From assembly GCA_019747905.1 (NCBI GenBank), contig JAIEQG010000020.1, positions 1-64,000 on the forward strand: DNA of 64,000 nt. Reading direction: 5' to 3'. The notes under the pieces were generated by a model. It worked only from the letters and a program-made list of their open reading frames with translations. It was not told where the DNA came from and did not search any database. Source of the DNA: Burkholderiales bacterium (GTDB taxonomy: Bacteria; Pseudomonadota; Gammaproteobacteria; Burkholderiales; Ga0077523). Every line of letters starts with the position of its first letter. Within the stretch, counting starts at the first letter, position 1. The position numbers and the translations under genes were made by a program. This document shows positions 1 to 64,000 of this stretch, one piece after another.

Positions 1-90
1 TGGGGCTGGCGGTCATGAATGGGAGACTTGGGCGGGGTTATGGAGGGAGATGTTGGGAAAGTGGAAGGTTGGGTGACCGCCTGCAGATGG

Positions 91-265
91 CCCCACCCTG
101 GCCCTCCCCCGGCGAAGCCGGCGCTGCGCGCGCCCCCACCCTCCGCCCTCCCCCGGCGAAGCCGGCGCTTCGCTCGCCCCCACCCTCCGCCCTCCCCCGG
201 CGAAGCCGGGGGAGGGGACGTACACGCCTTCCCCCGGCTTTGCCGGGGGAAGGTTGGGATGGGGG
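91..265. repeat. GC-rich palindromic intergenic repeat array (family A, copy 1)
   Basis: Three successive modules of the form CCCCCACCCT..CTCCCCCGGC-GAA-GCCGGGGGAGGG, of which the last is complete and is followed by its mirror module (CTTCCCCCGGCTTTGCCGGGGGAAGG). Each module can fold into a GC-rich hairpin. The same element recurs at eight other places in the window, always outside genes, so it is a dispersed REP-like family. Bases 1-90 and 266-332 hold nothing I recognise, and no coding region is supported before 333. Confidence 0.85.
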
Positions 266-332
266 CGATAACACCACCACCCCACCCACCTGAGCTAACA
301 TCCCGTCCCCCGCACCCGCCTGTCCACGAAGT

Positions 333-1514
333 TTGGAACCGCTCGCCCTCTCCGCCTGTTCGATCGTCACGTGCCTCGGTGCCGGACGGGAAGCGAATGT
401 GGCTGCGCTGCGTGAGCGACGCTCGGGCCTGGCACGCTGCACGTTCGAGACCGTCGAGCTCGACACGTGCGTCGGTGAAGTCACCGGCGTCGACCAGGTC
501 GTCTTGCCAGGCACGCTGCGCCGCTATGACTGCCGCAACAACCGCTTGGCCCAGTTCGCGCTGGACAGCGACGGGTTTGCCGAACGCGCGCGCGCAGCGC
601 GAGCACGCTACGGCGCAGACCGCGTCGGCGTGTTTCTCGGCACCAGCACTTCCGGGATCCTCGAGACCGAACTCGCGTATCGGCGCCGCGATGCCGACGG
701 ACGGTTGCCAGCGGACTTCCACTACCGCGAAACCCACAACACCTTTTCGCTGGCGGATTACGTAGCCCACGCCCTCGAACTCACCGGCCCCGCCGTCGTC
801 GTGTCGTCGGCGTGCGCATCGAGCGCCAAGGTCTTCGGCAATGCCGCGCGGGCCATGGCCACCGGCCTGTGCGACGCGGCGATCGTGGGCGGTGTTGATA
901 CGTTGTGCCTCACTACGCTGTACGGCTTTCACTCGCTCGGCCTGACTTCAACGCGCCCGTGCCGGCCCTTCGATGCGGCGCGCGATGGAATCTCCATCTC
1001 CGAAGGTGCAGCGTTGATACTGCTCGAACGCACATCGGAGGCGAAGTCCCGGGTAAGCTTGCTTGGCGTCGGCGAAAGCAGCGATGCACACCACATGTCC
1101 ACCCCGCATCCAGAGGGCCTGGGCGCGCGCCTCGCGATGCAAGGCGCGCTGAAGCATGCCGGCCTCGCCGCTGACCGGGTCGGCTATGTGAACCTGCACG
1201 GCACCGCCAGCCGCACCAACGATGCCTCTGAAGCGGCGGCGATCACCCAGGTCTTCGGCCCTGCAATACCGTGCAGCTCTACCAAGGGCCTTACCGGTCA
1301 CGCGCTGGGCGCGGCTGGCGCGATCGAGGCGCTGCTCACCGCTTTCGCTCTCGAGGAGGGTTTCCTGCCTGCCGGGGCGCACACCGAAACGCTGGACCCG
1401 GCGCTGAACGTGGACTACCTGATGGCACCGCGCACCGGCACCGCCTCCATCGCGATGAGCAACTCCTTCGGCTTCGGCGGCGCCAACTGCGCGTTGCTCC
1501 TCGGTCTGAGATGA
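333..1514 (+). CDS. Beta-ketoacyl-ACP synthase (FabF/KS family, aryl-polyene-type)
   Basis: A 393-residue condensing enzyme that would join an acyl chain to malonyl-ACP in the cytoplasm. The thiolase-fold triad is complete: Cys161 in SSACASS, His289 in NLHGTAS and His323 in KGLTGHALGAAG. The C-terminus keeps the glycine-rich FGFGGANCALLL ending of the family. Start is TTG at 333, chosen because the N-terminus (LSACSIVTCLGAG) aligns with where such synthases begin; no good ribosome site precedes it. The next gene is a chain-length-factor-like homologue. This KS plus Ketoacyl-synt_2 pairing is known from aryl polyene, flexirubin and xanthomonadin clusters, so this may be the end of one whose other genes lie outside the window. 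Family certain; pathway inferred. Confidence 0.9.
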   Translation: MEPLALSACSIVTCLGAGREANVAALRERRSGLARCTFETVELDTCVGEVTGVDQVVLPGTLRRYDCRNNRLAQFALDSDGFAERARAARARYGADRVGVFLGTSTSGILETELAYRRRDADGRLPADFHYRETHNTFSLADYVAHALELTGPAVVVSSACASSAKVFGNAARAMATGLCDAAIVGGVDTLCLTTLYGFHSLGLTSTRPCRPFDAARDGISISEGAALILLERTSEAKSRVSLLGVGESSDAHHMSTPHPEGLGARLAMQGALKHAGLAADRVGYVNLHGTASRTNDASEAAAITQVFGPAIPCSSTKGLTGHALGAAGAIEALLTAFALEEGFLPAGAHTETLDPALNVDYLMAPRTGTASIAMSNSFGFGGANCALLLGLR

Positions 1515-1672
1515 CATTCCCCCCCCCCGACAGGCCTTCGGCCTCTCCCCCCAAGGGGGCCAGCCCTCTTGGGGCGGCCCGGCGAGGGCTGAGATGATGT
1601 CCCCCCCGACAGGCCTTCGGCCTCTCCCCCCAAGGGGGCCAGCCCTCTTGGGGCGGCCCGGCGAGGGCTGAG
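1515..1672. repeat. Two tandem copies of 79-bp intergenic repeat (family B)
   Basis: Two nearly identical 79-bp units (anchors GACAGGCC at 1529 and 1608) fill the gap between the two synthase genes. Each contains GGCCTTCGGCC, a CCCCCAAGGGGG palindrome and CCCTCTTGGGGCGGCCCGG. The family recurs at 11780-11970 in opposite orientation and at 52490-52716. Confidence 0.85.
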
Positions 1673-1674
1673 GG

Positions 1675-2472
1675 ATGATGAAAGCCTTCATCGAAGGCAT
1701 CGGTCTCCTCGGTCCGGGGCTGCCCGGCTGGAATGCGAGCCGTGCCATCCTCGCCGGCACGCAGCCGCACGTAGCGGCACCCATGACGATCCCGACGAGC
1801 GACTGGCTGCCGCCCGCGGAAAGACGCCGCACCGGTGTCAGCGTGCGGCTCGCACTTGCCACGGGCCGAGAAGCTTGCGAACAGTCCCAGCGGGACCCGG
1901 GCACCCTCGCCACCGTATTCACCTCGTCCGGCGGCGACAGCGACAACCAGCACGCCATCTGCGAAACGCTCGCGACGACAGCGCGGGAGGTGTCGCCCAC
2001 GCGGTTCCACAACTCGGTACACAACGCCCCGGCCGGTTATTGGGGTGTGGCGACCGGCGCGATGGCGAGCTCGACATCGCTGTGCGCCTTCGACTGGAGT
2101 TTCGGCGCCGGGCTCATCGAGGCACTGACGTGGATCGCCTGCGAGCAGCAGCCGCTGCTGCTCATGGCCTACGATGCGCCGTATCCGGAGCCGTTGCGTA
2201 CCGTGCGGCCGGTGCCACTGCCTTTCGGCATGGCACTGGCGCTTGCACCGGAGCCCAGCGCCCGCAGCCTGGCGCAACTCACAGTCGGATTCGAAGCCGC
2301 TTCGGATCGTTCGGACCCCGGATTGCCCCAGGGTCTGAAAGTACTTCACGATGCGATTCCCGCCGCCCGCAGCCTGCGCTTGCTGTGCGCTCTCGCGCGT
2401 GAAAAGCACGCCGAAGTGCCCATCGACTACCTAAGCGGCCAGCAGCTCCTCGCGACCATCTCGCCGCCCTGA
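1675..2472 (+). CDS. Beta-ketoacyl synthase-like chain length factor (Ketoacyl-synt_2 type)
   Basis: 265 residues, much shorter than a true ketosynthase. The sequence matches the compact Ketoacyl-synt_2 type (FIEGIGLLGPGLPGW at the N-terminus, VHNAPAGYWGVATGAM near residue 120). It lacks the second half of a thiolase fold with the two catalytic histidines, so it probably acts as a non-catalytic partner of the preceding ketosynthase, shaping product length in an aryl-polyene-like pathway. Two adjacent ATG codons begin the frame; the first is used. It is separated from the synthase by about 160 bp of family B repeat. Partnership is inferred from adjacency and from the family's usual context. 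Confidence 0.8.
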   Translation: MMKAFIEGIGLLGPGLPGWNASRAILAGTQPHVAAPMTIPTSDWLPPAERRRTGVSVRLALATGREACEQSQRDPGTLATVFTSSGGDSDNQHAICETLATTAREVSPTRFHNSVHNAPAGYWGVATGAMASSTSLCAFDWSFGAGLIEALTWIACEQQPLLLMAYDAPYPEPLRTVRPVPLPFGMALALAPEPSARSLAQLTVGFEAASDRSDPGLPQGLKVLHDAIPAARSLRLLCALAREKHAEVPIDYLSGQQLLATISPP

Positions 2473-2477
2473 CACCT

Positions 2478-2515
2478 GGCCATCGGCACGGACCGCGAAG
2501 CCCGCACCGATGGCC
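2478..2515. terminator. Stem-loop between convergent genes
   Basis: GGCCATCGG (2478-2486) and CCGATGGCC (2507-2515) form a perfect 9-bp stem with a 20-nt loop, exactly in the 51-bp gap between the plus-strand synthase and the minus-strand hydrolase. No T tract follows on either strand, so a bidirectional terminator role is only likely, not shown. Confidence 0.4.
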
Positions 2516-2523
2516 GCCTGCAA

Positions 2524-3858
2524 CTACTTCACGATCGCCTGGTACACGGCGGCGTGCACTTTCTCCTCGATGTCCGGCAAGCGCGGGATGCGCTGGCTCA
2601 TGAACACGATGGCGAGGTCCTCCTTCGGGTCCATCCAGTAGCGCGTGTTGTAGATGCCGGCCCACATGAATTCGCCGACGGAACCGAGCTCGGTCAGGCC
2701 GCGTTCTGAACGAATGCCGAACCCGAGGCCGAACTTGTCACCGAGGTTGCCGGTGGCGGCAGGATCGAGGCGATCCCACAGGCTGATGGACCCGATGGCG
2801 TTGGTGCGCATCAGCTCCACCGATTTTGGGCCGAGCACGCGATTGCCGTCCAGAATGCCGCCGTTCAGCAGCATCTGCATGAAGCGCAGGTAATCCATCG
2901 CCGTGGACGTGAGCCCCGCCCCACCGGAGAAATAGGTGCGCTGCTCCTGATACGGCAGGTTCGCGGCGAACATCAGCGTTCCCCAGCGGATCGGCTCGTC
3001 GCTCGCGCGCATCATCGCGCCCTTGCCGTCGGGGATGTACAGGCTCGCCACCCGGCTGCGCTGCGCGGGCGAGATGTAGAACTGCGTGTCCTTCATGCCG
3101 AGCGGCGTGAAGATGCGATCCTTCATGAAGCGGTCGAGCGGCATCCCCGACACCACTTCGACCAGGCAACCGAGCACGTCGGTGTTGAGGCCGTACTCAT
3201 ACACCGACCCGGGCTGATGCAGCAGCGGCAGGCGCGCCAGCTTGCGCACCGCGTCGCACACCTCACCACCGTTCGGCGACAGGCCATCGGGGACACCGCC
3301 CTCTTCGTACACGGCAGCCGCAGGATTGCCCCAGAACCGGTACGTGATGCCCGAGGTGTGGGCGAGAAGGTCGCGGATGGTCACTTCGCGATTTGCCGGG
3401 ACGGTGTCGTAACCCGCTTTCGCATCCTTGGCATCGCGCGGCACCATCACCTTCGGTTCCTTGAACTCGGGGATGTACTTCGACACCGGGTCCTTCACGA
3501 GGAGCTTGCCGTCTTCCTGCAACATCATCACCGCCACGCTGGTGATCGCCTTGGTCATGGAGGCGATGCGGAAGATCGCATCGTCCTTCATCGGCGTGCC
3601 GGACTCGGCATCGGCGGAGCCGAAGCTCTTGAGGTAGACCAGCTTGCCGTGGCGCGCCACGCCCACTACTGCGCCGGCGAGCTGCTTGTCGGCGATGTAG
3701 GGCTTCAACGCGCCTTCGATCCGATCCAGTCGCTCCGCAGAAAAGCCGGCGTCGCTCGGCGCTGCCTTGGCGAGGTCGGCCGCAACCGCGGGCGCCAACG
3801 AGAACTGCAGTGCGAGCCCGGCCGCGGCCAGGTGCAGGAACATCCGCTGCAACGTCAT
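2524..3858 (-). CDS. Secreted serine hydrolase (beta-lactamase class C/EstB family)
   Basis: 444 residues with a Sec signal peptide (hydrophobic stretch 8-24, cleavage near AVAA-DL). The penicillin-binding fold motifs are present: the nucleophile SMTK at 100-103 and the Tyr-containing box YGLNTDVLG around 222. A conserved LLAHTSG follows the nucleophile domain as in EstB-type esterases. Such enzymes hydrolyse ester or amide bonds of small substrates in the periplasm; the substrate is unknown. The start at 3858 is preceded by GGAGGAG at good spacing. It diverges from the MoaD-like gene across a region with a perfect 14-bp inverted repeat. Confidence 0.88.
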   Translation of the reverse strand: MTLQRMFLHLAAAGLALQFSLAPAVAADLAKAAPSDAGFSAERLDRIEGALKPYIADKQLAGAVVGVARHGKLVYLKSFGSADAESGTPMKDDAIFRIASMTKAITSVAVMMLQEDGKLLVKDPVSKYIPEFKEPKVMVPRDAKDAKAGYDTVPANREVTIRDLLAHTSGITYRFWGNPAAAVYEEGGVPDGLSPNGGEVCDAVRKLARLPLLHQPGSVYEYGLNTDVLGCLVEVVSGMPLDRFMKDRIFTPLGMKDTQFYISPAQRSRVASLYIPDGKGAMMRASDEPIRWGTLMFAANLPYQEQRTYFSGGAGLTSTAMDYLRFMQMLLNGGILDGNRVLGPKSVELMRTNAIGSISLWDRLDPAATGNLGDKFGLGFGIRSERGLTELGSVGEFMWAGIYNTRYWMDPKEDLAIVFMSQRIPRLPDIEEKVHAAVYQAIVK

Positions 3859-3907
3859 AGTGAACTCCTCCGTTGTGGTTGGCGGCAGCGTCGACGTCTG
3901 CCTGCGT

Positions 3908-3946
3908 GCAGTCTACTCTCGAGCTGAGCGACCGAGAGTAGACTGC
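3908..3946. promoter_or_regulatory. Perfect 14-bp inverted repeat in divergent promoter region
   Basis: GCAGTCTACTCTCG (3908-3921) and its exact reverse complement (3933-3946) are separated by 11 nt. It lies 50 bp upstream of the serine hydrolase start and 36 bp upstream of the MoaD-like start. It could be an operator for a dimeric regulator or an RNA hairpin in the leader of either gene. Less GC-rich than the surrounding repeats and not a member of families A or B. Confidence 0.6.
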
Positions 3947-3982
3947 CGGCTCCGCTGAACACCGACCGCCCGACTTCGCAAC

Positions 3983-4252
3983 GTGCCCAAGGTGATTTTC
4001 GCTTCTCACGTGCAGCGCCACGTCTCCGCGCCGGACATCGTGGTGGAAGGCAGCACCGTGCGCTCGGCACTCGATGCTGTCTTCGCCGACAACCGTCCGC
4101 TGCGCGGCTACGTGCTCGACGACCAGGGGCATCTGCGCAAGCACGTGGTGGTATTCGTCGACGGCGCCCGCGTGGTCGATCGCCAAGGGCTGTCGGAACC
4201 CGTAAAGCCGGACAGCGAGATCTATGTGCTGCAGGCCTTGAGCGGCGGGTGA
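3983..4252 (+). CDS. MoaD/ThiS-like small ubiquitin-fold protein
   Basis: 89 residues ending in LSGG, the di-glycine terminus that MoaD/ThiS sulfur carriers need for adenylation and thiocarboxylation. The core shows a beta-grasp pattern: an early strand, the STVRSALDAVF helix, the HVVVFVDGARV strands and the DSEIYVLQALSGG end. GTG start at 3983. It is 49 bp upstream of an Asp-box propeller protein. MoaD-like genes beside such propellers are a recurrent pair of unknown function as far as I recall. No E1-like or molybdopterin/thiamine gene is nearby, so a role in those pathways is not supported. Family call good, role unknown. Confidence 0.8.
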   Translation: MPKVIFASHVQRHVSAPDIVVEGSTVRSALDAVFADNRPLRGYVLDDQGHLRKHVVVFVDGARVVDRQGLSEPVKPDSEIYVLQALSGG

Positions 4253-4301
4253 GCTTCACCGCACTCTCCTGTCGATTGCGCATCCACACGAGGACCCATC
4301 G

Positions 4302-5390
4302 ATGACTACCCGCCTCCGCGTCGCCACCCGCAAAGGCCTCTTCACCTGCATCTACGAGCACAAGCAATGGCGCATCGGCGAGCCTGCCTTCCTCGGCGAC
4401 CCGGTCTCGATGATGCTCGACGATCCGCGCGACGGCACCGTCTACGCTGCGCTAAACCTGGGCCACTTCGGCGTCAAGCTGCGGCGCTCCCGCGACGACG
4501 GCAAGACCTGGGAAGAGCTCGAGGCCCCGAGCTATCCGCAGCAACCCGAAGGTGCCGAGGGTCCGCCGTGGAAGCTCGTGCAGATATGGTCGCTCGAACC
4601 CGGCACCAAGGACGAACCCGGCGTTCTGTGGGCCGGCACAATTCCTGGCGGCCTGTTCCGCTCCGCTGACCACGGCACCACCTGGCAGCTCGTCCGCTCG
4701 CTCTGGGACAAACCGGAGCGGTTGGGGTGGTTCGGTGGTGGCTACGACGCACCGGGCATCCACTCCATCGTCGTTGATCCGCGCAACGGCAAGCGGGTCG
4801 CGCTCGGCATCTCCTGCGGTGGTGTCTGGCAGACGGAAGACGGCGGCATCACCTGGCGCAACATCGCTCAAGGCATGCGCGCTGGCTTCATGCCGCCGGA
4901 TCAAGCCGGTGACCCCAACATTCAAGACCCGCATCGCGTGGTCGCCAGTCCGAAGGACCCCGATACGCTGTGGACACAGCATCACAGCGGAATCTTCCGC
5001 CGCCCGGCGAAGGCCGATCAGTGGAGCGAGATCACCACGTCCCCCGTCTCGGGCTTCGGTTTCGCCGTGGCGAGCCACCCGACCGATCCGAACACCGCCT
5101 GGTTCGTGCCCGCCATGAGCGACGAGAAGCGAGTCCCGGTGGATGGGCGCATGGTGGTGAACCGCACCCGCGACGGCGGCAAGACGTTCGAGACGCTGAA
5201 CAAGGGACTACCACAGACTTCGTGCTACGACCTCGTGTACCGCCATGGACTGGATATCGATTCCACCGGCCGGTGGTTGGCAGTTGGTTCGACGTCGGGG
5301 GGGCTCTGGGTTTCCTCCGACCAAGGTGACACTTGGGAAATCGTGGCGGGGAATCTGCCGCCGATCTATGCGGTGAGGTTTGTGGGGTGA
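4302..5390 (+). CDS. Asp-box (BNR) repeat beta-propeller protein, exo-sialidase-like
   Basis: 362 residues with at least five Asp-box-like motifs (SRDDGKTWEEL, SADHGTTWQLV, TEDGGITWRNI, TRDGGKTFETL, SSDQGDTWEIV), the signature of sialidase or VPS10-like beta-propellers. No signal peptide is visible, so it is probably cytoplasmic and not a classical secreted sialidase; the catalytic Arg triad could not be assigned. It follows the MoaD-like gene closely and is likely co-transcribed. Often annotated as glycosyl hydrolase, but propeller scaffold or binding protein is as likely. Confidence 0.8.
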   Translation: MTTRLRVATRKGLFTCIYEHKQWRIGEPAFLGDPVSMMLDDPRDGTVYAALNLGHFGVKLRRSRDDGKTWEELEAPSYPQQPEGAEGPPWKLVQIWSLEPGTKDEPGVLWAGTIPGGLFRSADHGTTWQLVRSLWDKPERLGWFGGGYDAPGIHSIVVDPRNGKRVALGISCGGVWQTEDGGITWRNIAQGMRAGFMPPDQAGDPNIQDPHRVVASPKDPDTLWTQHHSGIFRRPAKADQWSEITTSPVSGFGFAVASHPTDPNTAWFVPAMSDEKRVPVDGRMVVNRTRDGGKTFETLNKGLPQTSCYDLVYRHGLDIDSTGRWLAVGSTSGGLWVSSDQGDTWEIVAGNLPPIYAVRFVG

Positions 5391-5605
5391 TCGCCTTCCC
5401 ACGATGGCATGAATATTCAGTGACCCGTTTGCCGATGGACATTGGTTACCCACGGATGGCCATAACCCATTGCATTCGGGCAATCAAGATGCGACTCCCA
5501 GCCGCACCTATCGTCCCTTGTCTCTTTGGGCAGCGCCTTCGAGTTGCCAAGCGCAGATCTATACCTTGGCTGGCGCACTGAACCAGTCTTGCAGGAACCT
5601 CCGTA

Positions 5606-6226
5606 GTGATCACTGAGATCGAAGACTACTTTTCAGTCGGGTGCGGACGTTGTGAACGGTTCGCCACGGCTGATTGCTCGACGCGGAAATGGGCCGACGG
5701 GCTGCTGGCGCTCCGGCGAATCTGTGTCGCCGCGGGGCTTGTCGAAACCGTCAAGTGGGCGCATCCGTGCTACATGCACAGGAATCGCAACATTGCGATC
5801 ATCGGCGCCTTGCGCACTGATTTTCGACTGAGTTTCTTCAACGCCGCGCTGATGAAGGACTCCAAAGGCGTGCTCGAGCGGCAAGGGCCGAATACCAAGG
5901 ACCCGGATATGATCCGATTCACGGACAACGCGCAGGTAGCGGCAATGGAAGACGTCATCCGTTCCTACTTGAAGGAGGCGATGGGTTACGCAGATTCGGG
6001 CGTCAAACCGCCGAAGGACGCAATCGAGATCGAACTGCCGCTCGAAATGGCGGAGGCGTTGAACGCGGACCCGGTGCTCGCAGAGGCGTTTCACAGCCTG
6101 ACACCTGGACGTCAAAGGAGTTATGTCATCAACCTGAGCACGGCCAAGAAGCCGGAGACCCGCATGTCTCGTATCGTCGCGTTCCGTGACCGTATCCTCG
6201 CCGGTAAGGGCGCCTTGGAGCGGTAG
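5606..6226 (+). CDS. YdeI/OmpD-associated family protein (DUF1801 plus OmdA domain)
   Basis: 206 residues. The N-terminal two thirds match the DUF1801 fold (KWAHPCYMHRNRNIAIIGAL, then FRLSFFNAALMKD). The C-terminus has the OmdA signature KKPETRMSRIVAFRDRIL. YdeI in enterobacteria has been linked to peptide stress resistance, but a molecular activity is not established. GTG start at 5606 with AGGAA about nine bases upstream. It stands alone; the 215 bp before it and 255 bp after it show no convincing gene. Confidence 0.8.
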   Translation: MITEIEDYFSVGCGRCERFATADCSTRKWADGLLALRRICVAAGLVETVKWAHPCYMHRNRNIAIIGALRTDFRLSFFNAALMKDSKGVLERQGPNTKDPDMIRFTDNAQVAAMEDVIRSYLKEAMGYADSGVKPPKDAIEIELPLEMAEALNADPVLAEAFHSLTPGRQRSYVINLSTAKKPETRMSRIVAFRDRILAGKGALER

Positions 6227-6482
6227 TCTGAGGCGTGGCCGCCCAACAGGGCACGCCGGCGGACCGCCTTTGGCGGCCGCCGAGTTCCGACGCTGAAGTC
6301 TCAAGTGCTTCCGGACAGCTGACCCCGATCGTGGCTGCCGTTGCCGCTCGCGCGTTCCTGCTGATGCACAATATGGGCCGCATGTCATGGGGATATCCGA
6401 TGCCGGCGCCGGGGTGACGTCGCGCTTGCCTTACTACTCCGGAGCCCCATGCGGACAACCGTCATGAGGAGGGGAGACACAC

Positions 6483-7169
6483 ATGAAGCAATATGGCGCG
6501 GAGTTTCTCGGCACATTCTGGCTGATCCTGGGCGGATGCGGCAGCGCCGTGCTCGCTGCGACTTTTCCGGAAGTCGGCATCGGACTCACGGGTGTTTCCC
6601 TGGCCTTTGGCCTGACCGTCCTCACCATGGCGTATGCGATCGGGCACATCTCCGGCTGCCACCTGAATCCGGCGGTTTCCATAGGTCTTTGGGCGAGCGG
6701 CCGCTTTCCGGCCGGCAAGCTCGGCCCCTACATCGTGGCCCAGGTGCTCGGCGGTGTGGTGGCCGGCGGTGTGCTGTACTTCATCGCCAGCGGTGCGCCG
6801 GGGTTCAACGTCGCTGCGGGTTTCGCGTCGAATGGCTACGCCGCTCATTCACCCGGCGGCTATTCGATGTTTTCGGCGCTGCTCTGCGAGATCGTGATGA
6901 CCATGTTTTTCCTGATCGTCATCCTCGGCGCCACCGACAAGCGTGCCCCCGCGGGCTTCGCTCCCATCGCCATCGGCCTCGCGCTGACTCTCATCCACCT
7001 CATCAGCATTCCGGTTACCAACACGTCGGTCAACCCGGCCCGCAGCACGGGGGTTGCCGTGTTCGTCGGCGACTGGGCCTTGGCTCAACTCTGGCTCTTC
7101 TGGGTCGCACCGATCATCGGTGCGTTGCTGGGGGCCGCCGCCTATCGATCCGTCGGCAAGGAAAGCTGA
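6483..7169 (+). CDS. aqpZ: Aquaporin Z
   Basis: 228 residues, the usual AqpZ length, with six hydrophobic helices and both NPA loops: HLNPAVS (NPA 62-64) and NPARSTG (184-186). Small residues and His in the second half ([18 protein letters not shown]) fit a water-selective channel and not a glycerol facilitator. It sits in the inner membrane and allows rapid osmotic water flow. The ATG at 6483 has a very strong ribosome site (GAGGAGGGG) upstream. Followed after 18 bp by a small unknown protein, probably in one transcript. Confidence 0.95.
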
Positions 7170-7187
7170 GAGGCTCAGGAGATCGCA

Positions 7188-7610
7188 TTGAGTACAGTGC
7201 TGTGGGCGAATGTGCTGGTGGACGGTGTCGTCCGGTCGGATCAGGAGGACCGCTATGCCTTGTACAACCATGGCGACAAGCTCGACAGTCTCTGCAAGAC
7301 GCTCGGGCTCCCCTCCTTCCTCGAGATCTGCGACACCACAGACCTGCGCTACAACATGGACGATCTGGAGCTGCCGCCCGGTGTCGAATCCACCGACGAG
7401 GTGATGGCGAGCCAAGGTGCCTGGATCGCGACTGACGAGGCGATCCGGATGCTCGAAACCCTGCTCGCCCACATTCGTGCCAAGGGAACCCGGTTCGGTC
7501 TGCTGAGCAATCAGCACACCGAGGTGGTCACCGAGCTCTCCGAAGTCATCGCGTTCCTTCAAGCCAACGCGGCAGCGGCACAGAAATTCAACTTCTCCGT
7601 CGTCATGTAG
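7188..7610 (+). CDS. Hypothetical protein downstream of aqpZ
   Basis: 140 residues, no signal peptide or membrane helix, acidic overall. I do not recognise the family. The sequence looks like a compact alpha/beta then helical protein: strand VLWANVLVDGVV, a DKLDSLCKTLGL helix, FLEICDTTDLRYN, and a C-terminal helix of about 25 residues. TTG start at 7188 preceded by AGGAG. The short gap to aqpZ suggests co-expression. It ends 9 bp from the end of the convergent flavoprotein gene. Confidence 0.7.
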   Translation: MSTVLWANVLVDGVVRSDQEDRYALYNHGDKLDSLCKTLGLPSFLEICDTTDLRYNMDDLELPPGVESTDEVMASQGAWIATDEAIRMLETLLAHIRAKGTRFGLLSNQHTEVVTELSEVIAFLQANAAAAQKFNFSVVM

Positions 7611-7619
7611 CCGACCGGA

Positions 7620-8228
7620 TCACACCTCCTTCGGCCGCGCCGGATCGCCCTTGGGCAGGTAGTCCTTGAAGATGTCGAAGGTCTTCCGCACCGGGACCGG
7701 CGGCACGACACCTTCTTGCGGCACATAGGGCGATGCCTCGACCACCTGCATCTTGTGGATGTAGCGCGGGCAGTTCGGAAAGATGTGATGTGCCCGCACC
7801 CGGACGATGGCCTGCGCGCCCGGCACCAGCGGCATGAGCGGGTCGTCGGTACTGACGACCGCCGTGCCGTTCACGCGCAGCCGCCTCGGTTTCTCGAAGT
7901 CGATGAACAGGATGCCGACCTTCGGATTGGCGCGCACGTTACCCAGGCTCTTGAACATGCCGTTGCCGTCGAAACTCGGGAACGCCAGGGTCTCATCGTC
8001 GATCAGTCGGACGAACCCCGGCGCACCGCCCTTGTAGGAGCAATCAGGAAACCCGTCGGCGTCCGCCGTCGCCAGAAAGAACAGGCTGCGTTGCTCGATG
8101 AAAGCGCGGTCCTCGTCGGTGAAGCGCGTGCGAAACAGCTTCTCCACCAGGCGATCGGCAAGGCGCCGCGTATCGAACTCGTCCTGCAGTTCGCGGTTGC
8201 GCGCGTGGTACATGGGTGGGTCGGCCAT
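7620..8228 (-). CDS. Pyridoxamine 5'-phosphate oxidase-like FMN-binding protein
   Basis: 202 residues with the split-barrel PNPOx fold: FFLATADADGFPDCSYKGG, then DDETLAFPSFDGNGMFKSLGNV, then KVGILFIDFEKPRRLRVNG. This group binds FMN or F420 and usually reduces small molecules; it is not the biosynthetic PdxH, whose C-terminal domain is missing. Start 8226-8228 has GGAGGATCC upstream. Same strand as the glycosyltransferase gene, 78 bp away, so possibly read from the same transcript. Confidence 0.85.
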   Translation of the reverse strand: MADPPMYHARNRELQDEFDTRRLADRLVEKLFRTRFTDEDRAFIEQRSLFFLATADADGFPDCSYKGGAPGFVRLIDDETLAFPSFDGNGMFKSLGNVRANPKVGILFIDFEKPRRLRVNGTAVVSTDDPLMPLVPGAQAIVRVRAHHIFPNCPRYIHKMQVVEASPYVPQEGVVPPVPVRKTFDIFKDYLPKGDPARPKEV

Positions 8229-8306
8229 GGCGGATCCTCCAGGCAGTGAGGGCGACGCTGAACATGGTACCCCGCCTGCGATGGCGTGCCGGAGGGTGCA
8301 GGCGGT

Positions 8307-9086
8307 TCAGCGTGTCCTGAGTTTCCGCACTGCAAGGATCGGCAGGCGCAGCAGGAATCCGATCAACAGCCGCGTGTGCATCCACGCCAGCAAGGCGTTG
8401 TCGCGCACGTAGTTGAAATGCGAAACGCCGCCTTCGTCCTTGCCGAGGTACTTCACGGGTGCGTCGATGTTCACCGCCGGCAGTCCGCGCCAGATCAACC
8501 GCACCGCGGCCTCCACGTCGAAGTCGAAGCGCCGCATCCACACCGTGCGCGTCATGATGTCGGCGAGCGGCGCGATCGGGTACACGCGGAAACCGTAGAG
8601 CGAATCGTCGATCCCCATCCACAATGTTTCGAGATTCGCCCACCAGTTGGAGACGCGCCGGCCCCGCACGCGCAGCAACGGCGCGCTGGCGTCGAACACG
8701 GGCCGGCCGAGTACCAGGGCTTCGGGCCGGCGTTGCGACTCGCGCATGAAAGTTTCGATCATCGGTGCAGGATGCTGCCCATCCGCATCCATGGTGAGCG
8801 CGTGGGTGAAGCCGGCCTTGCGGGCCTCGATCAGGCCATGCAACACGGCGGCCCCCTTGCCGCGGTTCGTCGGCAGCACGAACACACGCAGATTGGGTTC
8901 GGCTCGCTCGAGCTCCTGCAGCAACTCGGCCGAGCCGTCGGTGCTGCCGTCGATCACGACCCAGACCGGGGCCCAGTGCGCGAGCGCATCCCGCACGGTG
9001 CGCACGATGAGTGGCCCGGTGTCGAAGCTCGGGATCAGGACGAGGTGGGTGGCGGACGGGCTCACGGGTTTGCGGGGCGAAACCAT
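8307..9086 (-). CDS. Family 2 glycosyltransferase (dolichyl-phosphate mannose synthase-like)
   Basis: 259 residues beginning MVSPRKPVSP. GT-A fold motifs are visible: LVLIPSFDTGPLI (Rossmann start), WVVIDGSTDGSAELL, TNRGKGAAVLHGL and the metal-binding DADGQHP. The end (ARMHTRLL...LRLPILAVRKL region) is hydrophobic and may touch the membrane. It would transfer a sugar from a nucleotide donor to a lipid or envelope acceptor. The frame is open further upstream, but that part lies inside the ATPase gene; the ATG at 9084-9086 gives a 25-bp overlap with the ATPase end, which implies translational coupling. Similar glycosyltransferases occur in aryl polyene clusters, but the link to the synthases at the window start is speculative. 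Confidence 0.82.
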   Translation of the reverse strand: MVSPRKPVSPSATHLVLIPSFDTGPLIVRTVRDALAHWAPVWVVIDGSTDGSAELLQELERAEPNLRVFVLPTNRGKGAAVLHGLIEARKAGFTHALTMDADGQHPAPMIETFMRESQRRPEALVLGRPVFDASAPLLRVRGRRVSNWWANLETLWMGIDDSLYGFRVYPIAPLADIMTRTVWMRRFDFDVEAAVRLIWRGLPAVNIDAPVKYLGKDEGGVSHFNYVRDNALLAWMHTRLLIGFLLRLPILAVRKLRTR

Positions 9087-11737
9087 TCGACCGCGAGTTT
9101 CTCCAGTTCGACCATGACGAAGACCAGCACGCCGACCAGCAGGCAACTCGACCACGCCATGGCATCCAGATCCGCGGTGCCGAACAGGCGCTGCATCGGA
9201 TGGAGGTAAGTGAAGCCGATCTGCAACAACAGCAACAGGCCGATCGCCGGCAGCGTGTAGCGATTGCCCAGAAGCAGCTCGCGATTCAGCACCGAGCGCC
9301 CGGTGCGCCGCATGTTGAAGAGGTAGAAGATCTCGCCCATCACCAAGGCATTCACCGCTGCCGTGCGCGCAGCCGCCTCGGACAGACCGCGCATCAGCTC
9401 CATGTAGTGCAGCAACAGGACGCCACCGGCCAGCAACCCTGTCACCAGTATCGTGCGCCAGATCAGCAGCCGCGACAGCAACGGCTCCTCCCGGGCGCGT
9501 GGCGGCCGCAGCATGATGTGCTGTTCCACCGGTTCGAACGCGATCACGAGGGACAACAGCGTCGCCGTGACCATGTTCACCCACAGGATCTGCACCGGCG
9601 TCACGGGTGCGGTCCATCCGGCCACGATGGCGATCACCAGAACCCCGGCCTGCGCGCTGCTGGTGGGGAGGATGTAGAGGATCGCCTTGCGGATGTTCTC
9701 GTAGACCGCACGCCCCTCCTCCACGGCGTGGGCGATCGATGCAAAGTTGTCGTCGGCCAGCACGATGGCGGACGCTTCCTTCGCGGCCTCGGTGCCCTTG
9801 TGCCCCATGGCGACGCCGACATCGGCCCGCTTCAGCGCTGGAGCATCGTTGACGCCATCGCCCGTCATGGCCACGACATCGCCGTCCCGCTGCAAGGCGC
9901 TGACGAGCATTAGCTTGTGTTCGGGACTCGTGCGGGCGAATACGTCCGCATCCTCGATCGCGTGGATCAGCTTGTCCGGTTCGATGCGGTCGAGGTCGGC
10001 ACCCGTCAGGACACGGTCGCCGTCGAGACCCAGGTCACGCGCCACGGCGCGTGCGGTAAGCGCGTGATCGCCGGTGATCATCTTCACCCGGATGCCCGCG
10101 GCATGGCAGCGGGCGATGGCGGCAACCGCTTCGTCGCGCGGCGGGTCGATGCTGCCGATGAAACCGAGCAGAGTGAGATTCTCGAGGTCCGCGAGTGGAC
10201 TGGGGTCGCCCGCGTCGCTGAACCGGGCCGCCACCGCCAGCACCCGCATGCCGCTGTCGGTGAGCCCGTCGAGCACCATGTTCCAGAAGCCCCGCTCCAG
10301 TGGCAGTTCGCCCGCAATGGTGAGCTGCATGGGACACATCGCGAGAACGGTTTCCGGAGCACCCTTCACGACGACCATGATGTCGGCGCCCGCCTGGGCG
10401 TGCGCTGTGGCCATCCAGCGGCGATCCGCCTCGAACGGGACTGCATCGATGCGCCGGGCGCGAGACCGCTCGGCTTCCACGTCGAGGCCGCTCTTGAGCG
10501 CCAGGGTGACGAGCGCTCCCTCTGTCGGGTCGCCCTCCAGGCGCCACCCGGCACCGGTGCGCAGCACCATGGCATCGTTGCACAGGATGGCCGCACGCAC
10601 CAATGCCGCGAGTGCCGCATGCTCGAACACGTCGACGCGCGATCCCTTGTGGCGCACTTCACCTTCCGGAGCGTAGCCCGTGCCCGTGACGTCGTACTCG
10701 CCTTCGAAGGTCACGGTGCGCCGCACCGTCATCTCGTTGCGCGTCAACGTACCGGTCTTGTCGGTACAGATGACGGTCACGGCACCCAGCGTCTCGACCG
10801 ACGGCAGCCGCCGCACGATGGCGTTGCGCCGTGCCATCCGGCCGACCCCGATCGCGAGCGCGATGGTGACGATGGCGGGAAGTCCCTCGGGAATGGCCGC
10901 CACCGCGATACCGACCACCGCCAGGAAAGTGTCGGCCATGTCGCGCCCGCGCGCGATACCGACGGCAAACACGCCCACGGCCGCGAGCACGACGGCGATC
11001 GTGAGGCGCCGGCCGAACCGGGCGAGCTTGATGCCGAGCGGCGTCTCGATGGTCTCGACCCCTGCGACCAGACGCGACACCGCGCCGATCTCGGTGTCGC
11101 TTCCGGTCGCCACCACCACGCCTGTCGCCTGCCCGTGCGTGACCAGGGTACCGGCCCACGCGATGTCCGCACGCTCGGCGATCGGGGTGGCCTCGGGTTC
11201 AGGCGCTACTCCCTTGTCGACCGGTGCGGATTCACCGGTGAGCGCCGATTCGTCGATGGCGGTCCCGTGACTTTCAAGCAGACGCAGGTCCGCCGCGACG
11301 CGATCGCCACTCTCGACGTGCACGATGTCGCCGGGCACCAGGTCCGCCGCGGGCACGGTTCGCCGCCGGCCGCCGCGAACCACGACCGCGGTCGGAGCGA
11401 GCATGCCGCGGATGGCCGCCAGCGCATCTTCCGCCCGCCCCTCCTGGACGAATCCGATGATGGCGTTCACCAGCGTGACGCCGAGGATCACCGCGGCATC
11501 GAGCACGTGTCCCAACAGGAGCACGACGGCGGCCGCCACCAGCAGCACGTAGATCAGGACGTTGTGAAACTGCCGTGCGAAGCGTCGGAACGCAGAACGC
11601 TGCGGTGGCGACGGCAACCGGTTGGGGCCATGGCGTGCCAGGCGCGCCACGGCCTCGGTCTCCGACAGGCCGGCGCGCGCGCTGCCGACATGCGACAGGA
11701 CTTCATCCGCCGACAGCGCGTGCCAGGCTTGCGTCAC
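9062..11737 (-). CDS. Cation-translocating P-type ATPase, type II (Ca2+/Mg2+-like)
   Basis: 891 residues. Order: cation-ATPase N-terminal domain (7-75), actuator with TGES (167-170), M4 with AIPEGLPA (281-288), phosphorylation site DKTGTLT with Asp326, nucleotide domain (KGAPETVLAMCP), hinge TGDGVNDAPALK, then C-terminal helices. It uses ATP to move cations across the inner membrane. The M6 segment reads NMVTATLL where classical calcium pumps have N..TD, so the transported ion cannot be assigned with confidence. GTG start at 11737; no strong ribosome site. The gene overlaps the glycosyltransferase by 25 bp. Confidence 0.92.
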   Translation of the reverse strand: MTQAWHALSADEVLSHVGSARAGLSETEAVARLARHGPNRLPSPPQRSAFRRFARQFHNVLIYVLLVAAAVVLLLGHVLDAAVILGVTLVNAIIGFVQEGRAEDALAAIRGMLAPTAVVVRGGRRRTVPAADLVPGDIVHVESGDRVAADLRLLESHGTAIDESALTGESAPVDKGVAPEPEATPIAERADIAWAGTLVTHGQATGVVVATGSDTEIGAVSRLVAGVETIETPLGIKLARFGRRLTIAVVLAAVGVFAVGIARGRDMADTFLAVVGIAVAAIPEGLPAIVTIALAIGVGRMARRNAIVRRLPSVETLGAVTVICTDKTGTLTRNEMTVRRTVTFEGEYDVTGTGYAPEGEVRHKGSRVDVFEHAALAALVRAAILCNDAMVLRTGAGWRLEGDPTEGALVTLALKSGLDVEAERSRARRIDAVPFEADRRWMATAHAQAGADIMVVVKGAPETVLAMCPMQLTIAGELPLERGFWNMVLDGLTDSGMRVLAVAARFSDAGDPSPLADLENLTLLGFIGSIDPPRDEAVAAIARCHAAGIRVKMITGDHALTARAVARDLGLDGDRVLTGADLDRIEPDKLIHAIEDADVFARTSPEHKLMLVSALQRDGDVVAMTGDGVNDAPALKRADVGVAMGHKGTEAAKEASAIVLADDNFASIAHAVEEGRAVYENIRKAILYILPTSSAQAGVLVIAIVAGWTAPVTPVQILWVNMVTATLLSLVIAFEPVEQHIMLRPPRAREEPLLSRLLIWRTILVTGLLAGGVLLLHYMELMRGLSEAAARTAAVNALVMGEIFYLFNMRRTGRSVLNRELLLGNRYTLPAIGLLLLLQIGFTYLHPMQRLFGTADLDAMAWSSCLLVGVLVFVMVELEKLAVEWFRPANP

Positions 11738-11779
11738 TTCTGCACTCAGCCCGCGTCGGGCTGTACTCTGGGCACGCAG

Positions 11780-11970
11780 GGCCGCAGGCCCTTCGGGGGG
11801 GGCGTCACCCCACAGCCCTCGCCGGGCCGCCCCAAGAGGGCTGGCCCCCCTGGGGGGAGGGGCCGCAGGCCCTTCGGGGGGGTCATCACCCCACAGCCCT
11901 CGCCGGGCCGCCCCAAGAGGGCTGGCCCCCCGGGGGGAGGGGCCGCAGGCCCTTCGGGGGGAGTCATCAC
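11780..11970. repeat. Three tandem copies of ~80-bp intergenic repeat (family B, inverted)
   Basis: Units anchored by GCCGCAGGCCC at 11781, 11862 and 11942 (periods 81 and 80 bp), each with CACAGCCCTCGCCGGG and CCAAGAGGGCTGG. They are the reverse complement of the family B units at 1515-1672, and fill the gap between the diguanylate cyclase end and the ATPase start. Confidence 0.85.
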
Positions 11971-11971
11971 C

Positions 11972-12976
11972 TCAAGCGACGGTGACGCGGTTGCGGCCAC
12001 CTGCTTTTGACGCGTAGAGGGCCGTGTCCGCACGCTGGACGAACTGCGCGGCGTCCTCGCCCGCGCGATACGCGGTCACACCGGCCGACACAGTTATGCT
12101 GCCGATGGTTTCTTCAGTCGACAGCCGTCGGATGCGGGTGCGCTCCACCTGAGATCGCAGTTGCTCGGCGACGCTGTGTGCGCCGTCCACGCGGGTTTCC
12201 GGCAACAGCACGGCGAATTCCTCGCCGCCGTAGCGCGCGACCACGTCGCGCCCCTTCACGGCGCTCTTCAACACCTCGCCGATGGCGCGCAGCACCCGGT
12301 CGCCGAAGACATGTCCGTAACGGTCGTTGATCTGCTTGAAGTGGTCGACGTCGAGCATCACCAGGCAGAGGCTTCCTTCCGCCACTACCAGGCCGGCCAG
12401 CTTCTCGTCGAAGCCACGCCGATTGACGAGTCCGGTCAGGCCGTCGAGCAGCACCTGCTCGCGCACGCGATCGAGTTCGCTGCGCAACTGATCGGCTTCG
12501 CCGCGGGTCGCGACCAAGCGCTCCTTGAGGCCGTCGAGTACCTGCTGCAGGTCGCGCGTATCGCGCAGGACCGATCCGACGGACTCGGAGAGGCGGCTGC
12601 CGGCGCCCGTCGCCAGTTCCTGACCGAAGCTCGTGAGGCGCTCGCTGAAGCGCGTGGTCTGCCGGTCGGTGGCAGTGGTGCTGTCTTCCACGGCGCCGAG
12701 CATGCGGCGCAGGTCGCCGTTGATGCGCTGTGCCTTCTCGGCTGTGATCTCGGCCACGTGCTTGTCGAACATCCGGCGCGTGATCTCTTCATTCAGCTTG
12801 CGGCCGTTCATGGTGAGGTGATCGACATCGCGCCGCAAGGCATCGTTGCTGCCGGAGACATACTCGTACCATACGGCGTAGGTCAGAGGATGGAAGGCAG
12901 CCTCGTGCTTCGACATCTGGGCAATGGCCAGTCGCAGCCATTCGGCACTTTTTTCGGGGGAGTCGTCGTAGGTCAC
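11972..12976 (-). CDS. Diguanylate cyclase (GGDEF domain)
   Basis: 334 residues. Residues 1-175 are helical with a coiled-coil region before the catalytic domain (QVLDGLKERL to DRVREQVL). The GGDEF domain starts at LLDGLTGLVNRRGFD (about 177) and carries the active GGEEF at 250-254, with MLDVDHFKQINDRYG for metal binding. The position of the RxxD inhibitory site reads KGRD, so product inhibition may be lost. It makes cyclic di-GMP in the cytoplasm. GTG start at 12976, 33 bp after lutC on the same strand, so read-through from the lactate operon is possible. Confidence 0.92.
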   Translation of the reverse strand: MTYDDSPEKSAEWLRLAIAQMSKHEAAFHPLTYAVWYEYVSGSNDALRRDVDHLTMNGRKLNEEITRRMFDKHVAEITAEKAQRINGDLRRMLGAVEDSTTATDRQTTRFSERLTSFGQELATGAGSRLSESVGSVLRDTRDLQQVLDGLKERLVATRGEADQLRSELDRVREQVLLDGLTGLVNRRGFDEKLAGLVVAEGSLCLVMLDVDHFKQINDRYGHVFGDRVLRAIGEVLKSAVKGRDVVARYGGEEFAVLLPETRVDGAHSVAEQLRSQVERTRIRRLSTEETIGSITVSAGVTAYRAGEDAAQFVQRADTALYASKAGGRNRVTVA

Positions 12977-13009
12977 AACGCTGCCTCGGAGTGCCTCAAG
13001 GGCTGGCCT

Positions 13010-13660
13010 TTATTCGGCGACCACGACCACGTGAACCCGATAGGGCCCGTGGGCGCCGAGCTGAAGCTGGCCTTCGATGTCGGCGGTGCGCGACGGCCCC
13101 GACACGAAATTCACGGCACGCGGCAACTCAACCCGTTCGCTTCGAGTGAGTGCCCAGGCCTCCTCCATCGCCTTGACGATGCGCCCCTGCGGGACGACGG
13201 CGATGTGCGTCTCCGGCAGGAGGCTGGTGGCTGCGGGGGTCGACGGGCTCGAGAGCAGCATCAGCGTTCCCGTCTCGGCAACGGCGAGGTATGTGCCGGT
13301 AATGCCGACCAGGTCATCACCGCGTGCGGCGCGGGCCTCGACCGTGACACCAGTCCCGTTCCAGTCAAGCTGCGCGATCTCCGGCCACACGACGGCGCGC
13401 ATCGGCAGCTTCATGTCCGCGAGGAAACGCGCGATGGCCCGCGGCACCTCCGCCATGGATGCCACATCGTCGACACTGCTCGACATGCGCACACACTGCT
13501 CGCGAAAGCGCGGGACGAGCTGCCAGTCCATTGCGGGGCGCGTGCCGATCGGGTGGAGCGCGATACGCCCTTCGATTGCGGCGCGCTCGGTTTCGTCCAT
13601 GGCCGGCAGCGCCGCGCGCGCGGCGCGGATGCGGGCGACGATGCTCTCGCGCGCACTCAT
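13010..13660 (-). CDS. lutC: L-lactate utilization protein LutC (LUD domain)
   Basis: 216 residues from ATG at 13658-13660, with the LUD domain typical of LutC/YkgG (RARLTAETGT-like segment here GTYLAVAETGTLMLLSSP, then TSLLPETHIAVV). Part of the LutABC complex that oxidises L-lactate to pyruvate. The start overlaps the lutB stop as TGATG, showing translational coupling; the upstream open frame is inside lutB and is not used. The third gene in the lutA-lutB-lutC order. Confidence 0.92.
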   Translation of the reverse strand: MSARESIVARIRAARAALPAMDETERAAIEGRIALHPIGTRPAMDWQLVPRFREQCVRMSSSVDDVASMAEVPRAIARFLADMKLPMRAVVWPEIAQLDWNGTGVTVEARAARGDDLVGITGTYLAVAETGTLMLLSSPSTPAATSLLPETHIAVVPQGRIVKAMEEAWALTRSERVELPRAVNFVSGPSRTADIEGQLQLGAHGPYRVHVVVVAE

Positions 13661-15054
13661 CAGCGTTTGCGCTCCGCGTAGAGTTCGCGGAAGGTCTTGC
13701 CTGCGGGTGCCGGCATGTCGCGACCCTCGGTCCAGCCGTTGCCGGGCAGGCGATGGATCACGCGATCGGCCCCCCCCATCGAACGACCGAGGCGTGCCGC
13801 GATCCGGGTCGCCAGGGCGTAGATGCCGGGCCGCTTCGCCACCCATGCCCACAGCTTGAGGCCGAGGCGTTCCTGCCACGGACGCAAGCCTCGGTCGACC
13901 TGCTTCTCGCGCAGCTTGCGCATGAGATCGGGCAGTGGAATCTTCACCGGGCACACGACACCGCACTGATTGCACAGTGTCGCGGCGTTCGGCAGGTCAA
14001 TGGCGTTCTCGAGGCCGATGTAATTGGGTGTCAGCACGGAACCGATCGGACCCGGGTAGACCCACCCGTAGGCGTGGCCACCGATGTTCTGGTACACCGG
14101 GCAGTGGTTCATGCAGGCGCCGCAGCGGATGCAGCGCAGCGCCTCCTGCATGTCGGTGCCGAGCAGTCTGGTGCGGCCAGCGTCGACGATGATGACGTGC
14201 ATCTCCTCGGGCCCGTCGAGGTCGCCGGGTTGCTTCGGCCCGGTGTTGAGAGTCACGTAGTTGCTGATCGACTGCCCGGTGGCCGAGCGCGTGAGCAGGC
14301 GCAGGATGCACGAGGCGTCTTCGAGCGTCGGCAAGACTTTCTCGATGCCGGTGATGGCCACGTGGACGCGGGGCAGCGTCGTGGTCATGCGGCCGTTGCC
14401 TTCGTTGGTGACGAGCATCAGCGAGCCGGTCTCGGCGATCAGGAAGTTGCCGCCGGAGATGCCCATCTCGCCGGACAGGAAGTGCTCGCGCAGGAACTTG
14501 CGAGCCTCCATGGTGAGCTCGCCGATGTCGGTCTTGCGCGGGGTCTTGTGGTGTTGAACGAACAGATCGGCCACGTCGTCGCGGCTCTTGTGGATGGCCG
14601 GCGCGATGATGTGCGACGGCTTCTCGCCGGCGAGCTGCACGATGTACTCGCCCAGGTCGGTCTCGACCACCTGGAAGCCTTCGGCCTCGAGCGCGTCGTT
14701 GAGGTGGCTCTCTTCGCTCACCATCGACTTCGACTTGATGATCTTCTTCACGCGCGTGGCGCGCGCGATCTCGATCACGATGCGGTTGATGTCGGCGTGG
14801 GTTTCGGCCCAGTGCACTTTCGTGCCGCGGCGGGTAGCTTCCTGCTCGAACCGGGCGAGCCACAGGTCGAGGCTCGCCAGCGATCGGTCGCGGATCGCGG
14901 CGGCTGCGGTGCGGATGTCCTCGAAGTTGTCGAGGTCGGCGATGCCGCGCGCGCGCGCGCCCGCGAGGTTGAAGTTGCGCATCGCCCGCTGAACCTTGGC
15001 GTCGTTCAGCTTGTCGTGGGCGCGGGATTTGAAGGTCTCGGCGGGGGCGTTCAT
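13660..15054 (-). CDS. lutB: L-lactate utilization iron-sulfur protein LutB
   Basis: 464 residues from ATG at 15052-15054. Contains a LUD domain (about 70-300, with ISGGNFLIAETGSLMLVTNEG) followed by two 4Fe-4S ferredoxin clusters: CIRCGACMNHCPVY and CNQCGVVCPVKIP. It carries electrons in lactate oxidation at the membrane. The frame stays open to 15144, but that extension translates a family A palindromic repeat and is rejected. Lies 141 bp after lutA, with the repeat in between. Confidence 0.95.
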   Translation of the reverse strand: MNAPAETFKSRAHDKLNDAKVQRAMRNFNLAGARARGIADLDNFEDIRTAAAAIRDRSLASLDLWLARFEQEATRRGTKVHWAETHADINRIVIEIARATRVKKIIKSKSMVSEESHLNDALEAEGFQVVETDLGEYIVQLAGEKPSHIIAPAIHKSRDDVADLFVQHHKTPRKTDIGELTMEARKFLREHFLSGEMGISGGNFLIAETGSLMLVTNEGNGRMTTTLPRVHVAITGIEKVLPTLEDASCILRLLTRSATGQSISNYVTLNTGPKQPGDLDGPEEMHVIIVDAGRTRLLGTDMQEALRCIRCGACMNHCPVYQNIGGHAYGWVYPGPIGSVLTPNYIGLENAIDLPNAATLCNQCGVVCPVKIPLPDLMRKLREKQVDRGLRPWQERLGLKLWAWVAKRPGIYALATRIAARLGRSMGGADRVIHRLPGNGWTEGRDMPAPAGKTFRELYAERKR

Positions 15055-15083
15055 CGGTTGTGAATCCGTGGATGCGAGGCTGG

Positions 15084-15173
15084 CCCCCACCCCAACCCTC
15101 CCCCGGCACAGCCGGGGGAGGGAGCCGTACACCCCTTCCCCCACCTTTGGTGGGGGAAGGTCGGGATGGGGGC
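15084..15173. repeat. Family A palindromic repeat (copy 2)
   Basis: Paired hairpin modules: CCCTCCCCCGGCACAGCCGGG and CCCCCACCTTTGGTGGGGG, ending GGTCGGGATGGGGG. It lies in the 141-bp gap between lutA and lutB and could form a strong RNA structure within the operon transcript. Confidence 0.85.
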
Positions 15174-15195
15174 CGCGAATTCCTGCAAGAACGAC

Positions 15196-15942
15196 CTACT
15201 CATCCGTCATCCCCGCCAGCATCTCGGCCACGTGATACACCTTCGTCTTCGTATCCCCGCGCCGCTTCAACCGCCCTTCGATGTTCAGCATGCAACCCAG
15301 GTCACCCAGCACCACGGCATCGGCGCCGGTCGAGGCGATGTCTTCGCACTTGCGATCGGCGATGCGGGCCGAAATCTCGCCGTACTTGACCGCGAAGGTG
15401 CCGCCGAAACCGCAGCAGTATTCCGGCGTGGCCATCTCCTTCAGCGCCAGGCCCTGCACCTGCCCGAGCAAGGCCCGCGGCTGTGCCTTCACGCCCATCT
15501 CACGCAGGCCCGAACAGGAATCGTGATACGTACAGGTGCCGGTGAACTTGCCAGGCACCCGCTGGAGCTTGGCGACATTCGCCAGGAAATCCGTGAGCTC
15601 GTACGTGCGCGCAGCGAGCCGCTCGACTTCGGCGCGATCGGAAGGGAACTCGGCCAACAGTTCGGCGTAGTGCGCTCGAATCATGCCGCTGCACGATCCG
15701 GACGGGACCACCACGTACGCGCAGTCGCGAAACTCCGCCACCACCTTGCGCGCGAGCGACTGGGCCGCCATCCGGTCGCCGGAGTTGTAGGCCGGTTGTC
15801 CACAACAGGTCTGCGATTCCGGCACCGTCACCTCGCAGCCGGCGGCTTCGAGCAGCCGTATCGCGGAAAACCCGATGCTCGGGCGCATCAGGTCGACGAG
15901 GCACGTGACGAAGAGGCCTACGCGCAGCTTCTGGTCGGACAT
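15196..15942 (-). CDS. lutA: L-lactate utilization protein LutA (CCG-domain oxidoreductase)
   Basis: 248 residues starting MSDQKLRVGLF at 15940-15942. Two cysteine-rich CCG domains are visible: TCCGQPAYN in the first half and YCCGFGGTFAVKYG in the second, which bind a non-cubane iron-sulfur cluster in this family. First gene of lutABC, divergent from an IclR regulator. The open frame continues upstream into the promoter region but the family N-terminus (VGLFVTCLVDLMRP) fixes the start. Confidence 0.94.
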   Translation of the reverse strand: MSDQKLRVGLFVTCLVDLMRPSIGFSAIRLLEAAGCEVTVPESQTCCGQPAYNSGDRMAAQSLARKVVAEFRDCAYVVVPSGSCSGMIRAHYAELLAEFPSDRAEVERLAARTYELTDFLANVAKLQRVPGKFTGTCTYHDSCSGLREMGVKAQPRALLGQVQGLALKEMATPEYCCGFGGTFAVKYGEISARIADRKCEDIASTGADAVVLGDLGCMLNIEGRLKRRGDTKTKVYHVAEMLAGMTDE

Positions 15943-16051
15943 CGGTGGATCGGGGTCTTGATGGAGTCCGTGGCGATCGCCGGAAGGCCGCACGCAGCGC
16001 AACTTTCGGCGATTCTCGATGCGCTCGATGATAGCACGCGACACCCTGCGA

Positions 16052-16063
16052 TCCGGCGCCGGA
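16052..16063. promoter_or_regulatory. 12-bp perfect palindrome between lutA and iclR-type gene
   Basis: TCCGGCGCCGGA lies between the two divergent genes, 20 bp before a candidate promoter for the regulator. A dimeric IclR protein could bind it. In GC-rich DNA such palindromes also arise by chance. Confidence 0.3.
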
Positions 16064-16082
16064 CCGGCGCATTGGCCGGCCC

Positions 16083-16111
16083 TTCGCGATGACGCCTTCA
16101 TCCTCTAGAAT
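16083..16111 (+). promoter_or_regulatory. Candidate sigma-70 promoter of the IclR-type gene
   Basis: TTCGCG (16083-16088) and TAGAAT (16106-16111) are spaced 17 bp. If used, transcription would begin near 16118, which is downstream of the first ATG at 16089 and argues for the GTG start at 16149. Confidence 0.4.
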
Positions 16112-16148
16112 CGGCGCCGTCGTCGCCTCGCCCGTGGGACCCGTTGCC

Positions 16149-16919
16149 GTGACGCAAGACAAAGGCAGAACGTCGATCCAGGTGATCGAGCGCATGATGG
16201 ACCTGGTCGAGGCACTCGCGGCGAGTGCGGAGCCCGTCAACCTGAAGCGTCTCGCGACCGAGACCGGGCTGCACATGTCCACGGCCCACCGCATCCTCGC
16301 GATGATGGTGGAGCACCGCATCGTCGATCGGCTCGAGCCCGGCCAATACCGGCTCGGCATCCGGCTGCTCGAACTGGGCCACATCGTGAAGGCGCGCATA
16401 GACCTGCGTACCGAAGCGCTGCCGTTCATGCGCACTTTGCACCACGAACTGCACGAGACGGTCAACCTGTCGGTGCGGGCCGGCGACGAGATGATCTACG
16501 TCGAGCGCACCGTGTCCGACCGGCAGGCGATGCGGGTGGCCCACTTGATCGGCGCGCGCGCGCCGCTGCACGTCACGGCCGTGGGCAAGATCTTCCTCCT
16601 CGAGGACGGCCCCGAGCAGTGCAAGGCCTACGCGCTGCGCACCAAGCTCGACGGCCTCACGCGCAATACCATCCGTGACCTGGGCACTCTCACCAAGGAG
16701 CTCGAAAAGGTGCGCAAGGCCGGATTCGCCTTCGACAACGAGGAGGCGGAACCTGGCGTGTCGTGCATCGGCGCGGGCATCCGCGATGACGAAGGCCGGC
16801 TGGTGGCCGGCCTGTCGGTGTCGGCACCCGCCAATCGGCTGGAGAAATCCTGGGGGCCGAAGATACGCGACGTGGCCGATCAGATATCACGTGCCATCGG
16901 CTGGACACCAGCGAGATAG
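16149..16919 (+). CDS. IclR-family transcriptional regulator, probable lut operon regulator
   Basis: 256 residues from GTG at 16149 (276 if the ATG at 16089 is used). N-terminal winged helix-turn-helix (NLKRLATETGLHMSTAHRIL) and C-terminal IclR effector-binding GAF-like domain (about 90-250, with APLHVTAVGKIFL and GVSCIGAGIRDDEG). Binds DNA as a dimer or tetramer and senses a small organic acid. It is divergent from lutABC, so it most likely controls lactate use, as lactate operons in proteobacteria are often under FadR- or IclR-type control. Start choice rests on the candidate promoter at 16083-16111 and on typical family length. Confidence 0.88.
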   Translation: MTQDKGRTSIQVIERMMDLVEALAASAEPVNLKRLATETGLHMSTAHRILAMMVEHRIVDRLEPGQYRLGIRLLELGHIVKARIDLRTEALPFMRTLHHELHETVNLSVRAGDEMIYVERTVSDRQAMRVAHLIGARAPLHVTAVGKIFLLEDGPEQCKAYALRTKLDGLTRNTIRDLGTLTKELEKVRKAGFAFDNEEAEPGVSCIGAGIRDDEGRLVAGLSVSAPANRLEKSWGPKIRDVADQISRAIGWTPAR

Positions 16920-16963
16920 AGTGCCCGCCCGACAGGCCCGCGCCCCCGGCGCGAGCCGAACTC

Positions 16964-17863
16964 TTACATCTGGGTCGTCGGTGATCCGTTCGAGATGCGC
17001 AGCTTGCCTTCGCTGCGCTTCAGTTCCGCCTCGACCCACTGCTTGATGCGGTTGGCATCGCCGATCCGGGAGAGCTTGCCCCACGAATCGAGCAGCACGA
17101 TGATCACCGGGCGCGCCGCAATCTTCGCCTGCATCACCAGGCAGCGCCCGGCTTCCGAGATGTAGCCGGTCTTGGAAAGACCGATGTCCCAGCTCGAGCT
17201 GCGCACCAGGCGGTTGGAATTGCTGAAGGACACCAGGCGGTTACGCGAACGGCCCTCGACCTCGATGATGTGCGACTCCGAGGTGGTGAAGTCGCGGATC
17301 ACTTCGTAGCTGTAGCCGGCTTCCACCATCTTCACCAGGTCCTGCGCGGTGGAAACGTTCTGCGGATGCAGGCCGGTCGAATCGACGAAGCGCGTGTCGG
17401 TCATGCCGAGTTCGGCCGCCTTGCGGTTCATGGCTTCGACGAAGGCGCCGATGCCGCCGGGATAGCTGCGGCCGAGCGCCGCGGCAGCGCGGTTCTCGGA
17501 AGCCATCAATGCGAGCTTGAGCAGTTCGCCGCGCGTCAGCTGTGTGCCGACCTGCAGCCGCGAGCGTGTGCCCTTCACGAAATCGAGGTCCTCGTGGACG
17601 ATCTCGAGCGTCTCGTCGAGAGGCAGCTTGGCGTCGAGCACGACCATCGCCGTCATCAGCTTGGTGATGGAGGCGATCGGCTGCACGGCGCCGACGTTCT
17701 TGCCGAAGATGGCTTCACCCTGTTCCTGGTCGACCACCAGCACGGCGCTCGAATGCAGCCGCGGGGGTGACGGAATGCGGTCCTCGGAAGACTTGCCCGC
17801 CCATACCGGTGCTGTCACCAGCAGCGCGGACAATCCCAACGCCATCGTGCTTCTACGCATCAT
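16964..17863 (-). CDS. pbpG: D-alanyl-D-alanine endopeptidase (PBP7/8-type, S11 family)
   Basis: 299 residues with a signal peptide (MMRRSTMALGLSALLVTAPVWA). The three penicillin-binding motifs are in order: SITK at 65-68, SEN at 122-124 and KTG at 231-233. It cleaves D-Ala-meso-DAP crosslinks of peptidoglycan in the periplasm. The absence of a long C-terminal domain favours PBP7/PbpG over DacA-type carboxypeptidases. ATG at 17861-17863 with AGAGGAAAG upstream; an in-frame extension to 18025 has no ribosome site and would bury the signal peptide. Confidence 0.92.
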   Translation of the reverse strand: MMRRSTMALGLSALLVTAPVWAGKSSEDRIPSPPRLHSSAVLVVDQEQGEAIFGKNVGAVQPIASITKLMTAMVVLDAKLPLDETLEIVHEDLDFVKGTRSRLQVGTQLTRGELLKLALMASENRAAAALGRSYPGGIGAFVEAMNRKAAELGMTDTRFVDSTGLHPQNVSTAQDLVKMVEAGYSYEVIRDFTTSESHIIEVEGRSRNRLVSFSNSNRLVRSSSWDIGLSKTGYISEAGRCLVMQAKIAARPVIIVLLDSWGKLSRIGDANRIKQWVEAELKRSEGKLRISNGSPTTQM

Positions 17864-18158
17864 CTTTCCTCTTGATCCAGCTCGACCCCACGTGACGCGG
17901 GTACCTACCCTTATCGGCGGCGCCACCGGGAACTGCAGTTTCGGTGAGATTTTGCAATGCGAGGCCTCACCATGCATCTGCCATGCCAACAACATGAGCG
18001 TGGAGAGAAAACGTTGCCGTGACACCAGGCCGACTTTGCGGCGGGCGCCCGGGCCCTGTCCTCACCCCAAGCGAAAAATAACAAAAATCAGGTACTAAGA
18101 ACAGCTTTTTAGACCACTACACGATACTTGTCGCCGCCCCAAGCGCCTTTCACGGACC

Positions 18159-21100
18159 TCAGGTGTCGCTGATTTGCGACTTCACCTCCTCGGCAAAGGT
18201 CGGGAAAAGCAGGGGCAGGAGCAAGAGTGTAAAGAGAGTCGCCGACACGATACCGCCTACGATCACCACGGCGAAGGGCCGTTGGGTTTCCGATCCGATC
18301 CCCCTCGAAAGGGCCGCCGGCAGCAACCCCAGCCCGGCCATCAGGGCGGTCATGACGATCGGCCGAAGCCTCTCGACGGCCCCTTCCAGGACGGCCTCCG
18401 TCACCTCCACGCCGTTGCGCATGGATTCCATGAAGCGCTCCACCATGATCACCCCGTTCTGCACGGAAATGCCGCCGACCGCGATGAAGCCCACGGCGGC
18501 CGAGATGGACAGGTGCATGCCCGCCATGGCGAGCCCGGCGATACCGCCGATCAGGGTGAATGGCACCATGGCCAGGATCAGCAGCGCCTTGGGCATGGAC
18601 CGGAACGCCCAGAACAGCAGCACGAAGATCATCAGCACCGAAAGCGGCACGATGACCTTCAGCCGTTCCACCGCCCGCCGCTGGTTCTCGAACTGACCGC
18701 CCCAGGTCAGCATGTAGCCGGGCGGTAGGTGCACCTGATCGGCGACCTTGCGCTGGGCCTCGGCGACGAAGCTCCCCTGGTCGCGCCCCAGCAGGTTGGC
18801 CTTGACCGCCACGTTGCGCCCACCGGCTTCGCGCGAGATGCGCGCAGCGCCCTGCTTCACTTCGATCCGTGCGAGTTCGCCCAGCGGAATGGTGGCGGTG
18901 CCGCCGGGCAACGCGATCGGGAGTTCGCCGACATCCTCGGCCGCCTGGCGGAACGGCTGGTCCAGGCGCAACGTGACGTCGAAACTGCGGCCGGCCTCGT
19001 AGAACGTGTTGACGGCGACGCCGGCGAGCGCCGTCTGCACCGTGCGGTTCACCTCGGCGATGTCGAGCCCGTGGCGCGCGAGGCGTTCGCGGTCGAGCAC
19101 GATGTTGAGCTCGGTCTGCCCGCCCACCTTGATGGCGGCGACATCGGCGCTGCCGCGGATGCCCGCGAGGATCTGCGCGACCTGTTCCCCCTTGTTCTCG
19201 AGGATCTCGAGGTCCGGGCCGTAGATCTTGACCGCGATCTCGCCCTTCACGCCCGACAGCGCCTCCTCGACGTTGTCCTCGATCACCTGCGAGAAGTTGG
19301 TGGGCACCCCCGGCATGGCCCGGATCTTCCTCGCCATGTCGGCTATCAGCGCCTCTTTGTCGTGAAAACGCCAGGTGGCGCGCGGTGTCAGGTCGGCGAG
19401 CACTTCCATGTTGTTCGAACCCTTCGGATCGGTACCGTCGTCCGGACGGCCGACGTGCGACACCACGTCCTGCACTTCCGGATAGCTGCGCAGGATCGCG
19501 CGCACGTTGCGCTCGATCTCCTTGGTCTTGTCGAGCGCGGTCGACGGCGGCAGCGAGATAGTGAGCCAGATGTTGCCCTCGTCCAGCTTCGGCAGGAATT
19601 CGCTGCCGAGGCGCGTGGCACCCGCGACCGCCAGCGCGAGCACGCCGAGCGCGGCCACGACGATGGGCAGACGGCGCCCACGCGCCCACAGCAGCAGGTG
19701 CCGGTAACCGCTGCGCATGACCTCGATCCAGGCGCTGTGGCGCTCGGACATGTCGCTCGAGCGCACCGCGTAGGCGAGCAGCGAAGGGACGAGAGTCAAG
19801 GTGAGCAGGATCGCGCCGGCAAGCGCGAACGACAGCGTGTAGGCCATCGGCGAGAAGATCTTCCCCTCTACCCGTTCGAACGTGAAGATCGGCAGGAAGG
19901 CGAGGATGATGATCGCCTTCGAGAACAGGATCGGTGAGCCGAGCCCGACCGCCGTGTTCCGCAGGATGTGAATGCGCCAGCCGATGGCGTGATGCGGGAT
20001 GGCCGGATCCTGGCGGGCGACCGCGAGCCGCACCATGAGCGCCTCGACCAGCACGACGGCGCTGTCGATGATGATGCCGAAGTCCACCGACCCGAGCGAG
20101 ATCAGGTTCGCAGATACGCCCTTCACGTCCATCATCAGGAACGCGAACAGCAACGACAGCGGGATGACGCACGCGACGATGGCGGCCGCCCGCCAGTCGC
20201 GCAGGAAGATCATCAGGATGCCGACCACCAGCGCGGCGCCGACCGCGAGGTTCTCGGTCACCGTGCGCACCGTGTGCTGCACCAGTTCGGTCCGATCGTA
20301 GAACGGCACGATGCGCACGCCCGGCGGCAGCTTCGAGGCAATGCCGGCGAGCGCGAGCTTGACCGACTCCACAACCTTGGTGGCGTTGCGGCCCTTGGTC
20401 ATCTGCACGATGCCCTGCACCACCGAGTCCTGGTCGTCGAAGGCGACCACGCCCGAACGCACCCGATCCCCGATCGCCACCGTCGCCACGTCGCCGACGA
20501 AGATCGGACTCCCGCTGCGTGCGACCACGACGACGCGAGTGATGTCCTCGAGCGACCGGAAGAGCCCGATCGAGCGTACCACCAGCGCTTCGTCGCCGCG
20601 GCGGATCACGCCACCGCCCGCGTTGGCGCTGTTGGCGGATAGCGCCGCGGCCACCTGATCCAGAGTGACGCCGTATTTGCGCAGGAGCTGCGGGTTCACG
20701 CGCACCTGGTATTCCTTCACGGTGCCGCCGAAGCTCACCACATCCGCGACTCCGGGTACCGGCCGCAAGGCCGGGCGGATCACCCAGTCCTGCAAAGCGC
20801 GCACTTCGTTGGCCGGCATCTGAGGCGGCGCTTCGACCACATAGCGGAAGATCTCGCCCACCGCGCTGGTGAGCGGCCCGAGGGTCGCGGTAACGCCCGG
20901 CGGCAGCGTGACGTTCTGCAGCTTCTCGATCACCTGCTGGCGCGCGAAATAGTCGTCGGTGCCATCGGCGAAGGTGATGGTGACCACCGACAGCCCGGAG
21001 ATCGACACGGAGCGCAATTGCGTGAGGCGCGCCACCCCGTTCATCTCGCGTTCGATCGGCAGCGAGATGCTGCGCTCCACCTCCTCCGCCGCCTGGCCGG

Positions 21101-21260
21101 GGTACTGCGTGACCACCTGCACCTGAACGTCCTGCACGTCGGGGAAGGCAACGATCGGCAGGTTCTTCCACGCGAACCATCCACCCAGCGCGAGCACGAT
21201 CGCAGCCGCGATGACGAACACGCGCTGCTGCAGAGCGAAGGTGACCAGGCGTTCTACCAT
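18159..21260 (-). CDS. czcA: RND efflux permease, heavy-metal type (CzcA/CusA family)
   Basis: 1033 residues, normal length for the HME-RND family. Twelve membrane helices in two halves with two large periplasmic loops. The TM4 motif DFGIIID (393-399), with two acidic residues for proton relay, is the hallmark of metal exporters such as CzcA. PEFLPKLDEGNIW-like segment in the second half (SEFLPKLDEGNIWLTISLP). Together with the CzcB- and CzcC-like proteins upstream on the same strand, it forms an envelope-spanning exporter driven by protons. Which metal it exports cannot be read off the sequence. The gap to the adaptor gene holds a family A repeat. The 295 bp beyond its end (17864-18158) show only AT-rich leader DNA. 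Confidence 0.93.
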   Translation of the reverse strand: MVERLVTFALQQRVFVIAAAIVLALGGWFAWKNLPIVAFPDVQDVQVQVVTQYPGQAAEEVERSISLPIEREMNGVARLTQLRSVSISGLSVVTITFADGTDDYFARQQVIEKLQNVTLPPGVTATLGPLTSAVGEIFRYVVEAPPQMPANEVRALQDWVIRPALRPVPGVADVVSFGGTVKEYQVRVNPQLLRKYGVTLDQVAAALSANSANAGGGVIRRGDEALVVRSIGLFRSLEDITRVVVVARSGSPIFVGDVATVAIGDRVRSGVVAFDDQDSVVQGIVQMTKGRNATKVVESVKLALAGIASKLPPGVRIVPFYDRTELVQHTVRTVTENLAVGAALVVGILMIFLRDWRAAAIVACVIPLSLLFAFLMMDVKGVSANLISLGSVDFGIIIDSAVVLVEALMVRLAVARQDPAIPHHAIGWRIHILRNTAVGLGSPILFSKAIIILAFLPIFTFERVEGKIFSPMAYTLSFALAGAILLTLTLVPSLLAYAVRSSDMSERHSAWIEVMRSGYRHLLLWARGRRLPIVVAALGVLALAVAGATRLGSEFLPKLDEGNIWLTISLPPSTALDKTKEIERNVRAILRSYPEVQDVVSHVGRPDDGTDPKGSNNMEVLADLTPRATWRFHDKEALIADMARKIRAMPGVPTNFSQVIEDNVEEALSGVKGEIAVKIYGPDLEILENKGEQVAQILAGIRGSADVAAIKVGGQTELNIVLDRERLARHGLDIAEVNRTVQTALAGVAVNTFYEAGRSFDVTLRLDQPFRQAAEDVGELPIALPGGTATIPLGELARIEVKQGAARISREAGGRNVAVKANLLGRDQGSFVAEAQRKVADQVHLPPGYMLTWGGQFENQRRAVERLKVIVPLSVLMIFVLLFWAFRSMPKALLILAMVPFTLIGGIAGLAMAGMHLSISAAVGFIAVGGISVQNGVIMVERFMESMRNGVEVTEAVLEGAVERLRPIVMTALMAGLGLLPAALSRGIGSETQRPFAVVIVGGIVSATLFTLLLLPLLFPTFAEEVKSQISDT

Positions 21261-21294
21261 CGGTCGAGGACAACGATGAATTCATCGACCGCTG

Positions 21295-21473
21295 CCCCCA
21301 CCCCAACCCTCCCCCGGCACAGCCGGGGGAGGGGGTGTACACCCCTTCCCCCACCTTCGGTGGGGGAAGGTCGGGATGGGGGCCACCCGAGACCACGGCG
21401 ATCAGCTCTACCGATCGCCGCACTCCTCTCCTTCCCCCGCGCGAGCAGCGTGGGGGAAGGCCGGGATGGGGGC
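21295..21473. repeat. Family A palindromic repeat array (copy 3)
   Basis: A full two-module element (21295-21382), then a further hairpin module (21428-21473, CCCCCGCGCGAGCAGCGTGG centre). Sits between the czcB- and czcA-type genes inside an operon. Confidence 0.85.
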
Positions 21474-21505
21474 AGCAGCCGACGCAGCTTCGCCAAACGC
21501 CGCAT

Positions 21506-22663
21506 CTAGTTCCCCTGCAACTCCGAGTTGAGCAGCAGCGCCCCGCTCACCACCACGCGCTCGCCCGGCGCGATGCCGTCCTTCAGGTAGCTGTACTCGC
21601 GGCCCTGCTGCGCGATCGCCACCTTGCGCCGTTCAAGCACGCCTGGTTCGCGCTCGACGAACGCGTAGCTGCTCACCCCCACGGTAACCAGCGCCGCATT
21701 GGGAATGCGCACACGTTTCTGCCCGGATCCGGCGAGCGGCGTCACGCGGACGTACATCTCCGGCTTCAGCAGGCGCTCCGGATTGTCCAGCGCGCAGCGC
21801 ACCTGTACCCGGCGCGTCGCCGCGTCCAGCACTTCGCCGATGCTGACCACCGTCGCATCGAAGGACTTGCCGGCATAGGCGTCCACTTCGACTCTCACCA
21901 ACTGCCCGGCATGCAACACGCCGAGGTGCTGCTCCGGCACGTCCACCAGGGCCCACAACCGCTCCGGATCCGAGATCACGAAGAGCGGCTTGTCGGTGTC
22001 GGGTCCGACCTGCGCGCCGGGATTGATGGCGCGCTCCGTCACCACGCCGGCCACCGGGGCGCGCAACGCGAGTTCACCGGATTCCGATGCGCCGCCTGGC
22101 GCCAGCACGTCGAGCCGTTTGCGGGCGCGACCGAGTTCCACCTCCGCTTCGCGCAGGTCGGTCTCGGCCGCTTCGAACTCCTTGCGCGCCATGACTTCGC
22201 CGTCGAACAGCAGTTTGGCGCGGTCGTAAACGAGTTGCCGCTGCTTCACTTCGATCTCGTCGCGCTTCAAGTCCGCCACGGCCTGGGCGAAATCCGGCGC
22301 GTCGAGCCAGGCCAGCACTTCGCCGCGGGCGACCTTCTGTCCGAACTGCACTTCGATGCGCGCGACGCGGCCCGAGATGGGCGCACTTACGCGCGCTGTC
22401 CGGTTGTCGTCGTAGGTGATGCGACCCGTAAGGGCTTCGATCAGCGGCTCGGGAAAATCCTCGGCCGCCTGGACCTTGAGATAGGAAAGCTGGGGCGCCC
22501 CCGCCTCGAACCGCAGCACCGTACCGTTGAGCGCCGCAGGTTCCGACGGCACCGGACGCACCTCGTGATGCTCCGCGATCACTCGCGGGTACAGCCACCA
22601 GGCGACCGCACCGAGAAGACCCAGGACGACCAAGCCGGCGACGGGAATGCGCAGGCTCTTCAC
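21506..22663 (-). CDS. czcB: RND efflux periplasmic adaptor (CzcB/CusB family)
   Basis: 385 residues from GTG at 22661-22663. N-terminal membrane anchor (RIPVAGLVVLGLLGAVAWWLYP), then barrel-sandwich halves around a helical hairpin (ISGRVARIEVQFGQKVARGEV; helix QAVADLKRDEIEVKQRQLVY), then beta-barrel (AGQLVRVEVDAYAGKSF) and membrane-proximal domain. It links the inner membrane pump to the outer membrane channel. The start overlaps the channel gene stop as GTGA, so the two are translationally coupled. The open frame upstream of 22663 lies within that gene. Confidence 0.92.
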   Translation of the reverse strand: MKSLRIPVAGLVVLGLLGAVAWWLYPRVIAEHHEVRPVPSEPAALNGTVLRFEAGAPQLSYLKVQAAEDFPEPLIEALTGRITYDDNRTARVSAPISGRVARIEVQFGQKVARGEVLAWLDAPDFAQAVADLKRDEIEVKQRQLVYDRAKLLFDGEVMARKEFEAAETDLREAEVELGRARKRLDVLAPGGASESGELALRAPVAGVVTERAINPGAQVGPDTDKPLFVISDPERLWALVDVPEQHLGVLHAGQLVRVEVDAYAGKSFDATVVSIGEVLDAATRRVQVRCALDNPERLLKPEMYVRVTPLAGSGQKRVRIPNAALVTVGVSSYAFVEREPGVLERRKVAIAQQGREYSYLKDGIAPGERVVVSGALLLNSELQGN

Positions 22664-23952
22664 GGTGACGGCGTGTAGGGCGCAGTCGCCGCCTGCCAGG
22701 CGATCAACGCGCGCGCGAGATCTGCCCGCGCCGCCGCAGCATCGTTGCGCGTCGCGGCGTGGATCCGGCGCGCATCGAGCAGGTCGATCACGCCCAGCGC
22801 CCCGTTGCGGTAGGCGAACTCCGCCGCATCGGCCGCGCGCTGCGCCTCCTTCAGCAAGCCGGCGTCGTAGCGCTGCACGCGTTCGCGTGCCGATGCGAGA
22901 TCGGACCACGCGCGATTGACGTCGGCCACAGCCAGCGCCCTGGTGCGCTCGAGCGCATCGTAGGCCGCCTGCAGGTTGACCTCGCCGCGGCGGATCTCGC
23001 CTTCGTAGTTGTAGTTGAGGAACAGCGGCACGCTCACGCCGAAGCCGATGGTGTTGTTGGCGGGTTGCCCGGGAAAGCTCTCGTACTGCGCCGCCAGCGT
23101 GACGTCGCGCGACCGCAGCGCGCGAGCGAGGTCGCGCGCCTTCTCCGCGGCTTGCACGCGCAGCGCAGCAGCACGCACGTCGGCCCGCGCTTCGACCGCT
23201 GCCTGGGCGTTCATTCGGGCAACCTCTCCGGCTGCAGGCCACGCGTCGGTCGCGAACAGATAGGGCGCTTCGGCATCGAGCCCGATCACGTAGGCGAGTG
23301 CGAGCCGCGCGCGATCGCGGTCCGCCGCGGCGGACCGCCGTTCGTTCTCCGCTCGCAACTGATCCACGCGGATGCGCGACAGGTCCGACGGTGCGATATC
23401 CCCCGCCTTCAGTCGCAACTCCGCCGCCCCCACCGTCTTCGCAAGCAGCGCCGCCGTGTCTTCGGTGATGCGCACGCGCTCTTGCGCAAGCAGCAGGTCG
23501 TAGTAGGCGCCGGCCAGCACGACGCTGCCCTGGCGCAGCGCATCGGCCAGGTCGCCGCGCGCCGCTTCGAAGGCGAATCGGGTGGTCTCGCCGCGCAACT
23601 CCCGTTTGCTGCCGCGCTCGAACGTCTGCGACAGCTGCACGATCGCGTCGACCGAGTTGTTGGAATCGGTGCCGGGGCCGGCGCCGATCCGGGGATGGAT
23701 GGAGAGCGCGTTGATCGATAGATTCGGATTGGGTCGCGCCCGCGCGCTCAAGGTATCGGCCTGAGCCACTTCGACGCCACGCTGCGCGAGCTGCACGTCG
23801 CGATTGCGCACCTGCAGCAGCGCGAGCGCTTCGCTGAAGCTCAAGCCGCGTGCGGACTCCGGCACTTCCGCCGCACACGCGGGTACGGCGGGCGGCAGCA
23901 CGGCAGCGCACGCAAGAGAAGCCAGCAGGAATCGAACGACTGACAGCGACAT
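22660..23952 (-). CDS. czcC: TolC-family outer membrane efflux protein (CzcC-like)
   Basis: 430 residues with a signal peptide (MSLSVVRFLLASLACAAVLPPAVPACAAE region). Two repeats of the outer-membrane efflux fold: a helix-strand-helix in each half (LSFSEALALLQVRNRDVQLAQ; later YEGEIRRGEVNLQAAYDAL, FAYRNGALGVIDLLDARR). Forms the trimeric exit duct of the RND exporter. First gene of the czcCBA order, divergent from the response regulator gene over 118 bp that contain a direct-repeat operator candidate. Confidence 0.93.
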   Translation of the reverse strand: MSLSVVRFLLASLACAAVLPPAVPACAAEVPESARGLSFSEALALLQVRNRDVQLAQRGVEVAQADTLSARARPNPNLSINALSIHPRIGAGPGTDSNNSVDAIVQLSQTFERGSKRELRGETTRFAFEAARGDLADALRQGSVVLAGAYYDLLLAQERVRITEDTAALLAKTVGAAELRLKAGDIAPSDLSRIRVDQLRAENERRSAAADRDRARLALAYVIGLDAEAPYLFATDAWPAAGEVARMNAQAAVEARADVRAAALRVQAAEKARDLARALRSRDVTLAAQYESFPGQPANNTIGFGVSVPLFLNYNYEGEIRRGEVNLQAAYDALERTRALAVADVNRAWSDLASARERVQRYDAGLLKEAQRAADAAEFAYRNGALGVIDLLDARRIHAATRNDAAAARADLARALIAWQAATAPYTPSP

Positions 23953-24033
23953 GAGGTCTCACGCTCGATGGGCGTGGGCGGCCGGCGGCAAGCCGACCTT
24001 CGCAACTCGACGGCGCGCATGCTGGCGGGTTAG

Positions 24034-24050
24034 CCTTACTGCTTCCTTAC
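24034..24050. promoter_or_regulatory. CCTTAC direct repeat, candidate response-regulator box
   Basis: CCTTAC at 24034-24039 is repeated at 24045-24050, an 11-bp period, that is one DNA helix turn. OmpR-family regulators of the PmrA/QseB group bind two direct half-sites of CTTA type at this spacing. Position is 20 bp before the regulator's ATG and about 80 bp upstream of czcC. Confidence 0.5.
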
Positions 24051-24070
24051 GTGAACCACATAACCGGAAC

Positions 24071-24745
24071 ATGCGGCTGTTGATCGTCGAAGATGACCCC
24101 GTCATCGCCGATGGCTTGTTGCGCACGCTGCGTGCAGCGGGCCATGCCGTGGATCACGCAGTCGACGGCGCGCGGGCCGATCAGGCGCTGGCGCAGTACC
24201 CGTACGACCTGGTGGTGCTCGACCTTGGCCTGCCGCGCCTCGACGGCATGGAGGTGCTGAAACGCCTGCGCGCGCGCGGCACGCATCTGCCGGTGCTCGT
24301 GCTCACTGCGCGCGACAGCCTCGACGATCGCGTAGCCGGTCTCGATGCCGGTGCCGACGACTATCTCGCGAAACCGTTCGACCTGCCGGAGCTCGAAGCG
24401 CGCGTGCGTGCGCTGCTGCGCCGACGCGAAGCGAGCGGCGGCGGTCGCATCGAGATCGGCGCGATCACGGTGGACACGGCCGGTCGCTCGGCCTATCACG
24501 GCTCCGAGCGGCTCGATCTGTCGGCCCGCGAGTTCGGCGTGCTGGAACTGCTCGCGCGGCGCGCAGGCCGGGTCGTGAGCAAGGAACAACTGGTCGAGTC
24601 GATGACCGGATGGGACGAAGACGTCGGCACCAATGCGATCGAGGTGTACGTGCACCGCCTGCGCCGCAAGCTGGAACCGGCCGGAGTCGGCATCCGCACG
24701 CTGCGCGGACTCGGATACCTGATCGAGAAGTCCATCGATGGGTGA
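24071..24745 (+). CDS. OmpR-family response regulator (QseB/PmrA-like)
   Basis: 224 residues from ATG at 24071. Receiver domain with acidic pocket ED at 7-9, phospho-acceptor Asp51 (VVLDLGLPR) and LAKPF; C-terminal winged helix (LSAREFGVLELLARRAG, then NAIEVYVHRLRRKL and GLGYLIEK). Divergent from czcCBA and overlapping the kinase gene by 8 bp, so it probably activates the exporter when its kinase senses a periplasmic signal. The longer open frame to 23804 runs through czcC and is rejected. Confidence 0.93.
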   Translation: MRLLIVEDDPVIADGLLRTLRAAGHAVDHAVDGARADQALAQYPYDLVVLDLGLPRLDGMEVLKRLRARGTHLPVLVLTARDSLDDRVAGLDAGADDYLAKPFDLPELEARVRALLRRREASGGGRIEIGAITVDTAGRSAYHGSERLDLSAREFGVLELLARRAGRVVSKEQLVESMTGWDEDVGTNAIEVYVHRLRRKLEPAGVGIRTLRGLGYLIEKSIDG

Positions 24746-26138
24746 CGTGGCGACCGTCCGCACGCCGTCGCTGCGGCGCCGGCTGTTCGCGTGGCTGATC
24801 GGACCGGCCGCCGCGCTGGTACTGCTCAGTGCCTTGGCGGCTTACGCCACCGCCTACCGCTTCGCCAATCAGGTCTACGACAACTGGATCTCCGACACCG
24901 CCGTCGCGTTGTCGCAGCTCGTGGCCACGTCCGGCGGCAGAGTCACCATCGATCTGCCTACCGCCGCGCAGCAGATGCTCGACTCCGATCAACGCGACCG
25001 CATCTACTACAAGGTGGCGGAGCTCGACGGCACGTTCGTGGGCGGCCACCGAGGCCTGCCACCCCCGCCGCGCACACCCGAGCCGGGCGCCGAACCATTC
25101 TGCTTCGACGGCACCTTGCAGGGCGACAGCGTGCGCGTCGCAACCTATCGTCCGGTCGGAGCCACGTACCTCGTGCAGGTGGCCGAGACCATCAACAAGC
25201 GCGATACGCTGGCGCTCGAGATCATCGCGAGCATGCTGTTGCCGCTGGTGGCACTGGTTGCGATGGCCGCAATCGGACTATGGCTCGGCGTGCGCCGCGG
25301 TCTCGAGCCACTGACGGCGCTGGCCCGCGAGATCGGAGGCCGATCCGCACAGGACCTGAGTCCGGTGGATGCGACTCTCGCGCCACTCGAGACCCAACCG
25401 CTGGTGCGCGCCCTCAACGACCTGCTCGCACGCCTCGGTCGCGTGCTGGCTGCCCAGCGGCGTTTCGTCGCGGATGCCGCCCATCAGTTGCGCACCCCGC
25501 TGACCGGTCTCAAGACCCAGGCGGAACTGGGCCTGCGCAGCACCGATCCGGCTGCCGTTCGCACGTCGCTGCAGCAGATCGTCGCCGGCACGGACCGGAC
25601 CGCCCATCTGGTGAACCAGCTCCTGAGCCTTGCACGCGCCGAGCCCGAGGGCCAGGTCGAGATTCGTCGCGAGCGCCTCGACTTCACGCGCCTCGCCCGG
25701 GATACCACGGCTGACTGGATTCCGCGCGCGCTGGAGCACGGCATCGATCTTGGGTTCGACGGCGCGGATCCGCTGTGGATCGCCGGCGATGCCACCTTGC
25801 TGCGCGAGTTGACCGGCAACCTCATCGACAACGCGATTGCGTACTGCCCGAGCGGAACCGAAGTGACCGTCGCGGTGCGGCAAGACGGCGCGCATGCGCT
25901 GCTCACGGTGACCGACAGCGGCCCCGGTGTCCCCGAGGCCGACCGCGAACGTGTGTTCGAGCGCTTCCATCGGGTGCTGGGCGCCGGCGCCGATGGCAGC
26001 GGCCTTGGACTCGCGATCGTGCGCCAGATCGCGCAGCGCCATGACGGCGAGGCTCTCCTCGGGGCGGGACCGGACGGCCGAGGCACCTGCGTGCGCATTG
26101 CGTTCCCGCTTGCCACCGGCACCACCGGCGCCGCCTGA
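24738..26138 (+). CDS. Sensor histidine kinase (TctE-like, 2CSK_N sensor)
   Basis: 466 residues. Two membrane helices (about 17-40 and 160-184) frame a periplasmic sensor of about 120 residues resembling the 2CSK_N domain of TctE. HAMP-like linker follows, then the phospho-acceptor His249 (FVADAAHQLRTPLTGLKTQ) and an HATPase domain (NLIDNAIAYCP, TDSGPGVPEADRERVFERF, GSGLGLAIVRQIA). Its sensor differs from that of the classical CzcS metal kinases, so the pump may respond to something other than metal. Overlaps the regulator by 8 bp. Confidence 0.92.
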   Translation: MGDVATVRTPSLRRRLFAWLIGPAAALVLLSALAAYATAYRFANQVYDNWISDTAVALSQLVATSGGRVTIDLPTAAQQMLDSDQRDRIYYKVAELDGTFVGGHRGLPPPPRTPEPGAEPFCFDGTLQGDSVRVATYRPVGATYLVQVAETINKRDTLALEIIASMLLPLVALVAMAAIGLWLGVRRGLEPLTALAREIGGRSAQDLSPVDATLAPLETQPLVRALNDLLARLGRVLAAQRRFVADAAHQLRTPLTGLKTQAELGLRSTDPAAVRTSLQQIVAGTDRTAHLVNQLLSLARAEPEGQVEIRRERLDFTRLARDTTADWIPRALEHGIDLGFDGADPLWIAGDATLLRELTGNLIDNAIAYCPSGTEVTVAVRQDGAHALLTVTDSGPGVPEADRERVFERFHRVLGAGADGSGLGLAIVRQIAQRHDGEALLGAGPDGRGTCVRIAFPLATGTTGAA

Positions 26139-26237
26139 TCCGCACTCCCTGAGGTCCTAAGGTCGAGCGCCGGCCGTCCGTAAACGGTCGGGTAGTGACG
26201 CGTCCTGCACCGCGCCCGACCCGCCTGCCCCAAGCCC

Positions 26238-28640
26238 ATGTCTCCCCTGCCGACCCCGAGCCTCAGCGCGCCCGCGAACATCCGGTTCGCCAGCGGAGTC
26301 GGCGTGGGCCTCGTCGCCCTCGGCCTGCTGGTGCTCGTTGGCTGGATCCTCGATCTTGGCGTGCTGAAATCCGTGGTCCCCGACCGCCCCACCATGAAGG
26401 TGAACACCGCGCTGGGGGTCGCCCTGCTCGGCGCGACGCTCCTGCTGCGCGCCCGCGACGCCCGTGCCGCGGCGCGGTGGTGTGCCGCCGCGCTGACCGT
26501 TCTGGCGCTGGCGCACCTGTGGGAGCACGTCGCCGGTGTCGACCTCGGCATCGATCAGCTGTTCGTGACCGAAGCGCTGGCCGATGGCGGCGGCCGCATG
26601 GCGCTCATCACCTCCCTAGCGTTCGCGGCACTGGGCGTGGGCCTGGCGCTCGACGGGACCACGTTCCGGCACGCCGCCGCCTCGAGCAACGGCTGCGCCG
26701 TGTTCGCGGCCCTGCTGGCGCTCGTCGGATTCGCGGGGCATCTCTACGGCTTCTATCCGCTGCACAGCCTCGGCCCGGGTGTTGCCACCATCGCGCTGCA
26801 CACCAGCGTGGCGCTGCTGGTCGCTGCTGCCGCGACGCTGGCGCTCGATCCGACCACGCCGCTCGCTCGTGCAGTGCTGGCCGACCGTGCCGGCGGACGA
26901 TTCGCGCGCATCGTGCTGCCGGTGGCTCTGCTGCTGCCGCTCGCCGCCGGCGGCTTGCGCGTGGTCGCGCACGAGCTCGGCTTGTTCGGCATGGAGCTTG
27001 GCGTGCTCTGGATGGTGCTCGCCTCGATCGTCGGCTTCGGCGGCGCCACGCTGATCGCGGCGGCGCAGCTCAATGCCGCCGACGATCGATTGCTCGCCAC
27101 CAATGCAGCCCTCGAACGTACCGTCGCCGAGCGCACCGCACAGTTGCAGGCGGCCGCGGCTCACCTCGAGACCCAGGCCATTTTCACCCGTGGCGTCCTG
27201 GACTCCCTGAGTGCGGGTGTCGCCGTGCTGGATGCCGAGGGCACGGTGGTCGCAGTGAACGCGCAATGGCGCGAGGTGGCACGCGCAGCCGGTGCGGCGA
27301 CCGGCGCCGAACTGGTCGGCGGCAACTATCTCGCGGCCTGCGAGCGCGCGATTGGTGGCCCGGGCGACCAGGGTGCCGCGGCTGCGCTCGCGGGCATCCG
27401 CGCCGTGATGCGCGGCGAGCGCACGCTCTACACGCTCGACTACCCGTGCGACGAACCGGACGGCTCACGCTACTGGTACCTGCTGCGCGTGACCGCCCTT
27501 GCCCATCGCCCCGGGTGGGTAGTGGTTTCGCACCAGGACGTCACCGACCTGCATCACGCCGAACAGGCGTTGCGCGACCGCGAGACGAGCTACCGCTCGA
27601 TGTTCGAAACCAATCCGCACCCGATGTTCGTCTACGACCCGTCCACCCTCGCGCTGCTCGCCGTCAACGCCGCGGCGGTGCATCGCTACGGTTGGACACG
27701 CGAGGAGTTCCTGGCCCTGCGCCTCACGGACCTGCACCCGCCCGAGGAGATCGAACGGGTAGAGCAGAAAGTGCAATTGCTCGAACCCGGCTTCGCGACC
27801 GGCATCGCCTGGACCCATCAGACCCGCACCGGCGAGCGCATCGAGGTCGAGGTCTCCTCGCACGGCGTCACGTTCGAAGGCCGCCTCGGCCGACTCGTGC
27901 TCGTGCATGAAGTGACCGAGCGCAACCGCATCGAACACGAACTGCGCAGCAAGAACACCGAGCTCGAACGCTTCACCTACACCGTTTCGCATGATCTCAA
28001 GAGCCCGCTGGTCACGGTGCGCACCTTCGCGGGCTATCTCGCCGAGGACCTCGCTGCGGGCGACACGGCAAAGGTGACCTCCGACCTGGGCTACATCACG
28101 CACGCCGCCGACCGCATGGGACGAATGCTCGATGAACTGCTGGAGCTCTCCCGGGTCGGGCGCACCCGCAATCCGCCGGTGCGCACGAGCTTCGGCGAGA
28201 TCGCCGAGGAGGCGTTGCGCCTGGCGGCCGGAGCCGTCAGCCGCGCCGGAGCGCGCGTCGAAGTCGACGCCTGCGACGTGCCGCTCTACGGCGATCGGAT
28301 GCGCTTTACCGAAATCTGGCAGAACCTCGTCGACAACGCCGCCAAGTTCATGGGCGGGCAGACCCACCCGCATATCCGGGTGGGCGTACGCGAAAGTGGC
28401 GGCGAAACCGAGTTCTTCGTCCGCGACAACGGCATCGGTGTCGATGGGCGACACGTGGAGCGCATCTTCGGCCTGTTCGACAAGCTGGATACCCGCAGCG
28501 ACGGTACCGGGGTCGGGCTGGCCCTGGTACGTCGTATCGTGGAGCTCTACGGCGGCCGCATCGCCGTGGAATCGGAGGGTCCGGGGCACGGCTCGTGCTT
28601 CGTTTTCACCCTCCCCGACGCCCGCAGACCCGCCCCATGA
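26238..28640 (+). CDS. Membrane PAS-sensor histidine kinase
   Basis: 800 residues. Residues 1-285 hold about eight hydrophobic helices with no recognised MASE type. A short coiled coil follows (ATNAALERTVAERTAQLQAA), then two PAS domains (about 315-440 and 450-565), His585 in YTVSHDLKSPLVTVR and an HATPase domain near the end (NLVDNAAKFM, DNGIGVDGRHVERIFGLF). The kinase module resembles those of bacteriophytochromes, which often signal to Rcp1-type receivers, and such a receiver is the next gene, overlapping as ATGA. Ligand unknown. Confidence 0.9.
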   Translation: MSPLPTPSLSAPANIRFASGVGVGLVALGLLVLVGWILDLGVLKSVVPDRPTMKVNTALGVALLGATLLLRARDARAAARWCAAALTVLALAHLWEHVAGVDLGIDQLFVTEALADGGGRMALITSLAFAALGVGLALDGTTFRHAAASSNGCAVFAALLALVGFAGHLYGFYPLHSLGPGVATIALHTSVALLVAAAATLALDPTTPLARAVLADRAGGRFARIVLPVALLLPLAAGGLRVVAHELGLFGMELGVLWMVLASIVGFGGATLIAAAQLNAADDRLLATNAALERTVAERTAQLQAAAAHLETQAIFTRGVLDSLSAGVAVLDAEGTVVAVNAQWREVARAAGAATGAELVGGNYLAACERAIGGPGDQGAAAALAGIRAVMRGERTLYTLDYPCDEPDGSRYWYLLRVTALAHRPGWVVVSHQDVTDLHHAEQALRDRETSYRSMFETNPHPMFVYDPSTLALLAVNAAAVHRYGWTREEFLALRLTDLHPPEEIERVEQKVQLLEPGFATGIAWTHQTRTGERIEVEVSSHGVTFEGRLGRLVLVHEVTERNRIEHELRSKNTELERFTYTVSHDLKSPLVTVRTFAGYLAEDLAAGDTAKVTSDLGYITHAADRMGRMLDELLELSRVGRTRNPPVRTSFGEIAEEALRLAAGAVSRAGARVEVDACDVPLYGDRMRFTEIWQNLVDNAAKFMGGQTHPHIRVGVRESGGETEFFVRDNGIGVDGRHVERIFGLFDKLDTRSDGTGVGLALVRRIVELYGGRIAVESEGPGHGSCFVFTLPDARRPAP

Positions 28641-29092
28641 GCCGAGCCCCGCATCCCGAGCGCGAGACCACCGTGCTGCTGGTGGAAGACGACGCCGCCC
28701 ATGCCGAGATCGTGCTGCGCAATTTCACCGCCCTCGGTCTGCGCCACCGCGTAGAGCACGTGAGCGACGGCGAGACGGCGCTCGACTACCTGCGTCGAAC
28801 CGGAAGCTACTCCGGGCAGGCGGCCTCGCGCCCCGGACTGGTACTGCTCGATCTGCGCCTGCCGCGCCTCGGCGGCCTGGAAGTGCTCGCGGCCATCAAG
28901 GGCGACGCACGCCTGGACACCATCCCCGTGGTTGCCCTCACGACCTCGAGCGCGGACACCGACGTCGAGCAGGCCTACCGGCTCGGCGTCAACAGCTACC
29001 TCGTGAAGCCGTTCGAGCGCGACGTATTCGAAGATCTGCTCACGACTCTCGGGCGGTACTGGCTGCGATGGAACGAGCAACCTCGGGCGTGA
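28637..29092 (+). CDS. Single-domain response regulator (Rcp1-like)
   Basis: 151 residues, receiver only: acidic pair in LLVEDDAAH, phospho-acceptor Asp72 (LVLLDLRLPR), ALTTSS and LVKPF. The insertion between the first helix and the Asp strand (YLRRTGSYSGQAASRPG) is typical of the Rcp1 group that pairs with phytochrome-like kinases. Start overlaps the kinase stop by 4 bp (ATGA), and its end overlaps the next gene by 25 bp. A phosphotransfer link from the kinase to this protein is likely; its output partner is probably the next protein. Confidence 0.92.
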   Translation: MSRAPHPERETTVLLVEDDAAHAEIVLRNFTALGLRHRVEHVSDGETALDYLRRTGSYSGQAASRPGLVLLDLRLPRLGGLEVLAAIKGDARLDTIPVVALTTSSADTDVEQAYRLGVNSYLVKPFERDVFEDLLTTLGRYWLRWNEQPRA

Positions 29093-32000
29093 CAGCGGGA
29101 GCGGGGTCCGCGCCGTCGGGCGACGCGATCGACCTGCTGCTCGTGGAGGACGACGCGGCTCACGTCGAGGCCTTGCGCCGCTCGCTGGGATCGGCCGTAC
29201 GCCTGCGGGTTGTCGCGACGCTGGCGGAATATCACCGGGCCGTGGCTCAGCGCACGCCCGACTTCGTGCTGATGGACGTCAACCTCCCCGACGGTCAGGC
29301 CAACGAGGTGCTGCGCAGTCCCGCCGAAACGGCGCCGTATCCGGTGATGATCATGACGAGCCAGGGCGACGAAACCACCGCCGTGGCGGCCATGAAGGCC
29401 GGCGCCATCGATTTCGTGGTGAAGTCGCCCGAGGTGTTCGCGCAGATGCCGGCGTTCATCGAACGTGCGCGGCGCGAGTGGCACCTCCTGTGCGAACGGC
29501 GCGGTGCCCTCGAGGCGCTGCGCGAGCGCGACATAATGTTTCGCCTGCTCACCGAGAACAGCGGCGAGGCGATCCTGCTCACCGCACCTGACGGCCGCGT
29601 TCTGTCGGCCAACCCGGAAGCGTGCCGGATGTTCGGCTACACCGAAGCCGAGCTGCGCACCCTGGGGCGCAGCGGCGTGGTGGACACGAACGACCCGCGG
29701 TTGTCCGCTGCCCTCGAGCAGCGCCAGGCCACCGGCCGGTTTCGCGGCGAACTCACCATGATCCGCCACGACGGACAGCGCTTCGAGGCCGAGGTGTCGT
29801 CGGTGGTGTTCCAGGACAGCAAGGGAGAGGCGCGCACGAGCATGATCGTGCGCGACCTGACCGACCGCAAGCGCGCCGAACAGGCGCTGCGCGAAAGCGC
29901 CGGCTGGCTGCAACGTATCGTGGAGACGCTGCCGGTGGGTGCCATCCTGGTGCAGGACGGCCGCATCGTGATGAACCGCGCCGCCGAACGCATCACGGGC
30001 TACGACAACCTGGAGGTCGGCACCCAGGTGCGTTGGTTCGAACTGCTCTACGGACCGCGCGCCGACGAGATGCGGCAGTTGTACGAAGGCGATCGCGTGG
30101 CGGGTTTTCCGGAACCGCGAACGGTGCAACTGCGCCGCAAGGACGGCGCGTTGCGCTGGGTGACATTCTCCGGTGTCGCATCGGTGCGCGGCGAGTTCCG
30201 ACTGATGAACGACATCACCGACGCACGCCTCGCCGAGGAGGCGCTGCGCGAGAGCGAGTCGCGCTTCCGCACCGCCGCGAACGCGGCGCCCACCATGATC
30301 TGGATGACCGGCGCCGACGGCGGCATCACCTTCGTCAACCAGGGTTGGCTCGATTTCACCGGCCGCACGCTCGAACAGGAGCTGGGCGAGTCGTGGGAAA
30401 CGCTGCTGCATCCGGCCGATGCCGATCGCGTGCGCACCACCTATCGCCAGGCTTTCGCTGACCGCAAACCGTTCAACATGCGCTTTCGCATGCGCCACCG
30501 CGACGGCGAGTACCGCTGGGTGGAAGATCGCGGCACGCCGCGGACCGATGCGCTGGGCCGGATGGTGGGGTTCATCGGCGCCACCATGGACGTGACCGAG
30601 ACCCAGCACACCGAACAGGAACTGCGCATCGCGGCCACCGCGTTCGACGCCCAAGAGGGCATGTTCGTGGCCGGGGCCGACGGCAAGCTGCTGCGCGTGA
30701 ACCGCGCCTTCGGGAAGATGATCGGCATCGAGCCGGGTGAAGCTGCGGGCAGAGACTTCGAGATCATCGCCGCGGACCGCTTCGACGCCGGGTTCTACCG
30801 CGCGCTCTGCCGGGCGGTGGTGGACAGCGGCTTCTGGCAGGGCGAGATCCTGTGCCGGCGCATCGCCGGCGAAGTGTTCCCCGCATCGCTCACGGTTTCC
30901 GCGGTCACCGCACCGCGCGGCGAAGTCACGCACCTGGTCGGCTCGCTGCGGGATGTGAGCGAGCGCCGCGCTGCGGAAGAAGAGATCCGTCGGCTCGCGT
31001 TCTACGACCCGCTCACCGGCCTGCCCAACCGGCGCCTGCTGCACGACCGGATGCAGCACGCTTTCGCCGCCGGTGCGCGCAGCGGCAGCCACGGCGCAGT
31101 GTTCTTCATCGACCTCGACCATTTCAAGACCCTGAACGACACCCGCGGGCACAACGTCGGCGATCGCCTGCTGGTGGAGATCTCGCGCCGCCTCACCGAT
31201 TGCGTGCGGCGGACGGACACGGTCGCCCGCTTGGGTGGCGACGAGTTCGTCGTGGTTGCCGAGGATCTGGGCGTCGACCGGCACGTGGCGAGCGCGCTCG
31301 CCGAGGGCATCGCGGCGAAGATCCTCGACTCGCTCTCGCAGCCCTGTCCGCTGCCGCCCGGCGATCCGCACGAGGGCAGCTGCAGCATCGGCGTCACGCT
31401 GTTCCGCGGTTTCGAAACGTCCGTGGACGAAAGCCTGCGCCGTGCGGATGCGGCGATGTACCGCGCCAAGGCCGCCGGCCGCAACGGCATGGACTTCTTC
31501 GATCCGGCATTGCAGGTGGCACTCGAGCAACGCGCCGCGCTCGAGTCCGACCTGCGTCATGCTGCCGCACGCGGCCAACTGCGCCTGCACTTCCAGGTCC
31601 AGATGAGCGCCAACGGCGCCGCCGTCGGCGCCGAAGCGCTGATACGTTGGGAGCATCCCGCGCGCGGACTCATCGCACCGGGCGAATTCATTCCGCTCGC
31701 CGAGGAGACCGGCCTCATCCTCGGCATCGGCGACTGGGTCCTGCAGGCCGCCTGCAGCCAGTTGGCGCTGTGGAAGGGCGATCCGATCCTGAAGCGCCTG
31801 CGCCTCGCGGTCAACGTGAGCCCGCGCCAGTTCCGCCAGCACGATTTCGTCGAGCGCGTGCAGGGCGTGCTCGTCGCGAGCGGGGCAGACCCGTCGCGGC
31901 TCAAGCTCGAACTGACCGAGGGCACCGTGCTGGACGACGTCGAAGTCGCCGTGACCCGGATGAAGTCACTGCGCGCACTCGGCATCGGCTTCTCCATGGA

Positions 32001-32337
32001 CGACTTCGGCACCGGTTATTCCTCGCTCGCCTACTTGAAGCGGTTGCCGCTCGAGCAGCTCAAGATCGACCGGTCGTTCGTCCGCGACCTCAAGGCCGAC
32101 TCGGACGACGCGATGATCGTGCAGGCGATCATCGGCATGGCGCGCAATCTGCGCCTGGACGTGATCGCCGAGGGCGTGGAGGACTTGCGCCAGCTCGAGT
32201 TCCTGCGCGCCAATGGCTGCTTCGCGTTCCAGGGCTATCTGTTCAGTCCGCCGGTGCCGCTCGCGCAGTTCGAGGACTATGTGCGCGCCACCGCCATGAC
32301 GCCGGAGCTAGCCAGCGTCGTCGACGAGAGCGACTGA
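29068..32337 (+). CDS. REC-PAS4-GGDEF-EAL cyclic di-GMP turnover protein
   Basis: 1089 residues from ATG at 29068. Order: receiver (Asp70 in [11 protein letters not shown]), four PAS domains beginning near 160, 281, 400 and 521, GGDEF domain ([11 protein letters not shown] near 645, GGDEF near 722) and EAL domain (EALIRWEHP near 855, [15 protein letters not shown]). The inhibitory RxxD is present (RRTD before ARLGGDEF). Both catalytic signatures are intact, so it could make or degrade cyclic di-GMP, with phosphorylation and PAS ligands deciding. Third gene of the signalling operon, overlapping the receiver by 25 bp. Its last 30 bp overlap the end of the convergent ABC gene. Confidence 0.93.
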
Positions 32338-34140
32338 CCGCTCCTCCTGCTGCTGCAGCGCCCACATCTGGGCGTAGGTGCCGCCCAGGGCCAGCAGTTC
32401 GCGATGGGTGCCGCGTTCGACGATGCGACCGCGCTCCATCACCAGGATCTGATCGGCATCGACGATGGTGGACAACCGGTGCGCGATCACCAGCGTCGTG
32501 CGGTCGGCGGCGATGCGGGCAAGCTCCTCCTGGATTGCGCGCTCGGACTTGCTGTCGAGCGCCGAAGTGGCTTCGTCGAAGATCAGCAGACCCGGGTTCT
32601 TGAGGATCGCACGGGCGATGGCCACGCGCTGCTTCTCGCCGCCGGAGAGCTTCAAGCCGCGCTCGCCCACCATCGCGTCGTAGCCGTCGGGCAGCGAGGC
32701 GATGAAGTCGTGGATGTGCGCCGAGCGCGCAGCTTCGATCACCTGCTCGCGCGTGGCTTCGGTGTCGCCATAGGCGATGTTGTAGTAGATCGTGTCGTTG
32801 AACAGCACGGTATCCTGAGGCACGATGCCGATGGCGGCGCGCACGCTCTTCTGCGCGACTTCGCGAATGTCCTGGCCGTCGATCGTGATGCGGCCGCGCT
32901 GCACGTCGTAGAAGCGGTAGAGCAGGCGTGCGAGAGTCGACTTGCCCGAACCGCTGGCCCCGACGACCGCCACGGTGCCGCCGGCCGGAATTTCGAAGCT
33001 CACGTCGTGCAGGATCTGGCGGTTGGCGTCGTAGTAGAAATCCACGTGCTCGAATGCGACGCGCGCACCGTTCAGCTTCAAGTCAGGGGCGCCGGGCTTG
33101 TCGGCGATCTCGCGGTTCTCGCGCAGCAGCCGGAACATGCGGTCCATGTCGGTGAGCGACTGCTTGATCTCGCGGTAGACCATCCCGAGAAAGTTGAGCG
33201 GGATGTAGAGCTGGATCAGGAGCCCGTTCACGAGCACCAGGTCGCCCAGCGTCAACTTGCCGTCCACGACGCCGCCGGCGGCGAGGATCATCAGCAGCGT
33301 CACCGCCACGGCGATGATGAGGCTCTGGCCGATGTTGAGCAGGCCCAACGAGGCCTCGTTCTTCACTTCCGCCGACTCGTACTTGCGCAGGTTCTCGTCG
33401 TAGCGGCGCGCCTCGAACTCCTCGTTGTTGAAGTACTTCACCGTCTCGTAGTTGAGCAGGCTGTCGATGGCGCGCGTGTTGGCCTTCGAATCGAGTTCGT
33501 TCGCGCGGCGCCGGATGTCCATGCGCCATTCGGTGATCGAGAAGGTGAACGCGATGTAGATCGCGACCGCGCCGAAGGTCACTGCCGGAAACCGCCAGTC
33601 GAACTTGGCGAGCAGCACCGCCGCCACCAGCCCGAACTCGAGGATCACCGGAATGATCGAGAACAGCATGTACGAGAGCAGCGTCGAGATGCCGCGCGTG
33701 CCGCGTTCGATGTCGCGGGTGACGCCACCGGTCTGCCGCTCCAGGTGGAAGCGCAGCGACAGAGCGTGCAGGTGCTGGAACACCTGCAGCGCAACGCGGC
33801 GGATGGCGCGCTTCGCGACGCGCACGAAGACGATGTCACGCAACTCGGCGAACAGCGTCGTCGACAGTCGCAGCAGCCCGTACATGCCGAGCAGCGCGAG
33901 CGGCAGCACCAGGATCTGCTGCTTCGCGTCGAGCGAGTCGACGATACCTTTCATGACCAGCGGCACGCCGACATTCGCGAGCTTCGCCATCACCAGGAAT
34001 GTGAGCGCCACGGCCACGCGCCACTTGTAGTCGAGCAGGTAAGGCAGCAGCGAACGAATCACGCGCCAGTCGCTGCGCGCACGGGGGGCGGCACCGGTAC
34101 TGGCTGCGGTCACGGCGGGCGTCGCGGCATGCGGGTTCAT
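32308..34140 (-). CDS. ABC exporter, Atm1/HMT1 type (fused membrane and ATPase domains)
   Basis: 610 residues from ATG at 34138-34140, the normal length of bacterial Atm1. Six-helix exporter domain (about 35-330, with [17 protein letters not shown] and [16 protein letters not shown] that mark the Atm1/ABCB6 group), then the ATPase with Walker [10 protein letters not shown], signature LSGGEKQR and Walker [13 protein letters not shown]. Homologues export glutathione-linked metal or sulfur species from the cytoplasm and help with heavy metal resistance. An extension to 34206 would add a charged tail with no ribosome site. Convergent with the GGDEF-EAL gene. Confidence 0.92.
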
Positions 34141-34274
34141 TCGGACAGTATGGGGGCGGCGGGACGAACAAGAAGGGCGCGGGATTGCCGCGCCCTTTGG
34201 GGCCACGCGAAACCGGCTTGGCGAAGCCGCGAATTATGTCACTTCACTCACCGCCCGAGGTACGCCGAGGGGCC

Positions 34275-34515
34275 GTGCGCTCCACCCACTACGTCGTTTG
34301 CCGTTGGAGGACCCGTGCGCCCCACCCACTACGTCGTTGGCCGTTGGAGGACCCGTGCGCCCCACCCACTACGTTGTTTGCCGTGGGAGGACCCGTGCGC
34401 CCCAGCTTCGCTGGCCGCGGGGTCAGTCACGGAGCTCGGCATCGCAGCTTCGCTGGCCGCGGGGTCAGTCACGGAGCTCGGCATCTCAGCTTTGCTGGCC
34501 GCTGCGCACTCACGG
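34275..34515. repeat. Two adjacent tandem repeat blocks (40-bp x3 and 42-bp x2.7)
   Basis: Block one: 40-bp units starting GTGCGC at 34275, 34315 and 34355 with a few substitutions. Block two: 42-bp units starting AGCTTCGCTGGCC at 34404 and 34446, then a partial one at 34488. They fill the 386 bp between the ABC exporter start and the Sel1 protein end. No unique spacers, so not a CRISPR array. Distinct from families A and B. No gene is evident here. Confidence 0.85.
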
Positions 34516-34526
34516 CCGCCAACACC

Positions 34527-35078
34527 TCACCACCGATACCTCTGAGTGAAGCCGAACGTGATGCCGGGTCCATATCCCCAACCGGGTCCATAACCCCAGC
34601 GCGGACCCCAGTGGGGCCCCCAGAACGGATCGTAGAAGCCGCTGCCGTAGCCCCAATACAGTTCGTTCGAGCGATACGGCGGCCGCGCGGCACGCTTGCG
34701 CTCTTCCTCCTGCTTGCGCAACGCCTCGCGTGCTTCCCATTCGCGTTTTTCCGCTTCGAGTGCACGCTTGCGCCAGATATCGGGATCGTCCGCCTCGGCG
34801 CGAGGTGCTGCGGTCTTGCCCACACTCAGTTCCTCGGCAAGCCGGCGCCAGCGGAAAGCCTGCTCGCGGTCGACCGGGGTGCCGAGACCGCGCTCGTTGA
34901 TCTCGGCCAGGGCACGCGCCGCACGCGCATCGCCCGCGTCAGCGGCCATCACGAGGTAGCGGATAGCCGTGGCGTAGTCCTGCCTCTGGTACGCGGCCCA
35001 ACCTTCGCTGTAGTCGGGAGATTCGGCAAGTGCCGTTCCTGACACGAGGAATACGGCCGCCAACCAGGTGATTCTCAT
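34527..35078 (-). CDS. Exported Sel1-like repeat protein with Gly/Trp/Tyr-rich tail
   Basis: 183 residues with a signal peptide (MRITWLAAVFLVSGTALA). One to two Sel1-type repeats follow (YATAIRYLVMAADAGDARAA, then LGTPVDREQAFRWRRLAEE), a charged helix (AEKREWEAREALRKQEEERK) and an aromatic-rich end (YWGYGSGFYDPFWGPHWG). Probably a periplasmic or surface-associated binding protein. Start 35078 is preferred over the ATG at 35087 because GGAGGAG sits 9 bases before it but directly abuts the other. Its role is unknown. Confidence 0.75.
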   Translation of the reverse strand: MRITWLAAVFLVSGTALAESPDYSEGWAAYQRQDYATAIRYLVMAADAGDARAARALAEINERGLGTPVDREQAFRWRRLAEELSVGKTAAPRAEADDPDIWRKRALEAEKREWEAREALRKQEEERKRAARPPYRSNELYWGYGSGFYDPFWGPHWGPRWGYGPGWGYGPGITFGFTQRYRW

Positions 35079-35224
35079 CGTTCGCATCTCCTCCAACCCG
35101 CGATAGCGGGCTTGACCGGGGTTCGACATGCGCAAGGGATGAAGATTCTGCGCTTGTTCATGGCGTTTCCCTCCCAAGCTTGGCCGCGGCATGCCACATT
35201 CGCGAGATCACTGCAGTGGCTTGC

Positions 35225-35340
35225 CCCCATCCCAGCCTTCCCCCGGCATAGCCGGGGGAAGGAGTGCTTCTGCAAACCCTGCGACGATGGCGCGCGATGC
35301 ATCCCTCCCCCAGCTTGGCGGGAAAAGGGGCAGGGAGGGG
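35225..35340. repeat. Family A palindromic repeat (copy 4, diverged)
   Basis: First half is a clear module (CCTTCCCCCGGCATAGCCGGG); the second half (35303-35340) is worn, CCCTCCCCCAGCTTGGCGGG with mismatches. It sits between two minus-strand genes. Confidence 0.75.
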
Positions 35341-35349
35341 ACTGCGCCG

Positions 35350-35814
35350 TCAATCCCTGGATTGCTGATACCGCTTGTGCAGCGCCGCGATGAAGGGGTC
35401 CGCCTGCGGCACCGACACAAGCAGGGCATATCCCTGGTTGGTCGGAACCAGGACCGTCGGTTCGCCCTCGCGCACGAAGACCTGCGCACGGCGGCCGTCG
35501 GCCAGACGAAACCAACCGCTGCGGTAGCCGGCCAGGCCGCCGCCGAAGACGGTACCGGCGATGCGGGCCTCGGAGTCCTGCCGCGGATCGACGATCCGGG
35601 CCCCGCCGAGGTCGAGTTGGTCGACCCGCAGCGTCGGCCCGAGCAGGTCACCCCGCACGACCAGCGTGTTGCCGGCAAGCTCCACGCGCATGTGCCGCCC
35701 CGCCCAGAGGATGTGAGCGACAACTGCGACGATCACGACCACGACGACGATGATGATGTCGCGTACGAGTCGCGGGCGCCATGGAGGCGCGAGGCTGGCG
35801 GAGGAATCGGTCAC
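35350..35814 (-). CDS. Hypothetical single-span membrane protein with PH-like C-terminal part
   Basis: 154 residues, GTG start at 35814. A very hydrophobic helix (DIIIVVVVVIVAVVAHILW, about 19-37) is followed by a beta-rich domain (MRVELAGNTLVVRGDLLGPTL, then AQVFVREGEPTVLVPTN) that looks like the bacterial PH-like fold. Similar proteins regulate or scaffold envelope complexes, but I cannot name a function. It is on the same strand as the next hypothetical membrane gene 85 bp upstream. Confidence 0.65.
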   Translation of the reverse strand: MTDSSASLAPPWRPRLVRDIIIVVVVVIVAVVAHILWAGRHMRVELAGNTLVVRGDLLGPTLRVDQLDLGGARIVDPRQDSEARIAGTVFGGGLAGYRSGWFRLADGRRAQVFVREGEPTVLVPTNQGYALLVSVPQADPFIAALHKRYQQSRD

Positions 35815-35899
35815 CGGCGGTCGCGACTGCTCATCTCATCCCGCACTTGGGCTGAACCTCTGCGGGGAGAGGCCGACGGGCTGGCGGGGGGGACGTCAC

Positions 35900-36364
35900 C
35901 TAAACCAGCAGCACCAGCAGACTCACGAAACCGCCAGCCAGCATGCTGCCGGCCAGCACATAGACCGAGGCGCGCGGCTCGTGGACCCGCATCTGGACCG
36001 TGACCGAGGCGCCGCCGGCGCTTCCGCCACCGAACGCCTTCAACCGGTAGCGGCCCGGACGATCGACCCGGATGTGCTCCACCATGATCTCGTCGCCGGT
36101 GATCGGCAGTCGCACCTGCCGGCTCCACTGCCAGCTGCCCTCGCGCTCCAGTTCCAGGCGCAGGTCGGCGGCGGCATCGGCGCGTCCAGGCACCGAACGC
36201 GCCGTGATGCGCATCGGATTCATCTGCGGCTCGACGTCGAACGCCGTTTCCCCGGGGACGTCACAACGTGACAGCAGCCGCGCCCCGAAGAACGTGCAGT
36301 AGATGTAGTAACCGCTGGCGATCAAGAACCCGCCCAGGGTTACGAGGAAGAGGGCAAACGGCAT
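35900..36364 (-). CDS. Hypothetical two-span membrane protein
   Basis: 154 residues. N-terminal helix (FALFLVTLGGFLIASGYYIY) and C-terminal helix (ASVYVLAGSMLAGGFVSLLV) enclose a beta-rich domain of about 105 residues. ATG at 36364 with AGGA upstream. No family recognised. The 3' end lies at GC-rich DNA resembling a worn family B repeat (35846-35895). Probably expressed with its neighbours on the same strand. Confidence 0.65.
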   Translation of the reverse strand: MPFALFLVTLGGFLIASGYYIYCTFFGARLLSRCDVPGETAFDVEPQMNPMRITARSVPGRADAAADLRLELEREGSWQWSRQVRLPITGDEIMVEHIRVDRPGRYRLKAFGGGSAGGASVTVQMRVHEPRASVYVLAGSMLAGGFVSLLVLLV

Positions 36365-36408
36365 GGGAAATCCTGCTTGGGCGGCTGTGACGGCCGCCTC
36401 GTGGAGAG

Positions 36409-36522
36409 TCAGCGCCGGCGCTGCCCCTTCGCACGCACGGGAATCGGCTGGCGCACCGGCACCGGGCGGGTGACGCTGTTGACCAGATCGAGCAGTTTTC
36501 CGAGCAGAACGAGGATGGGCAT
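36409..36522 (-). CDS. Possible 37-residue small amphipathic protein
   Basis: Reads MPILVLLGKLLDLVNSVTRP followed by a basic proline-rich tail ending GQRRR and TGA at 36409-36411. GGGAG lies six bases before the ATG at 36520-36522. One short hydrophobic helix then positive charges is the layout of many small membrane proteins. It is 44 bp upstream of the two-span membrane gene on the same strand. Only the ribosome site and composition support it. Confidence 0.35.
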   Translation of the reverse strand: MPILVLLGKLLDLVNSVTRPVPVRQPIPVRAKGQRRR

Positions 36523-36738
36523 GGCGGACTCCCGTGTCCGAAATTGAGGGCGCGCAATGGCGCGCTTACGCCAGGGGATTTAGCAGGTTGCATGCCACTC
36601 GTTGGAAAGCGACGGCAGGATCGCAAGTCCATGAAGCACATGGCGTTGACCCCCTCCTGGCCCGAGGGTTCGCGCAATTTGGGCACCCGCCGTACAAAAC
36701 GGCGTCACCCGGATGATGGGCCGCCAACACGGGGCGGA

Positions 36739-36744
36739 TAGAAT
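36739..36744 (+). promoter_or_regulatory. Candidate -10 element TAGAAT
   Basis: TAGAAT lies 51 bp before the membrane protein start at 36795. The -35 at 17 bp spacing (ATGGGC) is poor, so this is weak. The rest of 36523-36794 shows no gene. Confidence 0.25.
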
Positions 36745-36794
36745 GCCGGCGGGCGCCTCGCGCGACCCCCACAAACCACATGGAGACCCGGCCC

Positions 36795-37271
36795 ATGGCC
36801 CAAGCAACCCGCAGACGACCCTGGAAGTGGTTGTTCTGGTTGATCGTCTTTCCGATCGCCCTGTTCGTCTTCTACACCTGGTTCGTGCTCTGGTGGAGCT
36901 ACGCAGAAGGCGAGCGCGCCGGCTACCTGCAGAAACTCTCGAAGCGCGGGTGGCTCTGCAAGACCTGGGAAGGCGAACTGAGGCTGGTGACCATGCCGGG
37001 CACCGTGGCCGAACCGTTTCTCTTCACCGTGCGGCGCGACGACGTGGCGAAGAAGCTGAACGAGAACATCGGTCAGCGGGTATCGGTGGACTACAAGCAG
37101 CACGTGGGCATTCCGACTTCCTGCTTCGGCGATACGCAGTACTTCGTCGACGACGTGCGCATCGTCCATGAACCGACCCTGCCGCCGAGTTCGCAGGAAC
37201 GGCCGGTCGAGCCAGCGCCGGCAGCTACGCCCGCCACCGGCACTACTGCGCCGGCAACCGAGGCGAAGTAA
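36795..37271 (+). CDS. Conserved single-span membrane protein of unknown function
   Basis: 158 residues. One N-terminal helix (KWLFWLIVFPIALFVFYTWFVLWW) and then YAEGERAGYLQKLSKRGWLCKTWEGELRL, a motif I know from a widespread unnamed family sometimes mislabelled as 6-phosphogluconate dehydrogenase. The tail is Pro/Ala/Thr-rich. ATG at 36795 is preferred over 36780 because GGAG lies about 8 bases before it. TAATG overlap with the SDR gene shows coupling. The localisation is inner membrane; activity unknown. Confidence 0.72.
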   Translation: MAQATRRRPWKWLFWLIVFPIALFVFYTWFVLWWSYAEGERAGYLQKLSKRGWLCKTWEGELRLVTMPGTVAEPFLFTVRRDDVAKKLNENIGQRVSVDYKQHVGIPTSCFGDTQYFVDDVRIVHEPTLPPSSQERPVEPAPAATPATGTTAPATEAK

Positions 37272-38023
37272 TGGCGGCCGGACGAGTGCTGGTCGTAACC
37301 GGTGCCGGCCGCGGCATCGGAGCCTCCATCGCCCGCATCGGTTCCCGCGAAGGTTTCTCGGTCTGCGTGAACTACGCGCGCAACCGCACCGCGGCCGAGG
37401 GCGTGATCGCCGATATTCGCAAGGCCGGCGGCCAGGCAATCGCGGTACAGGCCGATATCGCGCGACGTGATGATGTAAAGCGTATGTTCGAAACCGTCGA
37501 TCGCGAACTCGGCACCGTCACGGCTCTCATCAACAACGCCGGCATCACCGGGCCGCTCGTCGCGATCGAGGACATCACGGACGCACCGTTGCGTGAAGTG
37601 TTCGGCACCAACGTCGACAGTCTGTTCTGGTGCTGCGGCGAAGCAGTGCAGCGGATGGCGCGCAAGCACGGCGGCAAGGGCGGTGCGATTCTCAACGTCG
37701 GCTCGATCGCCGCGCGCAACGGCGGCATGCCCGGCATGGTGGCTTACGCCACATCGAAAGGCGCGGTCGACAGCTTTACTCTCGGCCTCGCGAAGGAAGC
37801 CGGTCCCGAGGGCATCCGCGTGAACTGCCTGCGCCCCGGCACCACCGAGACCGACATCATCATTCCGCTCGGCGGCGCGGAACTCGCGAAGCGCGTCTCC
37901 GCGGCCACGCCGCTCGGCCGACTCGGGTTGCCCGACGAAATCGCCGAAGCCGCCATCTGGCTCGTGTCGGACAAGGCGTCGTTCACGCACGGCGCGATTC
38001 TCGACGTTTCGGGCGGACGGTAG
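37271..38023 (+). CDS. Short-chain dehydrogenase/reductase
   Basis: 250 residues, classical SDR size. NAD(P) loop TGAGRGIG (10-17), NNAG at 88-91, catalytic Ser145, Tyr159 and Lys163 (YATSK). Similar to FabG-type sugar or acyl reductases; cofactor preference uncertain, though the residues after the first strand (NYARNRT) suggest NADP. The start overlaps the stop of the upstream gene (TAATG). Substrate unknown. Confidence 0.9.
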   Translation: MAAGRVLVVTGAGRGIGASIARIGSREGFSVCVNYARNRTAAEGVIADIRKAGGQAIAVQADIARRDDVKRMFETVDRELGTVTALINNAGITGPLVAIEDITDAPLREVFGTNVDSLFWCCGEAVQRMARKHGGKGGAILNVGSIAARNGGMPGMVAYATSKGAVDSFTLGLAKEAGPEGIRVNCLRPGTTETDIIIPLGGAELAKRVSAATPLGRLGLPDEIAEAAIWLVSDKASFTHGAILDVSGGR

Positions 38024-38239
38024 CGTTTCGGTCGGCACTGCCCGACGAAAACGAACGCAGAGTAGTAACACCGAGGAAGCGGCAGAAGTCTCTCGCTCCT
38101 TCGCCCACCTCCAGTGGTCGAAGATACCGTCTTCGACGTCAAGGCAGGGGTGAGCGTTTGTCGTGATGACGTCGTCGCTGCCACCTCCTGCGGAGCGCGC
38201 GCCGCCCTGCATGGCGGCGCAGCCGGGTGAGGGCGCCGT

Positions 38240-38340
38240 ACACCCCTTCCCCCACTTCAGTGGGGGAAGGTCGGGATGGGGGCCAGATCAAGATCGCGAG
38301 CCCCCACCCTGACCCTCCCCCATCTTCGATGGAGGAGGGA
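38240..38340. repeat. Family A palindromic repeat (copy 5)
   Basis: Two hairpin modules: CCCCCACTTCAGTGGGGG and CCCTCCCCCATCTTCGATGG. It lies inside the 670-bp gap 38024-38693, which otherwise shows no gene or RNA I can support. Confidence 0.8.
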
Positions 38341-38693
38341 ATCGTCTCGGAGATTTCGCCGTGTGCCGCGTAGTGAAGGAAGTGCCAGCGCGCTTCGCTC
38401 GAAGCGTTGCTCGTTCGCGCCGATCGCGCGGCTGACTTCCGCACCACCGCGTGCTCGCGCACGAGGAACCTCATATGTCAGGCGAGGAATCCATCGCCCG
38501 AGCAGGGAGGTCGTCCGCACGCCGCCGCGAATAGCGCGGCGGTGTGCAGACCAGCAAGTCACGCCTCGTCGTCAGACGCGGGTGCGCTCCCCGTGCGTCA
38601 CCGCGGCGCGCGCGTTGCCGGATCCATCGGCATGTCGGGCGCTCCGGTCTTCGAGATTGCAGGGTCCAGACCATCTGACAAGGAGGATGCGAC

Positions 38694-39647
38694 ATGGGCA
38701 CCAGGAACAAACTGCTGTGGGCCGCCAACGCGCTTGCACTCGCGGCGACGGTCACTTTCGCGCCCGGAGCATGGGCGCTCTACGTGGGCATGTACGCGAT
38801 CGGCGACAACGTGCCGGTCGCTTCCGGCGGCTGCGGCGGCGATGACCGGCCTTCGTGGCCGGGCATGGCGCAGGCGTGGTGGGACGAGATGGGCGCGAAG
38901 GGTCACTACCAGGGGCCGGCGGCCAATCGCTACAAGTACGTCGACGGCAACATGATCGTGCGGCGCTTCTGCGATCCCCAGTTCGACGCCGACTGCCGCG
39001 ACTACCAGTCGTCCTATCCCGCGGGCGTGGACTGGATGGACGCCGCGATCATCGCCACCCACGGTTGGGACGACGGCGATCACTGGGGCGGGATCATGCG
39101 CTGGCCTGACCCGGCGGTGAGCAATGAATGCGCGCTGCGGTTCGGCGGCTCGTCGACGCAATCGCGCTGGGGCGATTCGTATCTGATGTTCGTGATCGCT
39201 TCGTCGTGCCAGAGCGCGGACGACGACAACCTGAACGGGATCCGCTTCCGCATGCAGGACACCGCAACTTCCAGCTCGCGGCGCATGCACCAGTTCGATG
39301 GCTTCCACGGAATCATGTACATCTCGTCGAGCTTCAACGGCGACTACAAGGAGACGGCGAAGGACGGCCACTCGGGTTCGATCGCCAATGCGTGGGTCAC
39401 CAACCACTTCAAGAACAACTCGGTGGGCTGCGCGGGCTACGACCCGTGGAACTGGTTCGGCACCTGCCAGGACCAGTGCCCGATCGCGTACTCGATCGGT
39501 TCCAGCGGCGCCGACGCCCAGTACCGCCTGCTGAACGAACGCTACAACTACACGTTCAGCGACCCGACCAGCGTGAACTACTACTGGTACATGTACTACG
39601 AGGGCTGCAACCCGGTCGGCGAGAACACCTTCGGCTCGGCGGATTGA
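38694..39647 (+). CDS. Secreted DUF6345-like protein with possible His/Cys dyad
   Basis: 317 residues with a signal peptide (ANALALAATVTFAPGAWA). The mature part has the layout seen in DUF6345: WWDEMGAKGH, then AAIIATHGWDDGDHW, then SYLMFVIASSCQSADDD. His123 and Cys172 each follow a hydrophobic strand, as the catalytic dyad of clan CD (caspase/gingipain-like) peptidases does; this is my inference, not an established activity. Nine cysteines suggest disulfides in the periplasm or outside. Excellent AAGGAGG before ATG at 38694. First gene of a secreted module with a PEP-CTERM protein and a DsbA-like protein. Confidence 0.75.
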   Translation: MGTRNKLLWAANALALAATVTFAPGAWALYVGMYAIGDNVPVASGGCGGDDRPSWPGMAQAWWDEMGAKGHYQGPAANRYKYVDGNMIVRRFCDPQFDADCRDYQSSYPAGVDWMDAAIIATHGWDDGDHWGGIMRWPDPAVSNECALRFGGSSTQSRWGDSYLMFVIASSCQSADDDNLNGIRFRMQDTATSSSRRMHQFDGFHGIMYISSSFNGDYKETAKDGHSGSIANAWVTNHFKNNSVGCAGYDPWNWFGTCQDQCPIAYSIGSSGADAQYRLLNERYNYTFSDPTSVNYYWYMYYEGCNPVGENTFGSAD

Positions 39648-39708
39648 ACCTGCCGCGCTGCGCCTGCGCCTCGAGCGCACGTCCACTCAATCTCATCGGA
39701 GCACTTCC

Positions 39709-40830
39709 ATGAAACGCTTCCAGCACGCCGTGCCGGTGATCATCGCCGGCCTGATCCTGGCCGCGGCCAATCCGGCCTTCGCCCAGAAAAGAGAATTCCA
39801 GAGCAAGGAAGAACTCGCGGGCTTCCTCCGCGAACGCATGCCCGACTTCCTGAAAAGCGACGAGCAACTGAAAAACCTCGTCGGACAGATTCTCAAGGCC
39901 CCGCTCGCCCCGCCGTTGCGCGAGACCTTCGATCCGAACAAGGCATTGAAGGCGCTCATTCCCGACGGCACCAGCGTGCCGTCCACCGACTGCCGGCGCA
40001 CCAGCACCCCGGGCGGTGAACGCGATCCGGGCGACTGCACCGCCACCGTCGGCGACGAAGGCGGGGCCGGGGCATTCACGCGGTTCAGCCACAGCAAGAG
40101 CATCGGCTTTGGCAACATCAAGCTCATCAAGCGTCCGCCGATTCCGCCGCAGCCGCCCGAGCCGGACAAGCTGCCCGCGGTAAAGGTGACCGATGCGCAG
40201 GCGCTGGACGAGGCACTCAAGCTGCTCACCGAAGTCCTCGGCCTGCCCAAGTCGGAACTGCCGTTGCCGCCGGCCGGCGCCAAGGGCGGGCTGCCGGTGC
40301 GGAGCCTCAACGTGCAGGGAGGCGAAGACGGCAAGCTCGGAACGCCCATCACGATCCAGAAGGTCGTGTTCCTGCAACGCGGCTTCCAGCTCGGCTCCCC
40401 GATTCCGGCCGGACCGACATCGCTCACGCACATTCCGGGGCCGGGCAAGGCCATGGTGATGTACGGGGCGGACGGTCTCGCCGGATTGTCGGTGCAGGGT
40501 TGGCAGGAACTGCGCGTGGACCCTGACATCAGCGCGAGCGACACCAAGTCCGGCGCGCAGCTGATGGAAGAGATCGCCGAGGACCTGTTCAACGACGGCG
40601 TGCGCAACGCGGCCGACATCCGGATGGGAGCCATCGTCAGCAGCGACCAGCGCAACCAGATCGGCCTGCTGCTGCCGGCCGTCCAGGTATTCGTGCTGCC
40701 GGTACCGGACGCACTGAGTGAGGACGGCCAGCGCCAGTTCGCCGGTCAGACCACCGCCGGACTGATCCGCGAGTACCCGCTGGTCAACCGCAAGGAGACC
40801 TCGCCTCTCGGTCGCCCGCGCGGCGAGTGA
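39709..40830 (+). CDS. Hypothetical secreted protein of the DUF6345/PEP-CTERM module
   Basis: 373 residues with a signal peptide (VPVIIAGLILAAANPAFA). No family recognised. Residues 30-75 are helical (SKEELAGFLRERMPDFLKS), a proline-rich linker is near 145-160 (RPPIPPQPPEPDKLP), and the C-terminal half is mixed alpha/beta. Only one cysteine pair (about 96 and 110). GGAG before ATG. It lies 61 bp after the DUF6345 gene and 77 bp before the PEP-CTERM gene, all in one direction, so the three products may act together at the cell surface. Confidence 0.65.
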   Translation: MKRFQHAVPVIIAGLILAAANPAFAQKREFQSKEELAGFLRERMPDFLKSDEQLKNLVGQILKAPLAPPLRETFDPNKALKALIPDGTSVPSTDCRRTSTPGGERDPGDCTATVGDEGGAGAFTRFSHSKSIGFGNIKLIKRPPIPPQPPEPDKLPAVKVTDAQALDEALKLLTEVLGLPKSELPLPPAGAKGGLPVRSLNVQGGEDGKLGTPITIQKVVFLQRGFQLGSPIPAGPTSLTHIPGPGKAMVMYGADGLAGLSVQGWQELRVDPDISASDTKSGAQLMEEIAEDLFNDGVRNAADIRMGAIVSSDQRNQIGLLLPAVQVFVLPVPDALSEDGQRQFAGQTTAGLIREYPLVNRKETSPLGRPRGE

Positions 40831-40907
40831 CGCCGCGGTCGAGAAATTCCAAGCCGGCGCGCAGCAGCGCGCCGGCGCCGAATCAGGAACCCACAGGGAG
40901 TTCAATC

Positions 40908-41705
40908 ATGCGTAAGCAACGCTTGTCGCAAATCACCGGCGCGCTCGCGCTCGTCGCGGGCATCGCCGCCACGGGCCCGGCCGCGGCCGCCATCAACCTC
41001 GGACCGCAGGGCGACGACCTGCAGAACGGCGCTTTCAACCAGATGAGTTTCGGCGCAGCGGGCCGCGCCAACATCCTGCCGCTGCTCTACGTCGGCGATC
41101 TGGGCGGCACCGGATCGGCGAAGAGCTTCGTCGGCGGCACCGACCTCTCCTTCGACTACGACATCGTCGGCCTCGGCACCTCGATCGTGACCGTCACCTA
41201 TATGGTGACCAATGACGAGTTCGGCAGCGGCGCGTTCAACGACCTGCGGTTGATGGTCGACACGCGCGCGAAAGGCGATCCGGCGGCACTCGACACGGCA
41301 GCTGCCGTCGGCTTCGGCGCAGCGCCCGGTCCCGGGCAGGCCGTTCAGTTTCGCGTGTTCGACGCAGGCGCTGCGGGCGATTCGCCGGTCACCCAGATCA
41401 TCAACGCCAATGGCCTGAACGGTGCGAACGCGTGCGGCGCCGGTTGCATCCCCGAAATGGCGTTGCAGTGGAACCGCGCCTCGCTCGATACGGGCGAGAC
41501 GTGGACCGTGAGCTTCCAGCTCATCGACGATCCGTCCCTCGTGGCCGGTGGCCGCTACCTGCAATCCACGTCGTTGGGCGCGGGCGGCGCAGAGCTCGTC
41601 TTCGGCAACCCGGTGCCGGTGCCCGAACCCGGCACCTATGCGTTGCTGTTCGCCGGTCTTGGCATGTTGGCGCTCGCCCGTCGGCGTCGGCGCGCGATTG
41701 CCTGA
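40908..41705 (+). CDS. PEP-CTERM sorting domain protein
   Basis: 265 residues from ATG at 40908 with GGGAG upstream. Signal peptide (ALALVAGIAATGPAAAA), beta-rich middle, and the tripartite C-terminal signal VPEPGTYALLFAGLGMLALA followed by RRRRR. The VPEP motif directs cleavage and surface delivery by exosortase in exopolysaccharide-forming proteobacteria; no exosortase gene is in the window. The ORF stays open to 40827, but that part lacks a start with ribosome site and would hide the signal peptide. Confidence 0.92.
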   Translation: MRKQRLSQITGALALVAGIAATGPAAAAINLGPQGDDLQNGAFNQMSFGAAGRANILPLLYVGDLGGTGSAKSFVGGTDLSFDYDIVGLGTSIVTVTYMVTNDEFGSGAFNDLRLMVDTRAKGDPAALDTAAAVGFGAAPGPGQAVQFRVFDAGAAGDSPVTQIINANGLNGANACGAGCIPEMALQWNRASLDTGETWTVSFQLIDDPSLVAGGRYLQSTSLGAGGAELVFGNPVPVPEPGTYALLFAGLGMLALARRRRRAIA

Positions 41706-41765
41706 GGTCGTTCCCCCCCAGCGGCGGGCTGCATGCGGCCCGCCGTACCACTGCCGGAGCCAGCC

Positions 41766-42533
41766 ATGAAGCCACGACATCCGCTTGCCATCCTGCTGAC
41801 AGCCAGTCTGCTGTCGATCCCGACGTGGTCGATCGCAGCTGACCGGGTCGGTCCACCATCGAGCGATGAAGTGCGTGCGCTGCGCGATGAAGTGCGCACG
41901 CTGCAGCAGGACATGCGCGATCTGAAGCAGGCGCTGGCAGCGCGGCGCGCCGGCGGGTGGGAGAAGGTCGACGCAGTCGTGGGTCCTGAGGACAGCCCGC
42001 AGCTCGGCGCCCAGGACGCGCGACTGGTGCTGATCGAGTTCTCCGATTACCAATGCCCGTATTGCGTGCGCCATTACACCGAGACGTTCAAGCAACTCGA
42101 ACGCGACTACATCGCCGCCGGCAAGCTGCGCTACGTGGTGGCCGAGATGCCGATCGCGCAGATTCACCCGCTCGCCTCGAAAGCCGCCGAAGCCGCACGC
42201 TGCGCGCGCGAACAGGGCAAGTTCTGGGAGATGCACGGGCGATTGTTCTCGAATCCGCGGCAGCTCGAACCGTGGTCAGCGCATGCCGAGGCGCTGGGCC
42301 TCGATGCCGGCGCGTTCCAGTCGTGCCTCGATTCCGGGCGTCACGCGGAAGAGATCACGCGCAATGCCGCGGCTGCCCAGCAAAGCGGCATCTCGAGCAC
42401 GCCGACGTTCCTGCTCGGCATCGCGACGGGCGACACCGTCCGCGTTGTACGGCGGTTGCGCGGGGCTGCACCCTATGCCGCGTTCAAGGCGGAGATCGAT
42501 GCATTGCTGGCGGAGCCGGTGGCGTTGAAGTAG
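41766..42533 (+). CDS. Periplasmic DsbA-family thiol-disulfide oxidoreductase
   Basis: 255 residues, signal peptide (ILLTASLLSIPTWSIA), a short coiled coil (EVRALRDEVRTLQQDMRDLKQAL, 35-58), then a thioredoxin fold with active site CPYC (97-100, SDYQCPYCVRHY) and cis-Pro loop ISSTPTFLLG. The DSBA/Thioredoxin_4 type oxidises or isomerises disulfides in exported proteins. Position directly after the cysteine-rich secreted module suggests these are clients. The N-terminal coiled coil may drive dimerisation as in DsbG/ScsC relatives. Confidence 0.9.
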   Translation: MKPRHPLAILLTASLLSIPTWSIAADRVGPPSSDEVRALRDEVRTLQQDMRDLKQALAARRAGGWEKVDAVVGPEDSPQLGAQDARLVLIEFSDYQCPYCVRHYTETFKQLERDYIAAGKLRYVVAEMPIAQIHPLASKAAEAARCAREQGKFWEMHGRLFSNPRQLEPWSAHAEALGLDAGAFQSCLDSGRHAEEITRNAAAAQQSGISSTPTFLLGIATGDTVRVVRRLRGAAPYAAFKAEIDALLAEPVALK

Positions 42534-42546
42534 TTGCGGTAGCTGG

Positions 42547-42660
42547 CCCCCATCCCAGCCTTCCCCCATCTACGATGGGGGAAGGAGTGCAAGGGGTTGG
42601 CGTCGCGCTGGGAAGTACACCCCTTCCCCCAGCTTTGCTGGGGGAAGGTTGGGATGGGGG
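42547..42660. repeat. Family A palindromic repeat (copy 6)
   Basis: Two modules with different cores: CCCCCATCTACGATGGGGG and CCCCCAGCTTTGCTGGGGG, separated by 28 bp. The cores differ but each stem compensates, as expected for a selected hairpin. Confidence 0.85.
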
Positions 42661-42717
42661 CAGCCGCACGCAACCGCAACCGTGGCATCCTTCCGCTTTT
42701 CACGGACGATGTCACCC

Positions 42718-43806
42718 ATGAACAAGATCGCCTCCTTACGCAGCGACCTCTATCGCATTCCCCTCCCCGTCACTCTCACCGACAGCACCCACGGCGAGAT
42801 GACGCACTTCGAACTGATCACCGCCCGCGTCGTCGACAACGACGGCGTCGAAGGCGTCGGCTATACCTACACCGTCGGTACCAATGGTTCCGCGATCCAC
42901 GCCACCATCGCCAAGGATCTGACTTCGGCGCTTGTCGGCGAACGCGCCGACCTCATCGAAGCGCTGTGGCAGAAGATGTGGTGGCGTATCCATTACGGCG
43001 GCCGCGGTGGTGCGGCGACCATGGCCATCGCCGCCATCGACATCGCCCTGTGGGATCTCAAGGCCAAGCGTTTCAACGTGCCGCTGTGGACGCTGCTCGG
43101 CGGCTTCGACGCCAGGGTGCCCTGCTACGCAGGCGGCATCGACCTGTGGTTCACGCTCGACGCCTTGCTGGCCCAGACCGACGGCAACCTCAAGAAGGGC
43201 TTTCGCGCGATAAAGATGAAAGTCGGCAGGCCCAAGCTATCCGAAGACGTCGCGCGGGTGCAGGCAATGCGCAAGCACCTCGGCGCGGATTTCCCCTTGA
43301 TGGTGGACGCCAACATGCGCTGGAGCGCGGACGAGGCGATCCGGGCGGCACGGGCAATGCAGTCGTCGCAACTGGTGTGGCTGGAAGAACCCACCATCCC
43401 GGACGACATCGCCGGCCACGTGCGCATCGTGCGTGAAGGCGGGTTGCCGGTGGCGACCGGCGAGAACATGCACACGTTGCACGAATTCCAGAACATGATC
43501 CACGCGGGTGGTGTCACGTTTCCCGAACCGGACGTGACGGTGGTCGGAGGCGTCACCGGATTCATGAAAGTCGCCCGCCTCGCCGAAGCGGCGAACCTGC
43601 CGGTCACGTCCCACGGTGCGCACGACATCACGGTGCACTGCCTCGCGGCGTGCCCGAACCGCAGCTACCTGGAAGCGCACGGGTTCGGGCTCGATAAATA
43701 CATCGCGGATCCGCTGAAGATCGAAGAGGGGTTCGCGATCGCGCCGGACCGGCCCGGGCACGGGATCGTGTTCGATTGGAAGGGGTTGGAGGCGCTGCGA
43801 AGCTGA
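42718..43806 (+). CDS. Enolase-superfamily enzyme (mandelate racemase/muconate lactonizing type)
   Basis: 362 residues. N-terminal capping domain (1-125) and TIM-barrel with KMK (Lys166, Lys168), metal ligands Asp197 (VDANMRW), Glu223/224 (WLEEPT) and Glu249 (TGENMH), and the Asp272/His299 dyad of the mandelate racemase subgroup. Abstracts a proton next to a carboxylate and then eliminates or racemises; likely sugar-acid or similar substrate, not assignable. ATG at 42718; an in-frame ATG at 42709 is also possible. The next gene is a metallohydrolase after a family A repeat. Confidence 0.9.
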   Translation: MNKIASLRSDLYRIPLPVTLTDSTHGEMTHFELITARVVDNDGVEGVGYTYTVGTNGSAIHATIAKDLTSALVGERADLIEALWQKMWWRIHYGGRGGAATMAIAAIDIALWDLKAKRFNVPLWTLLGGFDARVPCYAGGIDLWFTLDALLAQTDGNLKKGFRAIKMKVGRPKLSEDVARVQAMRKHLGADFPLMVDANMRWSADEAIRAARAMQSSQLVWLEEPTIPDDIAGHVRIVREGGLPVATGENMHTLHEFQNMIHAGGVTFPEPDVTVVGGVTGFMKVARLAEAANLPVTSHGAHDITVHCLAACPNRSYLEAHGFGLDKYIADPLKIEEGFAIAPDRPGHGIVFDWKGLEALRS

Positions 43807-43846
43807 GTAGTTCTGTTCGATAGCTCGCGTGAACAAGCATCGTCTG

Positions 43847-43936
43847 CCCCCACCCCAGCCCTCCCCCGACGAAGTCGGGGGAGGGGGTGTACGACTCCCT
43901 CCCCCAGCACAGCTGGGGGAGGGTTGGGGTGGGGGC
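43847..43936. repeat. Family A palindromic repeat (copy 7)
   Basis: Modules CCCCCGACGAAGTCGGGGG and CCCCCAGCACAGCTGGGGG with the usual flanks. It occupies the gap between two co-directional genes. Confidence 0.85.
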
Positions 43937-43956
43937 CGCAGCATTCACCAGAACCC

Positions 43957-44865
43957 ATGCTGCCAACTTCCATAAACGTCATCGTCCGCGACTGGCTCAA
44001 CGCCAACCACGTCCTCTTCCTGGGTCCGGATGAGAACGTGCTGATCGACGCCGGCTACGTCACTCACGCCGACACCACCATCCGCCTCGTGCGCGAACGC
44101 CTCGGCGACCGCCCGCTGCACCGCCTCGTCAACACGCACTGCCACTCCGACCACATGGGCGGCAACGCCGCCGTGCAGCGCGCCTTCGGTTGCTCGATCT
44201 GGATTCCGGAAGGCGAAGCACCCTTGATCGAGGCCTGGGACACGCGGGCGCTGTGGATCGACTACGCCGGCCAGCGCGCGGAGCGTTTTCGGTTCGATGC
44301 GATTATCCGCCCCGGCGATACGCTCGCCATGGGTGGCTACGAGTGGGAAGCGATCGCCGCGCCCGGTCATGACATGGGCGCGCTGATGTTCTGGAACGCC
44401 CCCGAACGCATTCTCGTCTCGGGCGATGCGCTGTGGCAGCGTGGCTTCGGCATCGTGTTGCCGGGCGAGGGTTGGCGCGAGCGGCTCGCGGCGGCGCGAT
44501 CCACTCTGGAAGCCATCCGCGCACTCGGGCCACGCATCGTGATCCCAGGCCACGGCACGCCGTTCACCGAAATCGATGCGTCCATCGACTTCTGCCTGGG
44601 GCGGATCGCGGCGTTCGAGGCGGACGAGACCAAGCTGGCGCGCTACATATTGAAGGTCATGCTCTCGTTCGCGCTGATGGACGTCGGCAGCCTCGAGGCG
44701 GCGACCTTGGCCGACTATCTGGCCACGATTCCGTTGTACCGCGAGTACGACCGCACCTGGTTCCACCTGGGCTACGAAGAACTCGCCCGACAGCTCTTCG
44801 AGGACCTGGCGCGCAGCGGGGCCATCGTGAAACGCGATGGCCGCATCTTCCCGGCCGCCGCCTGA
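43957..44865 (+). CDS. Metallo-beta-lactamase-fold hydrolase
   Basis: 302 residues, no signal peptide. Zinc motif HCHSDH (61-66), later PGHDMGALMFW, SGDALW and PGHGTPF ligands are all present. The long C-terminal helical region (IAAFEADETKLARYILKVM) resembles glyoxalase II or SoxH relatives. It would hydrolyse a thioester, lactone or similar substrate in the cytoplasm. Followed after 24 bp by a dihaem cytochrome; an MBL-fold gene next to a c-type cytochrome resembles quinoprotein relay modules, but no quinoprotein is here. Confidence 0.88.
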   Translation: MLPTSINVIVRDWLNANHVLFLGPDENVLIDAGYVTHADTTIRLVRERLGDRPLHRLVNTHCHSDHMGGNAAVQRAFGCSIWIPEGEAPLIEAWDTRALWIDYAGQRAERFRFDAIIRPGDTLAMGGYEWEAIAAPGHDMGALMFWNAPERILVSGDALWQRGFGIVLPGEGWRERLAAARSTLEAIRALGPRIVIPGHGTPFTEIDASIDFCLGRIAAFEADETKLARYILKVMLSFALMDVGSLEAATLADYLATIPLYREYDRTWFHLGYEELARQLFEDLARSGAIVKRDGRIFPAAA

Positions 44866-44889
44866 ACCTTCGATACGGAGACGATCCCG

Positions 44890-45477
44890 ATGAAAGCATC
44901 CACGAGCCGCTGCATCGACATTGTCCTGCATGCCGGTATGTTCGCGCTGGCGCTGACCGCAGGACACGCGCTTGCCGCGGAGGGCGATCCCGCCGCCGGC
45001 AAGCGCAAGACCGTCACTTGCAACGGCTGCCACGGGCAAACCGCAATGAAGAGCGTGCCGAGCCTCGGCGGCCAGAGCCCGGCGTACTTCGTGGCAGCGA
45101 TGATCGCCTACCAGGATGGCGTGCGCACCCACGCCACCATGCGCGACGTCGCGAAAGCATGGTCGCTGCAGGACCTGAAGAACTTCGCAGCGTGGTATGC
45201 GGAGCCGCTGGCGCCCGCGACTGAAGGCGCAGCTGGGCCGCGTTCGTCAGAACGCTGCGCGGCGTGTCACGGTGCCGACGGCCGCGATGCGGTGTCGCCC
45301 GACGTGCCACGCATCGCGGGGCAGAAGGTGAACTATCTCGAGCAGGTGCTGCGCGAGTACCGTGGCGGCACTCGGGTGCACGCCGTGATGCAGCCGCAAG
45401 CGGCCGATCTGACGGACGACGATATTGCTGCGCTCGCTCGTCACTTCGCCGGGCGGGCGGGGCTGCAGGTGAAGTAG
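44890..45477 (+). CDS. Periplasmic dihaem cytochrome c (c4-like)
   Basis: 195 residues with signal peptide ending near HALAA. Two haem sites CNGCH (44-48) and CAACH (123-127), each in a class I domain of about 75 residues; methionine ligands are likely MRD and MQP. The size and two-domain layout match cytochrome c4 that passes electrons from bc1 to oxidases. Start 44890 with GGAG upstream. It may receive electrons from a product of the upstream gene's pathway or simply share its transcript. Confidence 0.9.
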   Translation: MKASTSRCIDIVLHAGMFALALTAGHALAAEGDPAAGKRKTVTCNGCHGQTAMKSVPSLGGQSPAYFVAAMIAYQDGVRTHATMRDVAKAWSLQDLKNFAAWYAEPLAPATEGAAGPRSSERCAACHGADGRDAVSPDVPRIAGQKVNYLEQVLREYRGGTRVHAVMQPQAADLTDDDIAALARHFAGRAGLQVK

Positions 45478-45481
45478 TCTG

Positions 45482-45573
45482 CCCCCATCCCAACCTTCCC
45501 CCAGCGAAGCTGGGGGAAGGAGCTGTACATCCCCTCCCCCACGCGCAGCGTGGGGGAGGGTTAGGGTGGGGGC
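45482..45573. repeat. Family A palindromic repeat (copy 8)
   Basis: Modules CCCCCAGCGAAGCTGGGGG and CCCCCACGCGCAGCGTGGG between the convergent cytochrome and methyltransferase genes, where it could act as a bidirectional terminator. Confidence 0.85.
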
Positions 45574-45596
45574 CAGCCACTCCCTCTTGCGGGGCA

Positions 45597-46451
45597 TCAC
45601 CGCTTCGTGATCACCACCTCCAGATACTCGGCCGGCACCACCAGCGACTTGGTACCAGCGCGGTTGAATCGCGCGAGCAGTTCCACCAGCCGCTTGTGCA
45701 GGGCGTTCTGGTTGTCGGCATCGAGCGCCGCGAACACCTTGTGGGTCGGGCCGTAGAAATTGCGGAAGATCTCGATGAAGTGCTCCGCCGAGCGATAGCG
45801 GAACATGAAGTAGCGGCGCTCGCAGCGGATGTCCGCCGCGCGCGTGCCGAACAATTGCACGAGCCGCGGTTCGGAGCCCCAGCCCATGGGCGACTTGAGC
45901 CCGGCCGGCGGCGGTACGAACGCGGCGATGGTCCGGAACAGTTCGCCCAGGAAACCCTCGGGCGTCCAGTTCGCCATGCCGATGCGGCCGCCGGATTTCA
46001 CGACGCGCAGCATCTCGGCCGCAGCCTGTTCCTGGTTCGGCGCGAACATCACGCCGAAGGTGGACAGCACGACGTCGAACGTTTCGTCGGTGAACGGCAG
46101 GGCCTCGGCGTCGGCCACTTGAAACTCCATGGGCAGCCGGTCGCCGGCCGCGCGCTTGCGGCCCTGCTCCAGCAGTTCGGGCACGTAATCGGTGGACGTG
46201 ACGTTCGCGAACCGGCGCGCCGCGGCGAGCGACGCATTGCCGTTGCCGGCAGCCACGTCGAGAACTGCTTCGCCGGAATACAGGTCCACGGCCTCGCACA
46301 GCGATTCGCCGACGATCTGCAGCGTGGTGCCGACGACACCGAAGTCGCCTGAGGCCCAGGTCACCTGCTGGCGGGCCTTGATCGCTTTCAAGTCGGGTTG
46401 CGGGGTCGCCTCGGGTGCCGTGTCGGCCGGGCGGGTCTGTGTCGTTTGCAT
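45597..46451 (-). CDS. SAM-dependent class I methyltransferase
   Basis: 284 residues. The SAM-binding GxGxG-like loop reads VLDVAAGNGNASLAAARR (about 63-80), then VTSTDYVPELLEQGRKRA and FDVVLSTFGVMFAPNQEQ. It belongs to the UbiE/Methyltransf_11 group; the substrate is unknown. ATG at 46451 with GGAGG seven bases before it. Divergent from the dihaem peroxidase gene over 320 bp in which I see no gene. Confidence 0.88.
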   Translation of the reverse strand: MQTTQTRPADTAPEATPQPDLKAIKARQQVTWASGDFGVVGTTLQIVGESLCEAVDLYSGEAVLDVAAGNGNASLAAARRFANVTSTDYVPELLEQGRKRAAGDRLPMEFQVADAEALPFTDETFDVVLSTFGVMFAPNQEQAAAEMLRVVKSGGRIGMANWTPEGFLGELFRTIAAFVPPPAGLKSPMGWGSEPRLVQLFGTRAADIRCERRYFMFRYRSAEHFIEIFRNFYGPTHKVFAALDADNQNALHKRLVELLARFNRAGTKSLVVPAEYLEVVITKR

Positions 46452-46771
46452 GATGAAACCTCCGTGATTCGATGTAGGGGATGAATCCGCCTCGCTTGCC
46501 GCTTCGGCGTCTCAAGGCTGGCGCATTGTGTCGATCGCCCCCGCTCGATACTCGGCTGCGCGTCGACGTGATTTGTCCGATCGTCCGGAGTTGCGGCAGC
46601 GGCTTGACCGAGGCACCGGCGCACTTGATCGACACTCCGGAGATACCGTTTTCGGTCGGTCCGCGGCGGGCCGCCAACGCCGGTCGCGACGTCGATTACC
46701 ATAGCGATACAACACGGGCCATGGTCGTACGGCTACGGCACGGCCCCGAACCGACGGAGGAGAACCCAGCC

Positions 46772-47842
46772 ATGCGCAAGGCCCTGCTCGCGACGACCGT
46801 CGCATCCACCCTCGCCCTCGCCACCTTCGGCAGCGTCATTGCCGGAGACGACGCCGACAACGCGCTGCTCACCCGGGCACGGGCGCTGTTCAAGCCCTTG
46901 CCTGCGGACGCGAGCACGCCCGAACGCCCGATCACGCCCCAGCTTGTCGCACTGGGGCGCGCCCTCTTCTTCGAGACCCGCGTCTCGACCGACGGCAAGC
47001 AAAGCTGCGGCGAATGCCACCAGCCCATGTACTACGGCACCGACGCCCTGCCGCGCTCCGTCGGCAACTCGGGGAAGGTTCTGCCGCGCAACGTGCCCAC
47101 GGTGTTCAACACCGCACTGCAGTTCTCGCAGCACTACGGCGGCAACCGCGTGGACGTCGAAGAGCAGGCGCTGAAGGCGCTGGTGAGTCCGCTCGCCTAC
47201 GGCAACAAGGATTTCGCGGCGGCCGAGGCGCGCCTGCGGGCGATTCCCGGTTACCGCCCGCAATTCGAGCAGGCCTTCCCGGGCCAGGCCGAACCCGTCA
47301 CCGCCGAGAACTGGAGCAAGGCGATCGGCGCGTACGAACGCACGCTGCTGACGCCCGCCCCCTTCGATCGATTTCTTGCCGGTGACACCGCCGCGCTGGG
47401 CGCGCAGGCGAAACAGGGCCTCGACAAGTTCATCGGCATCGGCTGTGCCGGCTGCCACAACGGCGTCGCCGTCGGCGGGCAGATGTACCAGAAGTTCGGC
47501 CTGACCCAGGACTACTGGAACCTGACGGGTAGCACCGAGATCGACATCTTCAAGGGCCGCGACAAGGGCCGCTTCCAGGACACCAAGAAGGACGAGGACG
47601 CGTTCATCTTCAAGGTGCAGCAGTTGCGCAACGTGGCCGTGACGCCGCCCTACTTCCACGACGGTTCCGTGGCGGAATTGCCCGATGCCGTGCGCGTGAT
47701 GGGCAAGCTGCAACTGGGCCGTGATCTCTCCGACGGCGACGTCGCCGACATCGTCGCCTTCCTCGAAAGCCTCACAGGCGAAGTGCCGGCGCAGTTCGCG
47801 GCGGTGCCGAGCCTGCCGATCGGGGGTTACAAGCGGCAGTGA
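46772..47842 (+). CDS. Dihaem cytochrome c peroxidase (CcpA/MauG family)
   Basis: 356 residues, signal peptide (LLATTVASTLALATFGSVIA). Haem sites CGECH (79-83) and CAGCH (225-229), with the spacing typical of bacterial peroxidases, plus PRNVPTVFNTALQF and RNVAVTPPYFHDGSV that hold haem contacts. It reduces hydrogen peroxide in the periplasm with electrons from a small cytochrome c. ATG at 46772 follows GGAGGAG. The dihaem c4-like protein upstream could be a donor. Confidence 0.93.
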   Translation: MRKALLATTVASTLALATFGSVIAGDDADNALLTRARALFKPLPADASTPERPITPQLVALGRALFFETRVSTDGKQSCGECHQPMYYGTDALPRSVGNSGKVLPRNVPTVFNTALQFSQHYGGNRVDVEEQALKALVSPLAYGNKDFAAAEARLRAIPGYRPQFEQAFPGQAEPVTAENWSKAIGAYERTLLTPAPFDRFLAGDTAALGAQAKQGLDKFIGIGCAGCHNGVAVGGQMYQKFGLTQDYWNLTGSTEIDIFKGRDKGRFQDTKKDEDAFIFKVQQLRNVAVTPPYFHDGSVAELPDAVRVMGKLQLGRDLSDGDVADIVAFLESLTGEVPAQFAAVPSLPIGGYKRQ

Positions 47843-47876
47843 CTACGGCCGGGGCCCCGGGGGCGCCGGTCCAGCC

Positions 47877-48443
47877 TTAGCGGTCGCGCCTCAGCACGGA
47901 AGAGCTGGTCAGGCGGTCGAAGACGTCTTCGAGCGTCGCGACCGGCCGGCCCTGGGGCGTGCAGAAGTAGCTCTTCGCCAGCAGGTAGCGGATCGCCGCG
48001 GGCCCGGCGTCGCTGACCCGCTGCCACTGGGCCGTGAAGTCCTTGGTCCAACCGCCATCGGGCCGCGCCAGGAAGTAACCCCGCCATTCGTCGGGGCCGC
48101 ACCGCACGCCCTCGTACGTGACCTGCTTCTGGCCGCTCGCCGCGGTCGCGACCAGCGTGTACCGAATGATCTCGTCGGGGCCGATCGAGAACGCGGCCCG
48201 GTCGAGGTAGACCTCTCTCCCCGGATAGTGCGGCACGTCGATCTGCAGCAGATTCTCGGGTCGCGGCGGGGGCGGCGGCGGCATCTCGCGCTCGGTTGCC
48301 CGCTCCTTCGGGATCTTGTCGATCTTGGGTGGCGGCTCGGTCCCCGGAATCACGTTGCCGCGCGAGTCGTACTGCTGTGCGGCGACCGGCCCGCCGAGAA
48401 CGGCGGCCAGACCCAGGCTCATCGCAATCGCTGTGGTCTTCAT
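47877..48443 (-). CDS. Exported CNP1-like family protein
   Basis: 188 residues with signal peptide (MKTTAIAMSLGLAAVLGGPVAA). The conserved part (about 60-185, with RYTLVATAASGQKQVTYEGVRC, GYFLARPDGGWTKDF and YFCTPQGRP) matches CNP1-like proteins of betaproteobacteria, whose function is unknown. A proline-rich linker (PPPPPP, about 55) joins signal and domain. Convergent with the peroxidase gene and divergent from the yciH-like gene. Confidence 0.82.
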   Translation of the reverse strand: MKTTAIAMSLGLAAVLGGPVAAQQYDSRGNVIPGTEPPPKIDKIPKERATEREMPPPPPPRPENLLQIDVPHYPGREVYLDRAAFSIGPDEIIRYTLVATAASGQKQVTYEGVRCGPDEWRGYFLARPDGGWTKDFTAQWQRVSDAGPAAIRYLLAKSYFCTPQGRPVATLEDVFDRLTSSSVLRRDR

Positions 48444-48526
48444 ACGGCAGATTCTCCGATGCTTCGTTTCGATCCCCGATCGGCGACAATACGCGCCTCC
48501 GGTTTCCCGCATTGTCCCCCATCCTC

Positions 48527-48892
48527 TTGAGCAACGGCAAAGCCGCCCGCGGCGGCCTCGTCTATTCCACCCAGCTCGGCAAGACCTGTCCCGGCTGCCG
48601 CCGTCCGATCGCCGAATGCGTGTGCGGCCGGTCGAAAGCCGCACCCGCCGGCGACGGCAGCGTGCGAGTGTCGCGGGCGAACAAGGGGCGCGGCGGCAAG
48701 ACCGTGACGCTGGTGACCGGCGTACCGCTCGCCGCCGATGCGCTCGCCGCGCTCGGCTCGGACCTGCGCCGCCTGTGCGGTTCCGGCGGCACGGTCAAGG
48801 ACGGCGCGATCGAGATCCAGGGCGATCACGCCGACGCGCTGGTGATCGAACTCGCCAAGCGCGGCTACAAGGCGAAGCGCGCCGGTGGCTGA
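48527..48892 (+). CDS. SUI1-family translation factor (YciH-like)
   Basis: 121 residues. N-terminal zinc-type knuckle [17 protein letters not shown] then the SUI1/eIF1 domain ([21 protein letters not shown] and [22 protein letters not shown]). YciH affects start-site discrimination in ribosomes. TTG at 48527 is chosen because [21 protein letters not shown] matches the family N-terminus; another TTG at 48512 is in frame. It overlaps the pseudouridine synthase by 8 bp. Confidence 0.85.
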
Positions 48893-49649
48893 TTCCGCTC
48901 CACAGTCACCCGAGCCCGATGGCCGCGTGCGCGTGTCGAAACTCCTGTCCGAGCGCGGCCTGTGCTCGCGTCGCGAAGCGGATCTCTTCATCGAACGCGG
49001 CTGGGTGTTCGTGGATGGACAACCGGTCACCGAACTCGGCACGCGCGCATTGCCCACACAGACCATCACCCTGTCGAAGGAAGCGCGCGCCGCGCAGCTC
49101 ACTCAGGTAACCATCCTGCTCAACAAGCCCGTGGGCTACGTGTCGGCCCAGGCGGAGGAAGGCTACAAGCCGGCGGTCACGCTGATCATGTCGCAGTCGC
49201 GCTTCAAGGGCGACCGCGTGCCGCTCAAGTTCAGTCCGGCGCATCTCAAGGGTCTCGCACCCGCGGGGCGGCTCGACATCGACTCCACCGGCCTGCTGGT
49301 GCTGACGCAGGATGGACGCATTGCAAAGCAGTTGATCGGCGAGGACTCGGAGACGGAGAAGGAATACCTCGTGCGCGTGCAGGGCAAGCTGTCGCCGCAG
49401 GGGCTGGCGCTGCTGCAGCACGGCCTGTCGCTCGACGACGAGCCCTTGAAACCCGCGCAGGTGCAGTGGCAGAACGAGGATCAGTTGAAGTTCATCCTGC
49501 GCGAGGGCAAGAAGCGCCAGATCCGGCGCATGTGCGAACTGGTCGGATTGAAGGTGACCGGATTGAAGCGCATCCGCATCGGCAACGTGCGACTGCACGA
49601 TCTGCCGACAGGTCAATGGCGTTATCTCGGCAAGGACGAACGCTTTTAA
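48885..49649 (+). CDS. 23S rRNA pseudouridine synthase (RluB/RluF group)
   Basis: 254 residues. S4 RNA-binding domain ([22 protein letters not shown]) then the RsuA/RluB fold with catalytic Asp131 ([13 protein letters not shown]). The end ([29 protein letters not shown]) is closest, by memory, to RluF, which modifies U2604. It converts uridine to pseudouridine in 23S rRNA. GTG start at 48885. Part of a short translation-related run with yciH and DUF1415. Confidence 0.9.
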
Positions 49650-50249
49650 GTGACCGAGGAAGAGGTGGTTGCCGCGACGCAGACGTGGCTCGATGTCGCG
49701 GTCATCGGGTTGAACCTGTGTCCGTTCGCCCGCGCGGTGCGCACGGCGAACCGCATTCGCTTCGTGGTCAGCACGGCTCGCAACATCGACGCACTGTTCG
49801 ACGACCTGCAGGAAGAACTGAAGCTTCTCGCTGCCGCCGACCCGGCGCAGATCGAAACCACCCTCCTGATCGCACCGAACGTGCTCGGCGATTTCCTCGA
49901 CTTCAACGATTTTCTCGATGTGGCGGATGAAGCGGTCGCCGAACTGGAACTGGATGGAGAGATCCAGGTGGCGAGCTTTCATCCGGACTATCGATTCGCG
50001 GAGACGGCAGCGGACGACGTCACCAACTGCACCAACCGGTCGCCGTTTCCGACGTTGCATCTGCTGCGGGAGGAAAGTGTCGAGCGGGCGATCGCAGGCT
50101 ACGGCGAGACCAGCGAGATTTTCGAGAGGAATGGGGAGACGTTGCGCAAGTTGGGGTGGGAAGGCTGGCGCAAGGTGATGGGCGCGATTGCGGGCGCTGG
50201 CTCCCACCCTGGCCCTCCCCCGGCAAAGCCGGGGGAGGGGATGGCGTAG
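49650..50249 (+). CDS. DUF1415 family protein
   Basis: 199 residues. The family core is clear: VIGLNLCPFARAV near residue 20, ETTLLIAPNVLGDFLDFNDFLD, FHPDYRFAE and TNRSPFPTLHLLRE. Function unknown; conserved in many proteobacteria. GTG start directly after the synthase stop. The last 14 codons read the start of a family A repeat (SHPGPPPAKPGEG), so the element supplies the C-terminus and stop codon. A shorter product may be ancestral. Confidence 0.85.
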   Translation: MTEEEVVAATQTWLDVAVIGLNLCPFARAVRTANRIRFVVSTARNIDALFDDLQEELKLLAAADPAQIETTLLIAPNVLGDFLDFNDFLDVADEAVAELELDGEIQVASFHPDYRFAETAADDVTNCTNRSPFPTLHLLREESVERAIAGYGETSEIFERNGETLRKLGWEGWRKVMGAIAGAGSHPGPPPAKPGEGMA

Positions 50250-50517
50250 CCATCCCTTTCGGGATATTGGACAGCCCTCGCTTGCAGCGCGCGTGCCGGC
50301 CTGCAGGCCGGCACCGTTCGGCGGGCGCGCCGCATGCGGCTCGAAACCCCCGCCTCACCCCTCGGTCCCTCTCCCGGAGGGAGACGGAAGTAGCCCCTTC
50401 CCCCGGCTTTGCCGGGGGAAGGCGGGGGATGGGGGCGGCAGTACCGGCTTTGCCGGGGGAAGGCGGGGGATGGGGGCGGCAGTACCGGCTTTGCCGGGGG
50501 AAGGTAGAGATGGGGGC
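50202..50517. repeat. Family A repeat array (copy 9) with a 41-bp tandem expansion
   Basis: One module overlaps the DUF1415 end (50202-50240). A second set (50394-50517) contains three 41-bp units beginning CCGGCTTTGCCGGGGGAAGG at 50403, 50444 and 50485, the last partly changed. Between them is unassigned GC-rich DNA. It ends seven bases before the end of the minus-strand LysR gene. Confidence 0.85.
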
Positions 50518-50523
50518 AACTAG

Positions 50524-51453
50524 TTAGATACCCCGCACGCGCCCCCCTCCACTGAACGACGGCTCCAGAAAGATCTGCCGGAAGTAGTCACGTAGCGCCG
50601 ACATGGGCGGCGTGAACTCGGTGCCCTTCTTCCACGCGAGCCCCACGGTCATGGACGGGATCGCGTCCTTCAGGTTGATGGTCTCGATGCGCTTGCCTTC
50701 GAGCGACCAGGGGCGATAGACCATGTCGGAGAGGATAGACACGCCCCACCCGTTCGCCACCATGCTGCGCACCGCCTCCACCGACGAGGTGCGCAGGCGG
50801 ATATTCGGGCGAAACGGGGTGCGGCCCCAGTACCGCAGCGCGGTCTGGGCCGCCTCGTCCACGGTCAGCATGATGTAGGGCTCGGGCGCGACGTTCGACA
50901 AGGTGACTTCGGGCAGCTCGAGCAGCGGATGCCGCGCCGACACCCACAGGCGCCGCTCGGAGCCGAAGAAGGTCTCGCTCGCGAGGTCGGGGCTCACCAG
51001 ATTCGAGGTGAGGAGCACCGCCATGTCGAAGCGATTGCTGATCAGCCCTTCCTCGATGGCATCGCGGTTGAGCTCGTAGACGTTGACCGTGATGCGCGGG
51101 TAGAGCTGCGAAAAGCGCTGCAAGTGATGGGGCGCGAAGTAGCCCATGACCGTGTAGGTGGTCGCGACGCTCAACGTGCCGGCGAGCGCGCTGTTGGATG
51201 TCGGCGCCCTCAGCGCGTCATCCACCGCCGAGAGGATGGTGTAGGCATGACCGAGGAACTTGCGGCCGGATTCGGTCAGCTCCATGCCGGCATGGGTACG
51301 GCCGAACAGGGCACCGCCCACCTCCAGTTCCAGCTCCTTGATCGCGGTGGTCACCGCGGACTGGGAGATGTTGAGCTGGATCGCAGCCTGGGACACCTGC
51401 CCCAGTTCCGCGGTGGCCACGAAGTACTTCAGCTGCCGTATGGATAGAGACAT
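50524..51453 (-). CDS. LysR-family transcriptional regulator of the oxoprolinase-like cluster
   Basis: 309 residues. N-terminal winged helix (SIRQLKYFVATAELGQVSQAA, then LNISQSAVTTAIKELELEVGG) and a periplasmic-binding-like effector domain (about 90-300). Divergent from pxpA, 273 bp apart, the classic layout in which the regulator controls the neighbouring operon and itself. GGGAA before its ATG is also part of an inverted repeat (51459-51490), suggesting autoregulation. Effector is probably the cluster's substrate or an intermediate. Confidence 0.92.
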   Translation of the reverse strand: MSLSIRQLKYFVATAELGQVSQAAIQLNISQSAVTTAIKELELEVGGALFGRTHAGMELTESGRKFLGHAYTILSAVDDALRAPTSNSALAGTLSVATTYTVMGYFAPHHLQRFSQLYPRITVNVYELNRDAIEEGLISNRFDMAVLLTSNLVSPDLASETFFGSERRLWVSARHPLLELPEVTLSNVAPEPYIMLTVDEAAQTALRYWGRTPFRPNIRLRTSSVEAVRSMVANGWGVSILSDMVYRPWSLEGKRIETINLKDAIPSMTVGLAWKKGTEFTPPMSALRDYFRQIFLEPSFSGGGRVRGI

Positions 51454-51458
51454 CGAAT

Positions 51459-51490
51459 TTCCCGAAAACGCTTACGTCCATCATCGGGAA
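51459..51490. promoter_or_regulatory. Inverted repeat overlapping the LysR gene ribosome site
   Basis: TTCCCGA (51459-51465) and TCGGGAA (51484-51490), 18 bp apart. Their position right before the LysR start suggests an operator for autoregulation. Related TTTCCGA and TTCCGA copies occur at 51579-51592. Confidence 0.4.
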
Positions 51491-51585
51491 TAGGCATCCC
51501 CGCCGATGAGCCGGGCACTTCGATTGCAGCAACCCATTGTCTGGAAAGCGATTGCTCGCCGCACCGGACGGGCCTGAATTCCGAA

Positions 51586-51613
51586 TTTCCGATACCTGTG
51601 CATCGAATAATAT
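51586..51613 (+). promoter_or_regulatory. Candidate promoter of the pxpA cluster
   Basis: TAATAT at 51608-51613 with TTTCCG at 51586-51591, spacing 16. The AT-rich stretch 51600-51635 is unusual in this genome. It lies about 110 bp before pxpA, within reach of a LysR protein bound upstream. Confidence 0.35.
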
Positions 51614-51726
51614 TTCTTTTTCATTTGTGGCAACGGGTTTCTAATGAGGTCTGCGCGGTCCGGCGGCGCAACTGCTGCACCGCCGCATCCCTGGGGCAGC
51701 AACCCGAAGCCGAAGGAGGAGACACC

Positions 51727-52485
51727 ATGACCCTGGCCATCAACTGCGACATGGGCGAGGCTTTCGGCCTCTACAAGTGCGGCGACGACGAAGGGATCAT
51801 GCCCTTCATCACCATGGCCAACGTGGCCTGCGGCTTCCATGCTTCGGACCCGGTCGTGATGCGCAAGACCGTGCGCCTCGCGAAGCAGTACGGGGTCAAC
51901 GTCGGCGCGCACCCGTCCTATCCTGACCTGCAGGGCTTCGGCCGGCGCGAGATGCGCATGAGCCGCGACGAACTGACCGCGTGTCTCATCTACCAGGTAG
52001 GTGCGCTCAAGGCCTTCCTTGATGCCGAGGGCATGCCGCTCAACCACATCAAGCCCCATGGCGCGCTCTATGGCGTGGCCACGCGCGACGAGAACGTGGC
52101 GAACGCCATGGCCGACGTGGCCTCCATCTTCGGCGTGCCGCTGCTGGGCATGGCGCGGACCAAGCACGAGGAGGTTTACACCAAGCGCGGCGTGCCGTTC
52201 CTCGCCGAGTACTACACCGACCTCGACTACAACGACGACGGCTCGCTCATCATCACGCGCGAGCACGATGCGAAGGATCCCGCCGAGGCCGCGCGGCGGA
52301 CGGTGCGCGCCGTGAAGGAAGGCAAGGCCGTATCCATCAACGGCAAGGACATCCCCATGCGCACTGACTGCGTCTGCGTGCATTCCGACACGCCGAACGC
52401 GGTGGATCTCGCCCGCGCCGTGCACGAGGCGCTCGCGCCCTGGCTCGGCAAGGAAGCGCCCCGTGTGGCCGCTGCAGCGCACTGA
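51727..52485 (+). CDS. pxpA: 5-oxoprolinase subunit A-like protein (LamB/YcsF family)
   Basis: 252 residues, the normal length. Family motifs: INCDMGEAFG at the start, NVACGFHASDP, GAHPSYPDLQGFGRREM and HIKPHGALYG. In PxpABC this subunit hydrolyses the ring of 5-oxoproline once the partner subunits have activated it. ATG at 51727 with a strong GAAGGAGGAG. Here the activating subunits are encoded further on with a biotin carboxylase and carrier between, so the substrate may differ from 5-oxoproline. First gene of the plus-strand cluster. Confidence 0.9.
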   Translation: MTLAINCDMGEAFGLYKCGDDEGIMPFITMANVACGFHASDPVVMRKTVRLAKQYGVNVGAHPSYPDLQGFGRREMRMSRDELTACLIYQVGALKAFLDAEGMPLNHIKPHGALYGVATRDENVANAMADVASIFGVPLLGMARTKHEEVYTKRGVPFLAEYYTDLDYNDDGSLIITREHDAKDPAEAARRTVRAVKEGKAVSINGKDIPMRTDCVCVHSDTPNAVDLARAVHEALAPWLGKEAPRVAAAAH

Positions 52486-52489
52486 GGTG

Positions 52490-52716
52490 ACGCCCCCCCC
52501 GAAGGGCCGGCGGCCCCTCCCCCCCAGGGGGCAGCCCTCTTGCGGGCTGAGACCGGACACAGACAGTCCCTGCGGACTGTCTGTGCCTGACGAAGGCCAT
52601 CGGCCTCCGGTCGATGGCAGGCCCGGCGAGGGCTTGAAGTGACATTCCCCCCGATAGGCCTTCGGCCTCTCCCCCCAAGGGGGCCAGCCCTCTTGGGGCG
52701 GCCCGGCGAGGGCTGA
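52490..52716. repeat. Family B repeats with an extra 12-bp hairpin, inside the operon
   Basis: A diverged copy (52490-52640) and a nearly perfect one (52641-52716). The diverged copy contains CACAGACAGTCC (52558-52569), loop CTGC, and its exact reverse complement (52574-52585). The block separates pxpA from the next gene by 240 bp and could reduce read-through. Confidence 0.85.
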
Positions 52717-52725
52717 CACGACACC

Positions 52726-53316
52726 GTGCCGCACGTGCTCTACAACGGGACCACCAGTCCGTTCGGCCGGATGACGCGGGTCGTGGGCATCGAATTGGGC
52801 ATTCCGGTAGAGGAACGCCAGATCGACGTATACACGGCCGAGTTTCTCGACACGATCAACCCGCTGCGCCAGATCCCCACGCTCGAGACCGAAAGCGGTG
52901 AAGTGCTCTACGACAGCCGCGTGATCTGCCGCTGGTTCGACAGCGTCTCCGGGCGCGCCAAGCTGATCCCGGCGGGCAATCAATGGGAAGTGGAGCGGCG
53001 CTGGGCGCTCGCCATCGGCGTCATGGAGGCCGGCCTGCAGCGGCGCATGGAGGTCGTGCGGCCCGACGGCGAGAAGAGCGGTGCCCAGATCACGAAGCTC
53101 GAAGCACGCATCGACCGCGCCGTCGATCGCCTCGAACACGAAGCGCCCGCGTTGCGGGATGCCGGGGTGCGCATGGACGCGGTCGCGACTGCGGTGGCCC
53201 TCGAGTACACGGATTTTCGCTATACACGCGACTGGCGCGCGCGCTGTCCACTGCTGGAAGCCTGGCTCGCCACATTCGGCGCACGGCCGAGCCTCGTGCA
53301 GACCCGACCCCACTAG
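52726..53316 (+). CDS. Glutathione S-transferase-like protein
   Basis: 196 residues: N-terminal thioredoxin-like domain (VLYNGTTSPFGRMTRVVGIEL, ... LRQIPTLETESGEVLYDSRVIC, holding the cis-Pro and the glutathione contacts ES/DS) and a C-terminal helical domain. Typical cytosolic GST. GTG start at 52726. It lies between pxpA and the biotin carrier genes on the same strand with short gaps on one side only; whether glutathione takes part in the pathway is unknown. Confidence 0.86.
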   Translation: MPHVLYNGTTSPFGRMTRVVGIELGIPVEERQIDVYTAEFLDTINPLRQIPTLETESGEVLYDSRVICRWFDSVSGRAKLIPAGNQWEVERRWALAIGVMEAGLQRRMEVVRPDGEKSGAQITKLEARIDRAVDRLEHEAPALRDAGVRMDAVATAVALEYTDFRYTRDWRARCPLLEAWLATFGARPSLVQTRPH

Positions 53317-53341
53317 TCTTCCAACGCAAGAGGAGCAGGCA

Positions 53342-53587
53342 ATGGCCCACCACGAGGTTCTCTCCCCGCTTCCCGGCACGTTCTACCGCAGACCCTCGCC
53401 CGATGCCGAGGTCTTCGCCAAGGAAGGCGCCATCGTGAAGGTGGGCGACGTCATCGGTCTCGTGGAGGTGATGAAGCAGTTCAGCGAGGTGCAGGCCGAT
53501 GCGGCCGGCAAGATCGTGCGCTTTCTCGTGGAAAACGAGGACGCGGTCGAGCCTGGCCAGCCGCTCGCCACGATCGAAACCGCCTGA
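53342..53587 (+). CDS. Biotin carboxyl carrier protein (small, AccB-like)
   Basis: 81 residues, only the biotinyl domain: VLSPLPGTFYRRPSPDAEVF, then GLVEVMKQFSEV with Lys45 as the biotin attachment site, then GKIVRFLVENEDAVEPGQPL. The usual motif AMKM is replaced by VMKQ, which I know from carriers near KipI/KipA-type proteins. It would ferry the carboxyl group between the biotin carboxylase and the two carboxyltransferase subunits encoded next. GAGGAG before ATG at 53342. Confidence 0.9.
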   Translation: MAHHEVLSPLPGTFYRRPSPDAEVFAKEGAIVKVGDVIGLVEVMKQFSEVQADAAGKIVRFLVENEDAVEPGQPLATIETA

Positions 53588-53607
53588 CCGCACTTAAAGC
53601 CCCGCCC

Positions 53608-54993
53608 GTGCCGATCCGCAGACTCCTCGTAGCAAACCGCGGCGAGATCGCGGTGCGGGTGCTGCGTGCCGCGCGCGAGCTGGGTATCCAGACGGTGGCG
53701 GTACACAGCGATGCCGACCGCGAAAGCCTCGCGGTGAAGATGGCCGACATGGTGATGCCCATCGGTCCGCCGCAGGCCGCGAAGAGCTATCTCAACGTCG
53801 ACGCGCTGATGAAGGCCGCGCTCGATTCCGGCGCCGATGCCGTGCATCCCGGCTACGGCTTTCTCTCGGAGAACGCCACGTTCGCCGAAAAAGTGGAAAG
53901 CGCCGGCCTGATCTTCGTCGGCCCGACACCCGAGGCGATCCGCATCATGGGCAACAAGTCGCTCGCGCGCGAAACGGCCTCGAAGGCCGGCGTGCCCTGT
54001 GTGCCCGGCAGCGATGGTGTCGTCGATTCGGTCGAGCAGGCCGTGGAGTCCGCGACCCGGATCGGCTGGCCCATCATGATCAAGGCTTCCGCCGGCGGTG
54101 GCGGCCGCGGCATTCGTGTGGCGCACGACGCCGATGAACTCCGCAGCCAGATGACCACGGCCCAGGCCGAGGCGCAGGCTGCCTTCGGCGACAAGAGCGT
54201 GTACCTCGAACGCTTCATCCGGCGCGCACGCCACGTGGAAGTCCAGGTTCTGGGCGACGGCAAGAACGCCGTGCACTGCTTCGAGCGCGAATGTTCGCTG
54301 CAGCGGCGGCGGCAGAAGATCCTCGAAGAGGCGCCCTCTCCCGCACTGTCCGCCGACACGCGTTCCCGTTTGTGCGAATCGGCGGTGCAACTCGCGCGAT
54401 CGGTCGGCTATCGCGGTGCCGGCACTCTCGAGTACCTCTACGACGACGTATCGCGCGAGTTCTTCTTCATCGAGATGAACACGCGCATCCAGGTGGAACA
54501 CCCGATCACGGAGATGATCACCGGCATCGACCTGGTGCGCGAGATGATCCGCATCGCCGGCGGCGAGCCGCTGCGCTTCAAGCAGAGCGACATCGTGATG
54601 CGCGGCGCCGCCATCGAATGCCGCATCAACGCCGAGGATCCGGACAGGAACTTCATGCCGAGCCCCGGCAAGGTGCACGAGGTGATTCTGCCCGGCGGCC
54701 CCGGCGTGCGCGTGGATTCGATGCTGTACCCCGGCTACACCGTGCCGCCATGGTACGACTCGCTGCTCGCCAAGCTGGTGGTGCACGCGGAGGACCGCCC
54801 CACCGCCATCGCCCGCATGCGCCGGGCGCTGCGCGAACTACACATCGAGGGCGTCAAGACGACGCGCGGCCTGCATCTCACACTGATGGACGACCCGCGC
54901 TTCCAGGCGGCCGAATTCGACACCAATGCGCTCGAAGGCTGGCTCGCCGCGCGCGCGCCGGCCGCTTCTCCCACCACGACCACCTCGCCTTAA
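53608..54993 (+). CDS. Biotin carboxylase subunit (AccC-like)
   Basis: 461 residues, the usual size. ATP-grasp fold: VANRGEIAVRVLRAARELG (N-terminus), HPGYGFLSENATFAE, glycine loop KASAGGGGRGIRV, and catalytic region FIEMNTRIQVEHPITEMITG. It carboxylates carrier-bound biotin with ATP and bicarbonate. GTG start 20 bp after the carrier gene, 9 bp before the next. A housekeeping acetyl-CoA carboxylase would have a longer AccB and separate AccA/AccD, so this set is a dedicated one. Confidence 0.92.
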   Translation: MPIRRLLVANRGEIAVRVLRAARELGIQTVAVHSDADRESLAVKMADMVMPIGPPQAAKSYLNVDALMKAALDSGADAVHPGYGFLSENATFAEKVESAGLIFVGPTPEAIRIMGNKSLARETASKAGVPCVPGSDGVVDSVEQAVESATRIGWPIMIKASAGGGGRGIRVAHDADELRSQMTTAQAEAQAAFGDKSVYLERFIRRARHVEVQVLGDGKNAVHCFERECSLQRRRQKILEEAPSPALSADTRSRLCESAVQLARSVGYRGAGTLEYLYDDVSREFFFIEMNTRIQVEHPITEMITGIDLVREMIRIAGGEPLRFKQSDIVMRGAAIECRINAEDPDRNFMPSPGKVHEVILPGGPGVRVDSMLYPGYTVPPWYDSLLAKLVVHAEDRPTAIARMRRALRELHIEGVKTTRGLHLTLMDDPRFQAAEFDTNALEGWLAARAPAASPTTTTSP

Positions 54994-55002
54994 GGAACCT
55001 CC

Positions 55003-55887
55003 ATGGCAGCCGCAACCGCCCGCTACAGTTTCGGAGCCGACGAGCACGTGTTCGTCGAGTTCTCGGAGGACATGTCGCTCGAGTCGTTCTTCAAGGGCAT
55101 GGCGATCACCGACGCGCTCGCCAAGCGCAAGGTGCCCGGCGTGACCGAGATCTGCCCGGCGAACGCCTCGTACCTGGTGCGCTTCGATCCGGACGTCATC
55201 CACCCGAACGAGATGCTGAAGGTGCTGCAGCAGATCGAGCGCGACGTCGGCACGGCCGAGCTGGAAGTCGCCACGCGCATCATCGAGGTGCCGGTGCTGT
55301 ACAACGATCCGTGGACCCACGAGACCCTGATGCGCTTTCGCGAACGCCACCAGGATCCGAAGAGCACCGATCTCGAGTACTCCGCGCGCGTGAACAACTA
55401 CCCGACGGTGGACGCCTTCATCGACGCGCACGCCGGCAGCCCCTGGTTCGTGTCGATGGTGGGCTTCGTCGCCGGACTGCCGTTCCTGTTCCAGATGGTG
55501 GAGCGCTCGAAGCAGATCGAGACGCCCAAGTACCTGCGGCCGCGCACCGACACGCCGAAGCTCACCATCGGCCACGGCGGCTGCTTCGGCTGCATCTATT
55601 CCGTGCGCGGCGCGGGCGGCTACCAGATGTACGGCGTCACGCCGGCGCCGATCTTCGATCCCGCGCAGAAGCTGCCCTATCTCCGCGAGTTCATGTGCTT
55701 CTTCAAGCCGGGCGACATCGTGAAGTACCGCAAGATCGATCGCGCCGAGTACGACCGCATGACCGCGCAGGTGGAAGCCGGCACGTTCGACCTGCGCATC
55801 CGCCCGGTGTCGTTCTCGTTGAAGCAGTTCCTGGCCGACCCCGCCGGTTACAACAAGAAGCTCGAGGAGACCCTCCATGACCGTTGA
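55003..55887 (+). CDS. Carboxyltransferase subunit, KipI/AHS1 type (PxpB-like)
   Basis: 294 residues, longer than the usual PxpB (near 220). The extra material (RIIEVPVLYNDPWTHETLMRF to NNYPTVDAFIDAH, about 90-140) and the end (FFKPGDIVKYRKIDRAEYDRM) resemble, from memory, the AHS1 part of urea carboxylase and not the short PxpB. GYQMYGVTPAPIF holds the family's GGYQ..G motif. With the next protein it should make the carboxyltransferase that uses carboxybiotin. Overlaps the next gene by 11 bp. ATG at 55003. Confidence 0.85.
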   Translation: MAAATARYSFGADEHVFVEFSEDMSLESFFKGMAITDALAKRKVPGVTEICPANASYLVRFDPDVIHPNEMLKVLQQIERDVGTAELEVATRIIEVPVLYNDPWTHETLMRFRERHQDPKSTDLEYSARVNNYPTVDAFIDAHAGSPWFVSMVGFVAGLPFLFQMVERSKQIETPKYLRPRTDTPKLTIGHGGCFGCIYSVRGAGGYQMYGVTPAPIFDPAQKLPYLREFMCFFKPGDIVKYRKIDRAEYDRMTAQVEAGTFDLRIRPVSFSLKQFLADPAGYNKKLEETLHDR

Positions 55888-56851
55888 GATCGTGAAGCCC
55901 GGCCTCGCGACCACCATCCAGGATGCCGGCCGACCCGGCTACTACAACGTCGGCATCCCGCTGTCGGGCGCGCTCGACCAGTACTCGTTCCGCTGTGCGA
56001 ACCTGCTGGTGGGCAACGACGAGAACGCCGCGGTGATCGAGTGCACCCTGCTCGCGCCGGAACTCCTCTTCAACGTGTCCGCGATCGTCGCCGTCACGGG
56101 CGCCGACGCGACGCCGAGGGTGAATGGTTCGCCCATGCCGCGCAACGAGTCGTTCGCGGTCAAGGCCGGTGACAAGCTCAGTTTCGACTTCATGCGCCTG
56201 GGGGCCCGCGGCTATGTCGCCATCGCCGGCGGCATCGACGTGCCGGTGATCCTCGGCAGCCGCTCCACCTACGGCCTCGGCGCCTTCGGCGGGTTCCAGG
56301 GACGCAAGCTCGCGGTGGGCGACAAGCTGCCCATCGGCAAGGCTTCGAACACGGCAAAAGCCGGCCGCAAGCTGACGGCGGACCTCGCGATGCCGCTCCC
56401 GAAGGAGACGGAACTGCGCGTGCTGCCGGGCCTGTATTTCCACCGCATCACCGATGCGTCCGCGGACAACTTCTTCGCCGACACGTGGGCCGTGGCGCCG
56501 GAAGCCGATCGCATCGGCTATCGCTACAAGCAGGGCCGGCCGCTGCAATGGCGCGAGCGCAAGCAACCGTTCGGGGCCGGCTCCGATCCCTCGAACATCG
56601 TCGACGCGGGCTATCCGTACGGGTCCATCCAGGTGCCCGGAGGCGTCGAACCCATCATCCTGCACCGCGACGCGGTGTCCGGCGGCGGCTACGCGATGAT
56701 CGGCACGATCATCAGCGCCGACATGGACAAGATCGCGCAGATGCAGCCCAACTACAAGGCTCGTTTCGTCCGGGTTGACATGGATCAGGCCCTCGCGGCG
56801 CGAGGGGATTACAAAGCACGAATGGATCGCGTGAGGAAGGCATTGGCTTGA
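55877..56851 (+). CDS. Carboxyltransferase subunit, KipA/AHS2 type (PxpC-like)
   Basis: 324 residues. Family motifs: VKPGLATTIQDAGRPGYYNVGIP, SGALDQYSFRCANLLVGN and YVAIAGGIDVPVILGSRSTY. In urea carboxylase the same domain sits beside AHS1 in the carboxyltransferase part. Start overlaps the preceding gene by 11 bp, implying equal production. Alternatively the pair works without carboxybiotin as in PxpABC, where ATP activates the ring directly; the neighbouring biotin genes favour the carboxylase reading. Confidence 0.9.
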   Translation: MTVEIVKPGLATTIQDAGRPGYYNVGIPLSGALDQYSFRCANLLVGNDENAAVIECTLLAPELLFNVSAIVAVTGADATPRVNGSPMPRNESFAVKAGDKLSFDFMRLGARGYVAIAGGIDVPVILGSRSTYGLGAFGGFQGRKLAVGDKLPIGKASNTAKAGRKLTADLAMPLPKETELRVLPGLYFHRITDASADNFFADTWAVAPEADRIGYRYKQGRPLQWRERKQPFGAGSDPSNIVDAGYPYGSIQVPGGVEPIILHRDAVSGGGYAMIGTIISADMDKIAQMQPNYKARFVRVDMDQALAARGDYKARMDRVRKALA

Positions 56852-56913
56852 AGCATCGTCCGTAGTCGAACATGTCCCGGCCGCCGAGCGGCCGGGCCTC
56901 GGGAGCAAGCACC

Positions 56914-58668
56914 ATGAGCGCAACTGTCGACCGCATCACCCTGTCCGTCGTCCGGGGAGTCCTCGAAACCACCCAGCGCGAGATGACCCTCACGCTCGAG
57001 AAGACCGCCCGCTCCAGCGTGTTCAACACGGCGCACGACTACAGCAACGCGATCTTCAACCACCGGGCCGAGATGATCCTGCAGGGCCAGGACATCCCCA
57101 TCCACCTGGGCTCGCTCATGCCCGCCATGAAGGCCGTGGCCGGCTACTTCGCCGACGACACCCACGAAGGCGACGTGATCTATCACAACGATCCGCGCTA
57201 CATGGGCAGCCACATCCTGGACTGCTGCATGTACAACCCGGTCTTCTACCAGGGCGAGCTGGTGTTCTGGACGGTGTGCAAGGGTCACGTCACGGACATC
57301 GGCGGGCCAGTGCCGGCCGGGTACAACCCGGACGCGAAGGAACTGTACGCGGAAGGGCTGCACATCCCGCCGTTGAAACTGTGGGACCGCGGCAAGGAGC
57401 GCAAGGACGTCGTCAATTTCATGCTCTCCAACATGCGCGCCCGCCGTGACCAGGAAGGCGATCTGCGTGCGCAGTACGGCGCCGTGAAGGTGGGCGAGCG
57501 CAACCTGATCGCGCTGCTCGACAAGTACGGCGTGAAGACTGTTCAGGCGTGCATCGACGAGCTGATGAACATGGCCGATCGACAGATGCGCGCCCTGATC
57601 GGCTCGCTGCCCGACGGCGTGTACGAGGACAGCGCCCTGGTGGAAGACGCCGGCCACGGCTATGGCGATCTCGAGATCAAGGCGCGCGTGGAAATCCGCG
57701 GCGACGCCTGCAAGATCGCGATCAGCAGCCCGCCGCAGATCCCGTACTTCATCAACTCCTACGCCGGCAATTCGGTGTCGGGCGTCTTCCTCGGGCTGAT
57801 GATGTTCGCGCAGGTGGACCCGCCCTACAACGAAGGGCTCTACCGCTGCGTCGAGCTCGATCTCGGGCCGAAGGGCACGCTGTGCAATGCGGTCGAACCA
57901 GCGCCGTGCGTCAACTGCACCACCACGCCCATGGAAACGCTGGCCGACGCGGTGCGCAAGGCTTTCGAGAAGGCCGCGCCGGACCGCGCCGTCGCCTCGT
58001 GGGGCCACGCGAACGGCGTGAACATCGCCGGGCAGGACAAGCGCAACAACGAGGAATACGTGAGCATGATCCTCGCGAGCATCATCTCCGGTGCGGGAGC
58101 CACGGCCTACATGGACGGTTGGCATGCCTGTGGCCCGCAGTGCTGCTTCGGCGCACTCACTTCCGGCGACATCGAGGTGCTGGAGTATTCCTACCCGATC
58201 ATCATCCACCGCTATTCGCTCATGACCGACAGCGGCGGTGCCGGCAAGTATCGCGGCGGGTCGGGCACGGTGTGGGAGGTGGAACCGCTCGACCACGAAA
58301 TGACCGTCATCACGTTCGGCGAAGGGCGCCGCTTCCCAGCGCTGGGTGCCGCGGGTGCCCACAGCCAACTGGACGACGCGAAGGTGGGACGCCTGGTCGT
58401 CAACACCCCCGCGGGCGAGAAGATCTATCGCGAGAATGTGGTGGTCACCATCAAGCCCGGCGAGCGTGCCGCCAACCACAATCCCGGCGGCGGTGGCTAC
58501 GGCGATCCGCTCGAGCGGCCGGTGGAACGCGTGGTCGACGACGTGAAGAACGGCATCGTCTCGGTCGCAGGGGCCAAGGCGGAGTACGGCGTCGTGATCG
58601 ACGCGTCGACTCTCGCCGTGGACCAGGACGCGACCAGGCGCCTGCGCGGTCAACGCGCGGCCGCCTGA
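56914..58668 (+). CDS. Hydantoinase B/oxoprolinase subunit
   Basis: 584 residues from ATG at 56914 with GGGAG upstream. The family features are clear: HDYSNAIFNHRAEMILQGQDIP, HEGDVIYHNDPRYMGSHILDC and, near the end, HNPGGGGYGDPLERP. With HyuA it forms ATP-dependent enzymes that open hydantoin, 5-oxoproline or lactam rings, or, in relatives, carboxylate ketones. The substrate is not determined by sequence. 62 bp after the KipA-type gene. Reading begins after the 42-nt open stretch from 56872. Confidence 0.9.
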   Translation: MSATVDRITLSVVRGVLETTQREMTLTLEKTARSSVFNTAHDYSNAIFNHRAEMILQGQDIPIHLGSLMPAMKAVAGYFADDTHEGDVIYHNDPRYMGSHILDCCMYNPVFYQGELVFWTVCKGHVTDIGGPVPAGYNPDAKELYAEGLHIPPLKLWDRGKERKDVVNFMLSNMRARRDQEGDLRAQYGAVKVGERNLIALLDKYGVKTVQACIDELMNMADRQMRALIGSLPDGVYEDSALVEDAGHGYGDLEIKARVEIRGDACKIAISSPPQIPYFINSYAGNSVSGVFLGLMMFAQVDPPYNEGLYRCVELDLGPKGTLCNAVEPAPCVNCTTTPMETLADAVRKAFEKAAPDRAVASWGHANGVNIAGQDKRNNEEYVSMILASIISGAGATAYMDGWHACGPQCCFGALTSGDIEVLEYSYPIIIHRYSLMTDSGGAGKYRGGSGTVWEVEPLDHEMTVITFGEGRRFPALGAAGAHSQLDDAKVGRLVVNTPAGEKIYRENVVVTIKPGERAANHNPGGGGYGDPLERPVERVVDDVKNGIVSVAGAKAEYGVVIDASTLAVDQDATRRLRGQRAAA

Positions 58669-58705
58669 TTCCGATCCACCCGACCACACCTATCGCACCC
58701 CCAGC

Positions 58706-60790
58706 ATGGCCAAGAAATACAGGCTCGGCATCGACGCCGGCGGCACCTTCACCGACTTCGTCTTCTCCGACGACGAACGCAACGTTCATCTGTTCAAGTC
58801 GACTTCCACGCCGGACGACGGCACTCTCGCCATCGATGCGGGCCTGCAGCAGATCAGCGCGGCGGTCGGACGCTCCGTGGACGACATCCTCGCGGACACC
58901 GACTTGTGCATCAACGGCACCACGGTCGCCCTCAATGCCCTGATCCAGTTCAAGGGCGTCAAGGTCGGATTGTTGTGTACGGCCGGCCACGAGGATTCCA
59001 TCGAGATCCGCCTCGGGCACAAGGAAGACGGTCACCGCTACGACGCAAAGTACCCGCCGGCCCGCATGCTGGTGCCGCGCTATCTGCGCGCGCCCGTGCG
59101 CGAGCGCATCCGTTCCGACGGCAAGGAGCACACTCCGCTCAACGAAGACGACGTGCGCGCCGCCTGCGAGATGTTCCGCCGGGAAGGTGTCCGGGCCGTG
59201 GTCGTCTCCTTCGTGTGGTCGGTACTCGACACTTCGCACGAGCAACGGGCAGCCGCCATCGTGCGCGAGATGCTGCCGGATGTCTTTCTTTCCGTCGGTT
59301 CCGAGGTGTTCCCGCAGACACGCGAGTACACGCGCACCTCCACCACGATCCTCAATGCCTATCTCGGCCCGGTGCTGCAGGGTTACGTGAACGGCATCGA
59401 CGCGTACATGCGCAAGCGCGGCCTGCATGCGCCGGTGCAGTACTTCCAGTCGAACGGCGGCATGGCCACCGGCCGCGCCATGGCTCAGAAGTCGGTGTAC
59501 GCGATCAATTCGGGGCCGGCGTCAGCACCGCAGGCCGGGCTCTATTTCGCCAAGCCCCTGGGCATCGACAACATCATCACGGTCGACATGGGCGGCACGT
59601 CCTTCGACATCACGCTCACCCAGGGCGGCCGCACCAACATCAGCAAGAACATCGATTTCCTGCGCTACCGCATCGGCGTGCCCATGATCCAGGTGGAAAC
59701 CCTCGGCGCCGGCGGCGGATCGATCGCCTGGATCGACCAGAGCGGCCTGCTGCTGGTGGGGCCGCAGAGCGCCGGCGCGGTGCCGGGCCCCGCGTGCTAC
59801 GGTCGTGGAGGCACCGAGCCCACTGTGACCGACGCCAACGTGGTGCTGGGCTATCTGCACCCCGAGCATCTGCTGCGCGGCCGGCTCAAGCTCGATCGCA
59901 AGGCCGCGATCCGCGCCATCGAGGAGCGGGTGGCCAAGCCCTTCAACATGTCCGTGGACGACGCAGCCTACGGCATCTTTCGCATCGTCAACAACAACAT
60001 GGTGGGCGGCATGCGGCGCGTGTCCATCGAACGCGGCTACGATCCACGCGATTTCACCCTGGTGGGGGCCGGCGGCGCAGGGCCCCTGCACATCACGGCG
60101 CTCGCGGCGGAAATGGGGATCAGCCGCGTGCTCGTGCCGAAGCTCGCGTCGGGCCTCTGCGCCTTCGGGCAGATCATCTCCGACGTCAAATACAACTACA
60201 TGGCGGCGTGCCCCATGCGCCTGGACGCGAACACCGATTTTGGCGTGATCCGCTCGCTCTATGCCGGCATCGAGCAGGAGGCCATCGACGCGCTGCGCGC
60301 GGAAGGCTTCAAGGATGCCGACATCGTGATCGAGCGCAGCATGGACCTGCGCTACGTCGGTCAGGTCCACGAATGCACGGTGGAACTGGGCTCCATGGAG
60401 ATCTCGAGCGACACCTTCCGCGAGATCCGCGCCCGCCTCGACCGCGTGCACAAGCAGCTGTTCACCTACGACGAACCGGAGAGCCTGGCGGAGGTGGTGA
60501 ACATCGAGAGCACGGTGTTCGGCCGCGTACCCAAGCCGGAACCGCCGCGCTATCCGGAAGGCGGTATCGATCCCGCGGCCGCGCTCGATCATCAGCGCGA
60601 CGCGGTCTTCCCCATCGGCGGCCGCATCCAGCGCGTGCCGACACCCGTGTACGACGGCGCGAAGCTGCTCGCGGGGAACACCGTCACGGGCCCCGCGATC
60701 ATCGAGGAGGAAACCACCTCCATCGTGGTCGAACCGGGCTGGTCCGCCATGCTCGATCCGCACGGCACGTACATCCTCACCCATGCATGA
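58706..60790 (+). CDS. Hydantoinase A/oxoprolinase subunit
   Basis: 694 residues. ASKHA-type ATPase: phosphate-1 motif GIDAGGTFTDFVFSD at the N-terminus, SNGGMATGRAM, adenosine motif VDMGGTSFDITL and GAGGAGPLHITALAAEMG. It hydrolyses ATP to activate the ring amide for the HyuB partner. Two oxoprolinase-type systems (PxpABC-like and HyuAB) in one operon is unusual and suggests successive steps or two substrates. The C-terminus (TTSIVVEPGWSAMLDPHGTYI) is family-like. Followed by 421 bp without a clear gene. Confidence 0.92.
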   Translation: MAKKYRLGIDAGGTFTDFVFSDDERNVHLFKSTSTPDDGTLAIDAGLQQISAAVGRSVDDILADTDLCINGTTVALNALIQFKGVKVGLLCTAGHEDSIEIRLGHKEDGHRYDAKYPPARMLVPRYLRAPVRERIRSDGKEHTPLNEDDVRAACEMFRREGVRAVVVSFVWSVLDTSHEQRAAAIVREMLPDVFLSVGSEVFPQTREYTRTSTTILNAYLGPVLQGYVNGIDAYMRKRGLHAPVQYFQSNGGMATGRAMAQKSVYAINSGPASAPQAGLYFAKPLGIDNIITVDMGGTSFDITLTQGGRTNISKNIDFLRYRIGVPMIQVETLGAGGGSIAWIDQSGLLLVGPQSAGAVPGPACYGRGGTEPTVTDANVVLGYLHPEHLLRGRLKLDRKAAIRAIEERVAKPFNMSVDDAAYGIFRIVNNNMVGGMRRVSIERGYDPRDFTLVGAGGAGPLHITALAAEMGISRVLVPKLASGLCAFGQIISDVKYNYMAACPMRLDANTDFGVIRSLYAGIEQEAIDALRAEGFKDADIVIERSMDLRYVGQVHECTVELGSMEISSDTFREIRARLDRVHKQLFTYDEPESLAEVVNIESTVFGRVPKPEPPRYPEGGIDPAAALDHQRDAVFPIGGRIQRVPTPVYDGAKLLAGNTVTGPAIIEEETTSIVVEPGWSAMLDPHGTYILTHA

Positions 60791-60897
60791 GCGCGCACCA
60801 TGTGCACAGGTTTGGGGCCACGGATCTCGTCCATGCACGCCCATGACTCACGGCGGCATGAACGATCTGCTTCGCTGCAGGGGAATCGCGCATCGGT

Positions 60898-60909
60898 TCA
60901 ATCGATTGA
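60898..60909. promoter_or_regulatory. 12-bp palindrome TCAATCGATTGA before the transporter genes
   Basis: A perfect, AT-balanced palindrome with matching G/C at plus/minus 8, in the 421-bp gap between hyuA-type gene and the binding protein. It could be an operator for separate control of the transporter. The rest of 60791-61211 shows no gene; a 6-bp hairpin (GCACAG/CTGTGC) lies near 61025. Confidence 0.35.
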
Positions 60910-61211
60910 CCGCGATGACCACACGCCGCGTGGCTGGCACCAGGGTTGCACGGAGAAGCGAGCGCCGTGAAGCGCCTCGCCCCGATCAAGAGAATGCCGG
61001 AGACGAGCGCTCGCACGGGAGGCCGCACAGCGATGAACTGTGCAGCCCTGCGCAGCGCGCGTCGACCGGATCGCAGTAAGGCAGGAGAAGCAGTCATTGG
61101 AGTCCCGTAGTCAAGCTGGGGAGCGGTGGGCGTCAACGCCGACACGGAGTCGACGTTCGCCAGGAGATCCGCGTTGCGCAAGCGACGCACGCACATAGGG
61201 AGAGATGCAAG

Positions 61212-62273
61212 ATGAAAGCGACGATGAAGTGGGCGCTGGCCGCCCTGGGTTTCGCGCTGTTGTCCGGCGGCCCCGCACAAGCGCAGGACAAGTGGTGGCC
61301 GATCAAGGTATTCGACGCCACCACCGGCAAGAACGTTTCGGTCGACTACTCCCCGCTGCCCAAGGCGGCGAAGCCGTGGAAGATCTGCGTGCTGTTCCCG
61401 CACATGAAGGACAGCTTCTGGGTGGCGGTGGCCTACGGCATCGTCGAGGAATCGAAGCGCATGGGCGTCAACATGACGCTGTACGAGGCCGGCGGCTACG
61501 AGAACCTGCCGAAGCAGCTGTCGCAGTTCGACGATTGCATGGCCTCCGGTTTCGACGCCATCGTGGTGGGCGCCATCTCCGAGGCGGGCCTGTCGCAGAA
61601 ATTCAAGGAAGGCATGGCCAAGGGCAAGCCCGTCATCAGCACGGTGAACCCCGTGGACAAGGCCGAGACCACCGCCAAGATGTTCGTGGAGTTCGACACC
61701 ATGGGTCACCAGACCGGCGACTACCTGGTGAAGAGCCTCGCGGGCAAGCCGGCCAAGGCCGTGAACTTCCCCGGACCGGCCGGATCGGGTTGGGCCGAGA
61801 AGTTCAATGACGGCTTCAAGGCTGCCATCAAGGGCACCAGCGTCAAGCTGCTGGACGAGAAGTTCGGCGACAGCGGCGTGGCGGTGCAGCTGAAACTGGT
61901 GCAGGACGCGCTGCAGACCTACCCGGACATGAACGTCATCTGGGGCACGGCGCCCACCGCCGAGGCCGCCATCGGCGCCGTCGCCGAGATCGGCCGCCAG
62001 AAGGACATCATGATCATGTCGTCCTACGAGAACCAGGCGATGCTCGACGCGCTCAACAAGGGCGAGATCCTGGGCTTCGCCACGCAGTATCCGGTGCTGG
62101 AAGGCCGCGTTGCCATCGACATGGCGGTGCGTGCGCTCGAGAAAAAGCCCCTGATGAAGTTCGTCAAGCCGATTCCCGACATGGTCGCCAAGTCGAACCA
62201 GAGCAAGATCAACATGAGCCTGGTGCTGGCCCCGGCCTCGTGGAAGCCGGTGTACTCCGTCGCGGCGAAGTAA
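61212..62273 (+). CDS. ABC transporter substrate-binding protein (sugar-type, TorT-like)
   Basis: 353 residues with a signal peptide (MKWALAALGFALLSGGPAQA, cut near residue 24). Type I periplasmic-binding fold: WKICVLFPHMKDSFWVAVAYG, then FDAIVVGAISEAGLS, GHQTGDYLVKSLAGKPAKAV and MIMSSYENQAMLDALNKGE. The closest pattern I recall is TorT, which binds trimethylamine N-oxide; this suggests a small nitrogen compound, but sugars are equally allowed by the fold. GGGAGAG before ATG. It feeds the ATPase and permease encoded next. Confidence 0.88.
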   Translation: MKATMKWALAALGFALLSGGPAQAQDKWWPIKVFDATTGKNVSVDYSPLPKAAKPWKICVLFPHMKDSFWVAVAYGIVEESKRMGVNMTLYEAGGYENLPKQLSQFDDCMASGFDAIVVGAISEAGLSQKFKEGMAKGKPVISTVNPVDKAETTAKMFVEFDTMGHQTGDYLVKSLAGKPAKAVNFPGPAGSGWAEKFNDGFKAAIKGTSVKLLDEKFGDSGVAVQLKLVQDALQTYPDMNVIWGTAPTAEAAIGAVAEIGRQKDIMIMSSYENQAMLDALNKGEILGFATQYPVLEGRVAIDMAVRALEKKPLMKFVKPIPDMVAKSNQSKINMSLVLAPASWKPVYSVAAK

Positions 62274-62287
62274 GCTGACGATGTTCC

Positions 62288-62312
62288 CCGCCCCGGCACC
62301 AAGCCGGGGCGG
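62288..62312 (+). promoter_or_regulatory. 10-bp perfect stem-loop between binding protein and ATPase genes
   Basis: CCGCCCCGGC, loop ACCAA, GCCGGGGCGG. Stem-loops here often protect the binding-protein mRNA or cause partial termination, so that more binding protein than ATPase is made. It also rules against the ATG at 62281 as the ATPase start. Confidence 0.65.
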
Positions 62313-62340
62313 CGGCCGATTCACCGAAGCGGTCAACAGC

Positions 62341-63903
62341 ATGAACGAGCACGACGGCAATCTGCTGGAACTCACCGGGATCTCGAAGCGCTTTCCCGGG
62401 GTGCTGGCGCTCGACAACGTGGATTTCGATCTGCGCCACGGCGAGGTGCACGTCCTGTTCGGCGAAAACGGGGCGGGCAAGTCCACCCTGATCAACGTCA
62501 TCGCAGGTACTTTCGGCCCCGACAGCGGGCGCTTCCTGTACCAGGGTCGCGAGATCCGCAAACTCACGCCGCATCAGGCGCGCGTGATGGGCATCAGCCC
62601 GGTGTTCCAGGAATTCAGCCTGGTGCCGGAGATGACCGTGGACGAGAACCTGTTCCTCGGCCGCGAGCGCTCGCGCTTCACCTTTCTCAACAAGCGCGCC
62701 ATGCGCGCCAAGGCCCGCGAAGTCATCGCGGAGCTCGGCTTCAATCTCGATCCGACACGCAAGGTCGGATCGCTCTCCCGCGCCCACCAGCAGATGGTGG
62801 AGATCGCCAAGGCGCTGCTCACCGACGTGCGCCTGCTGATCCTCGACGAACCCACGGCTTCGCTCACCGAGGCCGAGACAATCAAGCTCTTCGCGCTGAT
62901 CGACCGCCTGCGGGCCCAGGGGGTGGGCATCATCTACGTCTCGCACCGCATGGGCGAGATCAAGCAGATCGCCGATCGCATCAGCGTGCTGCGCGACGGC
63001 CGCAAGATCGCCACGGTCCGGTCCGACGAGATCTCGGAGACCGAGCTGGTGGAACTGATGGCCGGCCGCAAGATCGAGGTGCTGTTCCCGCACGTGGATC
63101 ACCGGCCTGCGGAAGACCTGCTCGAAGTGCGCAATCTCACCCTCGCCTCGGGCAGCGTGAAGGACGTGACCTTCCATGCGCGTGCCGGCGAGATCACCGG
63201 CATCGCCGGGCTGGTGGGTTGCGGCAAGTCGGAGTTGATCCGCGCGGTGTTCGGCCTCGACCCGGTCGAATCGGGCACCGTGCTGCTGTACGGCAAGGAG
63301 ACCTCGTCGTTCAAGCCCACCGCCATGCTGCGCGCGGGCGTGTGCTACTTCCCGTCCGATCGCGTCGCCGAAGGCCTGGCGCTGGCACGCCCGGTCCGCG
63401 AGAACGTATCGATGGCAGCACTCGACCTGCCCGAGTTCGCCAAGGGCCAGGTGATCCGGCGCAAGGAAGAGAAGAAGACCATCCAGGACATCGTGGATCG
63501 CCTGAAGCTGCGTCCGCCGCAGATCGAACCCGCGGTGGGCCGCCTGTCCGGCGGCAATCGCCAGAAGGTCGTGCTGGGTCGCGGGCTGGCCCGCGAGATC
63601 CGCGTCTTCCTCTTCGACGAGCCGACCGTGGGCATCGACGTCGGCGCCAAGCTGGAAGTCTACGAACTGATGAAACTGCTGCTCGAGATGGGGGCTGCGA
63701 TCGTGCTGGTCTCCTCCGAGCTGCCCGAGGTGCTGCACCTGTCGAACCGGCTCTACGTGATGCACCACGCCCGGATGGTCGCGGAACTCACCGGCCAGGA
63801 CATCAACGAGCAGGCCGTGCTGGCCTGCTTCTTCCGTGAAGACGCTCCCAACGCCGGCTCCGACGAAGTGCCGGCGGAGCGCGCCGTCGCCTCCGCGGCG
63901 TGA
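62341..63903 (+). CDS. Sugar-type ABC transporter ATPase with two nucleotide domains (RbsA-like)
   Basis: 520 residues. First domain: Walker A GENGAGKST (41-49), Walker B LLILDEPTAS. Second: Walker A-like GLVGCGKSEL, signature LSGGNRQK and Walker B VFLFDEPTVGIDVG. The first signature reads LSRAHQQM where LSxGQ is expected, so it deviates at two residues. A half-degenerate pair is common in this family. Powers import of the ligand of the preceding binding protein. ATG at 62341 rather than 62281 because of the stem-loop. Confidence 0.92.
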   Translation: MNEHDGNLLELTGISKRFPGVLALDNVDFDLRHGEVHVLFGENGAGKSTLINVIAGTFGPDSGRFLYQGREIRKLTPHQARVMGISPVFQEFSLVPEMTVDENLFLGRERSRFTFLNKRAMRAKAREVIAELGFNLDPTRKVGSLSRAHQQMVEIAKALLTDVRLLILDEPTASLTEAETIKLFALIDRLRAQGVGIIYVSHRMGEIKQIADRISVLRDGRKIATVRSDEISETELVELMAGRKIEVLFPHVDHRPAEDLLEVRNLTLASGSVKDVTFHARAGEITGIAGLVGCGKSELIRAVFGLDPVESGTVLLYGKETSSFKPTAMLRAGVCYFPSDRVAEGLALARPVRENVSMAALDLPEFAKGQVIRRKEEKKTIQDIVDRLKLRPPQIEPAVGRLSGGNRQKVVLGRGLAREIRVFLFDEPTVGIDVGAKLEVYELMKLLLEMGAAIVLVSSELPEVLHLSNRLYVMHHARMVAELTGQDINEQAVLACFFREDAPNAGSDEVPAERAVASAA

Positions 63904-63913
63904 CCCTCGGATC

Positions 63914-64000
63914 GTGACCACAGTCGCCATCGAACCGGCATCTGTCGCCCAGCCGAAGCTGGCACTGGTGAGCCGCGCCCTGCGGCGCATCGGCTTCCTG
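63914..64000 (+). CDS. ABC transporter permease, N-terminal part only (cut by window end)
   Basis: GTG at 63914, ten bases after the ATPase stop, opens a frame of 29 codons running off the window: VTTVAIEPASVAQPKLALVS then RALRRIGFL. Position in the binding protein-ATPase-permease order makes a RbsC-like membrane permease the expected product, but too little is present for family motifs. Confidence 0.6.
   Translation, partial: MTTVAIEPASVAQPKLALVSRALRRIGFL

Follow-up and report, generated by a model that had tools for sequence, protein, structure and literature searches.

A predicted caspase-fold protein of the exported DUF6345 family is encoded beside a putative PepSY-type partner in diverse bacteria

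We propose, with a probability of about 0.6, that the DUF6345 protein described here (P1) is an exported caspase-like cysteine peptidase with a His123-Cys172 dyad, that the PepSY-type protein encoded beside it (P2) is its partner and that a third protein (P3) serves as anchor or target in one branch. The proposal builds on the fold of P1, its conserved His and Cys residues, the fold of P2, the linkage of P1 and P2 and the sorting signal of P3, all of which were obtained computationally.

Organization of the locus

The window, i.e., the whole stretch of DNA analysed, comprises the first 64,000 nucleotides of contig JAIEQG010000020.1 (assembly GCA_019747905.1) from a Burkholderiales bacterium. 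The source is described as a soil/water bacterium. Three genes of the plus strand, P1, P2 and P3, occupy positions 38694-41705 and are separated by intergenic gaps of 61 and 77 bases. P1 (38694..39647, +) encodes 317 amino acids and is preceded by the ribosome-binding site AAGGAGG (38680..38686, +), read directly from the sequence 7 bases before the ATG. Its putative signal peptide, residues 1-28 with cleavage after AWA (38694..38777, +), was assigned by eye and from the hydrophobic N-termini of aligned relatives. P2 (39709..40830, +) encodes 373 amino acids and P3 (40908..41705, +) 265 amino acids. The start of P3 is most likely the ATG at 40908, giving a protein of 265 amino acids with an ordinary signal peptide, and not the upstream GTG at 40827 (292 amino acids). 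The N-terminus of each of the three proteins was judged by eye to be signal-peptide-like, in agreement with an earlier note, made from the letters alone, that had described three exported proteins in a row.

No sigma-70 promoter-like sites were found at the locus, and terminator-like sites were no commoner there than in shuffled sequence. A sigma-54 promoter is described as mapped upstream of the floc gene pepA in passages of PMC9850573. A shared sigma-54 promoter upstream of P1 was considered likewise and dropped, as no consistent site was found. A search for plasmids found none.

P1 belongs to DUF6345 and has a predicted caspase fold

In a whole-genome search P1 scored 34.3 bits against DUF6345 (PF19872), above the cut-off of 26.9 bits, yet plain hmmscan gave no Pfam match at E up to 1, DUF6345 included. 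DUF6345 was matched at E up to 1 by 19 of the 27 aligned P1-family proteins, and the relatives L029 (31.2 bits) and L034 (58.5 bits) are both above the cut-off. The earlier assignment of P1 to this family was thus right. DUF6345 has no recorded function. The archaeon Methanosarcina acetivorans was also picked up by the whole-genome search for this family. No solved relatives were found by sequence, neither for P1 nor for P2.

The AlphaFold2 model of P1, generated from 26 rows, had a pLDDT of 86.1 and a pTM of 0.88. Its secondary structure elements follow the order strand, helix, strand, strand-His, small strands, strand-Cys, helix, strand, two helices and strand. The mature residues 89-93 and 138-142 form strands, and the proposed dyad corresponds to H95 and C144 of the mature protein. 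His123 (39060..39062, +), the proposed catalytic histidine, has a glycine beside it and belongs to a THG motif that follows strand beta3. Cys172 (39207..39209, +) is the proposed nucleophile and belongs to an SSC motif that follows strand beta4. Both residues occupy the C-terminal ends of their strands. In clan CD the histidine is located at the end of beta3 and the cysteine at the end of beta4, according to sections of a review (PMC4357240). The order of elements and the placement of the dyad in P1 match the caspase fold as reviewed there, which supports the clan CD pattern that had been suspected from the hydrophobic strands before His123 and Cys172. The count of nine cysteines given with this suspicion is exact (positions 47, 93, 101, 146, 172, 246, 258, 262, and 305), and the model predicts each residue of the dyad after a hydrophobic strand.

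Comparison with solved structures pointed in the same direction. VIA-align rescored 966 chains, drawn only from chains ranked by Foldseek, and the best match was 8tl0_B (Z 13.3, 185 residues, 3.4 A), a score that indicates a caspase/haemoglobinase fold for the model. All 50 matches listed were CHAT, caspase, paracaspase or metacaspase chains, with Z values of 11.8-13.3 over 170-193 aligned residues at 2.8-4.3 A; the fold prediction and structural superposition proposed earlier as a check agree in topology with the clan CD assignment. In the Foldseek search against the PDB the four best rows were SAVED-CHAT chains, and MALT1, gingipain K and caspases were found, among others, further down; no E-value was better than 0.021.

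A proof of clan CD membership by sequence profiles was attempted and rejected. The P1 family alignment (A3) had no profile match to 12 Peptidase_C14 (PF00656) proteins (hhalign probability 0.1%, E 0.43) and reached E 0.21 against CHAT. With nine planctomycete domains added to A3, or with these domains alone, the E-values were 0.0024 and 0.0022 for CHAT and 0.13 and 0.011 for C14, none of them significant, though in the weak match of the nine domains alone to CHAT (E 0.0022) the His and the Cys were in register. As the profile comparisons are not significant, the fold claim for P1 rests on structure.

The putative catalytic residues are conserved

In the alignment of 27 P1-family proteins His123 and Gly124 are invariant (27/27), and position 172 is a cysteine in all but one (26/27), the exception being a serine in L017. 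Further invariant residues are Cys47, Cys146, Cys262, Cys305, His205, Asp103, Asp113, Glu282, and Tyr284. All nine planctomycete DUF6345 domains examined, the majority without GFHG, contain an HG motif, and all nine have a cysteine after the next hydrophobic strand as judged by eye (QAC in one, QSC in two). In an alignment of the canonical DUF6345 domain of L084 with the profile of P1 (E 1.3e-6), both the His and the Cys were in register.

This conservation bears on the question of whether P1 is an enzyme at all. Caspase-fold proteins without activity exist, and L017, which has Ser172, has the rest conserved and has retained its P2, as would suit a caspase-fold pseudo-enzyme that acts as a surface binding or scaffold module, with P2 as a structural partner rather than an inhibitor. 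We regard this as unlikely: few positions of the family are as well conserved as H123, G124 and C172, and the His-Gly and the Cys are kept even in the divergent planctomycete members, most of them without GFHG.

P2 has a predicted PepSY-type fold

P2 had no Pfam or NCBIfam match, and the PepSY models of Pfam gave no match at E up to 1 in 26 P2 members. Its AlphaFold2 model (26 rows) had a pLDDT of 85.7 and a pTM of 0.83. Foldseek with this model returned nothing convincing. VIA-align, in turn, matched it to 5coz (Z 11.6), YycH (9.2 and 7.9), the C-terminal domain of YpeB (9.1) and YycI (8.2), followed by a chain of an Aspergillus extracellular metalloproteinase (7.1) and chains of vibriolysin MCP-02 (6.2 and 5.9). 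We take all of these to be PepSY-type, and the metalloprotease chains are presumably propeptides, as their chain numbering suggests. Since the matches span Z 11.6-5.9 and unrelated folds begin at Z 5.1, the model points to a PepSY-type fold; those to the metalloprotease chains have modest scores (Z 5.9-7.1). P2 is accordingly predicted to be a secreted tandem PepSY-type protein, and from the model, the structural matches and the linkage to P1 we propose that it acts as an inhibitor or propeptide of P1 in trans. The PepSY-type fold is not confined to protease inhibitors: the regulators YycH and YycI have it too.

Profile comparison identified three divergent groups of partner proteins as relatives of P2 (E 2.2e-10, 2.3e-8, and 4.2e-11). 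In L042, where P2 is fused, and in L036, where it is a separate protein, thrombospondin type 3 repeats follow the P2 domain.

Other roles for P2 were weighed against this fold. Metalloprotease-type propeptides also act as foldases, and P1 carries four invariant cysteines besides Cys172 (Cys47, Cys146, Cys262, and Cys305) that are plausible disulfide partners; P2 might consequently serve only to fold a disulfide-rich exported enzyme and never inhibit it. Folding and inhibition can coexist, however, and we judge an exclusive foldase to be distinctly improbable. P2 could also be the substrate, cleaved by P1 alone or together with P3 to release a signal or a mature surface layer. Some caspase-like proteases have dedicated neighbouring substrates, as in the CRISPR-linked CHAT systems, and P2 is the regular neighbour of P1, joined by P3 in one branch. 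By its predicted fold, on the other hand, P2 resembles PepSY regulators and, less closely, metalloprotease propeptides, and the P2 domain is also found fused to the peptidase domain in the manner of a propeptide, so that we hold out little expectation for a substrate role. A partner that helps P1 to fold and/or restrains it is the reading followed below.

P1 and P2 are paired across bacterial phyla

The linkage of both genes was examined in 39 loci, namely the window, 26 loci from a contig search, L016, L017 and ten planctomycete regions. According to a profile search, the DUF6345 domain is immediately followed by, or fused to, a relative of P2 in 32 of the 39, and two more loci have a P2-like neighbour by profile-profile comparison. 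The pairing spans Pseudomonadota, Myxococcota, Bdellovibrionota, and Planctomycetota. The loci had been retrieved with P1 or DUF6345 alone, a procedure that does not favour paired genes. Not all of them are independent: L018 is almost identical to the locus of the window, L037, L042 and L092 come from one assembly, and L096 and L097 are near copies.

Among 1453 ORFs, 32 passed the P2 profile (A4), which had been seeded with 26 of the passing partners, and every one of the 32 is a neighbour of, or a fusion with, DUF6345. Against unseeded partners A4 gave E 3e-27 and 4e-26 (L105/L106) and 0.005 and 0.004 (L107/L108), compared with 0.81 for the first unrelated ORF. Similarly, a profile of the 17 nearest P2 sequences found six other neighbours at E 8e-5 to 0.036, the first unrelated ORF following at 0.6. 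All 300 decoy ORFs, the best of which reached 0.0047, ranked below the proteins encoded after L094/L095 (E 4e-4) and after L098/L099 (E 4e-5).

Seven loci had no passing P2 match. L030 and L109 lie at contig ends. In L103 and L104 the downstream protein was recognised by hhalign only (E 4e-4), beating all 300 decoys. L092 and L102 (N-terminal) and L110 (C-terminal) have candidate P2-like regions within the DUF6345 protein itself. Two Phycisphaerae loci, L037 and L042, encode a single fused protein in which P1 is followed by P2. The C-terminal region of L101 matched P2 weakly (E 0.038 and 0.005). A P2-like N-terminal region in the canonical planctomycete proteins L084 and L093 was not accepted at E 0.036-0.2 against the P2 profiles and is kept as a possibility; the same region matched the partners of L098/L099 at E 7e-4.

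The distribution of the family is patchy. P1 relatives were found in 5 of 60 genomes, in 7 of 399 of the order and in 2 of 299 of the phylum, the source genome being counted in each, and in the 26 contig-search loci. Within the genus, 4 of 12 genomes carry the P1 family, which marks it as an accessory trait. Aquincola tertiaricarbonis and Roseateles toxinivorans are cultured carriers. A conserved gene neighbourhood, named earlier as a check on the trio, was found, and the P1-P2 pair extends far beyond the carriers of P3. As far as gene order and sequence comparison can tell, the conserved P1-P2 pair, missing from the earlier note, is a stronger result than the trio.

P3 is a PEP-CTERM protein restricted to one branch

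P3 had been called a PEP-CTERM protein, and the sequence bears this out: its sorting signal (residues 237-261; 41616..41690, +) scored 33.3 bits against PF07589, with a cut-off of 20.7. The same genome carries an exosortase gene (PF09721, E 5.8e-68), as expected for a PEP-CTERM substrate. In 14 aligned P3 proteins two cysteines and a QW motif are invariant, and 13 of them end in a VP[ELV]P-type motif; that of L033 reads VPEA.

The order P1, P2, P3 recurs among the relatives in 13 of the 26 contig-search loci, found with P1 alone, which exceeds what chance would give; many P1-P2 loci have no P3. A tree of P1 was built from 28 rows, in which L040 and the frame-broken L027 were omitted and the ten planctomycete regions were represented by L096 only. 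The P3 carriers fall inside one supported set of 17 rows, which also holds three Gammaproteobacteria without P3 and L030, whose contig ends too early to show whether a P3 follows. An exosortase was present in 9 of the 10 P3-carrying genomes checked, the tenth (G011) being 64% complete, and in 5 of the 8 checked genomes without P3. P3 is thus, by the sequence comparisons, a later and clade-specific addition to P1-P2. Of the trio treated earlier as one unit, the P1-P2 part is constant and the PEP-CTERM part belongs to a clade; the processing or display at the cell surface inferred from the exosortase substrate could fit only the P3-bearing branch and not the whole family.

The DsbA-like gene reported after the trio is present at 41766-42533 (Thioredoxin_4, E 2e-25). 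A relative stands beside the trio in only 2 of 26 loci, and it was rejected as a fourth member; on this evidence its position appears incidental. No convincing conserved neighbours were found beyond the trio.

Proposed function of the pair

Catalysis by P1, inhibition by P2 and the role of P3 are what we infer from these results. P1 and P2 would be exported together. P2 would assist the folding of P1 and/or block its active site, in trans or, where both are fused, in cis, and its later degradation or release would free P1. In the exosortase-carrying bacteria of one branch, the exosortase would sort P3 to the surface, where it may be the anchor or the target of the released peptidase. Other families of clan CD are described in portions of PMC4357240 as kept in check by N- or C-terminal regions of the enzymes themselves. 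For the PepSY-type protein YpeB, excerpts of PMC13393411 state that it may keep the separately made enzyme SleB inactive; together with PMC6660665, as far as its text was available, this provides a precedent for a PepSY-type protein acting on a separate enzyme.

Beyond this locus, we see about an even chance that DUF6345 as a whole is a widespread group of exported peptidases that has gone unrecognised in clan CD, and that a dedicated PepSY-type protein governs its activity. This protein would be a propeptide that has acquired a gene of its own or, in fused members, is attached at the C-terminus, perhaps also at the N-terminus. If this is true, DUF6345 would constitute a new clan CD family and P2 a new family of protein inhibitors, with P3 as surface target or anchor in one branch. 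It would offer a testable function for a family so far called 'unknown', and P1-P2 could be tested as a controlled protease. A caspase fold would be combined with a type of domain that is elsewhere found in the propeptides of metalloproteases, and, if P2 inhibits P1, a principle of control would be common to unrelated secreted proteases. P3 provides a clue to what some PEP-CTERM proteins, whose purpose is unsolved, may be for.

In the open-licence PMC literature no paper was found that mentions DUF6345 or PF19872, nor one that treats caspase-like proteins and exosortases together, and the co-mentions of PepSY and caspase looked unrelated.

Comparison with known systems

Within the exosortase/PEP-CTERM systems, P3 has the signal and its genome the exosortase, and only one branch of P1-P2 has P3. 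P1 resembles the peptidases of clan CD (caspases C14, gingipains C25, clostripain C11) and CHAT in its predicted fold, in the order of strands, in the His-Gly after beta3 and in the Cys after beta4. It differs from them in having no significant profile similarity to C14 and a weak one to CHAT, and in being Cys-rich, exported and accompanied by a partner gene instead of its own prodomain. A clan CD review of 2025 (PMC12445089) names eight families, none of which is DUF6345, and P1 would add a secreted caspase-fold family outside these eight. A propeptide-like partner with a gene of its own would represent a new variation within clan CD. P2, in turn, is similar in predicted fold to YpeB, YycH, YycI and the propeptides of M4/M36 metalloproteases; unlike these PepSY-type proteins it has no PepSY family match in any of its 26 members, and its partner is a caspase-fold protein rather than a metalloprotease or a lytic enzyme.

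Variants and Genomic Surroundings of the P1 Family

A relative of the DUF6345 caspase-fold protein P1 in which a serine replaces the proposed catalytic residue Cys172 is encoded at positions 1474-2385 of the locus L017, and the PepSY-type partner P2 is retained in the same genome. This natural Ser172 variant provides handy material for catalysis tests on the P1 family. In another locus (L027, 7983-8941), P1 is made up of two overlapping frames, with P2 and the PEP-CTERM protein P3 intact; the split frame reflects either an assembly error or a gene in decay.

Elsewhere in the genome to which the window belongs (contigs C161, C109, and C10), four Peptidase_C14 matches, one of them overlapping the single CHAT match, were found beyond P1, and this genome is therefore rich in caspase-fold proteins. 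Downstream of P1-P2-P3 lie genes for a cytochrome c (window 44890-45477) and a MauG-like di-haem cytochrome c peroxidase (46769-47842), which are apparently unrelated to the trio.

The 21-base G-rich repeat GGGGGAAGGNTGGGATGGGGG occurs in 15 copies in the window when up to three mismatches are allowed, against 0.01 expected (positions 245, 15084-15172, 21295-21472, 35224, 38262, 42547-42660, 43847-43935, 45482-45572, and 50496). The copies frequently form inverted pairs spaced by about 70-110 bases close to gene ends; the repeat is a dispersed palindromic element.

Canonical DUF6345 proteins of about 660 amino acids are encoded in the planctomycete loci L084 (1492-3465) and L093 (1495-3471). 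Their DUF6345 domain is C-terminal and preceded by a long N-terminal region that is possibly PepSY-like, and these proteins may also contain an Ig-like stretch.
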